Below are positions 1 through 64,000 of a stretch of DNA of 64,000 bases, piece after piece (position 1 is the stretch's first letter; each line of letters opens with the position of its first letter). The DNA comes from Arabidopsis thaliana (Eukaryota > Streptophyta > Magnoliopsida > Brassicales > Brassicaceae), in assembly GCF_000001735.4 (NCBI RefSeq), contig NC_003076.8:1674001-1738000 (forward strand), read 5' to 3'. The translations under genes were made by a program, and so were the position numbers. Under the pieces are notes generated by a model. That model did no database searches. It saw nothing but the letters and a program-made list of their open reading frames with translations, and was not told the origin of the DNA.

Positions 1-353
1 TAATTTGGAATTAATCGTTTTATTTATTAATCTGTGTCTGTCTCTATATTTGTAATACGAAACAAATAGTACATCAAATCCTTCACTGCGCACATGTGTG
101 TGTTTGGCCGTTTGCCCATGTTGCATAGAAGGAATATTTATTTCTACAATGTATAACACGATTTTTAAAACAAACACCATATGTATATGCACATGAAATT
201 TCTCAAAACATCATAAACTTAGATATTATTAATGTTTTTCTAAATTGTTGTACTTTTAGAAAATAAATATTGTGTTTTGTCTAAATTTTACCTTAGAATC
301 ACACAACTTACGTGTTGATAAGCTAATACATGTTGCGATGATGAAAAATGCAG

Positions 354-602
354 ATACTAAGCAACTCAACATACAAGAGTGTGGAGCATAGAGTGATAGT
401 GAACTCGGACAAGGAGAGAGTTTCACTTGCCTTCTTCTACAATCCTAAAAGCGATATTCCGATCCAACCATTACAAGAACTTGTATCAACTCATAATCCT
501 CCTTTATACCCTCCCATGACCTTTGATCAGTATAGACTCTTTATCAGAACTCAAGGTCCACAAGGCAAATCCCATGTTGAATCTCATATTTCTCCTCGTT
601 GA
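354..602 (+). CDS. JOX2: JOX2/JAO2 jasmonate hydroxylase, last exon only (AT5G05600-like)
   Basis: This is the terminal exon of a 2-oxoglutarate/Fe(II) dioxygenase. The rest of the gene lies left of the window, and positions 1-353 are its last intron, ending in the acceptor aaaatgcag. The 82 codons begin ILSNSTYKSVEHRV and end SHISPR, then TGA. The exon carries the distal iron-binding His (in VEHRV) and the 2-oxoglutarate-binding Arg-x-Ser (in ERVSLAFF), so the end of the double-stranded beta-helix core is intact. As I recall it, the family member hydroxylates jasmonic acid to 12-OH-JA and so dampens jasmonate signalling in the cytosol. The assignment to JOX2 rather than a paralogue rests on chromosome order as well as sequence. 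Confidence 0.85.
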   Translation: MLSNSTYKSVEHRVIVNSDKERVSLAFFYNPKSDIPIQPLQELVSTHNPPLYPPMTFDQYRLFIRTQGPQGKSHVESHISPR

Positions 603-2264
603 TTGTTTTTCTTTTATTTCTTCCCTTAAAGAAAAATTAATGTTTTGTTATTTTTATGATATTACGTCTGACTTGTATATGTGTACAATCATTTATATTT
701 TGAATTTTCAAAGGATGATTTGCCTTCATGCATGCAAATAACAATATTGAATTGCATAGACATTTTTTTTAACAATAGTTTTAGTTTACAATCATTTTTT
801 AACAACATTCAAAAAAAAAAAAAGAAGTTTACAATCATTTTTAAATTGTCACATCTATTAGTTTGCAAGCAATTTTCAAATAGTATATTATTATAAATCT
901 CTGAGTTTAACGTCTATCAATATCATTTGCACACATTAATTGTTTATTTCCTAATGTGTCGCGCGTCATGTTTGAAAAACGTGGTAAAGTTGATAGTGAT
1001 CATGGTAAAGCTAGGTTACAAAAGAATAGAACTATTATAGAAATGCATAATTGTTGAACTCTAAACGTCACATGATATTATGAAATATGGAATATCGTTG
1101 AACGGTGCTTAATCAACTAAACTATAAAGATTTTCGTTAACATAAATATTTTACAAATTGGTCTTCAGAATTCGATCAAATGCGGTATTGGACGTGAGTC
1201 ACGTGAAGAAAGAATCCCTTGTGGACTATTGTTCTACGTATTGGATAGACAACAATCCACTACAATTTCTTTTCTTTATTTTATAGAGAGAAACAAACTA
1301 ATTCCAAATCTGTATAGAGATACCGTTGAAAAAGTTCATCTTTTATATAGAGTCTTGTGATTGTTTTCGACCTAACAGAGTAACAGATTGTTAGAATTGA
1401 TGTTTAATTTATCGTGTTAGAATCCCCACTTCGATCCTGAATAGATATATAAAAGCATAAAAAAAATCAACAAAATGACGTAAACAATATGAACATGTTA
1501 ATAACTCGAGCTAAACCCTAAACAAACGAACATCGTCGACCTAAAATATATGAATATCAGTAATAAACATCTTAAAACCTTTTTTCTTCTTCTTGTTGCC
1601 CGTGGATAATTTATAAGACCAAGCCACGTCTGATCTATTGTGTGCCTCTCATTCCCATATTTGGATTAATCATTAGATACAATATATGTCAAACCTTTGC
1701 ACTTATACCATTATTACATTTACATTTCATATATTCACTATTAAAGTACTATAATTAGCATGTGCGCTTTCAAGTGGTGGTTTGGCCTTAAGTGTCGAGT
1801 TGGTCAGTAGTGATAATAACATATATATTATTTAGAAAAGTTAATACAGAATATATATTAATACAAAAATGCAAGTTGCATTTTCATTCACACTATCGAC
1901 GGTTGCCTCTTTTTAATGAATTGAATCATTTAAAACAATGTTCTTTTTTATTTACTATACAATTGAATCAGAAATATTACTATACGTTTAGTTTGATATT
2001 AGAAGTTTATAACGTTAATCCCCTCTCTAATACTTTTGGTCGTTAACTAAAGTTCAGATTAACTTATAAATGTTATATGACAAATTGACAATAATGGAAA
2101 ATGGCAGTAGACCAGAGACTCCGTGGCCAGAGATTTAGTGATGGAATAGTCAACAAATGGCTCAATCACTCTCATGGATCGAGTTTTCAAAGGCTGTACT
2201 GAAAACTTATCATAATTTGTAAACTCTTTTTTAGTATTGAATCTAAAGTGTGGTAATTGTTGTA
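603..2264. other. Intergenic spacer, AT-rich
   Basis: This is the 3' flank of the dioxygenase gene followed by about 1.5 kb of AT-rich sequence. Only short ORFs without recognisable motifs are present. I see no RNA gene or coding exon. The one structured item is a direct repeat flanking a poly(A) run, listed separately. Confidence 0.6.
783..842 (+). repeat. 17-bp direct repeat flanking a short A-tailed insert
   Basis: AGTTTACAATCATTTTT occurs at 783-799 and again at 826-842. The 26 bases between are TAACAACATTC, then 13 A, then GA. Direct repeats around an A-tailed insert are the signature of target-primed retroposition. Here the insert would be only the last bases of some transcript plus its poly(A) tail. 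Confidence 0.55.
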
Positions 2265-2825
2265 CAGTAAAATCTCTATAAATTAATAATGTTGGGACCG
2301 AGAAAATTTATTAATTTAGAGAGGTATTAATTTATCGATAAATTAATAATTATTAATTTATAGAAAATTTTTACAAATTTTGTATTATTTTTTATAAAAT
2401 TTCGATATAAAAGTAGTTTTTCTTTATAATTAATCATTTTTTCTAAAATTAATTACAAGGAAAAAATAATTATTAAGTTTAAAAAATAATACAAAGTTTT
2501 TTTGACGTAATAAAAATATTAGAATTAAACTCTACAAATAATTAATAGAAATTGAAGAAAAAATAATACTAGAGTCATATTTCAATAAATATTTTAAATA
2601 GAATATATATATATATATATATATATATTGGTAAATTTACATAATTATTAATTTATAATATTGATGGGACCATATATTTATATAAGATTTTCAAAAAAAG
2701 TTATTATCTTATTAATTTATTAATTTGTATCAATTTTTACATTGGTCCCAACTTAGAACCGGAAGAATTTATTAATTTATAAAAGTTATTAATTTGTCGA
2801 GTATTAATTTATGGAGGTTATACTA
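2265..2825. mobile_element. Emigrant-family MITE (Tc1/mariner/pogo type)
   Basis: The 561-bp non-coding element has terminal inverted repeats. The left end reads CAGTAAAATCTCTATAAATT, and the right end in reverse complement reads TAGTATAACCTCCATAAATT, about 24 bp each. It is flanked by TA on both sides (2263-2264 and 2826-2827). Size, TA target and a terminus resembling CAGTAAAACCTCTATAAATT match the Arabidopsis Emigrant MITE, which is mobilised by pogo-like Lemi1. Several sub-terminal repeats of TTAATTTAT and a second GGGACC/GGTCCC pair support a palindromic organisation. An (AT)n run lies inside, near 2604-2628. There is no transposase ORF. The ends have diverged from each other, so this is probably an old insertion. 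Confidence 0.8.
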
Positions 2826-3330
2826 TACTTTATGAAATTGAAATCACAAATATAACGACTTTTCCCGTCAATTCAGTTTTAGGGATTAGAGACTGCAGGA
2901 GATGAGGTTTTTTCCCCACTATTTTGGTTTTGTGTACATAACAAAACACCACTATAACCACTTAAATTTTGTCAGTACAAACTCTTAGTTAAAATACCAT
3001 ATGAGAGATTATGAAGATCAACCTTACATAAGAATATTTTTTTTTATATTAGCCTAAAGAGAGATTACACACATAAACGATGAAAGTAGTAGAGTCGCTA
3101 CATATACAAACACATGGCATATTTGATCAAAAGTTGACGAAGCTCTCTAAGCAGCTGGTGTCTCTATGACTCTCTCCATGTCTCATACCCTCATTACTAT
3201 TTTAAAACGCCCTTTTTGAGAATCTAACACCAATAATTGTTTTGTATTCATACATTAACAAAAGGATGTTTTGCAATAACTTAAAAAGAAATAAGGAAAA
3301 ATGAGAAAGATGACTCACTCATTCATTCAC
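2826..3330. other. Spacer and 3' flank of AL1
   Basis: The 505 bases are AT-rich and contain no ORF of note. The part next to 3331 is presumably the 3' UTR of the minus-strand AL1 gene. Nothing else is recognisable. Confidence 0.5.
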
Positions 3331-4942
3331 TCACTGTCTTCCTTTCTTAGTGCAGCAAGAAGGGCATTTGTATTGCTTGATGCTCTCTGCTTTGGCTGGT
3401 GTTATCTTCACACACTTCCCATGGTACCAACGTTCACACACATCACAACATATCCAGAACTCGTCGTTTGTGTAGTTTCCTCCACAACTTCCACAGAGTG
3501 TGTCTCCATGCTCATCGTCTTCATCTTCATAGCTCTCTTCCATTAGTTTCGGCGTGCTCTTTGTCTGCCCTTCAATTGATCTCTGCAACAATTCAATACC
3601 AACCAAAACACAACTAATTTATTAATATCAAACCCTTCTCTGTCTTTGAGAAGAAAATACTGTTTTGGGATGGTAAAGATTAGTAAAGAGTTCATTATGA
3701 TACCTTTACGCCGTTTCTGGATTTGCTTCCGAGATCCATGCTTGGTTTACCGTCTTTGATGGGTTTCCTACCCGTCACTACTTCAAAGAGAGTTGGGAGA
3801 TCGTTGATCAGACTAAATAGACGTTTCCTGCTCATTGAATGGAACATACATAATAAGTTCCTAGACCCAGTAGCATAATCTCAGAAGACTATCAAATAAG
3901 CTCATATACCCGCACATATGTAACTTATGAGCTTCATTACCAGCAAAAACATAGACTCTTATAGAACGTAAAGGAAATAAAACTTGAAGGATAACTGGAT
4001 AAGTAACCTAGTGAATACCACGATATCATCAGCTCCGATAGAACAGATATGTATTGAATGTAGTAGCCATTTCTATATCCAAACGATGCACAAGTTCAAA
4101 AAACAGAAGGATTAGTGAAAAATGGTATGCATTTAAAGAAACTTAACCTAAGAAGGAAAGAAGCTCATTGACAAGTAGAGTTAAAGTGACAGAAAGAATC
4201 AGGAAACAAAAACAAAATAGTGATGACACAAGCTCATGAATCATGATACAGTCCATTGTCCAAAGACATATTTTTTCTCATCATTACCACCACAATCTAG
4301 CTAGCACAGTAAAACTATCTTCGACAATTTATAAAAGTCACTGAAACAAGCAAGAACAAAAGGCAAACGTACCTCTCATTGCGATTAAGACGAGCGCCGA
4401 AGTAAGAAGAAACAGAGAGTAACCAACAATCACTGTGGACAGCAACTAAAGAGAGCCAATCTTTACGCTGCATACCATCTCTAGCGAAATTGATTCCAAG
4501 AGCTGGCTCAGGTAGCTCCGGAGGCACTTCCTCAGCTGGAAGATTCACTTCCCATGTCCCATTCGGGTGTCCGTACAAACACAGATTCTCCATTTCTAAG
4601 ACCACCCAATAAACAAAAAAAGGAACAAAATTTATCAAAAAGGGTATCTTTTTCTGAAACTTATCCATGGAAAAAACAAACACAGATCCGAAAAATAACC
4701 ATGGAAAGAGCTCGTTTACCCGGATCGCATAAAGAGTAGAACTTGTCAACATCTAGTAAAAGAGAGGCAAGAACAACAACATGTAAAATTAGAAAGCTTA
4801 ACATTTACGAGAAAATAGGAGAAAATGAGGATAGCGTCGTCGTCTAACCTACGGAGAGAGCTCGAAGAAAACCGGAGCGACGACCGCTAAAATCCTTGAA
4901 GATCTCTTCGACGGTGCGAGGGTTAGAAGACTCAGCGGCCAT
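3331..4942 (-). CDS. AL1: Alfin-like PHD-finger histone reader AL1 (AT5G05610-like)
   Basis: There are five coding exons on the minus strand: 4849-4942, 4720-4752, 4373-4595, 3704-3827 and 3331-3582. They total 726 nt, or 241 aa, the length I recall for AL1. The N-terminal Alfin domain runs from [15 protein letters not shown] to about residue 130 ([28 protein letters not shown]). An acidic linker ([13 protein letters not shown]) leads into a C-terminal C4HC3 PHD finger: [28 protein letters not shown]. The WICCD and CERWYHG aromatic residues are those used to bind H3K4me3 in this family, so it is a nuclear histone reader. The start is the ATG at 4942; the open frame continues upstream into noncoding-like sequence. 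It is divergent from TUBG2 across a 397-bp gap. Confidence 0.95.
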
Positions 4943-5339
4943 AGATGTAGTGACGGAAGAAGCAAAAAGAAAGAAAATTACAAGTATTGTTAGAGAAGAC
5001 CTAAGTAGATAGATCAGTGGTGTTAGAGATGGATTGAGGTCTGCATCAATGGTTTCCAAAATCCGATGCGCACGGACAAGAGAGATAGAGAGAGACCAGA
5101 GTTTAAGACTTTAAGAGTAGTAGTAGTAAAGTAACTTCTGTTTTTGGTCTCTATTTTAAAATGGGCCTGGCCCATGGCCCATCGAGTTGAATTCTGATAA
5201 AACGACGTTTTCTCTCTGTATCTCTCTGTAAATGAGTAAAGAAGAAGCTGAAAGTGTGGCTTTAATGAGTATAGTTTGATCATCCTCTTCAGGCGTAGTA
5301 GTCTCGAAACACTTAGGTAGGGTTTTACAGAGGAAGAAG
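4943..5339. promoter_or_regulatory. Bidirectional promoter between AL1 and TUBG2 with three site II elements
   Basis: The two start codons are 397 bp apart on opposite strands. The gap holds a cluster of TCP-type site II motifs: TGGGCC at 5162-5167, GGCCCA at 5169-5174 and GGCCCA at 5176-5181. Such motifs are typical of promoters of cycling and housekeeping plant genes, which suits a gamma-tubulin gene. No clear TATA box is visible next to the cluster. CT-rich stretches (tctctctgtatctctctgta) lie on the TUBG2 side and probably belong to its 5' UTR. Confidence 0.65.
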
Positions 5340-7719
5340 ATGCCGAGGGAGATAATTACGCTTCAGGTTGGACAATGTGGGAACCAGATCGGTATGGAGT
5401 TCTGGAAACAGCTTTGCCTTGAGCACGGCATCAGCAAAGATGGTATTCTCGAGGACTTCGCTACTCAGGTCCTCTTTCTTCGAATTCGTTTCTATGCATC
5501 GATTAATTGAATTCCATGGTTGCTGGTTTGTTGTTGTTGTTCATAGAATTGTGGATTTGATTGATGAACTACTTGTATGTATGTAGGGAGGTGATAGAAA
5601 AGATGTGTTTTTTTACCAAGCGGATGACCAACACTATATACCAAGAGCTCTCCTCATTGATTTGGAGCCTAGAGTTATCAATGGTATTCAGAATGGTGAA
5701 TACCGGAATCTCTACAATCATGAAAATATCTTCCTTTCTGACCATGGCGGTGGTGCTGGTAATAACTGGGCCAGTGGATATCACCAAGGGAAAGGTGTTG
5801 AAGAGGAAATCATGGACATGATTGATCGTGAAGCTGATGGAAGTGACAGTCTGGAGGGTTTTGTTCTTTGCCACTCTATTGCTGGAGGCACTGGCTCAGG
5901 TATTTTACTTTTTATTGCCAATCCCTATCTTCGTTTAGCTTATGTTTATTCACTGAATGACTTTTTTTTATGTATTTTCACATGAAGGAATGGGATCTTA
6001 TTTGTTGGAGACTTTGAATGATCGTTATAGCAAGAAGTTGGTTCAGACATACAGTGTATTTCCCAATCAGATGGAAACGAGTGACGTTGTTGTCCAGCCC
6101 TACAACTCACTGTTGACGCTGAAGCGGCTTACGTTAAATGCTGATTGTGTTGTTGTTCTTGACAACACTGCATTGAACAGAATTGCTGTGGAGCGTCTAC
6201 ATTTGACTAATCCTACTTTTGCTCAGACCAATTCTTTGGTGTCAACTGTGATGTCTGCTAGCACAACAACGTTGCGTTATCCTGGATACATGAATAATGA
6301 CTTGGTTGGCTTGCTTGCATCTTTGATCCCAACTCCAAGGTGTCACTTCCTCATGACTGGATATACACCGTTGACTGTTGAGCGCCAGGTTAGATATCTC
6401 AATCAGTTTTATAACTAATATCATCAAACCATTTTTATGGGAAGCTGCTGTTATCTGGAACATGACTTCTGAATGTTATGATTGACATTTTCATTGATTT
6501 CCTACTCTCTTATGTGAATTGTTCTTGGCAGGCAAATGTTATTCGTAAAACTACTGTGCTGGATGTTATGAGGAGACTTCTACAGGTGAGCTGTTTGCTT
6601 TCTCCAGTCTTTTTTCGAAAATTGAATTAGATTTTCTTCTAACATGATTGTATTCGCAGACAAAAAATATCATGGTTTCGTCTTATGCTAGAAACAAAGA
6701 AGCTAGTCAGGCAAAGTACATATCAATATTGAATATAATTCAAGGAGAAGTCGATCCCACTCAGGTACTTTTATGTACTAATTTTTTTGTTCGATATATT
6801 GAGGATGAATCGGTAATTCTTTCTTGTTGATGTTATCTGCTCTGTTGTCTCACTACTTGATATTAGGTGCATGAGAGTTTGCAGAGGATACGAGAAAGAA
6901 AGCTTGTCAATTTCATAGACTGGGGACCAGCAAGCATACAGGTTCTAACCGAATTGCGTCGTCAAATTAATTATTGCTTTTGGATTTACCATGGACTTGC
7001 ATCACAATTTTTTCCATATCTTACTCTCAACAGGTTGCTCTTTCCAAGAAGTCCCCGTATGTTCAAACTTCCCATAGGGTAATCTTATATCACTCTATAT
7101 ATATCTGTCATGCACTCATGCTGAGAGTTGGTACTCCTTACAGTTAATGTCTAAGGCTGCAGTTCCTGCTTTAGTAGATACATCGAAGACTCTTAAGTTT
7201 GGTGGTGTATTTGATATTTCAGGTCAGTGGTCTTATGTTAGCAAGCCACACTAGTATCAGGCACCTTTTCAGCAGATGTTTGAGCCAATATGACAAATTG
7301 AGGAAGAAGCAAGCTTTTCTTGACAATTACCGAAAGTTTCCAATGTTTGCTGTAAGTTGACTGCTCAAATATATCGGCTGATGTTTAGTGCAACCCACCC
7401 TATTATTAGCATTGACAGTTAATGTTGAAATCATGAGAATCTACATGTTGATATGGACAGGACAATGATCTTTCAGAGTTTGATGAATCAAGGGACATAA
7501 TTGAGAGTTTGGTAGACGAATATAAGGCCTGTGAGTCTCCAGATTACATCAAATGGGGAATGGAGGTATATAAGCTAAGCTTTTGCCATCTATAGTCACA
7601 CACTAAAGGAAGAACTTATAATGATTATCGAATATATGTGACTCTCTCAGGACCCTGGACAGCTTATGACTGGTGAAGGCAATGCTTCAGGAGTTGCGGA
7701 TCCTAAGTTAGCGTTCTGA
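5340..7719 (+). CDS. TUBG2: Gamma-tubulin 2 (AT5G05620-like)
   Basis: Ten exons: 5340-5468, 5587-5899, 5988-6388, 6532-6585, 6660-6764, 6867-6941, 7034-7078, 7223-7351, 7461-7565 and 7651-7719. They sum to 1425 nt, or 474 aa, the length I recall for TUBG2. Residues 1-43 contain [18 protein letters not shown], the start of the GTP-binding fold. The tubulin signature AGGTGSG falls at about residue 141-147 and is split by the exon 2/3 junction. Gamma-tubulin sits in the gamma-tubulin ring complex and nucleates microtubules at the nuclear surface, cortex and phragmoplast. No lesion is seen in any exon. ATG 5340 is in frame with the conserved N-terminus and is the first in the message. Confidence 0.97.
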
Positions 7720-8540
7720 ACAAAAAATAAAAACTCAAGAGTAAGTCATATGATGTTTCACTTTTAACTGAGATTTTCAGGTCATGATAGGTTTTCTTTG
7801 GTAGGATCAGTAGTAGTAACGATAAAGAGTGTTGGCATTGTAAACCTTGAATAGTATTATGATGTGGATGAGTTTCAATCTATGAGATGAATGTGTTTTT
7901 TTTGGGTACTTTCTAAGATTAAGAGCACCTAAAAGTTGCATAGCAGGAATCTTGAATTGTATTAGTAACATATATTCTTGGAATCCTATGCATATTGAAG
8001 TTACACCAATGTAACATCGTGGACCCCTCCTACCTTAAAGTTTGTAGCTGCGAGAAAACAGGTTGTTCTAATAGTGCAGCAACAAAAACAACCTCGTTTT
8101 AACCTTGAGATGCATGCTTATTAGGTGAGTGAGTGCTAAAATATAAAAGATTTTCTTTTGGGTCGGCAATACAGGAATTTATTCATTGATGGATTTTATC
8201 TAATAGGGTTTTTAAAAAATATTAAAGAAAAAAGAAGGTTTTATCGTTATCTAACATCTCTTATGAATTTATTATCCTACATAAGTTGTCAATAAGAAGC
8301 CTTGTTTCCTTTTTCTTTCTGTATTTCAATATAAGATAAATTTCTGAAACCTGGAACAACAACATCTGCGATTGTTTCTGGGTATTCATTCTTTTCACAA
8401 AGTGTAAAGCTTTAATTTTCGATTTCGCGGAGCTCAAAGTTTCAAACTTTTCCATGTTTCTTGTTTCTTCTAGCTCTGTTCTGTGTACGTCGAAGCAACT
8501 TCCCTAGCACTTTCTCAATTATTTTAAGTTCCAATTCTCG
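7720..8540. other. Spacer: TUBG2 3' UTR and RMV1 promoter/5' UTR
   Basis: The first 200-300 bases are probably TUBG2 3' UTR. A CT-rich stretch, probably 5' leader, precedes the RMV1 ATG (tttctctaattattttaagtt). Small minus-strand ORFs here have no motif. No other feature is seen. Confidence 0.5.
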
Positions 8541-10013
8541 ATGACTGAGCTTAGCTCTCCGAATCTTGACTCCGCCTCGCAGAAGCCAAGAATCTCCACC
8601 GAAAACCCTCCTCCTCCTCCTCCTCACATAAGCATTGGTGTCACCACCGGTGACCCTGCTACGTCTCCGGCGAGAACCGTCAACCAAATCAAGAAAATAA
8701 CGGTACTGCCACTAGTTTTCCTGATATTCTACGAGGTCTCAGGCGGTCCGTTTGGGATTGAGGATAGTGTGAAAGCAGCAGGACCATTGTTAGCCATTGT
8801 TGGATTCATCGTCTTCCCTTTTATATGGAGTATCCCTGAAGCACTCATCACTGCTGAGATGGGAACAATGTTCCCGGAGAACGGTGGTTACGTCGTGTGG
8901 GTCACTTTAGCTATGGGACCTTATTGGGGGTTTCAACAAGGTTGGGTTAAATGGCTAAGTGGCGTTATAGACAACGCTCTTTATCCGATTCTCTTCCTTG
9001 ACTATCTCAAATCAGGAATCCCGATACTCGGTAGTGGGATCCCTCGAGTCGCTGCGATTCTGGTGTTGACTGTAGCCTTGACTTACTTGAACTACAGGGG
9101 TTTAAGCATTGTTGGTGTAGCAGCTGTTCTTCTCGGCGTTTTCTCCATCCTTCCGTTTGTGGTGATGTCTTTCATGTCGATTCCAAAGCTTAAACCTTCG
9201 AGATGGCTTGTGGTTAGCAAGAAGATGAAAGGTGTTAACTGGAGCTTGTATCTCAATACACTCTTCTGGAATCTCAACTATTGGGATTCAGTTAGTACGC
9301 TTACGGGTGAAGTTGAAAACCCGAGTAAAACATTACCAAGAGCTCTGTTTTATGCTCTGCTTCTTGTTGTGTTTTCTTACATCTTCCCGGTTTTGACCGG
9401 GACAGGAGCTATAGCTCTTGATCAGAAGCTATGGACTGACGGGTATTTCGCTGATATCGGTAAAGTTATAGGAGGAGTTTGGTTGGGATGGTGGATTCAA
9501 GCTGCAGCTGCGACATCTAACATGGGAATGTTTTTGGCTGAAATGAGCAGTGATTCTTTTCAGCTACTTGGAATGGCTGAGAGGGGGATGCTTCCCGAGG
9601 TCTTTGCCAAGAGATCGCGCTACAGAACTCCATGGGTCGGGATACTGTTCTCGGCCTCTGGTGTGATTATCTTGTCATGGTTAAGCTTTCAAGAGATTGT
9701 GGCTGCAGAGAATCTGTTATACTGTTTTGGAATGGTTTTGGAATTTATTACGTTTGTGAGGTTAAGGATGAAATATCCAGCTGCCTCAAGACCGTTCAAG
9801 ATACCTGTAGGGGTTTTGGGATCAGTCCTCATGTGCATTCCTCCAACAGTACTGATCGGTGTCATCATGGCATTTACTAACCTGAAAGTTGCGCTGGTGA
9901 GCCTTGCAGCTATAGTGATTGGGCTTGTGTTGCAACCTTGTCTTAAGCAAGTGGAGAAAAAGGGATGGCTCAAGTTCTCAACAAGTTCTCACCTACCAAA
10001 CCTGATGGAGTAA
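8541..10013 (+). CDS. RMV1: Polyamine/paraquat transporter RMV1 (PUT3, LAT1; AT5G05630-like)
   Basis: An uninterrupted 490-codon ORF encodes an amino acid-polyamine-organocation (APC) superfamily protein of the LAT type. A Pro-rich cytosolic N-tail (ENPPPPPPH) precedes about 12 hydrophobic helices, starting [20 protein letters not shown] near residue 53. The conserved [14 protein letters not shown] segment is the substrate/ion site of helix 1 in this family. The plant proteins import spermine, spermidine and paraquat with protons at the plasma membrane. Residue 377 (codon 9669-9671, ATC) is Ile. As I recall, a natural Ile-to-Phe change there in another accession gives paraquat tolerance, so this copy should be the ordinary, sensitive allele. 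It is intronless, as I recall for this gene, and no frameshift is seen. Confidence 0.95.
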
Positions 10014-10605
10014 AGACCACCGAAGATGGTGATGCTTTTGGTTTTACTTTTGATCTTACAGGTAATGATCATTGCTTCTGGATTTTGGATCAGAACTTAA
10101 AAGCTTATTCTATGCCTTACTAGATGAAGACTTTTCTTTTCAATGGATTTTGGATTTCTTTGATTTTTCATTATACAGTAACTTACACCGCATGGGAGAC
10201 ATTTCTGATCATAGAAAAAGGACAAAATTACTTGCTATATTTCGCCATCTTACACAATCCTCTTAGAGTTTTAGTCGATTCATTGACAACAAGGGATAGT
10301 CTACGTACAAGAAAGAAAAGGAAACAACAACAACAAAACAAGAAGAAGAAACAGTGAACACACAAGCTTATGTTAGTATGTTACAGATAGTATATATAAT
10401 TTTTTTCGTCTATCCAAAATTCTCCTAATTAATAACACTAATGTTTATGACTTATGAGTCTATCACTTAACACTAATTACGTTTTTAACCCTTTGTAACC
10501 CTAATTGGCTCCTGCTTCATGTTGTATATAACTGCTCTCAGAAACCTAAGTCGTCACTCCCTCTCCCTTGGTTCTTTCTTCCTCTTGAAAGCTAGAAAGA
10601 AGAAA
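10014..10605. other. RMV1 3' flank and promoter of the nucleocapsid-like gene
   Basis: The left half is probable RMV1 3' UTR. A TATATAA box at 10525-10531 sits about 75 bp before ATG 10606, and a pyrimidine-rich stretch (cactccctctcccttggttc) follows it. This suggests a normal polymerase II promoter for the downstream ORF. It also argues against the in-frame ATG at 10519, which lies upstream of the TATA box. Confidence 0.55.
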
Positions 10606-11577
10606 ATGGAAGAAGCTCTTAGCGAAGCTCTTAGCAGCTTTGACTTCGATGAACTTGTAGCTTCGCTTGCTGATGCCATCGCAGCAACATCGACTCCCAA
10701 GCCTTTGGTGGAATTTTCACTACATGCTTTGATGGCTGAATTGTTTAAGAGAACTAAAACCTTACCCAAAGCTGAAGTCAGCAGGACATTCTTCAGAGCT
10801 GTTTCCATTGGCTTGCTGAGAGGTAACATTAGGAAAGATCAACTGGAGAGAACTTGTGATGCTGGTAAAGCAATTATCAAAAGAGTTGCTGCAATTCTAG
10901 GGATTGAAATCAGAGACAAGGGTCAAAGAAAGCTTGTTCTAACAAACAAAACTGTGACTTTCTCAAGAATGATAGCTATTTTCCCTCACTGGGCTAGCCA
11001 GCTAATGGTCTCTAAGGAGAGCCTTTTTGTCAACAGGTTTGCTTCTTTCAATGATGCCAATAGATTTCCTGCTCAAACTCATAAGCTTCCTATTGCTATG
11101 CTTCACTCTGGATTTGCTGGTCTGATTCCAAGAGAAAGTGATGATATGGAATTCATAGACCTTATTTGCATGTGTCACTCTGCTTTCATGGCTGAGTTCT
11201 CTCTTCTGATTACTCCTCAAGAACAGAGAAGTTTTCATGCATTGTACGAGAATCAGAAAAGATATACCGAGGCTGCTCGTGGATCTGGATTCAATTCTGA
11301 TGAAAATAGGATCGTTTATCTTTTGAGATTTGGGTTGTTGTCTTCTGATAGTCTTGATAAGATGTTGAAAGTTGCTGCAAGGGTTTCAACTTTGAGTGCA
11401 AGGCAAGAAGAAGCAAGTGTTACAAGAGACAGCTTTACGATCGTTGAAGATCGGGTCAAGATCGTAAATGATGATGCAAAGTGGGATGAGCTATTGAAAA
11501 AAGCCAAGAGAATAGTTGATGCTTCAAGTTCAATGAGGTCTCAGGTTGCTGCTGTTGACTCCTTAGATGGAGTTTGA
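10606..11577 (+). CDS. Nucleocapsid-like protein, probable endogenous viral element (AT5G05640-like)
   Basis: An intact, intronless ORF of 323 codons begins MEEALSEALSSFDF. I recall the reference locus carrying a nucleoprotein-like label. The central and C-terminal pattern is that of the Tenuivirus/Phlebovirus nucleocapsid family (Pfam Tenui_N): a Met/Leu-x-His-Ser-Gly-Phe-Ala-Gly-Leu core near residue 165-175, a helix with CHSAFMAEFSLLITP around 190-205, and a RIVYLLRFGLL segment around 240. The N-terminal third holds basic residues (LLRGNIRKDQLER, IIKRV). No polymerase or glycoprotein ORF is nearby. It has its own TATA box and no stop or frameshift, which suggests selection for a host role, perhaps RNA binding. 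Start 10606 is chosen because the upstream ATG precedes the TATA box. The viral-family link is by pattern, not search. Confidence 0.7.
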   Translation: MEEALSEALSSFDFDELVASLADAIAATSTPKPLVEFSLHALMAELFKRTKTLPKAEVSRTFFRAVSIGLLRGNIRKDQLERTCDAGKAIIKRVAAILGIEIRDKGQRKLVLTNKTVTFSRMIAIFPHWASQLMVSKESLFVNRFASFNDANRFPAQTHKLPIAMLHSGFAGLIPRESDDMEFIDLICMCHSAFMAEFSLLITPQEQRSFHALYENQKRYTEAARGSGFNSDENRIVYLLRFGLLSSDSLDKMLKVAARVSTLSARQEEASVTRDSFTIVEDRVKIVNDDAKWDELLKKAKRIVDASSSMRSQVAAVDSLDGV

Positions 11578-11664
11578 TTTAGTGCTTTATTGAGCTTCTT
11601 TCTTTTGTTTCGTTTGATCTGTTCTTAAGTATAGACTTTCTAGTCTTTCTTTTAAGTTTCTTTA

Positions 11665-11820
11665 GCTATTGCCATTTCCTTGCTGAGAGGTAACATAAGG
11701 AAAGATCAATTGGAGAGAACTAGTGATAAAGCAACTCTCAAAAGAGTTACTGCAACTCTTGGGATTGTAATCAGAGACAAGGGTCAAAAAAAGATTGTTC
11801 TAACTAACAAAACTGTGACC
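11665..11820 (+). pseudogene. Broken second copy of the nucleocapsid-like gene, internal segment
   Basis: About 155 bases repeat the intact gene at 10801-10960: the stretch encoding LLRGNIRKDQLER through VLTNKTVT, with a 6-base in-frame deletion and scattered substitutions. It begins directly where the 3' flank of the intact copy ends, so the two were in tandem. After 11820 similarity stops abruptly. The rest of the copy, apart from its tail at 13885, is missing. Confidence 0.85.
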
Positions 11821-11860
11821 ATTGATCCATTTTATGTTTGTAGAATGAGAAGAGGCAACA

Positions 11861-13649
11861 TTATACCCATGGAGGATTTCTTGGCACTTGCTCCATCTCC
11901 TCACCTCCACACAATCTATTCAGCTTCTTGACCAGGGCCTCTTCATCAGATTCGTCTTCACACCCGAAATACCTTTCCTGTCAATACATTTGCAGCTGAA
12001 ATTGTAAGAAAATGTGTTTTATAACTTTTAAGCTGAAGAACAAACGGACAAAGCATAACATCAACTCACAGGATAAGAAAAAGCTTCAGAAGTAACTTTG
12101 AGGAGGACTAAAGGCTCATTGTGTACTCCATGCATCTTTGTAGAGGGAGTAAAAGTGGCTTTTTGATCATTAAATAAGACACAACCCATTTGAGATTAAA
12201 TAAGAAGGAACAATTTGCATGTAGAGATTTCAGCGAACAAATACAATTCTCTAGATATAAACAAATGCATAGGATATACTTAAAAGAAATGAGATTATTT
12301 ATATCACAATAATTACCATCTTCAAACTTGGTTATCACCCATTCTCTCAAATTAGATAAAAAGTTGTTATAAAATTGAAGCTATGTATCCCATAAGCAAA
12401 AGAAGACGAAGCTGTGATTTTCCGGTTAATCAGCAGAATCTGAGTTAAAACCGAAAAGAAAACAGTTTAACAAGAAAGAATTTATCTTCTCTCATATCAG
12501 AGGAGTTTGCGTTTAACAACAAGATGCATCATCACAAGTCACAAGATACATCAAAAGATACATGAGACTTCATATACTTAGTAGATAACCCTAACTTAAT
12601 TAGGAAAATCAAGCAGAGACAAACACATCCACCGATCTCCGCCTCTCGAGGAAAGAGAACGCCACCAACCCCCTGAATCGAAATCTTACCGTCGGTGTAA
12701 ATGTCAGGATCGTACAAACACCCTGACCAGACACCGTCACCAAACTTAATAGAACGTTGAGTTTCCCTAGCCGAAAGCATATGTGGGAAGTAAAATGTAT
12801 CAAACTTTATCATCCCAGATCTTCTAACACAAGCATAAAAACTCTTCTCAGTCTGATACTCAGGGATAATGTGGTAATACCAAATTTGTTTCTCACTCAG
12901 CTGATCCATCGTGAATCTCGCTATAGCTTCGTCGTCCGGAGCAAGAACCGTTGTCGAATGATGCTTTTTCTATGCAAAATCAAAATATTGTTTTAGTGAG
13001 CTAGGGCACAAATTAACTCATCAGCATCATCATATTTATGAGAACACTAAAATAAGAGGTTTTAAGCACGAAATGACTACTTTTCTAATTAATTATATTT
13101 GAAAAAGTGACTAATTTTTAACTTATTTCATTTTAAATCTCTAGCTATTTTTAGTTATATATTAGATAAGAAAATAAAAGAGAAATGAGAATGAAAAAAA
13201 TATACATTTACACTAAAAATTCGCATAACCAAAGGATAAACTAGGGAGGGATTATTGGTTTATTGATTTATAAGGAATTGAAAATCCAAACAAAAATCAT
13301 TTGTTATTCAATCATTGATTTTAAAATTCTAATTAAAAATCATGTGTTATTGATTCGATGATTTATAAAATACTAGTTAAATCCTTTGTTATTCGTTTAG
13401 TCATTTGTTTTTGGATTTGAGAATCCAAATTATGTTTTAAATGGAATTGAATGGATTTGAAAGAGAAAAATATAAGGATTCAAATTCATGGGTAAACACA
13501 TGTTATTTCAAAATCTATATATTTTGATTTCATAATTAATAGAGATTTTCAAATTCTATATAGATTTACAAATCAATAAACCAAAAACACCCCTAACATT
13601 AGTAAAATGAATCATAAAATTGTACCATTGCTCCTGCACTGGTAGACAT
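11861..13649 (-). CDS. Putative multi-exon gene of unknown function, reconstructed
   Basis: I do not recognise this protein. Phase-compatible minus-strand exons can be chained: 13626-13649 (tentative first exon, MSTSAGAM), an exon starting at 12969 (KKHHSTTVLAPDDEAIARFT, IWYYHIIPEYQ, SFYACVRRSGMI) and running to about 12600, then 12317-12380 (LQFYNNFLSNLREWVITKFE), 12070-12158 (KMHGVHNEPLVLLKV) and 11861-11977 (ERYFGCEDESDEEALVKKLN to PPWV, stop). The last three have good donors and acceptors and join in frame. The donor of the 12969 exon is uncertain; its open frame ends at 12532, so it may be a separate or damaged gene. The first intron would contain the MITE at 13244. The whole unit lies between the two pieces of the broken nucleocapsid copy. 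Its codon use looks coding. Confidence 0.45.
13244..13593. mobile_element. PIF/Harbinger (Tourist-like) MITE
   Basis: The ends are inverted: GGGAGGGATTATTGGTTTAT on the left, and GGGGTGTTTTTGGTTTATTG as reverse complement of the right, with the match running on through TTGATTTrTAA. The flanks are CTA and TAA, compatible with a degraded 3-bp TWA target duplication, or with a 2-bp TA. It is 350 bp and non-coding, built of repeated ATTGATTT and TGTTATT words. Terminus type and size fit Tourist-like elements. Family assignment below superfamily level was not possible. Confidence 0.6.
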
Positions 13650-13884
13650 GATACAGTTTCGACTTTTTGAGTCATAATGCATTCCAAATTTTAACAATGA
13701 TTGACAACACTAACTTATGGTGACAACCACCAAACTAAAGTTAGTAATAGATTACATGAAAAGTCCCCATATATCATTATTTGACTACAGCTTTCTTCGA
13801 AATTCATTTCAACTTTAGTGGACATTTATTCTTTTTTGAATAAAATGTTAAATTATATTTAAAAGAAAATAATTTTTTTACATC

Positions 13885-14035
13885 AATAGTTGATGCTTCA
13901 ACTTCAATGAGGTCTCAGTTGCTGCCGTTGGTTGACTCAGATGGAGTTTGATTTAATGATTTTGCTCCCTTTAACCTCTTTTTCGTTTCATCTGTTTTTA
14001 AGTTTAGACCTTCTTTATTAACTCGTTTCTTTAAC
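13885..14035 (+). pseudogene. Tail of the broken nucleocapsid-like copy
   Basis: This repeats 11511-11655 of the intact gene: the last roughly 20 codons (IVDASTSMRSQ, DGV), the TGA and the following CT-rich 3' flank, with small indels. In the coding part the duplicate has lost one G and gained bases, so it is out of frame. Together with 11665-11820 it is the remains of one tandem duplicate, now split by about 2 kb of other sequence. Confidence 0.8.
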
Positions 14036-14199
14036 TAGATTAATGTTAATGTTCTTACACAATGGAGAGGGAGGATTGTTATCCCATTCCATGGTCTTTG
14101 GTGGTTGTCACATTTTCCTCATTTAGATCCTTTTTGAGGCCCTAGATCACATATCTAAAACAGAAACAGACAAATTCTAAAGGGATAGTTTTATACAGA

Positions 14200-14605
14200 T
14201 ATATATCATGAAAAAGAAAGAACAAGTACAACAGTTTTTCCAAGCTGTTTTGCTGTCTCAAAATATCAAAAAAACAAAACAAACTGATAATCTTTCTAAT
14301 CTCCCCTTTGAAATATTTTTGGTGACTATCATTGACTAAACCAAAAAGAAAGACCAAATGTCTCGAAGCTAACTGTGTTGTCACTGACCAATATCAGGCT
14401 AAAAGCTTGAGAAGGAACAACTCTCAAAACCAGTTAGATTCGAGGGTATCTTCTAGACTTTTGTCTTTGTTCTTCGACTTCATTCATCCAATCTGAAAGC
14501 CACAAGAGTCCCTTATAGCCATAGTATGAAACAGCAGCTAGCATCGCCACTAACATCACGACCATCAGTATCCTCTTTGTGGTGACAGCAAGTTTCTGCA
14601 GAGAA
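14200..14605 (-). pseudogene. Duplicate of the terminal exon and 3' flank of NFXL2
   Basis: About 405 bases repeat 16878-17285. The exon part (14434-14595, 162 nt) is identical base for base to the real last exon of NFXL2 at 17113-17274, including the membrane segment, the stop codon and the acceptor TTTCTGCAG in its minus-strand sense. The flank (14200-14433), by contrast, differs at many positions. It is on the same strand as NFXL2 and downstream of it, so it could serve as an alternative last exon. No other NFXL2 exon is repeated here. Confidence 0.85.
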
Positions 14606-14926
14606 ATTACAAATTATATCATTTTTCATCTTAGGATATTAGTTTTTTTCCTCTTCTATTTTACCATTAATTTCCCTTTTACGTTTAAACCTTCGTTAAA
14701 TTCCTTTTCTATCGCACAATACTATTATGAAATCAGCTTTTTTTTTTTTTTATGTATATAATGTATTCGTAATATTTCATTACCAAAATCATATTACTTA
14801 CATTACAATACTTCCTAAGTTCCTATATATACTTTATCGTTATTAAAGTAAAATTTCTACAAAACCTTACACACTTTCTTTTATATAAACCAAACCTCCC
14901 TTCGCCACCTTCACCGGAGCTCCAAC

Positions 14927-15571
14927 ATGACTTCGAAACACTCATGCCCCAGCGTAAGGTGGCCAATAATAAACAGAATATTGAATATAATGATGATAAT
15001 CATGTTCATCATATGCATTCTCATAATCCTCCTATAGATTGTGCAATCCTTCTACCATCAAAACCACGCTTTATCTTCCAAGACGTCACCGTCTTCAACT
15101 TCAACGTCTCCGGCAATCCATCGGACCTCAACACCCCAGTAGTCCAATTCAATCTCTCCTTTCGTAACCCTAACGCCAATATCCGAATCTACTACGACAC
15201 CCTTGACGTCTACGCTTTTTACGGGAACGGGAGCCAACAGATCATTATCCCGACTCCTATGCCTTCGACTTATCAAGGACACAAAGAAGACAGCGTTTGG
15301 TCTCCTTACATCCCCGTCGTTCCCTACAACGCCTTGTATCTTGACGATCAGCACCACTCACGTGACGGGAACATGTTGATGCTTCACCTCGACGGCAGAA
15401 TTAGTTGGTTACTACTCGGTAACTAACCTCGGCACCCATTACCACCATCTTCACGTTAGATGTCCAGCCTTTATCGACTTTGGGAGTAGTGCTGCCAGAG
15501 TTATCGGCGGAAATAACACCGTTAAGTACACGCTCAACAAAACTTGCAGTGTTAGTGTGAAAAGACATTAA
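14927..15571 (+). pseudogene. NHL/LEA-2 (NDR1/HIN1-like) gene with two compensating frameshifts
   Basis: The frame beginning at ATG 14927 gives a cytosolic stub and a membrane anchor (IMMIIMFIICILIILL), then a TAG. The LEA-2 domain (SKPRFIFQDVTVFNFNVSGN, FRNPNANIRIYYDTLDV, YQGHKEDSVWSPY) continues in the next frame from about 15040. At about 15405 the frame returns to the original one for the C-terminal beta-strands (HVRCPAFIDFG, VKYTLNKTCSV), ending TAA at 15569-15571. Family members are intronless membrane-anchored proteins of about 210-250 aa with exactly this order, so the gene was whole and has since been broken. A 160-codon ORF (14944-15426) covers only the middle. A TATATAA box lies at about 14882, so it could still be transcribed. 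Confidence 0.7.
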
Positions 15572-16877
15572 CGGTGACGGCCGTATCAGGCCACGCGCGG
15601 CTTTTCATTATTTTAATCACCTAATATATTGTTATAACTTTCTTGTAGCTGTTAAGTTTTTTATTTATATTTTTTACCTACGTCATAGAGAAATAATATC
15701 AAGAATTGCAATCGGTTGCGTTATTGTTATGACGAGTTTTAAAGATTCAAAAGAAATACTTACAATATAGTAAAAGATAAAACTTTTTTTTTTCAATTGG
15801 TAACAATTTATGATGGATGATTCAATTAAATACTTATTGATTTATAATTGAATTTTAGAAATATAGGAGAAAATCCTGACTACGTCAAAACTTGTGTTAT
15901 AAAAAAATCAACTTGTGTTATTAGTTTATCATTGTAGTGTACGTAATTAGAATTATATTAAAATATTGCTACAAATAGTTTTCATGCATTCATATATCTT
16001 TAAAATTTTCATAATTTTTTATATTAATATGTGGAAAGTCTCTACATTTTTCTTAAATTTAAACATTTAGCACCATTTTTGTTTATATATATTACAACCC
16101 ATAATTTAACTTCAAAAATCTTGTTTAAGAAGATGTTAAATAAACCTTAGCTTTGCTTCGCTTTCCCATTTGTCTTTCCTCTCAACGTTAGCCTTAATAG
16201 CGACACCATGTATATATTATCGTGAACGACATATAGAAAACAAAAAACAAACCAACACAGTACTTGAGAAGTTGAGAAGACTAATAAATAACCAAACACA
16301 GTTTCTTGAGACTACATGCATGGTTAAGTTAGTTAACAAACACAGTAAACAAATATCAAATATGCTTTAGAAATCTTGGATGAAATCATGAAAGATAGTA
16401 TTTCTTCTTATATATTGAAGTTTTCCACGATAAAAGTCATATGTATATAATCATTGTCCGACCACTGTTGTAAACAATATCGAAATGATCTCTGATTGAA
16501 TTTAGCATATAATAATTAAATTGGAATTGAAATAACTTGGACAAACATATGAATACTAATTCGAGCACACCAAAAAATCATTGTTTTATTTTTGTGAAAC
16601 TTTTTTACCAAATTCCTGAATTTAAAAGTCGAAATCATATACAATTGTATGTGAGGCTAAGTTTGCCCAAAAAAGAAAAAAATGTATGGAGACAGGAAAA
16701 ATTCTGAAGGGGTCAGATAAGATTTATGGAGACAGTACTTGGCCGACCAAGAGCCGCGAATCCACATAGCCGGTATGACCTCCTTTAGTGTTCCATAGCA
16801 CCATCGTCTAACGTTTAACCAACGTCACGTCATGGCTTTCACATCGTGGATATTGTTTGTCAGACAATTTGACTCAT
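15572..16877. other. AT-rich spacer
   Basis: There are only short meaningless ORFs, one of them 66 codons at 16170. A 12-bp direct repeat AACTTGTGTTAT (15889-15900 and 15910-15921) flanks AAAAAAATC, resembling the other A-tailed insertion scars. No gene is seen. Confidence 0.5.
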
Positions 16878-17112
16878 ATATCATGACTAGAGAAGAACAA
16901 AGTACAACAATTTTTGCTGTTTCGAAATATCAAAAAGCTAAAAGAAAGAGAACAAATCAAAAAAACAAAACAAACTGATAATCTTTCTAATCTCCTTTGA
17001 AATATTTCCGGTGACTAAACCAAAAAGAAAGACCAAACGTCTCAAAGCTAATTGTGTTGTCACTGCGCAGTATCAGGCTAGAAGCTTGAGAAGGAAGAAA
17101 CTCTCAAAACAG

Positions 17113-20100
17113 TTAGATTCGAGGGTATCTTCTAGACTTTTGTCTTTGTTCTTCGACTTCATTCATCCAATCTGAAAGCCACAAGAGTCCCTTATAGCCA
17201 TAGTATGAAACAGCAGCTAGCATCGCCACTAACATCACGACCATCAGTATCCTCTTTGTGGTGACAGCAAGTTTCTGCAGAGAAGAAACCAAAAAAACAG
17301 ATGGTGTCTTAAGGAGAAGTTAAGACATACGAGACATGTGTGTTCTCGGATTTTTTCTAATCAAAAGACAGTAATTACCTGCAGCCTTGTGGTCTCCTGA
17401 ATGTCCTGACCCCGTCCACGCCTTTTCCTTCGCTTTGATGCATTTTTCCCGCTAGGCTCCTCCTTCTCCTAAGATGTTTGATTAGAAGAAAGACTTGTGA
17501 AAGTTGCTTTAAGAGTGAGATTAATTCTGAAAGCTTTTTATTGTTTCTGTTTACCTCAATCTCTTTGACATTGCGCTGTGTTAACACCGATTCAGCCACC
17601 TGTAGTTTGCTCTTACAGTTGGAATCACAAGGGAGGAGGCCAACCCCGAACTGGTTCTTTGGTACTTCTTTAGGATCAGAACCTGTGGCCCTATGGGCTG
17701 CTTGAACATCCTGGCATACCCATTCTTTCTTCAAGGTTAGGCACTTGCAACGAACAACCACCTTGATCCATGATAAAATCGAGACAAGTAAGATCTCACT
17801 TGTAACAGATACAGCATCCCAAATGGATATAAACTGGCAAATGGATACCTTTTTACCACACTTCTCTGGCAATGGACACTGCCCAGGATGACATATCTCC
17901 GGACACAAATGGGTACAGTTTGGCAATTTTCTGCAACAGCAATATCCTCTAGTTTCAAAAGTGTGGTTTTCTAATAATGTTATTCACTAAAATATAAAAA
18001 TAAAGCTTGGGAACAAGTGAGTTACCACAAGGAAACCATCAGTTGTTCAAATTGAAAAATGAAACACAATAATACAGTACCAGCGTGTTAGTTACCTGTG
18101 ACAAGGTCCACGGCATGAGCGCGCCTTCATTTGGTCCTTCTCCGACATTGTATTGTAGTATATGCACTCGAATGCATGCACCATCGCGCCACAGTGACAT
18201 GATCTCTTTACTAGAGTTTTGCAAGGTGGACAATCTTCAGGATGGCATCGCCGAGGACATGGATGTTGGCATCGTGGTGTTCTCTCCTGTACAATGGTAT
18301 GAAAGATAAGGAAGACTGGCTAATTGACTGACTCAGTAGAGAGCTTTTAACAGCTTCATGGAGTTAAATATGTTTATCAAAAAAAAAAAAATGTGTTTAT
18401 CAGAAGCTATCGGAACAATGCAAGTTATTGTGAAAACAGATTCCCAACTGCAATCAAGACCCGAGCGTAAAGATGATCGAGTAAGTGGTGAGATACAAAA
18501 GATAACTGATACCTTTTGACAGCGGAGATCACACTTTTCACAGGACTCACTTCTTTTATCCAATGATGAACTTCTTATATCCAGGGCATGACAGAAATAC
18601 GAACAGTAATGGTTCCCACATGGAAGAGGGTTTCCACATAAATTATCGCATGCAAATTGAGTTCTGTCAGAGCAAATCATCTAAGCCAATGAAAAGAGAA
18701 AAACATATCAAATGTCGGAAGAAGATCTCAAAGTCCACAAATAAAAATTAACAAGTTAGATATTGGACATGCATCTGAAATAACTAATATAAAAGAGAAT
18801 TGAGACTCACCCTTTTCTCTGCTGCCAGGTGGTGGCCTACACAGGGCCTCCAGACAGGCTCTGGACAACGAGGGCAGGGAGAACCCGGTGTAGATTCAGC
18901 CTGAATATGCAACATCTTTTTCGTTGGTTTCAGTATAAATTCACGGTTAGGAGGAGGTCTAGGTCCATGACACCTATGTCATAAGAAGCACACAAAAACC
19001 AATGTTTATAAGAAGGGAAATGATCAGAGTAGGAAAGAAAATGGATGAAAAAGACACCAGCATGAGAAACCTTAGTTTGCACTTGTGCCCACATGGGTAT
19101 TCTTCATCACAAAGGAGTCGACATGGAGGACAAGCTCCATAGTGGCATTTATGAGGCTGCATATAAACATGACATAAATTTCGCAGAATTCAAACATAGA
19201 ACCAGTCACAAAAGTAAAATCATAAAATCCTTATTCTAACTCTTCTGCTACCTTTTGGTTTTGCCCATGTCTGCACAATGGGGTTATGTGGCATAATTTA
19301 CGGCATCTAGGAGGTTTCTGATTTGTTTCAGTGCCACAGGGTACCTGAACAACATAAAACATCCAACTGCGTTATTAATACAGGTTTAACATACAGTACC
19401 AGATCTTCTATCAGAGAATACAGAATATATTAAAAGTATCAAACATTTAAAAGCCTATGGACACAAAAAGAAGAAGCAAAATATCTATAACAACAATAGG
19501 CATAAAGTCATCAGATATGGTTCTCAGGCTTAGACTAAACAAGACCTCAAGATCATTCTTTCCGAAGATAATTTAGTAAGTTTAAGCTTATAGTCTCGCT
19601 TGTTAGGTGTCAGTAACATCTCCTGCTTCTACCAGTTGCATCTACCCAAAACTAAGAATTTTCTATAGATCCACCATAACAATAAAAGTACCAAGACTAT
19701 ATATCACGACTTGATAGTAAGACGCCATATTGATGCTCAAATCCTAATTCTCACCTCAAAATGTGTCTCACCACAAGCACAAGATATTGTTACCATTATT
19801 GGACAAGGAGCACATGGACCTCTGCAATGAACACGCAACAAATAATGTCATTCCACGTGCATGAGTTGATATCTTGCAGTACACAATTTTATTAGTCATA
19901 TCGTCCCAAATCTGAAACCAAACGGACAAAGAAAGTCCAAAGCAAGCTACTACAGAACATACTGGTGACAAGGAGACTGGCATTTATGATTCCTGCAACG
20001 GAGCTTTTTTCCACAAATCTGAAAAATTCAAACAAACAAATTAGAAGCCAAGCGTGAACAATTGCACTAAACTGGACCAAGAGACACATCATACCTCTGA

Positions 20101-21473
20101 GCATGGTGGACATTCACCATCACAACATCGGCGTCTACAAGCATGACGTGCACAATCTCTCACTCTCTGGCATTTCCTCTCACACGCCAACTCTTGATGG
20201 CAAGGAACCTACTCTAAATTAAGTTCCCAAAATCTTTCCATCAACATTTGATTTTGACTATAATAAAGCATCATGAAGTATCAAAAAGGCTCTCTTTCAC
20301 CTGTTTTTTCGTTACTCCGCACCTGCAAGACTTGGTAACTACAATCCTGCAAGTCTCAAGGCACGGACCGCGGTGGCACCTCTCTGGACACCTATGGTAG
20401 CCACAACCAAGAACTTTATCACAAGTGCCACCACATAAAGGCGCCACAACATCACAAGACAAGCCTTGGTAGAATCTCTTGCCACAGGGACAACTCCTCT
20501 TCCCCTGATATGGACACAATCCACATTCTCCCGCGTGGCATCCTCTCTCGCATACATGTTTCCCGCAATTAAGCATATTCTCGCAAGAAGCCTCACACCT
20601 AAAGACTCTCTCGCAGCAATCCTTCTCCTCCTTCACTTTACCACAAGAGCACTTGTAAACCGCGCGCTCCCTGCAAGGTGGACACTCGCCATCATGACAA
20701 ATCTCCCTACAGTTATGGATATTACAATCCAGGACTCTCTCACAGACATCTCCGCAAGAGAATTGCTTGTGTCCACATCGACGAACATCTTCAACACCGC
20801 CGCAGAAGCATTTAGCTTTCACGAGCTTGGGACAAGAAGCACAAGGTCCAGGGTGACACAAGAGTAAGCAACAGTGACCACAATTGTTGCTCAACGGCCT
20901 CTCGCAGACCTCGCCGCAAGAATGAGGCAAGATCCATGGATTATCCGCCGGAGGATCCTCTTCCTTGCCGCAGTAACAAAGGTACCGCCTTGGAATCTTC
21001 GATTTCTGATACGACGATCTACATTTCGGACAGTTCCAGACAGCTTCCGGTTCTGTCGGATTCGAAGAAGGTCGCGTGACTGCACGCGCGGCTTGTAGAT
21101 CTAAGCACTGACGAGCCCATGATTGAATGCAGAAAAGGTGAAAGACGGCGAAGCATGAGGAAGTGCAGGACCATGTAGGATCGGTTCGTTTAATGCGTTC
21201 GAGACAGATAAGGCACGAGACAGCACCGGAAGAAGACGAGGCGAGAAAAGATTGGATCTTAGCGAGATCGATTGAGGAAGGGGACGAAGATGAGTGGCAA
21301 TCGAGGTAAGCTTCGAAGATGGAGTTTGATAGATCATTGTGACGGTGCTGATGATTCTCTGAATCAGATCCGGAGTCTGAATCTGAATCTGAAATGGGTT
21401 GCTCTTGTGACGGAGGCTGTGGTGGTGATTTCCACCGGAACTCGGTGGTGGCGGTTCCGGCCATATTAGTCAT
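17113..21473 (-). CDS. NFXL2: NF-X1-type zinc finger protein NFXL2 (AT5G05660-like)
   Basis: Thirteen exons: 20301-21473, 20095-20208, 19963-20018, 19755-19821, 19252-19344, 19071-19156, 18811-18973, 18513-18680, 18096-18286, 17849-17930, 17555-17761, 17379-17468 and 17113-17274. The sum is 2652 nt, or 883 aa, matching the size I recall. After a Ser/Asp-rich N-terminus comes a RING-like PHD finger ([15 protein letters not shown] to [10 protein letters not shown], about residues 87-155). A long tandem of NF-X1 zinc fingers follows (pattern C-x-C-G..H-x-C...C-H-x-G-x-C-x-x-C, for example [16 protein letters not shown]). A basic stretch (KRRKRRGRG) and one C-terminal membrane helix ([15 protein letters not shown]) end the protein. 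The family member is a nuclear regulator of clock output, H2O2 and ABA responses. The RING-like domain suggests E3 ligase activity. The terminal exon is duplicated at 14434. Confidence 0.95.
18370..18402. repeat. Short direct repeat around an A-run in an NFXL2 intron
   Basis: TGTTTATCA at 18371-18379 recurs at 18394-18402 with a run of 13 A and TG between. It lies in the intron between the eighth and ninth exons. The repeat is only 9 bp, so this is the weakest of the A-tailed insertion candidates. Confidence 0.35.
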
Positions 21474-21915
21474 TCTTCTTCTTCATCTCCTTCTTAAGGA
21501 CAAAGTCCAGAAATTTGGGGGGGAATAAGAAGAAGAAGAAGACACGTGATGCTCTCGTGAGCATTGTAATGACCAAATTACCGGTTTAATTTGGATTTAC
21601 CGGCTTAGTTAAGACAGTTTCTAGCTTATCCCCAAGGACTTCTCGCGTTATCTTCTCGAAGTTGATAAGCACGATCACTTATCTATGATTATCCTCTTTT
21701 CCTTTTTTGCAAGAGAATTAAGTCATTTAACATTTCCTTAAAATCATTCCGATTTAAAACAGATTATCTAACTCGAAAATACAGCTACTCAGTTTTGAAC
21801 ACCCTAAATCATCCAAAGATCTCATATACAAAAGGATCTCTAAACTCAAATCAAAGTCACAGCCCAAAGCATAAGAAACTTGTGGTAGATTCAATCTATG
21901 AAGGCATGTTGGAGC
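21474..21915. promoter_or_regulatory. NFXL2 promoter and 3' flank of the SRP receptor gene
   Basis: The two minus-strand genes are 442 bp apart. Next to NFXL2 lies a GA/TC-rich stretch that reads as a CT-rich 5' leader on the minus strand, and an ACACGTG G-box-like hexamer at 21541-21547. No clear TATA box is seen. Confidence 0.45.
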
Positions 21916-23534
21916 TCATGGCTTGATGTATTCTCGAATGAAGTCTTCAATCTGGATGGTTTCTCCGGTAAGTCCAGATGCCTCAGCGACAGTGACTTTG
22001 TTGGAGCAATGCGTGAAGGAGAACACTTCTCCCTCAATTCCAATGGTGAAGTCATTCGCTATATCAGCAGTAGAGACTGCACTCCTTGAAGCCCTCAGTT
22101 TCTCACTGCAAAAACTCATCAACCAATGATGATTAGCTTTTATGCAGGAAGATAGGCTTTATATATAAGAAAATTTTGTCAAGAAAACTGAAATTCTTAC
22201 ATTTCTTTCTCCATTTGCTTCCGGATAAACTCCTTGGTGTGTGCAGTGAGTTTATCGGTCTTGTTACAGCAAAGGAGGACTGGAATCTTCTTCTTGACAA
22301 CATTCGCATTGGTCAGAATCTCGTATAGGTACCTATCACCATAAAAAACCATGGCAATGCCTCATTTTCAACATTGAGATGCAAACATATGCAAACATGT
22401 CTCTTATCTGTGTCTTACAATGCGTGTGTGTGGAAGAGAGAGGGTGTTTGAAATTACTCTGAAGCTGCACGACAGTTTGGGAGGAACTCCAAGGCATCCA
22501 CTACGAACACAATGGCAGCTGCTTGGGGCAAGAATTCTTCTAGCTTGGGTCGAAGCCGAGAGTGCCCAGGAACATCAACAAGATGAACAGGCTTGATTTT
22601 TCCTTTCTGTCACAAAGAGCAAGCACGGGACATGGTTTAGTAATATGTTATTCCATCCATCACAATCAACTGCACGTGTTGTTTACAACAGAACACAGTA
22701 AGATTCTTTACCTTAGTATTTTCACTGTGAAGAACAAAAGTGCCTTCATTTGGTTCCATTGATGTTACAGTGCCCTGATGCGACGATCCATCTCGGAGCT
22801 GCCAATCAAACAATTATCGTGTTATAACTCTCCAACAATGACCTAGTCACTCACACTGACTCACAATAGTGACACATTACAAAAAAAAAGTACATTTGAA
22901 GGAAAGTCATAAACAATATTCATATGAAAAAGGTAACGTCAAGCCAAAACACTCACTTGGTAAAAGAGCACAGTCTTTCCACTTCCGGTCAGCCCAGAAA
23001 GGAGTACAGTGTTGGATTTGGTACGTCTGACCAGGCGAACTGCATACCCCAGCAAGAACAACAAGTTTAGCAACAAAAGATCAAAAGTTTGTTTATGTAT
23101 AATCAAAGAAAAATCATGAATAAACCTCAGAAATTGCAATAATAGTTCTAATTCCAATACACAAAATACTCTGGCTTAATCACAAGTCTAAAATGGTACC
23201 ATGAGAACTATAACCTCTGCAGTTGTAAACAATAGCAGGCAGAAGAAAAGTAATTGAAGACATTTAGAAGAAGAACAGGCTATATGTCCTTATCAATGGC
23301 AAACAAGATACTACCAGGGGGAGATCTTACATAAATAAAGCAATTCTACTAGGAAAGGATTAAGAAACAACAAAGTGGTGTCTAATACATACTGGATAGG
23401 AAGAGCAAGATGGTTGTAAACAACAAAACACCAATGGCGGCATACAGCTGATTCGGTGGTATCTTCTGAAGATATTCAATTCCTTGATGCGACCACTGCT
23501 CAGCCAGAATTTTCAGATCTTCCAAGTTCTCCAT
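21916..23534 (-). CDS. Signal recognition particle receptor beta subunit (AT5G05670-like)
   Basis: Six coding exons: 23393-23534, 22957-23039, 22712-22798, 22458-22606, 22201-22332 and 21916-22105. They total 783 nt, or 260 aa. MENLEDLKILAEQW leads to a membrane anchor (AAIGVLLFTTILLFLS, about residues 32-47). A small Ras-like GTPase domain follows: P-loop GLTGSGKT, G3 DVPGHSRLR and G4 NKTD (CCNKTDKL). Anchored in the ER membrane, it holds SRP receptor alpha and takes part in co-translational targeting. A noncoding 5' exon is likely: a donor at about 24066 (atcg|gtgcgt) and an acceptor at 23577 would remove a roughly 490-bp leader intron. The start is the first ATG after that acceptor. The product matches the chromosome 2 paralogue in layout. 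Confidence 0.93.
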
Positions 23535-24067
23535 TACTCTCTCAAGTTTCACTTCTTCTGCCAAGCTGTTCAAAACCTGCATCCAGAGATGTAATTCATT
23601 CCTCTTAAGACATAAAAATAACCTAGAGTTAACTAGAAAACTCTCTTCTCCTACACAAACAACATGCATGGGAATAATTTAAAACTGCTTCCTGAAAACA
23701 AAAATTGAAATCGGAACTCTCTAATATTTGCAAACATTATATCAATACTGGTTCTCACATTATCATGTTCATCCTTGTGATAAACCCAGTACAGTGACAA
23801 TAATCATCTTGTGAACAAGGAACACAATTTGTTTATCCCAATTTAAAACCAGTTTTACCAGATCAATACAACCCGTAGACCCATACACGATCATCCCAAG
23901 TTATGAAAAGATAAATGCTAATCCTACATTGATGCGCTGTTTCAACGAGATGTAAAAAAATACAAACAGATTCCTCTAAAATTCCAGATAATGAATATAG
24001 ACAAACAAGAGCTAAAATTTACCCAAGAGTAAATGAATCCATTTGGTGGAAGAGATAGAAACGCACC

Positions 24068-24364
24068 GATGGGAGAGGAGGCGGAAGACGAATACAACGA
24101 CGGTGGAAGCGGAGAAGAACACGGCGACGATGATTTAGGGTTCAGATTTAATTTTATATATTAAAACCAGTTAGTGCTTCTTCATTTCAATTTGTTTCGA
24201 AGATAGTTAATGGGCCGAATAAAAGCCCATTAAACGTCAATACGAAGTCGTTTCAACTGTATCTGCTTCATCGCTTCTTTTCTCCCTTCTCTTCCCGCCG
24301 TGAATCTGGTGTCTGTGTCTGCATCTCCTTCCGACGAAAACAGATACACTCGAGTGAAGAAAGT
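24068..24364. promoter_or_regulatory. Bidirectional promoter, SRP receptor beta / NUP88
   Basis: The leader of the minus-strand gene and the ATG of NUP88 are under 300 bp apart. TGGGCC (24211-24216) and AGCCCA (24224-24229) form an inverted site II pair in the middle, and a telo-box-like TTTAGGGTT lies at about 24134. This is a typical housekeeping head-to-head arrangement. Confidence 0.6.
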
Positions 24365-24660
24365 ATGAAATTTAACTTTAACGAGACAGAGGATGCACCA
24401 GATTCACGACGATCTCCGACGCCCAAAGAGCCGGTTAGGTGGGTTCCTCTCCAGAGCCACCCGGTTTTCGCTTCTCTTCCTTCCTCCCAAGATGAACCCG
24501 CCGTGTCGCAGCTGTTTCCGAGAAATTTCATGGCTTGGGACGGAGACTCGCGCGTATACTACTGGGATTCGAGACGATATCTCCTTCACCGATTATCTCT
24601 GCGCTTGGGTGAACCTGAACCATCCTCCGTCCTCGCCGCAGTCCCGTCCAAGGTCATTTA

Positions 24661-24692
<32 letters not shown>

Positions 24693-27600
24693 GTTTTCAC
24701 CGCTAAGTCGGCCAAAATGAGTATTGAAAAGAAGATTTATCGAAAGCTCTTTTTTAGTGCTGACATTTTACTGACTTTGAGAAATTAGGTTTAGGAAGAG
24801 TTTGAGAAATTAGATTTCTTACTGATGGATGATAATAGGAAGATCTTTTCTACTTGCTATGTACTACTGTCAAAAACCTTTAGTTTTCCTCTGTTGTCTT
24901 TGCTACATAAGATAAATTATAGGTGATTGATTCATCATGTAGTGATTGACTAAGCTTTACTAATAAATGATATTATAGGTGATGCAACCAGACCTTCAGG
25001 TGACATTTTCTGTTAGCAAAATCTCCATCAATAAGTCTGGATCAGCTGTACTTCTTGCCGGCTCAGATGGGATATGTGTGATGTACCTATTTGGACGTGC
25101 TTCTGTGATAGAAGACAATGTCATTTGCAGGTAGTGATTAACGTTACCCTAATAAGATGCATTTATATTCATTGTTATCTTGATTATGATGTTATCTTGC
25201 TTAAATTAATGGCCTTCTGCTTATACGTTATCACTTCATAATCTATGTGTTGCAGGGTAGTTTCTATTGGTTCAGAAATCTATACTAGTAGTGACAGTGC
25301 CATAACCTTGCTACAAGCATCGTGGCACCCTGATAGTGACACCCATTTGGGAATTCTATCCTCGGATGCAGTTTTCAGGTAACAATCTTTTCGGCTGATA
25401 GTGAAGGTGGATGTACATGTCAATATATTGATCAATATCATTATGGAAAGATGTTAGAGAAATTGTAGAAAAAATCAGTTCCTAAGGTTGTAGATTGTTA
25501 GTTTCTGCCATGCAATGACTTACTATGTTACCATCTGGTCCAGTCTCTCATTATAAAGAATCAAATCGTTTTATTTAATCCTGATTTAAGAGCTTTTTAG
25601 CTTACTAAAAGATATTTGTATGCTAGGCTTTTCGATTTGTCTTCAGATACTGAGCTACCAGAGCAAGAATATTATCTGCAGCCCGGTGAGCCAGGAAGAT
25701 CTAGAACAGCTTCATCAATTTATCCTGCTGATTTCAGTTTTGGAGGAGATCATCTGTGGGATAGATTTACTGTAAGTTCAGTACAAATTCTTGCTCCACT
25801 TGTTTGATAACTGACAGTGATTTTGTTTAGTTGTCTTGTCAAATAGAGCCTTGAGGATTACATGTTTAGGTCTTGACCTAATCTTTCAATTGGTGCAGGT
25901 CTTTATATTATTCACTGATGGTTCAATTTATATCTTATGCCCCGTTGTGCCATTTGGAAGGTAGGCAGATGATGGTTCTTTCTCCTTTTCATTTCTCTCT
26001 GGCAGTTTTTTAATTAGTTTCTTATCGCTTGAAGTTGTACCTGGTATGCTAAGTTTCCAAGATAACATTTATCAATTTTTTGTGGTTTTCTGGTTTCTTG
26101 AACAAGATATGAATGATTCTCATTAAGCTGTTTTAGATCCCAAATCTAGGCTCATTTGAAGCTTTTGAGGGGTAAAATCAGCTGGGTCCCATGATTCCTT
26201 TGATGTATCAAATAGTTTATGCATGTTGACGCGGTGACGACTTGATATGCAACAGATGCATTCCTTCCACAGACTATCCTCTTTATGTCGAACTTCTATA
26301 AGTCATGGAAGATGTTTTAGTTCGTTGTGATGTTTTGTGTTTAACTGCCCTTGAGGTTGACTGAGATTGCTTCGGATGTATATTGCAACAGTGTTTACAA
26401 ATGGGAATCCGTAATGGAGATTTACAACGATGCTAATATGTATGGGGTTAAGTCATCCAATTCGTTAGCAGTTAGCAACTCCAGTCTGGCTATTGAATGG
26501 TTGGAAGCTACATTTCCAGATTTGACTGAGCAAGGAACTAGAGGTGAAAATATATTGGTGGTGAAAGCTCAGCCTTATGCTTTGCTTGACGCATCACTGG
26601 CTTTACAGGTATGAATTCCTCATCTTTTTGAGGGGCTCCTCGTAGATTTTAGCTGTTTCACCAATGTTCTAGATATGTGGTTTATAAGCCAGTGGTCTTC
26701 ATCACAGATTTAAACCCTCCTTAACTTGATTCGGAACACGGACGGGATAAAAGAGATGACACATACACACATGTTCCCTAAGTGTTCTTTGTTTGTCTAC
26801 TGTTTTCCTTGTAATGCTGATCTCTTGTTTTCCTTGTGTACAGGGCCCTTTATATAAAGCATCTAGTGGCGACGGAGATGAAGATTTCGCTGTTCGGGAG
26901 GCAGAATGTAAAGGCCGGGCAGTGAGTCTATTATATAATCTTGTTAGCAAAGATTCGATTCTGGTAACTGCCTGGAGTGCTGGACAATTACAGGTTGATG
27001 CCCTGGTTGATGAAATCCAGCCTGTTTGGATATCTGGTAACTCATCTCGTCTTCGCATGAACTCCCACAACAAAATACAAGGAGTTGCAATGATTTGTGA
27101 GTCAAACATAAGTGAGCTTCCAGTTGCAACTTCAAACCTGCCGCTCGATCACACTGTTTGGTTAGGGCATCCACCACCACTGTTAAGACTTGCAATGGTT
27201 GATTTGGCTCTCCCCAAAATGCGTGAAGGTGGCTCTCTTGTTACCTTGTTTGCTGACTCCCTTTTGCCAGAACGAATATACTCCCTTCACGACGGTGGCA
27301 TTGATTCAACAGTCTTACACTCTCTTCCCTTCACAAGTCAGGCCAGTGGAAAAGATGAAGCTCTCAAAACGCCATCTGTTCACACTGTCCTAAGTACATG
27401 CCAAGAAGAATCCGCTGTATCTCCTTTGTTGGGTTTTGTGCCTCTGTCGGATTCGTTTGGGTATTCATGGATCGTTGCAGTCTTATCCTCAGGAGAATGC
27501 ATTGTGGCAGAGATGAAAACTTGGGATCTCTTGCTTCCAATTCATGTCAGTACGGATAAGACAGTGTCTTCAAGCGCAATAGAGAAAAAAGAGCAAGAGA

Positions 27601-28475
27601 ACTCGTGCATCATAAGCAAGGAGCTCCTTGCAGGTCCCAAAATTAGAATTGCGCCCCACGCTTTACCTAACCAGCGTTCAACTCCAGCCAATTCCGTAGA
27701 AGGCAGATCAATTCTGCTTGACTATGTCAAACTTTTCCATGAAAACTACATCGAATATGCACACAAGGTGAGAAAGAAGTCATGTAAACCCAACACAAAA
27801 ACGTCAATGTGTTTTCTAACCGATTTTACTAATGAGATCTCTTTGTGTTTTTTGCAGGTCCACTTTGAGCTGCAGCATCATGCTCCTAACCTGAAGAGAA
27901 TAATCGATGACCAACACCAGCGGCTTGCTGAGGCAAATGAGAAAATATCAAAAGTTGAGAAAAACCAATCTTTTCTGGAGAAAAGGATTGACAAAGCAAT
28001 TGAAAGACATGATTCTCTTGAACAATGCTTGCAACGTCTCCGTAGCTTGCCTGGTACACACAAGAAACCTCTGACGAGAGCAGAACTGGATTTTAAATCG
28101 GAGCTCGGTAAATCAAATATCCCCCATAAATTTTGTCCGCAAAAGGATATACCGGAACCCATTTCATCATCTTTTCTTTTCGCTTATAAATGAAAAATTG
28201 CAGATCAATATGCGGGAGTTGAGGTGGATGCGCTTCAATCATCCATCGAAACACTGAGAGCAAGAGTGAAGAAGTCAACTCAAAAATCTCACAAGGGCAC
28301 AGTAGTCGCAGCTAGTCAGAAAAAGCAGTATTCAAAGAAAAACTTAATTCAAGATACACAAATGTCACAGCTTCAGTCCACACTCGCCAAACTATCCCTG
28401 ATGAATAGCGATAACTCCAAGAAAGTCAAGATCGTGGAATCTGCGCTGAAATCGCAAGAAAGCAGTTTCATGTAG
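24365..28475 (+). CDS. MOS7: Nucleoporin NUP88 / MOS7 (AT5G05680-like)
   Basis: Nine exons: 24365-24652, 24979-25130, 25256-25378, 25627-25771, 25899-25960, 26392-26608, 26844-27767, 27858-28107 and 28204-28475. Total 2433 nt, or 810 aa, as I recall for MOS7. The N-terminal two thirds is a beta-propeller (VYYWDSRRYLLHRL, SGSAVLLAGSDGICVMYLFG). The last 190 residues form coiled coil (KRIIDDQHQRLAEANEKI, FLEKRIDKAIERHDSLEQ), the region that assembles with the Nup214/Nup62 module on the cytoplasmic side of the pore. MOS7 controls nuclear retention of immune regulators such as NPR1 and EDS1, and is needed for gametogenesis. Intron 1 contains a (CT)14 run close to the donor. No lesion is seen. Confidence 0.96.
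24661..24688 (+). repeat. (CT)14 microsatellite in NUP88 intron 1
   Basis: A pure CT dinucleotide run starts nine bases after the exon 1 donor (aag|gtcattta). Its position makes it likely to vary in length between accessions. Confidence 0.9.
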
Positions 28476-28906
28476 TCACTCACTGTAACAGGGACGCAGT
28501 TATCATTTCCTTGACTGACTAAATCCTGTTCAAATTTGAATATATGTGCTGCACCAAATTTTCTAACTCTCTCCTTGTAAGTTTTGTCTGTTAAATCAAA
28601 CTACGGTATTACTTTAATTTGTCTCTACAAATGGTCATTTTCTGCAAACTATTCCTATGAACTCATAAGACTACAAAGAGTAGGTCAAGCAACTCATGTT
28701 TGAACCATTGAAGCAGAAGAGATTTATGCAAGCATAAGGTAAACAAAAGTTTTTTTTTTTTATGTACACAGAAGCTAAGGCTTTATAGAGTAATGATAAC
28801 TTTTATTGTCAAACACTAGACCCACAAGGAGGCAAAAAAAGAAGAAGAAATTAATCCTGAAAAATACTGTTGTTCTATAAATAAAATCAGATGGGTCTCT
28901 TCTTCT
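28476..28906. other. Convergent 3' flanks of NUP88 and CPD
   Basis: These 431 bases lie between two stop codons on opposite strands. They should hold both 3' UTRs. AT-rich, with poly(T) at 28750; nothing else is seen. Confidence 0.55.
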
Positions 28907-31900
28907 TCAAGTAGCAAAATCACGGCGCTTCACGAAGATCGGGTACCGTTTCTGCGTTCTTGTAGTTGGAAAGAAAACCAGCTTGTCTTGCTCTGCAGGA
29001 ACCCAACTGTTCAAACAAATTTACAAAACAAAATCAAATCAGTCTCTTTAGCCTTTTGAAATGGAAAACAGAGCTACTATCTTCTATGTGAAGGTATATA
29101 TACCTGAAGCCTGTCACTAGGCGGTGAAGGAAAACAGAGAGTGCAACCCTAGCCAGCTCGTAACCGGGACATAGCCTTGGCCCTCCACCAAACGGTGTGA
29201 ACACATTAGAAGGGCCTGTCGTTACCGAGTTGCTCTGTTCCACAGAATTGCAATCGTTCAATAACTCAAAATCAAGAATGCAAAGAAAGAACACCCAAAC
29301 CAAGTTCAGGGCTTAAAATACAAACCTGCCATCTCCAAGGGTTGAAAGTGCGAGCATCTTTGAAGTGGTTTGGGTCTAAATGAACCGCTCTAAACGATGA
29401 GAATACTTTCCACCCTTTTGGAATTTTATAACCTGGTTTTGTTCCAGTTTTCTAAATGTTAAGTTTTTGATACAGAATGGACTCTTTTTACTCATTTTAA
29501 AAGTTAGATTATTTTACCTTTGATCTCAACATCCGTCATTGCACGTCTGAAAACACCGCCGATGATGTTAGCCACTCGTAGCGTCTCATTAACCACCTGA
29601 ATCAAAATAGGTTTATAAGATACTGATGAGAAATGACTAGAAAGAAGATAAGACAAGAATTCTTAAGAGCTTTAGGTAAGTACACTTACACATTGTGTGA
29701 ATGGCATTGACTTGTAATCACTCCATTCAAGACTATACGAATCACTCTTCATTGCCCTAATCTTTTCATGCTCTTCCTGTTATATTCAACCAAGCAAATA
29801 CCAAATCAACCAACAATAAAAGAAAGAAACAAGGTGTAAAAGCAAAATTAATTAATTAGGTCACCGGTCCAACCGTTTTTTGAACCGGTTGGTCATATTC
29901 GAAGCACTAATGAGTAAATGACTAAACTAGTGAATATAGTAGTACCATCCTTGGAACAAAACTAGTGACATCAACAAATAATTAAAATATTAAGAACCAA
30001 TGGATGAGAAGCTTGTCGGTCGCGCATAGCACAAACATATTTATGATAAAACTTTTATCTTTAATGTAAAGAGAGATTTATTGGGGGATAATCGGACAAG
30101 TAAGATAAAAAAAGAAGATGAAAGTTGTTGGCAAACAAACAAAACAAAACAAAAGAAGAAGATGAGGTTTGGTAAAAGTGTGATTATGCATGCAGTTCAG
30201 GAGACAAATTAGTCAAATCTCTGAGACTGTAACTCCTTACATTTTACAATTTCCTTATTAAAATAAAACTCTAAAACTGAGGTGATGATGTTGTCTATTT
30301 TCGAAAATGACTACTTTGACTTTTACGGTAATTTTAGTACCTTTTACACTTTTCAGTTTTCACCTTTCAAAAAGCTCACACCCACTTAATAATATGCTTA
30401 ATCTTAGATTATAAACTCATCGAATAGACAAATAGAATGAAAGCTTACGTTTTCTAATTCATTATTTGTTGACGGAAAACAAAAACTTTGAAACCAGTTT
30501 AGTATATGATATACATAATTTGAAATAGTGAATAGCAGTACTAGATCGTCTTACCCGGCTAATGTCGCGTATTTTAATTTTCTTGATACCTAACCATTAA
30601 TTAACCAAGATTGAAGGCTATAAACAAAAACCTTATTCTAAACCAAAAACAAAAAGTCTTTTTTTTTTGGCTACTATCAATTATTAGTATCAACCGACTA
30701 GATTGTACTGTTGCTTACTTGCTATGTGAACTAGTAGTTCATTGGAGACCTAAGCCGTTTCATTGATGTGTGTGTGTCCTTTTTATAATAGTTTTTATTA
30801 ATTGCAAAAAATCTAGACACCCGTGTGAAACGTAAATGATGGAGAAATTTAGAGGCCAACATGCACATATCATTATGCTCCCATTGTTGTAGTCTCTGTC
30901 CCATTTCTTTCTTTCACCTTAAATTTTATTTTTCCCCCAACTACTTCTTCCCATCTCTTAATTACTTAAGAAAATGAAATAAGCTTAAATCAGTAAGATT
31001 GTCCCCACAAGAAAAAGTTCATATTAGTTGATAACAACACATCACCGTGTTCTAATTCAATGTTTTCCACTCTTTTCGTTATTTTGTTGAAAGTACAGAA
31101 ATGTAATTTAATTAGTTTTTCAAAGAAAAGAAACAAAACCATTTTTGTTTTGATACCCTAAACCCCAAATAAAGCAAGAGCAGGGTAAAACATGCGCCGG
31201 TGGTCCTTCAAAAAAACGGTTTGCATGCAGATGCAATGTAGTGAACACTGAATAGATCGAATCTTAATTTTTTAATATCTTTTCCAAAACACTAAATCTT
31301 GTTGATTCGCAATCAAACCAACTACATAACACCTAAAATTTCATTCATACGTGTCGTGTTTTTCATTCGCTGTGTATACTCTTTTAAAAATAATTCAATC
31401 AAAATTCGATACTAAAATCGAATATTTTTCTCAAAGTTATTCTTTATTAATTAAATACGAACCATGTATATAAATAAGTAGAGAGATTATTTACCAAAAA
31501 TGGGAAAATTACCTTGAGTTGAGCAAGAGCTAAAGGAGTCTCGGTGAGAAATTTGACGGCGAGAGTCATGATCGTGGAGGTTGTTTCATAACCGGCGACA
31601 AGTAAAGCCACCAAGAAGTCAACAATCTCTTCATCGGAAAATCCATCATCCGCCGCAAGCAACGCCGCAAGCATATCTTTCTTTCTCTCCGCTCCTTCTT
31701 CCTCCTCCTCCCTCCTTTTCATCACCACCACCGTCAACGCCTCCGCCACCTTCCTCCGCGCCTAAAATACACACACATATATTAGGATATATATTCTCAA
31801 AATATGATTGAAATAAGAAAGAATTAGTAAATGAAACGAAATATATACTTGGATGGCTTTGCGGTAAGTGGTGGAGAAGAGAGGGAGAGGAAGAGAGAAG

Positions 31901-32705
31901 AAGCCTTCGATGACAAGAAGATACTCTTTCCTTAAACTCTCACTCCATTCCCCTGGATCAAAGCTCATCAACTGCTTCACCGTTAGCTCAAACGTTATCT
32001 GCATCATACATCATCATCATTAATAATCATCAATCTATGCATGCATGCGGTGGTGACTCGGCCTGACTCACTGAGTCACAAACTCGGTCCGGGTTTTTAT
32101 TTTATTTTTATTATAAAAAAAACATAAGTGAGAAGGCCGAATAAAATAATAATATAATGTTTTTGATAAGCAAGAATTTTTTTGGTTACCTTTTTGGCTT
32201 CTTCCATGAGGAGAACACGAGAAGACCAAGAATCAAGATTAAACCGGACTAACCGGTCAATATCAAGCATGAGATGGTCTTTAATGATTGAAGAATTAGC
32301 AAAGCTCATGGTGAGAGAGTGCATACGTTTATGCAAAGAACCTTTCATAAGAAGCAGAGAGTGTTTCCCCAAAAGGTTACAAATGGAAGCAGGATAAGAA
32401 CACTCAAAAAGCTTCCCTTCGTTCTGAAGAACAAACCGGTTCGTTTCCGGGTCAGCTGAGAAAATCGTCGGTTCACCAAAAAGATGCGTCATGAAAACCG
32501 AACCGTACCGGGCTACTCTCTCGTCGATGAAAGGCTCAGGGTTCTCTGTTTTGTAAGCTCCGATCAGCTGAAAAGTCTCTCCTATCAGAGGGAGACCAAG
32601 GCTTCCCGGAGGCAGACCCATCCGACGGTAACGTGTACGGCGGAGTAGGAGGAGGAAGCCGGCGGCGATGGAAGAGAGGAGGAGGAGAAAAGCGGTGAAG
32701 GCCAT
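28907..32705 (-). CDS. CPD: Brassinosteroid P450 CPD / CYP90A1 (AT5G05690-like)
   Basis: Eight exons: 32190-32705, 31849-31998, 31513-31761, 29690-29776, 29518-29596, 29326-29432, 29104-29234 and 28907-29006. They sum to 1419 nt, or 472 aa, the size I recall for CYP90A1. An N-terminal ER anchor ([17 protein letters not shown]) is followed by a Pro-rich hinge ([12 protein letters not shown]). The I-helix motif is AGYETTS, the K-helix is ETLR, and the heme loop is [10 protein letters not shown] with the ligand Cys at about residue 418. The enzyme acts at C-3 (early assigned to C-23) of brassinosteroid precursors. Intron 3 (29777-31512) is 1736 bp, far longer than the others, and shows no ORF. 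CPD is repressed by brassinosteroid through BZR1; a candidate site lies just upstream of the ATG. Confidence 0.97.
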
Positions 32706-32780
32706 TGAAGAAGAAGATGATGATGAGAGAAGAAGAGAGGATGAGGGAGAGAGAGTATTAATGGAGAAGGGGAGAGTGGG

Positions 32781-32786
32781 CACACG
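32781..32786 (-). promoter_or_regulatory. BRRE (CGTGTG) upstream of CPD
   Basis: CACACG on the plus strand reads CGTGTG on the gene strand, 76 bp before the CPD start codon. BZR1 binds CGTGT/CG elements in the CPD promoter to repress it, as I recall. Whether this is the footprinted copy cannot be told from sequence alone. Confidence 0.5.
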
Positions 32787-33368
32787 GGGGGTTTCTGCAT
32801 AAAGTAGGACCTTTCATCATTATACTCTTTTGCATTCTTCTTCTTTTCTTTTCTTTTTCTTCTAAATTATAAGTAATTTTCTAAAATACAGTAAGCAGTG
32901 AATAATAACTTCTTCATAAAATATGAATTTTTTAAATAAGGATAAAATATTTTCGATACTATTCTAAATTTTGTTTCAAACATCTCTAACACACAGATTT
33001 TCAAATTTATCAGAGAGCAAAATTCTATAATTTAAAAGATTTAGTGCCTTAAAGAGTTATATTTTTTCTGTATTATAACTAAAACATATTTGGCATGTAC
33101 GAAATTAATTATAGTAAATATAGATGAATTTGTGGGTTGTCTATGTATATTATTAACTTTTATGCACATGGTAATGGAATCATGATTTTCTTACTATATG
33201 TAGAATCATTTATATAATTTGGGATTGTATATCATTTGCTGGTAAAAAAGTAATTCCGGTAGCTTTATTCCGTTTATTTTTGGAACCAGAATGTTTATGG
33301 TTTAGTGTGTTTTCGTATTTGGTTGCAGAGAACTCACACATGCATATGCTAAATATTATTTATTCAAC

Positions 33369-33408
33369 TTTTAACTTCTGATTTTTTTTTTTTTTTAACT
33401 TCTGATTT
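33369..33408. repeat. 16-bp direct repeat flanking poly(T)
   Basis: TTTTAACTTCTGATTT occurs at 33369-33384 and 33393-33408, separated only by T residues. This looks like a target-site duplication around a bare poly(A) tail inserted in minus orientation. Confidence 0.5.
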
Positions 33409-35350
33409 CGTCATGATAATTTGATTGTAACTGGACTTAGCTAACTTCAAAAGACACTTAAGTGAAAAGAAATCGAACCAATTTTAATCCATTGATTATC
33501 GATCGGTTTGTTGATGACATCAACAAACTAGTGACATCAACAGATAATTAAAATATATTAAAAGGATGTTAATGTGAAATTCTTATTGAATATTAATTAT
33601 TGTAGAGAAATGGAGGAACTGATGAATCATAGGTCAAGAATTTTGGTTCCATAATTACATTTTGTTTGGATCCTTGTTGATTTTTCAATCTATGTATATT
33701 GGCCCATGTTTTTGTTTGGTTGTAGATCTTACACATCCAAGCACCTCTCTATAAAAAAAAATAGTTTCTGATTTCGGTCTTTTTGATTTGATTATATATA
33801 AATGAGAAAACTTATTAGTTTTGATGGACATGGATTCAAATTAACAAACAAAACTCTACATGAGTTACAGTGGAGGATAGGAGTTGTGAGCTGTTCTTCT
33901 CTACTGATTTGCGTTTCGAATTGTTTTTCTAGTATTGCATTTGCATTTGCCCAAATTGAGACTTTACTTAGTGTAGGAATCTAATTATTATTTTTGGAAG
34001 TTTCATAATTATTTTATCATACTGATTTAGAATAAATTTTGTAAAAACATTTTAAAAGAAACTAATGTTTTTCTTACTAGTGTCTAGCGACGGCTAATGG
34101 TTATATTTTTAAAAAATATCAATCAACAAGTATCCCTATACCAACATGGCTCGAAACCAGTACATGGGGGATGGGATCACTGTGGAAGTACCACTTGGCC
34201 AGTGGCTTCATTTCGGATTGGCTTGCCGATTCCTTACAAAAAATAAGTCGTATGAAAGTGAAACGAAAATTTTAAATTGGTATAGAAATTTTGCAAACTA
34301 TAGTTCGATGAATGTAGTCAGTGTTAGATTCAAAAACATATACTGGATATACATTTGCATCATTAGTTTTCACCAAGATCAAACATGGTTATGAGAAAAT
34401 AGATAATCACAAAACATTATCTTTCGCACAAAACTAAGAAAAAAAGTTGATGAAAGAAGAGTAGCATGTGCCTTGTTGGTCCACAAATTGCCTATGAACA
34501 CTTCACATGTCTCTCTCTTTCCCTCACCCAAAGTCCCCATTTCATGAGTTTCCCATCATCTCTTTTCTTTAAAAGATATATTTCTTTTCTCTAATAAAGT
34601 TAGGCCTCTTCATAATTTATTAGTGATAATACCAATTATGTTCAGTACTTCATGATGAGTTTTGATGTACTTACATGTGACTTTTACGCGGTATACTTTT
34701 TAAGGACATGATATAGAAAGGTGGGTCGATACATACATTTGAATTGAAGGATTGTATATGTTTTTGGACTTAGTCTTAATCAAATTTGGTTGGATTTGGG
34801 GTTTATTTGATTAATCACACCTTTGGACGATAGTATCAAATACTGTTGCTTTATAGTTTCAATTTATTTATCACTATTACCATATTTACCTTTCTCATCC
34901 ACTCAGAAAAGAATGATTTAATTTATATATGTTGAAAACAAAAATGTATGAATTAGTTTATACACCCAAGGCGAAGAGGAAAATCGGTCAATGGAAAAAA
35001 GAGCATAGAGGAGTAAAAAAGCAAAGGAGTAGCTATAGAAGTAGTGATTAGCAACACTTGCCTCTCTTAGCTCTAAGTTTGATTTGCCTTTTTATCTTCT
35101 ACTTCTTATATGCTATGGAATCTCAGTGAGTCCCCCACCTAAGATCAAATCTTCAATCATTTATAACACATGCACTTAGTATTAAAATTACGACACTAAG
35201 ATCTAAGTAAAACCTATTTACAAAAATGACATCATTTAATATCGTATAAATAATTTTCAAAAGTGCACAAAACCTAGAGAACGTTGAATGTTATATGAAA
35301 CAATCTCGTTCACGCTTTTCGTTTACCACACCATTATGCAATAATCCTAG

Positions 35351-35392
35351 TTAGCTTTAATGCATTTTTTTTTTTTTAGCTTTAATGCATTT
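35351..35392. repeat. 17-bp direct repeat flanking poly(T)
   Basis: TTAGCTTTAATGCATTT occurs at 35351-35367 and 35376-35392, with eight T between. It has the same structure as the element at 33369. Confidence 0.55.
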
Positions 35393-38300
35393 ACTTATAT
35401 GTAGCTATAATATAGGGGAGAAACTAAAATGACTTGGTCAAAATGTTAACTCGATCACATTCTCTAATGATTCCATTATCAGTTTATCACCTTTAATCTT
35501 GGTGGGAAACCAATTTAATTAATTATTTCTGAAACCACTAATAACTTATATTAGTTCGAAGTTTTAAAAAATTCGGAGTGTATGTTATAACATACTTTAG
35601 AAGTATCTTCGGAGACCTTAAGATATACTTGTACTGTTGTACACATGTTATCTCATTATCGCTTTAAAACGTATGGCGTCTATGCGTACCTAAAGATCCA
35701 TTTTGGTGTATTAGTACGTAGGCTCATTTATTTGTATTTCAAAATTTATGTATGTGTATATATATAGAAAGAAAGAAACGGAACCAAAAAGATGAAAATA
35801 AATATATTTAATGATTTGTTTTTGGTCATTTGGCAGATATATACTAATCTTGGGATAAATGAAATAAATACCACAGTAGGAATAAAATATAATCAGTAAA
35901 AATTAGTGCAATTACCTAATAATTTAAAATATCATCTATACTTGTAAGATAAAAGGGGATCTAAATTCTTATGTATCAATAATAATGCATATGTTATTGT
36001 TGACCCTAAACCCCATCCCCATCCTCATGTTTATTTCCTTCCTCAACAAAGCAAACACTCAAAAGCGAATTGCTAAAAGCAGAAATAGTTCTTCCAGTTG
36101 TTGTTGTTTTAAAAAAATAAAAATATATATTACATTATAAATGCTAGTGGCTTTTAAATTAGTGTTATTTTCAATTGCTCCTAAACTATTTATAGTATTT
36201 CTTTAATTTTTCTTTAGATAGCACACTCAAGTTCCCAAACTTTCTCTGATTCTCTCCATGTAGAGGTGAAGTTTACCACTAGGATACATTAGTATCCCCT
36301 CCAAGAGGTACCCTTTTAAGAATTCATATGGGTAGGTTAATAAACTTAAATTTTAGTATTATATTTCGTCGATATATATGACTTTTTGATTTTATAATAA
36401 TTTACGTACATAACATTCTCAAGTTATATAAATATGTAAAATCTCGTGTTTTCACAATAAAAATCTATGATACACATAATTTTTGTTATAGTAAGTACTA
36501 CTTTAATTTAACTGTGACAATTATGTTAGGGACATTATAAGATATATGCATGTTCATTCTTTGAAAAGGATACAGAGTAATGTTTGAAGAATTTTACCAT
36601 AGTAAAATAAGAAATGAGTTATTCATTTACGTTATTGCTCGTAAATAGAAATGTTTACGTTCTAAATCTAAGGATCCCAAGTGGCATACAAAGATGAAAC
36701 AATTTTTACACAAAGATCGTTCTCAATAACACGTGATGAAAGCGAAGTCATCATAATCCAAATATGTGCATTATTCTATTATTATATATGAATTTCACTA
36801 TTTTAATCTTCTGAATATTTGACACGTCTTCGTGTCCATTAGTTGCTATAGTTATAATGACGATCACAATTAAACAGAATATACTATACTCTTGTGTTAG
36901 TGGGTAAGAGTTTTCAAAAGAAGAATGCATGATAACTTTGTCGCATTAACCTGTGTCCTTGGGATTAATATAAGTACATTGATTATTTGATCATATTTTC
37001 TTTTTAGCTCATCCACATTATACAAAAAAGGTTTGATATATAACTTAAATACATCGGACCAGTAAATATATAATTAAATTAGGGAAATATAAGATAAATT
37101 TTAATATTCAAACTTAATATATGTATTTACTTATAAATTTAGCAGCATTTTCTATTAGGCCATGGCTAGGCCAATGCATGATGCCTCGTCTGAGAATTGA
37201 CATAAATGAGTCACGGCTGTGAGTATTTTGTAGGTTACAAAACCTACAATAGCTAAATCACATATCATAAAGCAAGCTGAAAATAATTCAAACCATATAA
37301 ATATGACACGTGAAATCCCCAGATATATCACCTCAATTGTTGCATATATATATTTTTTGTGTGTGAAAAATAACAAAACATTCGGTTCTTCCATATACTG
37401 TTTGAGTATTAATCTGAAATTTGGACACCAAACGTTAAAACTAATAATAGATGAGTGGGATGAAGAAGATGTGTTGATTAGACAAATCACGAGACAGACG
37501 ACATACCATATCTTAAAAATCCACGTGTGAAGTGACAGTTTTGAGCTTCTGTCCAAAAGATTTAAGATGCCTCTCTACCTCTTATTTGTCTCCTATTGTT
37601 TTGTAGTTTAGTTATCACTCTCATAATCTGTACTTGATTGTGACCCGTACACATAATTCCATTATTACATCTCATTTTTTCGTAGTTAACGTTAAATCGT
37701 ACGTATCATATCCGCAAATTGATTTTGTCATTTACCCTCCAAATAATCATTTCCTTTTTTTTTCCCCTTCCAAAGCAAAGTTCTTTCCCACAAACCTTTT
37801 ACCTTGGAAACGAAAGAGATTGAGTTTTAGTGTCCTTTCCTATTTAGGACAATCATATGAACTCAATGAATAAGTTTTTTTTTGTGGTAATCATGTTTCT
37901 CTAAAATAAAAAATCAGTAGTTAGTAATATACTTACGGTTAGTTTATTGATGTCAATATAGAGATTATACGTAGATGATTGATATTTATATATCACGGAG
38001 AATAATATATATACGTGTGATATAAAGCCAACAAAGATCTTATGGAATATGGTAGAAGACTAAAGAAAACATGAAAATTGATCCTCCGACTGTTAATTTA
38101 CCACGCAACCAAAAAGAACCAAATGAAATAGTAACTTTTGCTGTGTCGGGTCGTGACTAGATTTTGTGTCGTTGTGAAGAAAAGCTTCAAAACTCTTTGG
38201 ATTTAAATTGGTAGTTTCAAATACATTTTAAAAAAGAAAAAAAGAAGAAGAAGATACTCCTAGTAGGAGAAGTAGCTAGCGGTCAAAAGGGTCAAGAAAA

Positions 38301-38949
38301 AAAAAGAAGATTACGGAAGACGAGGAGGGGCACACGTGTGAGAGATGTGGTAAAAAGTGTTCTGCTGCAAAAATTCTGAGAATGTTAAAAAAAATTTAAA
38401 AAACCTTTATTCTTTTTTACTTAACACTTCCCAAAGTCTGAAATCTGCTCGTGTGGGCCTTTGCCTTTCTTTTTCACTGTCAGGCCTCCCCACGTGCGCC
38501 TCTCTCCTCCTCATTCCCTTTCTCCTTTTACTATTTTTTATACATTTATATCTGTAATGCTGAATTGCTGATATGTAGCTCGATAATATTACAAATAATA
38601 TAGTTTTGGATATCTCCCAATAGTTATTATTATAAACTTTTATTATCGTAATAAAACCTCTCTATTTGTAGTTTGTTTCTTGCAAAAATTAAAAAGCATA
38701 ACAAAACCATATGTACGTACCAAAGATTGACAAAAACTACTTCATGAACAGTAAGTTAGTTTTCAACTTCTTGGACAGAAATTTTTTCAATATAAAGGTA
38801 ATCAGAAAATACAAACTTAAAGAAAGACACCATGTACAAGTCTCATAGTCATAGATATACAACAACTGAAACATGAATACAAACAATTTTGAGTTTTATC
38901 TAATGACTAATGGTACCAAAGCTCAATGGAGCTTGGTATTGTTGAAGCT

Positions 38950-39308
38950 TCAGTTGATTTCATACACCATTCTCTCTGAAAGCTCAGCGCCCACAACCTT
39001 GCGGTAGCTTTGTAACATCGGTTCCAGTTGCTTCCTGCCTACGGGAGTTATGATCTGCCGCATTTCCTTCCAAATCCATTTTTTTTTGTTTAGTTGTCAT
39101 CAATATGAGGAGAGTTTGATAATGCTCAATAAATACCCAATTAGCTATGATAATTCAAAAAGAAACAAAAAAAGAAGAAGAAGTTTGATGTACCTTGTAT
39201 CTATATTGGGATCCATAAAGACCGATAAGGATGTTGTTAATGTCGTTATCTTTGGATCCAGGGTCTGACTCAATATGAGAGTCCTCTGATTCAGTCTCAT
39301 ACATTTCC

Positions 39309-39339
<31 letters not shown>

Positions 39340-41639
39340 CATCCTCATCTTCATCCTCATCACTGCAGCCCATAAAGTTATCATTCGTCTCCCCTTGTTC
39401 CATGTCTTCATGTTCACTTGCTGCTGGTTCCACGAGAGTTTCAGAAGCACCAGCTAGTAAAGAACATTGATTATGTGAAATAGCAATATCGGACAATATG
39501 ACATATGGCTTTTTATCAAGCATCGGCCTTGCTACTTCAAATGGAACCCACCTGGAAACACAACTCCGAGTGTTAAAAACTTACATTTACCAGTCTCTTC
39601 ACTTCAATGACATGTCTAAGAAGAGGACATAAATATCTTTTTACAAGTACCAGAACTTCATATGAGAGGAGATCAATGATAAACTAAGGCATAGAGTAAA
39701 AAAATATACGACTCAGTTTGGTTGTAACTTACTGGAAACGGAGAGGACATAGAAGCTCAGATGGACGATAGGCTGCTTTATATCTCATCTTGCTGCAGGA
39801 ATGTATATAATAACCAAGATAGTAATACTGAAGAGAAGGGCAGCGAGCTTGGTTCTCTATAACCCAATTAATTTCTTGAATGGCAGAATATTTTCCGAGC
39901 GATAAGAATGCATAGTCTGGATCCCAGAATAAGTATACACTTGACAAACATTTAGGAAGAATGTCTACAACCCCGACGGCAATTAGGCGGCCATCAATTC
40001 TATATTGTTGGTGGAAAGAGCCGAAGCCACAAGGCGGAACCTTTTCATCACCTGAAGGTTGAACATCTATTAAAGGAGAGTCGACCAAAAACCTTCTGTA
40101 TGAACTTTCTACAACGTGCCCTGGCTTATCATTGTGCACTTTCAGCTGATACCGTTTGTATAACTCATGTTCTTCAGGATCAAAACTAGACCTTTTCAAA
40201 TGTATCTCCAGCTTTCGCTTTCTTGCCTGATGGTTTTCTGAATCCTTCTTAGCGTGAAGGGTTTCACTTCCATCTAAAGAATTGGCTCCTCTCGAGATGT
40301 TACCATTAGGTACAACATCTCTATCAGAAAAAGAATCTTTGGCAGATGAAAGGAAATTGATATGGCCCTTACAGACTTTGATAGACACATCAGGAGTTTC
40401 CCCCACCTTATGCATTGCACTCAACAACATCTCAGAAATAGTTTCAGGTGATAATCTATTTCCTTCTGCACTATTTATCCCCTCTTTCTCAGATGTCTGG
40501 ATGCGTTTTATTGCAGCTGCTATTGGAAAAGCAATGTTGCTGGTGTATAAGATTTGTTCTGTTCCTTCAGCTAGTTTCTTTCTTCTAGCACAGAAAACCT
40601 TCTTCACTGAAGCTTTTGGTATCTGCATATTAGACGGGAATTCCCCACTCCGTATGCATAATTGCACAGCTTGGTCAATATTTTTAGACAAATCATCCAT
40701 AACTGCTTCAACTTTCTTATTCTCTTCACTTTTAGCAGCTCCAAGTGTTTTTCTCCTTGTATCTGAAACATCACCAGAGGAAGAAGCACCTCTTTGTTCC
40801 CTGGGCTGCACATCTAGTTTGCCATCCAAGAACCTTTGACAAAACATTATTAAGAAAATTCAGGAAGCTCTTCAATGAACGACTTCATTAGAGAAATCTG
40901 AAGATCGTGAAGAATATTTACACATCAGAATCATAGATCTCTCCTCATATGCATGTTTCAAAGGTAAAACCTTTCCGACTAAGCCAATAACATGAAACAA
41001 CTAACACCACAAAAACTTTCATCTATTGATCCAAAAAGAGAAGCAAAGTGAAGCTATATGCACCTTTCTAGTCTTCTAGAAACTCGCTGCTGCTCTTTAG
41101 TAGGAACAAAATCACTTGCTTTCAAACGTATCGTATAAGGAGGGCAACACGTTTTATCCATCTCATGTTTGTAAAGATAAGTACCAGATCTTCTCCAGCC
41201 TCGGTCAATAAGAGCTACAGAAAAGTAAAGCAAAGATACATAAAAGATCTCTATTCTGTCAACAAAATTGGTTCATCACACATAGAGTCCAATAATAGCA
41301 ACAAACCTTGGTAGTCATAAACGGTAAGAGTCTGTGCTGATAAACCTGCATTGACATTCACTATGTTTATCAATCATTTATTCATTGGAACTTTAAGATC
41401 ATAAACAAAATCAATTCTTATCAAGCATATGAGCAATTCGAGAAGATTCTACTCTAATCGATCGATTCAACAACCTAATCCGTAAGAAAAGCAAAATTAA
41501 ACGAACCGTGAGAGATACTGGACCGAGCTGGGGATTTACAGTAGCCGCAAGTGCTTTTACGGCGGCCATGATCATCGATTACGCTTTCTCTGTTGCTTCC
41601 ACCGTCGTGGCTACTACTCGCATCGTTTTTCAAAGACAT
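38950..41639 (-). CDS. ATE1: Arginyl-tRNA protein transferase ATE1 (AT5G05700-like)
   Basis: Six exons: 41507-41639, 41307-41345, 41064-41214, 39733-40833, 39194-39551 and 38950-39066. Total 1899 nt, or 632 aa, as I recall. The N-terminal R-transferase domain has the cysteines that matter in this family (CGYCK near residue 32 and the later CCPPYTIRL). The C-terminal GNAT-like domain includes YRRFLVDSPL, GFGSFHQQYRIDGRLIAVGV and YLFWDPDYAFLSLGKYSA. It transfers Arg from Arg-tRNA to N-terminal Asp/Glu and oxidised Cys, marking proteins for the N-degron pathway (for example group VII ERFs). A polymorphic-looking acidic run of Asp/Glu lies near residue 545. Loss in another accession delays leaf senescence; this copy is intact. 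Confidence 0.96.
39308..39362. repeat. (ATC)n coding microsatellite in ATE1 exon 5
   Basis: Repeated catcat/cctcat triplets encode the run of Asp and Glu near the C-terminus of ATE1. Coding triplet repeats of this type often differ in length between accessions. Confidence 0.85.
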
Positions 41640-41942
41640 AATCGCCGATTATTCATTCAGAAGAATTTTGCTAAGCTCTTTCCGTTTGGAGAAGAAGACA
41701 TAATCTTCTTTCACATTTGACTTTTTTTTTCAATATTAAAACATTGTTGCTGACTGTTATGCAATTGGCAAAATGAAGGGGTTGTTATGTAATTATAAAT
41801 ATTTTAAGGGAAGAAAATGAAAAATAAAAACATTTTGGGGCAAAAGATAAACACGAAAAAATAATGGAATCGATAAACAGATTTTCGATAGCATCGGCAG
41901 ATTTGGATCAAAACCCTAATTCTCCAGTTCAATCTTCGGAAG
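41640..41942. promoter_or_regulatory. Shared upstream region of ATE1 and the PH-domain gene
   Basis: The two genes are head to head with 303 bp between start codons. An ATG at 41864 opens a 108-codon frame that overlaps the PH start in another frame. If transcription begins upstream of it, it would act as an overlapping uORF. A telo-box (aaaccctaatt) lies at about 41911. Confidence 0.5.
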
Positions 41943-42377
41943 ATGGCAAGCCTGTGGCGAGCAGTAATCGGCGGTCAGAACAACAATTCCGAAGACTACG
42001 GAGGCGTAGAGTTCTGGTCAAACCCAGAACGAACCGGCTGGCTCACGAAACAAGGAGAGTACATCAAGACTTGGCGACGCCGATGGTTCGTGCTCAAACA
42101 AGGGAAACTCTTCTGGTTCAAAGACTCCGACGTCACGCGTGTGTCACGCCCTCGCGGTGTCGTCCCCGTAGAATCGTGCTTAACCGCTAAAGGAGCAGAG
42201 GATGTACTCAACAAGCAAAACGCGTTCGAGCTATCGACGAGAAATGAGACTATGTACTTCATTGCTGATTCGGAGAAGGAGAAAGAAGATTGGATCAATT
42301 CCATTGGACGTTCCATCGTGCAAAACTCCAGATCCGTTACCGATTCTGAGATCGTTGATTACGATAACAAACACTAA
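41943..42377 (+). CDS. Small pleckstrin-homology domain protein (AT5G05710-like)
   Basis: A single-exon 144-codon ORF consists almost entirely of one PH domain (residues 27-130). Strand 1 is ERTGWLTKQGEYIKTWRRRW with the basic K-x-n-R-x-R loop that binds phosphoinositides, and the invariant C-terminal Trp is in EKEDWINSIGRSI. It is the close relative of AtPH1 on chromosome 2, whose neighbour there is ASA2; here ASA1 lies a few kb away, so this is a remnant of the whole-genome duplication block. It is predicted to be a soluble lipid-binding protein at endomembranes. No intron and no lesion. Confidence 0.92.
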   Translation: MASLWRAVIGGQNNNSEDYGGVEFWSNPERTGWLTKQGEYIKTWRRRWFVLKQGKLFWFKDSDVTRVSRPRGVVPVESCLTAKGAEDVLNKQNAFELSTRNETMYFIADSEKEKEDWINSIGRSIVQNSRSVTDSEIVDYDNKH

Positions 42378-42406
42378 AGTTTCTCTGTTTTTGTCTTTTG
42401 TCAAAG

Positions 42407-42691
42407 TGATTATGATCACAGCTTTCATTGATGGAGTCTTAAATGTAAATCTTACAAAATCAAGAAATGAAAAGCTTTGTCTCTGCTTGAAAACATGAAC
42501 TCATATCCGAAAAACATATAATATAAAACCTAATTCTTCAAGGGCAACGCTTCTGGTTCAAAGACTTATATGGTTCTTCAAACATGTACTTACCAAATAT
42601 GGTAACAGAAGCAATACCTTTTGCACGTGATCAAATACAATAACTTCGTCGTACAGACTAAGATGCATGTATGGAAAGTTCCTCTCGTCAT
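42407..42691. pseudogene. Scraps of PH 3' flank, PH exon and an ASA exon
   Basis: There are three short homologies. 42407-42503 resembles 45588-45706 (3' flank type). 42541-42566 resembles the PH coding sequence at 42101-42126. 42613-42691 resembles ASA1 exon 4 with its donor at 47273-47350, on the ASA1 strand. None is open as a gene. Confidence 0.75.
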
Positions 42692-42870
42692 TAAGTGTCC
42701 TAAACCCTACCCGCTTCCATTCAGGGCCGGGTCTGGAAGGAACAACAAAATACCTAAAACCCCTCTCCTCTTCTTCTTCTTCCTAGTCCGACACTCTTAG
42801 AGTCTTCAAAAACATTGCAAGAAGGAAACAAAATCCATCTTCTTCGTCTATTAGAAACCCTAACTTGAGA

Positions 42871-45541
42871 ATGTAAGTATTGATTTCCCACAACAGTTTT
42901 CTTTTTCCTTTAACTAATTAGGTTTAGCAGAAAACAATCAATGTAGGCAAGTTATTTTTTTTTGTTTCGGCCTTCTGTAAATTACAGGTCTTGGATAATC
43001 GTTAAGAATCTTCCTTCCAAACATGTGACAGAGGAACGACTTCGAGATGTCTTTTCACGAAAAGGAGAAATCGCAGACGTGAAATTGAAGCGTAAAAGGT
43101 ACATTCAAATCGAGTGTTTTTCACAGCTAATTCTTGTGTCACTATATTTCGTTTTGCTTTTGCAGTGATGGCAAAAGTAGACAATTTGCTTATATTGGCT
43201 TTCGTACTGAACAAGAAGCTCAAGATGCTATCACATATGTTAACAAGTGTTTCATTGATACTTATCGAATATCTGTTGAGGTTATTAATCTTCACTTAAT
43301 TACTCAGTTTCACTTATGTAGTACTAGTTTCAAATCTAAATCAGATTCTCCTTGGTATATAGGTTGCGGACCCTCCTCCGAGGGAAGAAGGGAAGGTTAA
43401 TGAAAATAGTGAACATTCTCATGAACAAGATCTCGGCTAGCCTTTCAAACTCTTTTTCTGTTGTCAACATTCTTTATCAAAAACACTCAAACAAATCGAA
43501 GCATTCATTGTAACAAAGTTTTTTTGGTTGAATCTATTTTTACGTTCTTTCAAAAAAAAGGAAAATACTGAACATTTTTCTAATGCTTATGCTAAAGGAG
43601 ACAAAAAGATTAAGAAGAAACCAGAGGTTGATCATGATCCTCAGCTTCAAGAATTTCTTGAGCTTAATAATAAGTTGAAAACCTGGTCCAATGATATGTG
43701 TCCATCGGCAACGATCAGGTCTCGCCCGATGGTGCTGATGAGCCTAACAAAGCGAAAATATCATTATTAGATTCTAAAAAGACTAGAAAGATTAAAGTTG
43801 TTGCTCTCGTTGGTGATGATGTTTCTGATATGGAATACTACAAGAGTCGGACAAAGAAAAATCTGTCGGATTCGGACAGTGATTGTGAAACTTATGGTTG
43901 TGAAGATGCAATTCATGTTTTTCCTATTGATGGGGATATTGAAGCTGACAGAGTTGACAAAGAGTTTACAATTCATGTTTTCGGATTCGGACATCAGGAT
44001 GTTTAATTTGGATGGTGTTGCAGGGCAATGGAGAAATTAGATAAATTACCTTTCCAGGGGCGGACGTTGAATATTTCACCAGCTAAGCCCCGTGATTATG
44101 GAGACCAAAGAAGCACTTGACTTTTAACGAATAGGTGATTATTCTCTAACCTGTTCTTACTTGACTTTTCAGGTTGTTTTCCTTGAACCGATTGAGGCAC
44201 GTGAAGCTCTGAAGGGAATGGGCGTACAAGCGTTACAAGTAAGCTTTTGTTTCTCTATGTATAAAGTCTAAAATCCTCATTCTTTCTTCCCCTAAAGTGC
44301 TTCTTGGAGATAAATGGTTGTCCTAGTCTAACCAAACTGCTTCATCACATTTCCTTATTATTACAGAGATGCTCCCCTGTATCTGGGGCTCCTAGAGATA
44401 TTCTTGAGCCAAAAGCACTTGCCGATAACAATGAAAATACGAGTGATGTTGAAGAAAATGATGTGAGAAGAAGACTCAACTTGGATCAGCAGGTTGGAAT
44501 CGATTCGGATATAACTGAGGTATGCCCACTTTATGATTGCTGTGGACGTTTTGAAACCATGTGTTCGTCCTTTTGTGTGGTATTGAAGTATCTGAACTAA
44601 TTTATGTTCGGGTTTAGTATTACAGTGTAAGTTTCACGTTAGGTACTGAATAATTTATGTTGACTGGCTTCAAGTTTTCTGATCAATCTTGTAACATTTC
44701 CTTTAAATAATGCATTATATTTCAGTCAAATGTCCTTTATGTTAAGATTCTGAACTTCAAGACACTGATGAGAGTTTGAAGAAGCATTTGACTGAACTGG
44801 TGAAGCAGGGAAAGATTCTGAGTTTTAAGGTAAGTTTTGCTGACAGATGATGATATGCAGTTAACCATCATGTCTGTTTTTTATATGGTTTTGTAGAATT
44901 TGACTCCGAAGAGACAGCGACCAGTGTCTACAGAGATCTACAGGTATATTATCCTAGTTAAGTCTCTTTAATTTGAAACTTGAAGTTGATTGGACTCGAT
45001 GAAGTAGGGTGACAATTTTTTGTTTGCTCCTAGGGAACTGTTGTGGATGGGCATGCTTTGATCTTGAGCTTCTCTAAAAACAAGCCGAGTGGAACGGTTG
45101 GGAAAGATTTAGACAAGGACACAATTTTGACAAAGTTACATGTGAAAAATATAGCTTTTGAAGCAACTATGAAAGAAGTAAGACAGCTTTTCACTCCATT
45201 TGGACAGATCAAGAGCGTTGGGCTTCCAGAGAGGACTAAGGGAAGATATGCTGGTTATGGTTTTATTGAATTTGAGACAAAGCAAGAAGCTTTAAACGCT
45301 AAAAAGGCATTATCCAACACCCATTTCTATGGACTTATCTTGTGTACTCATCTCTCTAGCCTGTTCATCTTTGACATCCTTGAATGCATCCTCAACTCGC
45401 TATTTGCCGTCTTTGCAGGTGATCGAGTGGAAAAAGGTTGACAATAGCATGAAGGCGATCCGATATCGTTCTGCTGCCAAGTATGTGGATCAAGAAAACA
45501 ATAATCCAAAGAAAAGGAAAAGCTCGACAGTTGTTGGTTAA
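42871..45541 (+). pseudogene. Degenerate RBM19/Mrd1-like multi-RRM gene (AT5G05720-like)
   Basis: The first two RNA-recognition exons are well preserved: 42988-43098 (IIVKNLPSKHVTEERLRDVF) and 43166-43280 (RQFAYIGFRTEQEAQDAI). A later exon around 45034-45340 contains another RRM (LHVKNIAFEATMKEVRQLF, YAGYGFIEFETKQEALNAKK). The tail (RYRSAAKYVDQENNNPKKRK) ends at TAA 45541. Order and motifs match the nucleolar rRNA-processing protein Mrd1/RBM19. The middle is broken: exon 4 runs into a stop at 43438 unless an early donor is used, the frame shifts near 43695, and 44037-44120 ends early. The start codon appears to be split by the first intron (AT at 42871-42872, G at 42988). It may still be transcribed as a short RRM protein, but a full product is not possible as read. 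Confidence 0.65.
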
Positions 45542-45587
45542 AGAAGAATCAAGTTTGGGAGAATAGCTGAATATTATTGACCATGGT

Positions 45588-45706
45588 TTCTATTGTAACA
45601 TTTTTCAGAGCTTCATTAATGGAGTCTAATTGCAATTCTCACAAAATCAAGAAAAAGAAAAAACTTTGTTCTGCTTGTAACTGTTTTATACACATGAACT
45701 CGGAGT
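45588..45706 (+). repeat. Duplicate of the PH-gene 3' flank beside the ASA1 stop
   Basis: This is similar to 42407-42503, sharing ttcattratggagtct, cacaaaatcaagaaa, and cttgtctctgcttg-like and acatgaactc blocks. It shows that the sequence now downstream of the RRM gene was once downstream of the PH gene. Confidence 0.75.
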
Positions 45707-45739
45707 TCAAAGAAAGCCAGCCTCTGTTCTTGGGCACAA

Positions 45740-48700
45740 TCATTTTTTCACAAATGCAGATTCAGCCAAGTCGATGGCTCGAGCAAGACCAGCGGCTTTG
45801 TTCTGGCACTCACAGTGTTCGTCTTGCGGGTCACTATCAGCTACTACACCAGCTCCAGCTTGAAGATAAGCCACCCACTCACGCCGTTTGTTAGCATCCT
45901 TGTAAGAGTACATTGTATTGTATTGACATGCTGTCGGAAAAACGATTGTCCTAAGGGATAAAGCAATGTCCATGTCACCAGTGAAGGAGACTCCACCAAA
46001 ACCGCCACTGTATGGTCCACGCCTCGTTGGCTCTAGCTCATCGATTAGTTCCATAGCTTTGACCTTTGGTGCACCACTAACTGTTCCCACTGGTAAAGCC
46101 GCACGTAGTACGTCCCAGCAAGTCAAACCATCTTGTAATTCTCCTGTCACCTACACACAGAATTAGAACTTAAGATATTAAGGAACACACTATGCGAGAC
46201 TTTAGATATTTGATCTACTACTAGTTATCTAATTAACAATTACCGTGGAGCTTATATGCATAACATGGGAATAACGTTCGATGTTCATAAGCTTCTCTAC
46301 TTTCACTGATCCGTATTTCGTAACCTTTCCAACATCGTTGCGACCGAGATCAACCAACATGATGTGCTCAGCACATTGCTTTTCATTCTCTAGCAGTTCC
46401 TTTTCTAATCTCTTATCCTCAACTTCATTCTTCCCTCTCTTGCTGGTTCCTGCCAATGGCCGATTCACTATCTTGTTCTGCTTCAAATATGATATAAAGG
46501 TTAGCTTCAAAAATGATATAAAGATTAATGCAGCTTTGAGAAAAGAGAGATTTACCTGCTTTACTTTGGTGAGAATTTCTGGACTTGATGCTACCAAAAT
46601 GCATCCTCTAGCCTGAATAACAGAACGAAAACAGCATTGATGGTTTATCCACAAGTACAAAATGCAAAGTTGTTGAGAAATGTTCTCTCCATCACCAACC
46701 TGCAAATAACCCATATACGGACTTGGATTCACAACTCTTAGTGCTCTATAAACTTCAAAGGGGTCTGCAAATGTTCGCCGCTCAAAACGTTGACTCAGCA
46801 CGATCTGAAATATGTCTCCTGCAAGTATATGTTCTTTGGCCTTGACCACAGCCTCCTTGTACTCTTCGCATGTCACGTTTGAATTATCCAAAGATGGCCC
46901 AAATTGTCGTGTCTGAAGATTCACGTTACCTGCAGCCAGTTTTGGCCTGCATAGATTCACAGCGGAAGAAAAATGAACAACTTTTAAGAATAGTAGCCAA
47001 ACGGAGCTGAAAAACTTAATCAATTCAAAGAGATACTCACGGCTCAATATCATGTAACTTGGCCACCAAGTTCTCCAAATGTTGCATTCCATTACTGTAT
47101 GCCTTTTCGTAAGGAAGGCTCCCATCTAGTCTAATCCAGTGAATGACATATGCTTTCTGTAAAATTTTACAAGGAATCTCTAGTCACCACTTCAAGAACA
47201 AGATAACGCATAAAAAGGAAACTAAGATGCATGTCTCAGTTAATCATAAAACATGGATGGTGACAAAATGATTACCTTTTCCACGTGATCAAATACAACT
47301 ACATCGTCGTACAGACCAAGATGCATGTCTGGCAAGTTCCTATCATCCTCAGGGGCCTTTGAAAATGGCAATTTCCTCTTCTCAACATAACGAACAGTGT
47401 CGTACGAGAAAAAACCAACCCACCCACCTATCATAATAAAGAAATCTTACTAAGAGATACCACTTCATGAACAAGATAAAGCACAAAAAGTAAACTAAAA
47501 CACTAAGGGCAATCAATCTTCTATCTAAAAGCGCGAGAAAAGATATTCAAGAACGTAAAGGCGAATTGGGCACAAAAGGTAGAGGGAAAACTAGATCACA
47601 ACAGGGACAGAATGACCAGCATAAGAAAGTTCTCTACTTTATCAATTGCTCTTGCCTCTTGGGAAATCAGACGTACATGTTTACAACTAGGAATCCCATG
47701 ACCCCATATGATATGGTATGTAGTGAACACGGGTTACGTGCATTAATTGCTAAATGGTTTTGAGATAGAAATCCATGAAACTTGACATTTAAAAAGATCA
47801 CTCAAAAGCAAGAGCTTGTCTCGAAGACATCCATACCATTATCACATATCCCCAGTCCTTAAAACTAGTGGCTTCATTCCTTTTAAGTTAACTATTCTAG
47901 AAAGTGACTCATTATAAACAATAAAGAAGAATCTCTTACCACAAAACGCATCTGGAAGGTCCTGAACTAGTTGAGGATCAGGGTTCCATTTCTCAGAGAT
48001 TTTTCTTGGGATCTCCATTGGATCTTCGACGAATTCCTCAGTCATGGTTTCATTGTTGTGATCCATTACAATAACTTTATTCTCCTTTGCCACGATCTCC
48101 ATCGCAGGCTGAGCCCCAACAACGCTATAACGACCCTATCGAGACCAATCACATCAAAGAAACAATTAGGAACTGAGACATATTAACAGATAAAAAGGAT
48201 ATGTACAAAGAAAGATTATATACTTACAACGCTAGACATCTGAGAACCAGGCTCAACGGACTCGAAAAGAAAGCTAGGAGCTTCACGGTCATCTTCTTTG
48301 ACCAAACAACGGTAAGCAAGAACAGGAGTAAGCTGATCAGAGAATATACAGCGGTAAATTGGTATAAGGTTTGTACTCTTAGAAGCATCTGCCAACTTCT
48401 TTGTATCACTTACTGCAGAGAACAAGTCCAAAAACATGTATCAGAACTGTTTTCACGCTTAAGAAGATTCACATTCACAATCAAACCAATCAAATTAGTC
48501 AGAGAATAGAAATTATAAGCTTGACATAAATGTCGTTCAACCATTTTCCCGCATTTTATCGGTAAAAAATCAAACAATCAAAAACCCAAATTAAAAGAAA
48601 AAACGAAGAGCATTGCTTCACCTATTGAAGCTTCCGGAGAAACAGAGACGCATTTAATCGAACGGAAAGAAGGCGCGTAAGCCGAGCTTCTACCGGAGTA

Positions 48701-48811
48701 TCCAGTAACGGTCACAGAAGAAGAAGAGAGATAACGAGAAGCAACAGAAGGGAGAAGCCGGCGAGAGAAAGTCAGTGCTTGCATCGTCGCTACGTTCATA
48801 GAGGAAGACAT
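45740..48811 (-). CDS. ASA1: Anthranilate synthase alpha subunit 1 (AT5G05730-like)
   Basis: Nine exons: 48622-48811, 48228-48412, 47940-48135, 47276-47427, 47041-47156, 46700-46946, 46556-46612, 46244-46477 and 45740-46150. They total 1788 nt, or 595 aa, as known. A Ser-rich plastid transit peptide (about 60 residues) precedes the Trp-binding N-terminal domain ([10 protein letters not shown]) and the chorismate-binding domain ([48 protein letters not shown]). It makes anthranilate from chorismate and glutamine-derived ammonia, the first and feedback-regulated step of tryptophan synthesis. Residue 341 is Asp (RTFAD); as I recall, the trp5-1 feedback-insensitive mutant has Asn there, so this allele should be normally inhibited. 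ASA1 is induced by jasmonate, ethylene and pathogens. Confidence 0.97.
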
Positions 48812-50022
48812 TGTAACGGCTAAGAACTCGGTGGCGGCCGGAATGTTTGAAGATCGGAGAAGAAGATTCAGAGGTGACGGCTAAATGAGTAAATTTGATT
48901 AGTGATTATTCTACGAGATGTGGCATATTTATAAAGAAGATGACCATGTGACTTATTTAGCAATTTACTTTAATACCCCTTACCTGTATTTTCCAATTTC
49001 CCTCATTTTTTCACTATAAGTCATGTGCATGAACCATGAAGGCAGCGAACCCTTTTCGGAAAAACTAAGCAAACTTGTCATTCACAAAGATATTGCATCA
49101 GTTTCATAAGCAAACGATACGAACGGTCGTCTTTCTCAAAAGTCAAAAACCCTTATCTTCTTACTTTAGTGTTCGAAAAGTCTTTCTTTATTAATGCCAT
49201 TACAAGACAATCCTCAAGTATGCGTTTTTCATTTTTTTCCAACAAAAATAAAAACATAGAAAAGTTGGTAACATGCCTGATAGCGGAATGTTAACAATAC
49301 TACTTCTTTTACCAGATTAGTATTTAATTTCTTCAGTCAATTATATAATAGTACGAATGTAGAAACTTTGACATTTTCTTGAATAAACAACGATCATAGT
49401 AGGACTATGTAAATTGGAAGGTTGCTTTAGCCTTTAGTTGCTACCAACCAAAATCAAATCCATCCACATTAAAAGCATGTGCTTTTCTTCTTATCTTTTA
49501 CCTTCCAATTTCATAATATTATTCTTTCCTTCTATTATACTAATATTAATCCTTCCTAGTCATTTCTTTATGTTATTAAAGTTTTGAATTGTTTTTCTTG
49601 AATAGAGAATTTAACGTCGTTATAGCATCAAATTTGTCACATACTCTCGCATGTCTATAATGTAGTTTAAATTTCTATTAATTCGTCTGATATATATATA
49701 TATATATACAAAGTTGTTAACAATATGATTATCACTACCCCATAAACAAAGTTGGTCTTTTCTGTTTTTCCAACCAGTGAAAGTCTCTTTTTCAAAACCT
49801 AGATTGACAATCCCACACGTAATTAATAACTGATTAGCAAAATATTAGTTCACATTTCTGTGAGAAATTTGGTTTGTTTCCTAAACTGCTCCATGAGAGT
49901 AAAAATATAGAGCAAGAACAAAAACATAACTTTAGATGTCAAAGTAGAGCATAGAGACCAAAACAAAAAGTTACAACTATATCTCTGATTTCTTATTGTG
50001 CGGTGTAATGATATGAGTCACT
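48812..50022. other. ASA1 promoter and spacer
   Basis: The 1.2 kb is AT-rich with an (AT)n run near 49690-49708. The ASA1 promoter is the left part. No ORF, RNA gene or transposon end is recognisable. Confidence 0.5.
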
Positions 50023-52859
50023 TCACAAGCCAATCATCATGGCTTCATTGCCCGTGAAAGCAAATGGGTAAGGCAAACACACAAGCAAGGAGAGAAACAA
50101 AACCAGGATTCCAAGAGACACATACTTATCATCAGGCACCGTGATTTCTTCAGCCAGCGGCGCAATCGGTCCACGCTGCAGGAAGAATATCAGAACCACC
50201 CAGTAGAATGCCACGTCGCTGAACAACGCCGATAAGCCCAAAAGCGCTATGGATGCACCCGTGAGCCGTGTTGCGGTCTGAAATCATTAGGAGACATATA
50301 TAATTCTGATTACTACCTAATCAATCTACTATGGGGAATGGACTCGAACACAAAGACGAATAGTATAAGACATTGTTAAGCTTTTTAAGTCATTCTAATT
50401 AGTGTTACCTTTCTTCCCCAAATGGAGAAAGCTATTTTGCCCCCATCGAGCTCCCCCGCAGGGATACTGTTAATGCCATTGATGAGAAGTCCAGCCCATG
50501 CCCAGATCACAAGTGGGTTAAGAGATATTGAAGTTCCTTCTTTGAGTGCATCACCTAGTAGGAGCTTTGCTATAAGAGAAAAAGAAACAAAATTTAAACA
50601 TTGATCAACTCTCCAGCTTCAGCCTGCAACACTTTATCATATTTGATTGAGAGCTAAAGCTTACCAATACCACCAGCAAGGAAGGACTCGTGAAACACTG
50701 ATGCATCAACTACAACGCCAATGCCGTCACTGGGAGGCACGAATAACCCTATAAGAAACAGAATCAAGCCTAGAGAAAAGCCAGCCAAAGGTCCTGCAGC
50801 TGCAACCTTCAAAAGATCTTCTCGCTTGGCTACGATATTTTTGATTCTCGTTATAGCACCGAAAGAGCCTATCTGCCATCTAAAACATGTTCATTAAATG
50901 TCTAAAAAAACCAAATTTCAGCTGAAAGTTTTTCCTTTTCTTTCAAATAGAACATCGCATCTTCACCTGCCAACTTGGAACAAAGAATGGAACACCAAGC
51001 TTTATTCCTAAGCTATTTGCAACTAAAATGTGTCCCAGTTCATGTACTCCAAGGACAAGAGCGGTGACAAGAGCTCCTGGTAAGCCATCTTTTAACAGTT
51101 CAAGGTTGTCAAAGGCCGATCTGCAATTAAATTCATATATGGGAGGGAAATTTTTTATTCAGTTAGATGTTTTGGAAGCATAACATATTCTAGAGAAAAC
51201 ATGTTCAAGATGTTCTTACAGTAAGTCGGATTGCAAGGCAGGCACATTACGGAGAAACAATGTAAACAATGCCACCAATCCAAAAGAACCAGCAGCAAAC
51301 CATTCAGGAACAGCTGCAAATTATATGTAGTATCCAGCTAAAACTTAATAATCTGAGAGAGATATCCTTATTAACATGGAAGTGTATAGCAATATACCTG
51401 TTGTCTCGGGTTCTAAGGACCTTCTTGGAACAACAACGGCCACAGGTTTATCATCCTCAGGATTCGTGAGAAGGAAAAGCTTGTACTGGTCACCAAAATT
51501 ATTCTGCAGATTGATGAGCAATACACTATTACTCTTTGTCACAACATGTGCTTGTCAACGATCATAGTTAAGAAAGGAAACCCAAAAAGCAGAATTGTTA
51601 CCTCCATCCTCGTCTTTATCTTCTCGTAACTTGTAGCAGGCTTGCCTCTTAGATTTCCTTTGAACAATACCCCACCCTACCAACATTGGATAAAAACGTC
51701 AGGAGATCCAACAATAAGAGAATTTCAGAACCTCGTATTTATGTTTCATTAAAAGCAAAGTTGGTAATAACGTTAGGAAAAAAGACTGATGAGTTTCTCA
51801 CTGTCTCACCTCATATGGTTCTTGGCTTGTTACGAAGAAGGTGTCAAATCCAAATACTTGGCCCCTGAGAATATCAATGGTTTCCTTGGGGAGTCTCATG
51901 GAATCGTCCAATTGTAATGGCTGTTCACAACAACTTTTTATGAAAGATAAACAACCAGAAAACATTATGCTGTCGTCTTTGTAAATAACATGGATGATAA
52001 TACTTACATTCACACCAGGAAGAGGAGAACCACTGCTAACTTCTAATTTATCACCGTCCTATTCCAAATGCAGTAGAGTACAACACATTCAGAAACAAAA
52101 CCAAGAAACAACGCATATGGACACGTTATGCCATGTTTTCAAATTAGATTCAATTACTTTCAAGTTTAAATTACTAGACTACCAAAACTTAAACTTACAA
52201 ATTGAGCTTTAACTTCACTATGGATGCATTAGTTTCCAAGTAAGAAGACAATACCTGAGAACTGAACTGAGCTTTGTTTTCCTCCTCATTGCCCGGCGCT
52301 TCATTCACAACCGTTGACTGTGAATTCAACTCAGTAGGAATTTTTGTAGGAGGATCATCTGCAGAGCTCTCTTTGCCTTCTTTATTATCCTGCAAAGAAG
52401 AACTTACGAACTCAGACGCGTATACGTACCAACACTTCTAATGGACCACGAAAAAGTTTCCACATAGGGAAAATCATAAACAGAATCATAGTCTCTAGAA
52501 GAAAAAGCCACATTGATACAAAAGCAAATACCTCATCATCATTGCCTTCTGGTTCCGTTTGCGTCTCCGTCACTCTAACCAAAGTCTCTCTCTTTCTGAA
52601 AACTCTAAATTCAAAGCCACCAGAATAAGTAGACAAAGAAGTAGCAGTGCTCACGCCTCACGGATTAACAAAAGAAGAAGATGAATAAAACAATATACCT
52701 TTCAAGCTTCAGATCCTTCTTCCTTCGAGATGTTCCTGTTTGCCCAAAATTGAGACTGGAAGTAGCAGCTACAAAAGGCTGAAACTGAAGACTACAACAT
52801 GAGCTGCATTGCGACAAGACGCCGAAATTGCCGCGAAAACTAGCCACCGCGAGATTCAT
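50023..52859 (-). CDS. EGY2: Plastid S2P-like metalloprotease EGY2 (AT5G05740-like)
   Basis: Twelve exons: 52699-52859, 52532-52604, 52255-52389, 52008-52058, 51810-51920, 51602-51676, 51398-51503, 51220-51313, 50967-51120, 50665-50872, 50409-50569 and 50023-50277. Spliced length is 1584 nt, or 527 aa. A Ser/Cys-rich plastid transit peptide and an acidic linker lead to a membrane domain with the zinc motif HELGH (residues 295-299), the second metal motif in AGELDGGKIAF, and several helices. It is an intramembrane protease of the thylakoid. The reference form I remember is 556 aa. The 87-nt intron at 51921-52007 is stop-free and in frame, and retaining it gives exactly 556. Start ATG 52859 is used; upstream in-frame codons include no ATG. 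Confidence 0.93.
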
Positions 52860-53594
52860 GTCCTTAAGAAAGCGACCAACAAAATTCGAAAAGTCGAGAC
52901 TTTTAGATTCTCCGATCAAAACTCTGATGCCATTATTACAAAGTAAAGATTTTTAATTTATGTTCTTCAGATACTTGTACGATTTCAGATGCTGTGTCCT
53001 CTCGTGGTTCTCTTATCGTTGGAGGAGAGAGGATCTTTCATTTATCCGTTGGAGGAGCTCTTTCCAAGAATAACGCCTCGTCGTTTTCGCCTTTTAGAGC
53101 GACATGTAGTTCCTTTCTTAATATCTCAAACGACACGTTTATGTGGTAAGGATAGAATTTGGGCCTTAAAATTAAACAATTAGGCTTTAGATATACTAGG
53201 TCTTAAATATATTGGACCTGGTGCAAATGCAAAGAACCGGGCCTGAATAAGAAAGACCAAAGCCCGATTATCCCCAGTTTTTTGCCGACACGACTGCCCC
53301 TTCTTGATAATAAAAACGGCATACATGTTCTTTTATTTAAACGACACTAGGTTCTCTACTTAATATACAAAACGCCACGCATGTTTGCACGCAATCCTTC
53401 TGAAAGTCGTTCATCTGTAGAAAGGCTTGAAAGCTGTGTGCGGATTGTGGAAGAGGAGGCGATATTTTTCAATCGTCGCTCGTTTGGGAAAGTCCTCACA
53501 TCTTAGATGAACTCCAATCGCTTCGAGAAACTCTAATTCCTCGGGAGTTTCCGATAGCATCATCGGGAAATTGTTTTTCCGTTGAACAATCACA
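52860..53594. promoter_or_regulatory. Head-to-head region, EGY2 / DnaJ gene
   Basis: The region contains TGGGCC at 53159-53164 and GGGCCT at 53238-53243 with further GCCC words near 53262, arranged as site II-like elements on both strands. A stretch before 53594 is open on the minus strand but overlaps the DnaJ start and lacks motifs. Confidence 0.5.
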
Positions 53595-54479
53595 ATGGAT
53601 GGTAACAAAGATGACGCGTTGAAATGCCTAAAAATCGGCAAGGATGCTATAGAAGCAGGAGATAGATCTCGCGCTTTGAAATTTCTTGAGAAAGCTCGTC
53701 GTCTTGATCCAAATCTTCCGATCGATGGTCTTGTTTCGGATCTGAAGAAGCAATCGGATGAACCAGCGGCGGAGGAGGATTCGCCGGGATCTGCTGCCAA
53801 CGAGTCATCTAAGCCGTCGGATCGACCTTCTCTTCGTCAACGTGGATCTTCGTCATCAGCCGCGGGATCGTCATCATCTTCGTCTTCCACGGAAGAACAA
53901 CGAACGATCGTGAGGGAGATAAAATCGAAGAAGGATTACTATGAGATCCTTGGATTGAAAAGTAACTGTTCAGTGGAAGATTTGAGGAAATCTTATCGGA
54001 AACTCTCGTTGAAAGTTCATCCTGATAAGAACAAAGCTCCTGGTTCTGAAGAAGCTTTTAAATCCGTCTCTAAAGCTTTTCAATGCCTAAGCAACGAAGA
54101 CACTAGAAGAAAGTACGACGGCAGTGGTTCCGATGAGCCTGCTTATCAACCACGCCGAGATGCGAGAAGAAACAACGGATTCAATGGATTCTACGACGAT
54201 GAATTTGATGCTGATGAGATTTTCAGAAGCTTCTTTGGTGGTGGTGAAATGAATCCTGCTACTACTCAGTTCCGATCATTCAATTTTGGTGGAGGAACTA
54301 GAACAGCTAATCAAGCTTCTGATACAGGATTCAATCCTCGTGTACTTCTTCAAATACTTCCTGTTGTGTTCATACTACTACTCAACTTTTTGCCTTCTCC
54401 TCAACCAATTTACTCGCTTTCTCATCGTATAACTACGAGCTCAAATTCACCACGCATAGGGGCGTCACTTACTTTGTGA
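53595..54479 (+). CDS. DnaJ (J-domain) membrane-type co-chaperone with truncated tail (AT5G05750-like)
   Basis: The 294-codon ORF begins MDGNKDDALKCLKIGKDAIE, the usual N-terminal helix pair of the DNAJB12/14-like family. A Ser-rich linker precedes a complete J domain (residues 114-178: DYYEILGLKSNCSVEDLRKS, then the HPD motif in VHPDKNKAPGS, and FQCLSNEDTRRKYD). A Gly/Phe stretch and one membrane helix (ILPVVFILLLNFLP) follow. The family then has a luminal DUF1977 domain. Here that domain is cut off after IYSLS: a shift by one base near 54421-54425 leads to TGA at 54477-54479, while the correct continuation is open in another frame to 54673. It acts as an Hsp70 partner at the ER, presumably with reduced function of the tail. 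Confidence 0.88.
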   Translation: MDGNKDDALKCLKIGKDAIEAGDRSRALKFLEKARRLDPNLPIDGLVSDLKKQSDEPAAEEDSPGSAANESSKPSDRPSLRQRGSSSSAAGSSSSSSSTEEQRTIVREIKSKKDYYEILGLKSNCSVEDLRKSYRKLSLKVHPDKNKAPGSEEAFKSVSKAFQCLSNEDTRRKYDGSGSDEPAYQPRRDARRNNGFNGFYDDEFDADEIFRSFFGGGEMNPATTQFRSFNFGGGTRTANQASDTGFNPRVLLQILPVVFILLLNFLPSPQPIYSLSHRITTSSNSPRIGASLTL

Positions 54480-54673
54480 GATCAGCCAAGTTCGAGCAGG
54501 AATATCCGATAAGTAGCTTCGAGAGACAGAGGGTTGAAGAGCAAGTTGATAGAGATTACTTGTCTATACTTGGCCAGAATTGTCGCCATGAGCTTCAGAG
54601 ACAACAATGGGGATATATCCGCGAAACGCCACGTTGCGACATGATGAAGAGGTTTGATGCAGCTGCTGCATAA
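54425..54673 (+). pseudogene. Stranded DUF1977 tail of the DnaJ gene
   Basis: Reading from TCG at 54425 gives SYNYELKFTTHRGVTYFVRS, then RQQWGYIRETPRCDMMKRFD and a stop at 54671-54673. These are the conserved C-terminal motifs of DUF1977. The frame differs from the upstream ORF by one base, as a single-base deletion would produce. The tail has no stop codons, so the lesion is recent or the frame is still used by some alleles. Confidence 0.8.
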
Positions 54674-55110
54674 ACCATCCAGGTCAGAGAGAGACTGAAG
54701 CACCAAGTTAGTAAACTCAAATCCAAGAAACTTGGTTGGATTGTTCTGAGACATAGCTATGGTACTTACTAACTTCTGAGCATTTTTGTTGATGCTTCAG
54801 TAGTTTGATTTCTAAGTCCCAAACTCATATACGTTGATTACTGTCCTCCTTATGATGTTTAGTATGAAACATATTATGTGTGATTATATCTTAATTAGAA
54901 TAATAATTACTTTGTTTGCTTTGAATTTTTACTTGAGTTAAATGCTATTACATCAGAAGTTTCCTGGTAAAATACAACTGAGTCTTGCAGAAAAATTAAA
55001 CTTTTTGACACTCCACTATCCACACAAAAAAAAGGAGCCCTAGAAGCTTACAAGCTTAACATATGTATAGATTTGATACCCCCAGGAACAAGAGATAAAA
55101 TGGTATTGTT
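54674..55110. other. Convergent 3' flanks of the DnaJ gene and SYP31
   Basis: These 437 bases should hold both 3' UTRs. Nothing else is recognisable. Confidence 0.5.
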
Positions 55111-56903
55111 TTAAGCCACAAAGAAGAGGAAAACAATCAGGAACAAGATGATAACAGCAAAGATCTTCATCATGAGCCATCTATTTGACGAAATTCGAGT
55201 GAGATGCTGCAGAAGAGCGCTACGTGCTCCCTCTACATTAACTAACGATTCATCCATATTGTCATCGATTCTGTTCCATAAAACTAACAGGTGTTAGATG
55301 ATGTTCCCAGCAACTCGGAAAATGTCGGGTTGTGGGTAAGAAAACGTTAACGAACCTGATTGCTAGCTCTCCTTGTTGTGTGACCATTGTAGCTAGCTGC
55401 GGGAATATTCCACTGAGCTCTGTTATTCTTGATTCAACACTGTGAAGTGCAACCGCTCGACTTTGGCTATAGTTCTCCTGCTTTGGGACTGTTTGCTGCA
55501 ACAAGGACATCTCCATTTGCTGTGAAGGAGCATTCTCGATCGCGGATCTGCGTCTGTTTTAGCATGACATAAACAAAACATCATGTTTTATACATCATTT
55601 TGACCTTCAAGCATAACGGTGAACAAACACAATCAAGAGTTGTAAGTAATGGGAATTAGGACATACCTGAGCTGGCTACCTGGCGGAGCTCCAGTATTTA
55701 ATGGAGGTAATCTGATCGGTTACAGGAGACAAAACCTAATTAGATAAGAACAACTATTACATAGGAAGTAGTTCTTAAACAAAACTCACAGTGGTTGTTG
55801 TAAATTCCCGAAAGGATTTGATGAACTTGACCAAGGAGGAGGCTCAGGTACAGATTTTGCATTATTCTGAGGCGGACTATCTACTGCATTTTTTGTGGAA
55901 AAGAGTTGTTTCCGGTTTTCATGAGCCTTCATGTTCTGCAGGAAGACAAGACATATCTCAATAAAACACTGTCCATTGTAGGATAATAGGCAGATACAAA
56001 TCAATAAAAGGTTGACAAATCTGCAAATCCAACCTCTGATCTCGTAGTTAGAACATCTTGAAGCTGCTTAGTAGCTCCCATAAGTCTGGTTTTCAAGTCA
56101 TCACAAACAGCAGTGTAATGACCAACTTGGTCCTGTGAATAGTTCCCATCAGCAAGCTCCATGTTCTGAAGGGTTTGCAAATCCGAGAGAGCCATATTCA
56201 GCCCCGTGATATCGTTCCTGATCAACACAGTTAACTCCTGTATTTCCACAGTCCGGTCATTGAAAATCGTCGATTGTTTTGCCACTGTGATTCATCAAAA
56301 GTTTCAGGTAAACAAAAACTAAGGCTGCTCTCAATTGTAATCACAACAATGTCACTAGAATCGTTTAAAGATCATATGCAATACATCTAAACACAGACAA
56401 ATAACTTCCGCAGCAAGCAACATGGAATTTTCTATTTTCTTCTAAGCACCATTTCTTGTTGCAAGCTAAATGCATAAAAGCAGGGTTTACGTTACACCTT
56501 TCCTACAAGACAGCTATAGGAATCTATGTATTAACCTCGTTAGAATCCAAAAAAAAAAAAAAAAAAAGCCTAATTTCATTATCCGGATCAAATACCCTAA
56601 CATTTCTCATGTTTATTCAAATCCAGACGAAATTGATTCCAGCAGAAATTAAATATGAAGATGACGAGCATAGATCTGATACTGGATCGTACATTTAGCG
56701 AGCCTCGTGATCTTCTGTGACGTTTCTTTAATACCTAACCCGATCCGGGAAGCCTTCTTATTGAATTCGGATCCCGGAGACGACCGTTTGGATGATGCCG
56801 GATCATCTTCATCTTGATGAACGGACGGGATTGCCCCGATCTTCTTCAATGTTTGGGACAGTGAATGAAGCTCCACCGTCCGATCTCTGAACGTCGAGCC
56901 CAT
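55111..56903 (-). CDS. SYP31: Golgi syntaxin SYP31 / SED5 (AT5G05760-like)
   Basis: Six exons: 56693-56903, 56034-56284, 55790-55935, 55667-55711, 55356-55553 and 55111-55270. The sum is 1011 nt, or 336 aa, as known. The N-terminal peptide MGSTFRDRTVELHSL is the Sly1-binding type motif of Sed5. It is followed by an Habc bundle (RNDITGLNMALSDLQTLQ) and a Pro-rich linker (VPEPPPWSSSS). A Qa-SNARE helix follows (VALHSVESRITELSGIF, QLATMVTQQGELAIRIDDNM), with a C-terminal anchor (IFAVIILFLIVFLFFVA). It is the target SNARE for ER-to-Golgi and intra-Golgi fusion. No lesion seen. Confidence 0.96.
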
Positions 56904-57049
56904 CGGAGGGTCGGAATTGAACTAAAGTCACCGGCAAATTGATGAATTTCCTCAGATGATGAGCTTTATTTCGAGAGTAACGAGAGATGTATCAATCGGA
57001 GAAAGAGACTGAGAAACATATAGGGAGCATATTCGATTTACGTCAAAAT

Positions 57050-57360
57050 AACAAATTTTATGTTATTCAATTATAAATTTTTAAAAGTTTAATAAAATCT
57101 AATGTTATTGAACAAGTGATTCTAAAATCTACTTAAAAATCCCATGTTATTAAAAACATTTGAGACTTAAGTTAATTTGAATGGATTTACTTACTTCAAA
57201 ATACAGAATTTTAAATCTCATAATTTTAGGTTATAACAACTTCTTGAATTTGAGAAGATTTTACAATAAATCATAATAAATTCTTAAATTCACTCAATTT
57301 TTTCAAAATCATATAAAAACTCAAAATAAATCAAATCACTCGAAATATAACATTGAATAC
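57050..57360. repeat. Degenerate relative of the MITE at 13244
   Basis: About 310 bases share the word pattern of the Harbinger-like MITE interior: TGTTATTCAAT, TTTTAAAA, repeated ATGTTATTG and AAATC. Clear terminal repeats are not visible. It is classified only as a possible decayed copy. Confidence 0.35.
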
Positions 57361-60300
57361 ATCTCCACAGTAGTAAGAAATTGATAGAAGTGCGTGTCAT
57401 TATTATGTTATAACATCGAACGTCTTGTTGTTTTTATTCTTGTTGGACCGTGTCCCGTTTTAACATTTGGCAACCAAAAGGTGTGCGTTTAGGCATTAAT
57501 TAATCTAACTTTGGGCCCAAAACCCAATATTATTTCCGTCTTTTTTAGTTTAGAAAAGTCTTTGTTTTTTTTGTTGCTGATTTCCTAATATCAAATTTGT
57601 TTCGTATATAAGATAAATGGAATGAGACCGAAGTTTTGGAATGAGTCACATGATCCGAGCCAGACCAACAAAGGAAGCATATGAGAAGCATGAGAAAAAA
57701 ATCACTTAAGTATCTTAATTTTGTTCATGTTTGTTGTGAAGGGCTTACTAAGATATTAATAAAGAGAAAAGATAAAGTGTGAGATTAGAAAGTTGTATAT
57801 AAGAAGTGAATGGAAATTAAAGGTTTGGGGTAATGTTGGATGGATCAGCGACAAACGTGGAAGCGAGGAGATCCAAAAAGGAAGCTTCCCAAGCTTCGCG
57901 AGGCGTAGGAGTCTACATTTTAAGCATGCCACAATTTCATGCCCTTGTTTCCCAATTTTGCGATTTTTTCATGTTTTTTTTCTTTTACGTACAAATAACA
58001 TTTATTCAAAGTTCAGATGTTATGATTTATGCTTTATGCTTCCATACTTAAAGATTTTTAGTTATGATTTATGCTTCCATGCTTTTACTTTTTTTGCCAT
58101 GGAACCATTTCTGTAAGTATATAATCATCGATTATAAACCTAAATTGTTTTCATTTTTATGAAATATTTACATTCTTAGCAAAAAAAAATAGTTCAGATG
58201 TTATTAAGTGAGTGTTTACTGTTTATCAACGAATTAATTAGTGTGATAAAAATTTGCAATATAAATGTATTGATTCTCTCAATTTACCAATCGTTTTATC
58301 TTGAATGCATTTAGAGATGGGAGTTCCTGTTTTTTTTTTTGCAATTGGAATCATAAAACGAGAACTTACGCAATCTGAACAAGGTCATTTAGGATAGACA
58401 TTTTAAATTATACAAAATGACAGTAATTTGATTTTTGACAACGCATGATGTTAACTTAATTTTCTTATAAGATTTTTTTTTTTTTTTTTTTTTAAAAACT
58501 TTTGATGATCACATACACGACATTGACCTAGGAGTTAGAGCAAGAAAATTAAAAAACCCTTTGCCAAGAACTAGTAACCAAAACTTATGTCGCATGAAGC
58601 TTCATTTCTTATACGTTATATACAGTATAACATTAATAGAAAAACTAGAAATATTTCTTTAATGGTGCATGTAACATCATTGGGAATTGCATGTGAGTGG
58701 GATTTACAAATTTACAATGTGAGACCACCTTCCACTCAATATATATATGTTCCAAAGTGAAATTTTCGTTTTAATATAACATACTTGAATATAGAACCAA
58801 ATAATATGTATCATGTGTGACGGGTTCAACGTTTTCAAATGTCCTAAAAGAAACAAAGAAACAAAGTTTTTGATTTATTATTTTAAAATCACAAAACCAT
58901 ATAAAGTTTAAAAATCTTGTTAAACTTCATAAAATCCGTCTTTAAAATTTTTAATATAAAAGTTTGATTCATATTATTGTTCTTTCTTAAACCAACATTT
59001 CGTTGATGAAAGATGGTCAAATGAATTTTTTGTTGTCAAGCTAGAGAACACCTAAATTTTTTCCAATTGATATTATGTATGTTAACACAAAAAGAGTTAT
59101 CTAATACGATTAGTTAATTTATGGATGATTCCAAGTAGAAACGCCAACATAAACTTTGACTTTGAGGCCGAATTGATCTGCTTCTTTTATTTCTCTTACA
59201 AATTTGAAATTAAATTAGTCAAGTGTGATGATAAAATACATAACGTTTGTACGCATTAGTATGTTGTGTAGCGGAGAGACTCTTGTTTATAAAAACAATG
59301 TTTGGTTTATTCTAATTGTCATTTTATTCTTTGGATCTTTAGTTCTCGCTTAGCGTCTCGTGCATATTTTTCCTCAAAATCATCACCATTAAATGACTCA
59401 CGTACACAATAATCACAACAACATACATATATATCACCATGCCAAAATACATCTGAAAAAAATAAATTCCTAGTCGCTACACTGTCATATTTTGATTGAT
59501 ATTTAGACTATTTAGTCATTCAGATAACATTGTTACGAGGAAGTATATATACATACGTAGCGTTGTACTACTGTAACTGGTTTTAAATTTATAGTATTAA
59601 TTTTGTTGATGTTCCGATTGAAAAAGTCATTTTAGGAAAGAACGAAAAAATAGTTTGAAAGTGATTTTTTTTTAAAAAGATATAATCCTACACTGTCATG
59701 TTTTGATTGATATTTAGTCATTTTGTGTGTTAATTAACACTTTATTATAGACAGGGTTAGTTATTAATTTAAATCTAAATGTTCTTGTAAAGGCTTCCAC
59801 TTAATTTTCTAATCACCATCTGCCGACCAAACTACTTTATCAAGTCACAGCTTTTGTGGAAAAATTTCCGTTAATTCATGAGCTTTTCTATTTGTTCACA
59901 CTTCACACAATCATTAAATTAAATTTTGCGGCTAATGTTAGAATTATCGTACGACAACTGATCACACGCTACATGTTCTCTAGCTTAAATTTGCAACATA
60001 TATAATTGAAACATCACTCAACCCCACAGGCTACAACATCCCACATTTAATCAAGAAATCAATCAGTTCACAATTACTGATGAAATTACGCAGCAAGTAA
60101 CCCTAGCTAACTAGGATAAAAGAAAACGATCAATTCTCGGGAAAATTCAGTCTCTCCCGAATCCCAAAAACAAAAGCATGCATTTCGTAATAAACAACGC
60201 ACTGATTCTGTTTGATTTTTTCTACCTTTATCCTACACAACACTAGTTAAACGACACAAAACTCAAAACACGAACACAGTTACTTAATCTATTCCCCTTA

Positions 60301-60486
60301 TTCTTTCTTTTTGATTATAATAGCATATCGGAAAAAAATCTACAAACATTCAAAAAAACATCATCTACTCATCTATATATTCAAACCTTGGTCCATTCAC
60401 ATCACGAAGTCCATCGCCTATAATCATATAACATATCCAAAACCCTAAAACGCAAACACTAAGATAACTATTTCTTGAAATTAATA
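57361..60486. other. 3.1-kb AT-rich spacer and WOX7 promoter
   Basis: There is no coding exon or RNA gene that I can support. A long poly(T) of about 22 bases lies at 58471-58492. ORFs around 57793-58116 are short and without motifs. A telo-box-like aaaccctaa lies about 45 bp before the WOX7 start. Confidence 0.5.
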
Positions 60487-61167
60487 ATGTCGTCGAGAGG
60501 ATTCAACATTAAAGCTAGAGGATTATGTAATAACAACAACGGAGGAGGAGGAACGGGGGCGAAGTGTGGACGGTGGAATCCAACGGTGGAGCAAGTGAAG
60601 CTTCTGACAGATCTGTTCAAGGCGGGACTGCGAACACCGAGCACGGACCAGATTCAGAAGATCTCTATGGAGCTGAGTTTCTACGGTAAGATTGAGAGCA
60701 AGAACGTGTTCTATTGGTTCCAAAACCATAAAGCTAGAGAGAGACAAAAGTGCCGGAAAATCTCCACCGTCAAGTTTGATCATCGTCAAGATACAGATCT
60801 TTCTAAGCCTCGCCGAGACAACGTACGTCGTCATCAACTACCAGCGAAAGGTTAATCAAGATCTCTTTCTAGATTGTTTTATAATCACATTTTACAGTAT
60901 ATATTATCAGTTTATCACTAAGACGCTAATAATGTGTCTTGGTTTCTTATAAATATTTTTGAAGTTTGTAAAGTAGAAGAGAAAATGATAGAGACGTTGC
61001 AACTCTTCCCATTATCGAAAGTTGAGAGAGTGAGAGCAAACGTTACTGCTGCGAGCCACAACGAATACACACGAGAGCAAGCATATACGACGGCGTTTTC
61101 TACATTCTCAACATGTGGGGCTGAGATGGAACATTCGCCGTTGGATCTCCGATTAAGCTTTCTATGA
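60487..61167 (+). CDS. WOX7: WUSCHEL-related homeobox WOX7 (AT5G05770-like), two-exon model
   Basis: Exon 1 (60487-60850) encodes a WOX homeodomain (residues about 28-91: [48 protein letters not shown]). If not spliced, the frame stops at 60855, giving the 122-aa protein usually reported. A donor (aaag|gttaat, 60850/60851) and in-frame acceptors at 60964, 60973 or 60976 would join exon 2. With the TAG acceptor, exon 2 is 60977-61167. It encodes [13 protein letters not shown], the WUS box that all WUS-clade WOX proteins need, and ends [14 protein letters not shown], an EAR-type repressor motif shared with WOX5. That gives 184 aa, against 182 in WOX5. The factor is nuclear and acts in lateral root development. 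Exon 1 alone is certain; the splice is inferred. Confidence 0.85.
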
Positions 61168-61630
61168 ACGGATTTGATATTAACGTACAACTCTAGTGGT
61201 GACGTTGCTAAGAAATAAAGACATGATGATCACATTTATTTAGATCTAGCTAGATTTTGACAAATTTCCCTTGTAACAATATCAACCTAATAATATCGTT
61301 GCTACATTTTTTTTCATTAGCTTCTTCTCTTCACTTATTGCCTGTTCTGTTCTGTGGCCTACCCGTGAAATGAGTACTTACGATTTAGGGTTATAACATT
61401 ACCATAGTGGAAGGGATGATATTTCTTTTTGTATCACATTTATGATTTACACTTTTGAAAGTCTCCACAACTTAATTTGTCATTATTTTATTTTATTTTC
61501 TCCTCTACAATTCATATTTTCAGCACTCGTTTGAAAAATTACTTCAAAATATTTGATAAAATAAGAAATAAAATCCTATTTAATTATCCACCGTCTTAAT
61601 AAATTTTCGAGAAATGTATATTGGAAAATT

Positions 61631-61687
61631 GCCCAATAAATGACGTGATCAGGCCCATCATATTGGGCTTAACAAAAGAAAAGCCCA
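61631..61687. promoter_or_regulatory. Four TGGGC/GCCCA elements upstream of RPN8A
   Basis: GCCCA at 61631-61635, GCCCA at 61653-61657, TGGGC at 61664-61668 and GCCCA at 61683-61687 lie 175-231 bp before the start codon. TGGGC is the core of the proteasome-regulon element bound by NAC53/NAC78 in Arabidopsis, as I recall, and also part of TCP site II. Four copies in 57 bp suggest co-regulation with other proteasome genes. Confidence 0.6.
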
Positions 61688-61861
61688 TTATAGGGAAATA
61701 AAATAAAACGACCATATTAGAAGCAATTTAGTGCAAAGTGGTTTTTCCTGGAGAAGAAGCAAACTCTCAAGCTCCGTCGGGAAAAAAAGGAAAACCAGAT
61801 CGGAAAGTTCACGTTTTTCAAATCTTCTCCGGAGAAATCAGATTACTTGATTCTTCAAACA

Positions 61862-64000
61862 ATGGATGTGATTAAGACGCAACAGATTTCAGCAAGGACG
61901 ATCGAGAAAGTGGTTGTTCATCCACTAGTCTTGCTTAGTATCGTCGACCATTACAATCGCGTCGCTAAGGATTCAAGCAAGCGTGTCGTCGGTGTTCTTC
62001 TGGGGAGCAGCTCTCGTGGTGTTGTTGATGTCACCAACAGCTATGCAGGTATGCCTTATTTATCCTTTTTCCTCTAGTACTCTTGGATCCCAGATCTCAG
62101 ATTCTGTTGAGGTCTCTAAACTGAAACTTGAATTGAGTGGTTATTCATACCTGGGTTCTAGGCAGATGTGTATAATAACACCATTTAGGTTTTTTTTGTG
62201 GCTGTTCTGTTCCGGAATTGACCTCTTCTAGAGTTGATGTTTACTTCAGTTAAATCACGTTCTCGCTAGGGTTTAAGATTCAATCGAGCCCCCGTCGAGA
62301 AAGAGATTGTTTTAGGTTGATTTAGTTGCATTTAAGTTTGCAGAGGTGCTTGCTTATCTATGGACACTGTCACTAGAAACCTCTTTAATAGATGGATGTT
62401 GTTTACATATGAATTCGTGTTAACATGTTGACATCTTGAATTGTAGTGCCCTTTGAGGAGGATGACAAAGACCCAAGCATCTGGTTTCTTGATCACAACT
62501 ACCATGAGTCAATGTTCCACATGTTCAAGAGAATTAATGGTATTTTCTCAGGAAACTGATGCTTATACTGTTTATGACATTGTAGAAATCCATGCTTTTA
62601 ACACTACCTACTTGCTTTTCAGCCAAGGAGCATGTTGTAGGTTGGTACAGCACAGGCCCTAAACTTCGAGAGAATGATTTGGATGTTCACGCGTTGTTCA
62701 ATGGGTTAGTTTCCAGTTTAATCATTCAGATATCAATTGATTGGCCTTTATGGATTGAGGATCTTCTGGTTCTTAAATTGTGATAAAGATTTGTTTTAGG
62801 CTGAAATCTGTGTTTCTTTCCCACTTTACGTTTTTTGTGGCTTCGGTTTCATCTCCAATTAAGGTTCACTTTGCTTTTGGTTTTGCAGCTATGTTCCAAA
62901 TCCAGTCCTGGTCATTATTGATGTCCAGCCTAAAGAACTTGGAATCCCTACCAAAGCATACTATGCAGTGGAGGAGGTTAAGGAGGTAAGATACAAACCC
63001 TTCCAAATATTGTCCCTTTTGTAAAGTTGTATGCTTATTATAATCAGATGCTGATTAAACACTTCTTTTTCTCTCCAGAATGCTACTCAGAAAAGCCAGA
63101 AAGTTTTCGTTCATGTGTCTACAGAAATTGCTGCTCATGAAGTTGAGGAAATCGGTATGTCCAAAAGGGAAAACAGTTCTTTTGATGATTTCATCATCTC
63201 GGTTGAGTTTTAAAGAAATGTGTTTTGTGATTGTTCTGAGGAAGATTTTCTGACACTTACCTGCGTCATTCTTGTTCTTGTACAGGCGTGGAGCATTTGC
63301 TCAGGGATGTGAAAGACACAACAATCAGTACCCTCGCGACTGAGGTTCTTGTCTTTACAATACATGAAATTTTCATTATCTTCCCATTAAATGTCTGTTG
63401 AAATCATGATGGGGGACTTGTAGGATTTGTATTGATGTTCTTGCAAGGTTACTTATGGACATAATAGTTTTCTGCTCGAGGACATAAATAACTTTATAGT
63501 ATTTTGCACCAGGTCACTGCAAAACTTACTGCTTTGAAGGGGTTGGATGCACGTCTTCGGGAGATCCGGAGTTATCTTGACCTTGTAATCGAAGGAAAGC
63601 TCCCTCTAAACCATGAGATTTTATACCATCTACAGGTTAGAACTATATTTCCGTTTCGTGTTCTGAATTTTACAAATTATGGAGAAACTATTTGACAATG
63701 TCCAAACCTATGTGTTTTGCGCTCTTTAAAATATTCTAGTCACTGTCTCTGCTGTTGGTTGATTTCGTCTAATGAAATATATTCTCGTAAAATCGACAGG
63801 ACGTTTTCAACTTGCTTCCTAACCTGAATGTGAACGAGTTGGTCAAGGCCTTCTCCGGTGAGTTTCTGCTATCATTTTGATATTATATTGGGCTGCTTTC
63901 TTAGATCTGCTTCATTAATCTTTACTGTATTTATAATGTGCAGTGAAAACAAATGACATGATGCTCGTTATCTATCTATCATCCCTCATTCGGAGTGTAA
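61862..64000 (+). CDS. RPN8A: 26S proteasome lid subunit RPN8A (AT5G05780-like), 3' end outside window
   Basis: Nine exons are visible: 61862-62048, 62447-62539, 62623-62704, 62889-62985, 63079-63154, 63286-63344, 63513-63635, 63800-63857 and 63944 onward. They encode the first 277 residues of about 308. The MPN domain begins [15 protein letters not shown]. The position of the JAMM zinc site reads [17 protein letters not shown] without the His-x-His pair, so it is catalytically dead, as RPN8 should be. It pairs with the active deubiquitinase RPN11 in the lid. The gene is linked to leaf polarity (AE3). The last visible bases read RSV plus one base, open at the window edge. Confidence 0.95.

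What the first reader, a model, noticed from the sequence alone, without database searches (positions are those of the whole stretch)
10606..11577. Intact nucleocapsid-like ORF from a negative-strand RNA virus in a plant chromosome
A 323-codon ORF without stops or introns carries the motif order of the Tenuivirus/Phlebovirus nucleocapsid family. It has its own TATA box and lies alone, with no other viral gene. An intact frame next to a decayed duplicate of itself implies that one copy has been kept by selection. A captured RNA-binding protein could act in antiviral interference or RNA handling. The family link is my pattern reading; the frame, TATA box and duplicate are seen directly.
Basis: partly seen in the sequence, partly recalled or inferred. 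Interest (0 to 1): 0.8.

Follow-up and report, generated by a model that had tools for sequence, protein, structure and literature searches.

The report
Captured plant-virus nucleocapsid gene in Arabidopsis
An Arabidopsis chromosome carries a still-intact copy of the RNA-coat gene of an ancient plant RNA virus related to apple rubbery wood virus; close relatives seem to carry broken copies, so whether the plant still uses it is open.

The parts
10606..11577 (+). intact ORF, 323 aa, endogenous rubodvirus-like nucleocapsid (copy A)
10612..10635 (+). 12-bp tandem duplication (four codons, frame kept) near the start of copy A; the A. lyrata and A. arenosa protein models have one unit
   Evidence: sequence printed; protein alignment
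10525..10531 (+). TATA-like motif upstream of copy A; not above background
11664..11823 (+). decayed tandem duplicate (copy B), piece matching residues 65-119 of copy A
13885..14014 (+). decayed duplicate (copy B), piece matching the last residues and the 3' untranslated stretch of copy A
11819..13831 (.). DNA in place of the middle of copy B: pieces 77-91% like G000:C5:1928.8-1933.5 kb (minus strand), with a dispersed repeat and other matches between them
13239..13600 (.). dispersed repeat of about 360 bp: 12 other places at 87-96% identity over 270 bp or more; 22-nt inverted repeats near its ends (MITE-like), inside the replaced part of copy B

Best explanation
The ORF is an endogenous viral element: the nucleocapsid (N) gene of a negative-strand RNA virus of plants, nearest to genus Rubodvirus (Phenuiviridae), copied into DNA and inserted beside an amino-acid-permease-family gene in an ancestor of Arabidopsis, Capsella and Camelina. 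It was duplicated in tandem, probably around or before the split of A. thaliana from A. lyrata. The duplicate then lost its 5' fifth and had its middle replaced by about 2 kb of other DNA. The A. thaliana copy still reads open and would fold as an N protein with a groove for single-stranded RNA. Most likely it was under some constraint for part of its history and is now at most weakly kept. Any remaining activity would be RNA binding or interference with the assembly of related viruses' ribonucleoprotein. Shown: ORF, family, predicted fold, duplicate. Read from protein models only: broken relatives. Inferred: reverse transcription by a host retroelement, single insertion in Brassicaceae, age, loss of constraint, RNA binding.
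Against: Integration mechanism and RNA binding were not tested; no target-site duplication or poly-A was sought. The model is of middling confidence (pLDDT 68). The rubodvirus link rests on a structure search; no viral N sequence was compared directly, and viruses of fungi rank third and fourth and a cogu-like virus second in the same list. No nucleotide sequence of any relative was available. Only 3 of the 13 other proteins pass the Tenui_N cut-off (P0002, P0007, P0009), and four (P0008, P0012, P0013, P0014) do not match it at E 1. Synteny of the relatives was not tested.
Confidence: 0.75

Rival explanations
1. Domesticated antiviral factor: copy A is expressed, is under purifying selection in A. 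thaliana, and poisons ribonucleoprotein assembly of incoming rubodvirus- or coguvirus-like viruses, or serves as an RNA-binding protein of the host.
For: Open frame in A. thaliana although neutral drift at 0.065 substitutions per site leaves only 13% of simulated frames free of stops, before counting indels. Capsella model covers 89% of the query at 80% identity. Capsella identity of 234 of 298 aligned residues is higher than the 0.68 expected under neutrality at the A-B distance of 0.17. Two full-length models in poppy (P0007; P0012).
Against: Shifted frame in A. lyrata and A. arenosa models; Camelina and A. suecica models lack the N half. Copy A is significantly slower than its relatives in 0 of 6 rate tests. 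Copy A has changed residues that the five other Brassicaceae models covering the place share (GFNSDENRI where they read IPDEDRI). No expression data.
Confidence: 0.25
2. Neutral relic: the ORF has had no function since integration and is open by luck.
For: dN/dS of A against B 0.68, not different from 1 (p 0.57, 53 codons); no significant rate difference from broken relatives; broken relatives.
Against: Neutral simulation of substitutions alone gives 13% frames without stop at d 0.065 and 2% at 0.12; the A-B alignments show 6 indels beside 34 substitutions (my count; three of the indels lie in the untranslated stretch), which would make survival rarer still. Branch lengths of 0.065 and more are recalled, not measured here.
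Confidence: 0.25
3. An old plant gene that viruses captured, i.e. transfer from host to virus.
For: None beyond the presence in plants.
Against: Three searches of about 5.8 billion proteins found only Arabidopsis, Capsella, Camelina, poppy and one unnamed contig (these searches need shared 5-residue words and one scored a capped candidate list), while the fold is that of a whole virus family.
Confidence: 0.03

Closest known systems
[quoted passage not shown]
   Same: Best structural match among predicted viral proteins, 26-32% identity in those alignments. Rubodvirus NPs of grapevine are 284 and 288 aa, carry the Tenui_N domain and are the only gene of RNA 3 (PMC6724010, section 3.2 read; other passages), so capture of N alone is natural.
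   Different: Sits in a plant chromosome; 323 aa; about as far from rubodviruses (26-32%) as from poppy copies (35% for P0007).
Endogenous rhabdovirus nucleocapsid-like sequences of plants (RNLS, Chiba 2011, PMC3136472)
   Same: N gene of a plant negative-strand RNA virus in chromosomes of several plants, Brassicaceae included (abstract and passages seen).
   Different: Those come from cytorhabdo- and varicosaviruses; the main text has no word starting with bunya or phlebo.
Phlebovirus/bandavirus nucleocapsids of the PDB (4j4w, 4j4x, 4csf, 3lyf)
   Same: Same fold over residues about 27-266.
   Different: 15-22% identity; the plant protein has a C-terminal stretch beyond residue 266 that these matches do not cover.
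Opium poppy proteins P0007, P0008, P0009, P0012, P0013
   Same: Same family, 25-35% identical to the ORF in the alignment; two full-length models.
   Different: Separated by a distance like that to the viruses, so a separate capture is more likely than one shared event (inference).

Membership tests
Pfam Tenui_N (PF05733) | score above curated cut-off of 25 bits | tested here: met
   32 bits, E 1.2e-7
Phenuiviridae nucleocapsid | nucleocapsid fold | tested here: met
Phenuiviridae nucleocapsid | basic residues of the RNA groove | tested here: inconclusive
   In the alignment to 4j4w two of three basic positions are R72 and R82 and the third is I75; which three matter is recalled. PMC6724010 reports two of three in rubodviruses.
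Phenuiviridae nucleocapsid | oligomerisation and binding of single-stranded RNA | not testable with these tools
   needs protein
Rubodvirus-derived | nearest viral relative is a rubodvirus N | tested here: met
   rows 1, 5 and 24 of the 50 shown are rubodviruses, row 2 cogu-like, rows 3-4 viruses of fungi; by structure search only, no sequence tree made
Rubodvirus-derived | viral segment termini present | not tested
   none looked for
Endogenous viral element | in the chromosome with host flanks and shared by related species | tested here: met
   permease-family ORF ends 592 bp upstream; contig of 26,975,502 bases; models in A. lyrata, A. arenosa, Capsella, Camelina; synteny and fixation not tested
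Domesticated (exapted) viral gene | purifying selection | tested here: inconclusive
   searches point both ways
Domesticated (exapted) viral gene | expression and host function | not testable with these tools
   no RNA data

The most novel reading that the evidence does not exclude
A plant has domesticated a rubodvirus nucleocapsid: the A. thaliana copy is kept as a dominant-negative restriction factor against bunyavirus-like plant viruses, and poppies captured the same gene independently, so N capture would be a recurrent antiviral route in plants.
Probability: 0.15. Interest if true: 0.85.

Novelty: new member of a known kind. Interest (0 to 1): 0.5.

Why it matters
It is a fossil of an infection by a plant virus group described only from about 2018 on (Rott 2018 and Wright 2018 as cited in passages of PMC7524893), in the best-studied plant genome, where mutants, natural variants and expression atlases can test whether a captured nucleocapsid is used. 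If the copies are orthologous, it also shows that viruses near rubodviruses infected herbaceous Brassicaceae before Arabidopsis and Capsella parted.

Tried and rejected

Rows dropped: P0001 (same as the ORF) and P0004 and P0006 (gene models that skip parts) were left out of the alignment for the second fold (12 rows). P0001, P0004, P0008, P0009, P0013 and P0014 took no part in the alignments; of the nine rate tests there, six involve copy A against a relative and are reported, the other three (A. arenosa against copy B twice, p 0.059 and 0.257; Capsella against Camelina, p 0.433) do not bear on it.

Full report
What is there. The window holds an ORF of 323 codons at 10606-11577 on the plus strand. 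The longest ATG ORF in 30 random 64-kb sequences with the window's dinucleotide frequencies averaged 125 codons and never passed 195. The protein has a calculated mass of 36.1 kDa and a pI of 8.4. The window is G000 contig 5, 1674001-1738000, of a 119.66-Mb genome in 7 contigs, and the contig is 26,975,502 bases long. That fits chromosome 5 of Arabidopsis thaliana; the match of that length is recalled. I recall the locus as At5g05640; no paper in the library holds that name. The neighbour at 8541-10013 is an amino-acid permease family protein; I recall it as a polyamine transporter.

Relatives. Three protein searches returned 14 different proteins: the ORF itself (P0001), seven models from other Brassicaceae (Capsella P0002, A. 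suecica P0003, A. lyrata P0004, P0006 and P0011, Camelina P0005, and P0010 from an A. thaliana x A. arenosa record, taken as the A. arenosa copy from its locus tag), five from opium poppy (P0007, P0008, P0009, P0012, P0013) and one from an unnamed 1201-base contig (P0014). One database source already calls the A. suecica protein 'Nucleocapsid Phlebovirus/Tenuivirus'. Only 3 of the 13 others pass the Tenui_N cut-off: P0002, P0007 and P0009. P0007 and the ORF are 35% identical, about as alike as the ORF and apple rubbery wood virus 1 in the structural alignment. I infer two captures from related viruses rather than one that is older than the split of poppies from other eudicots; no tree was made.

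State of the relatives. The last residues of P0010 and P0011, and the same stretch of P0006 before its predicted splice, read like the +1 frame of copy A, and P0010 and P0011 end where that frame meets a stop. So A. lyrata and A. arenosa copies appear to share a frameshift. P0004 jumps the same place. P0003 and P0005 lack the N-terminal half. P0002 of Capsella covers 89% of the query, from about residue 36 to the end, and is labelled partial. None of the seven is a plain full-length copy. These are gene models; I had no DNA of these species.

The duplicate. Copy B consists of 11664-11819 (86% of 162 columns) and 13885-14014 (81% of 134 columns). The first fifth of the gene is missing. In place of the middle lies DNA resembling in pieces (77-91%) a stretch about 245 kb away on the same contig, and a MITE-like repeat of about 360 bp with 22-nt inverted repeats near its ends. 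On 53 codons A and B differ with dS 0.17, dN 0.12, ratio 0.68 (p 0.57 by Fisher's test). With Capsella as outgroup, 2 sites join copy B to the A. arenosa model, 2 to each A. lyrata model, while 1, 1 and 0 join it to copy A. The A. suecica model reads on past the usual end into FNDFAPF, which copy B's 3' stretch also encodes and copy A's does not; the next residues, however, look like copy A's. This hints that the duplication is older than the split of these species and that the known relatives are of the copy B kind, but it rests on few sites.

Selection. For: neutral substitution of 0.065 per site leaves 13% of simulated frames free of stops, 0.12 leaves 2% and 0.17 leaves 0.3%, and indels come on top. 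The Capsella protein is identical at 234 of 298 aligned residues (87 of 121 and 147 of 177), more than the 0.68 expected at the A-B distance of 0.17, if the Capsella split is at least as old as the duplication. Against: in six comparisons with an outgroup the intact copy has 4, 15, 15, 14, 6 and 5 private changes and the relatives (copy B, two A. lyrata models, A. arenosa, A. suecica twice) 6, 10, 15, 7, 8 and 9; none is significant (lowest p 0.13). The intact copy thus has fewer changes in three, equal in one and more in two. It has also lost residues that the five other Brassicaceae models covering the place share (GFNSDENRI for IPDEDRI). I read this as constraint in the past that has weakened. 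The branch lengths used to weigh the simulation, and its mutation bias, are recalled, not measured.

How it would work. By established knowledge a phenuivirus N binds single-stranded RNA in a basic groove and links into chains. In the alignment to 4j4w two of three basic groove positions stay basic (R72, R82) and one is I75 (choice of positions recalled). A cellular N could insert into a related virus's ribonucleoprotein and spoil it, or its transcript could feed small RNAs. Neither is tested.

Known or new. Endogenous nucleocapsid genes of plant rhabdoviruses were described in 2011 (PMC3136472, abstract and passages seen), and that text has no word starting with bunya or phlebo. Searches showed no title or abstract start that reports a rubodvirus-like element in plants; most listed papers were not opened.

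Noticed in passing
proteins P0007, P0008, P0009, P0012, P0013: Opium poppy holds members of the same nucleocapsid family on four different chromosome-size contigs, two as full-length models (P0007, P0012); P0009 and P0013, on one contig with neighbouring locus numbers, look like two halves of one broken copy.
   Followed up: partly
protein P0014: A 342-aa relative on a 1201-base unnamed contig, 47% identical to poppy P0007 and 29% to the ORF; its size would fit a viral RNA 3 or a transcript of an endogenous copy. Its source could not be reached.
   Followed up: partly
window 11819-13831: About 2 kb inside the duplicate is a patchwork resembling G000:C5:1.9289-1.9335 Mb, where the ORF L011:2517-3212 looks like an NDR1/HIN1-like protein (recalled, not searched).
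   Followed up: partly
window 13239-13600: MITE-like repeat, about 360 bp, with 12 other places at 87-96% identity over 270 bp or more on contigs C1-C5.
   Followed up: no
window 10606-11577: The N-terminal half differs more than the C-terminal half between A. thaliana and Capsella (72% against 83% identity) and between two poppy proteins (55% against 66%).
   Followed up: no
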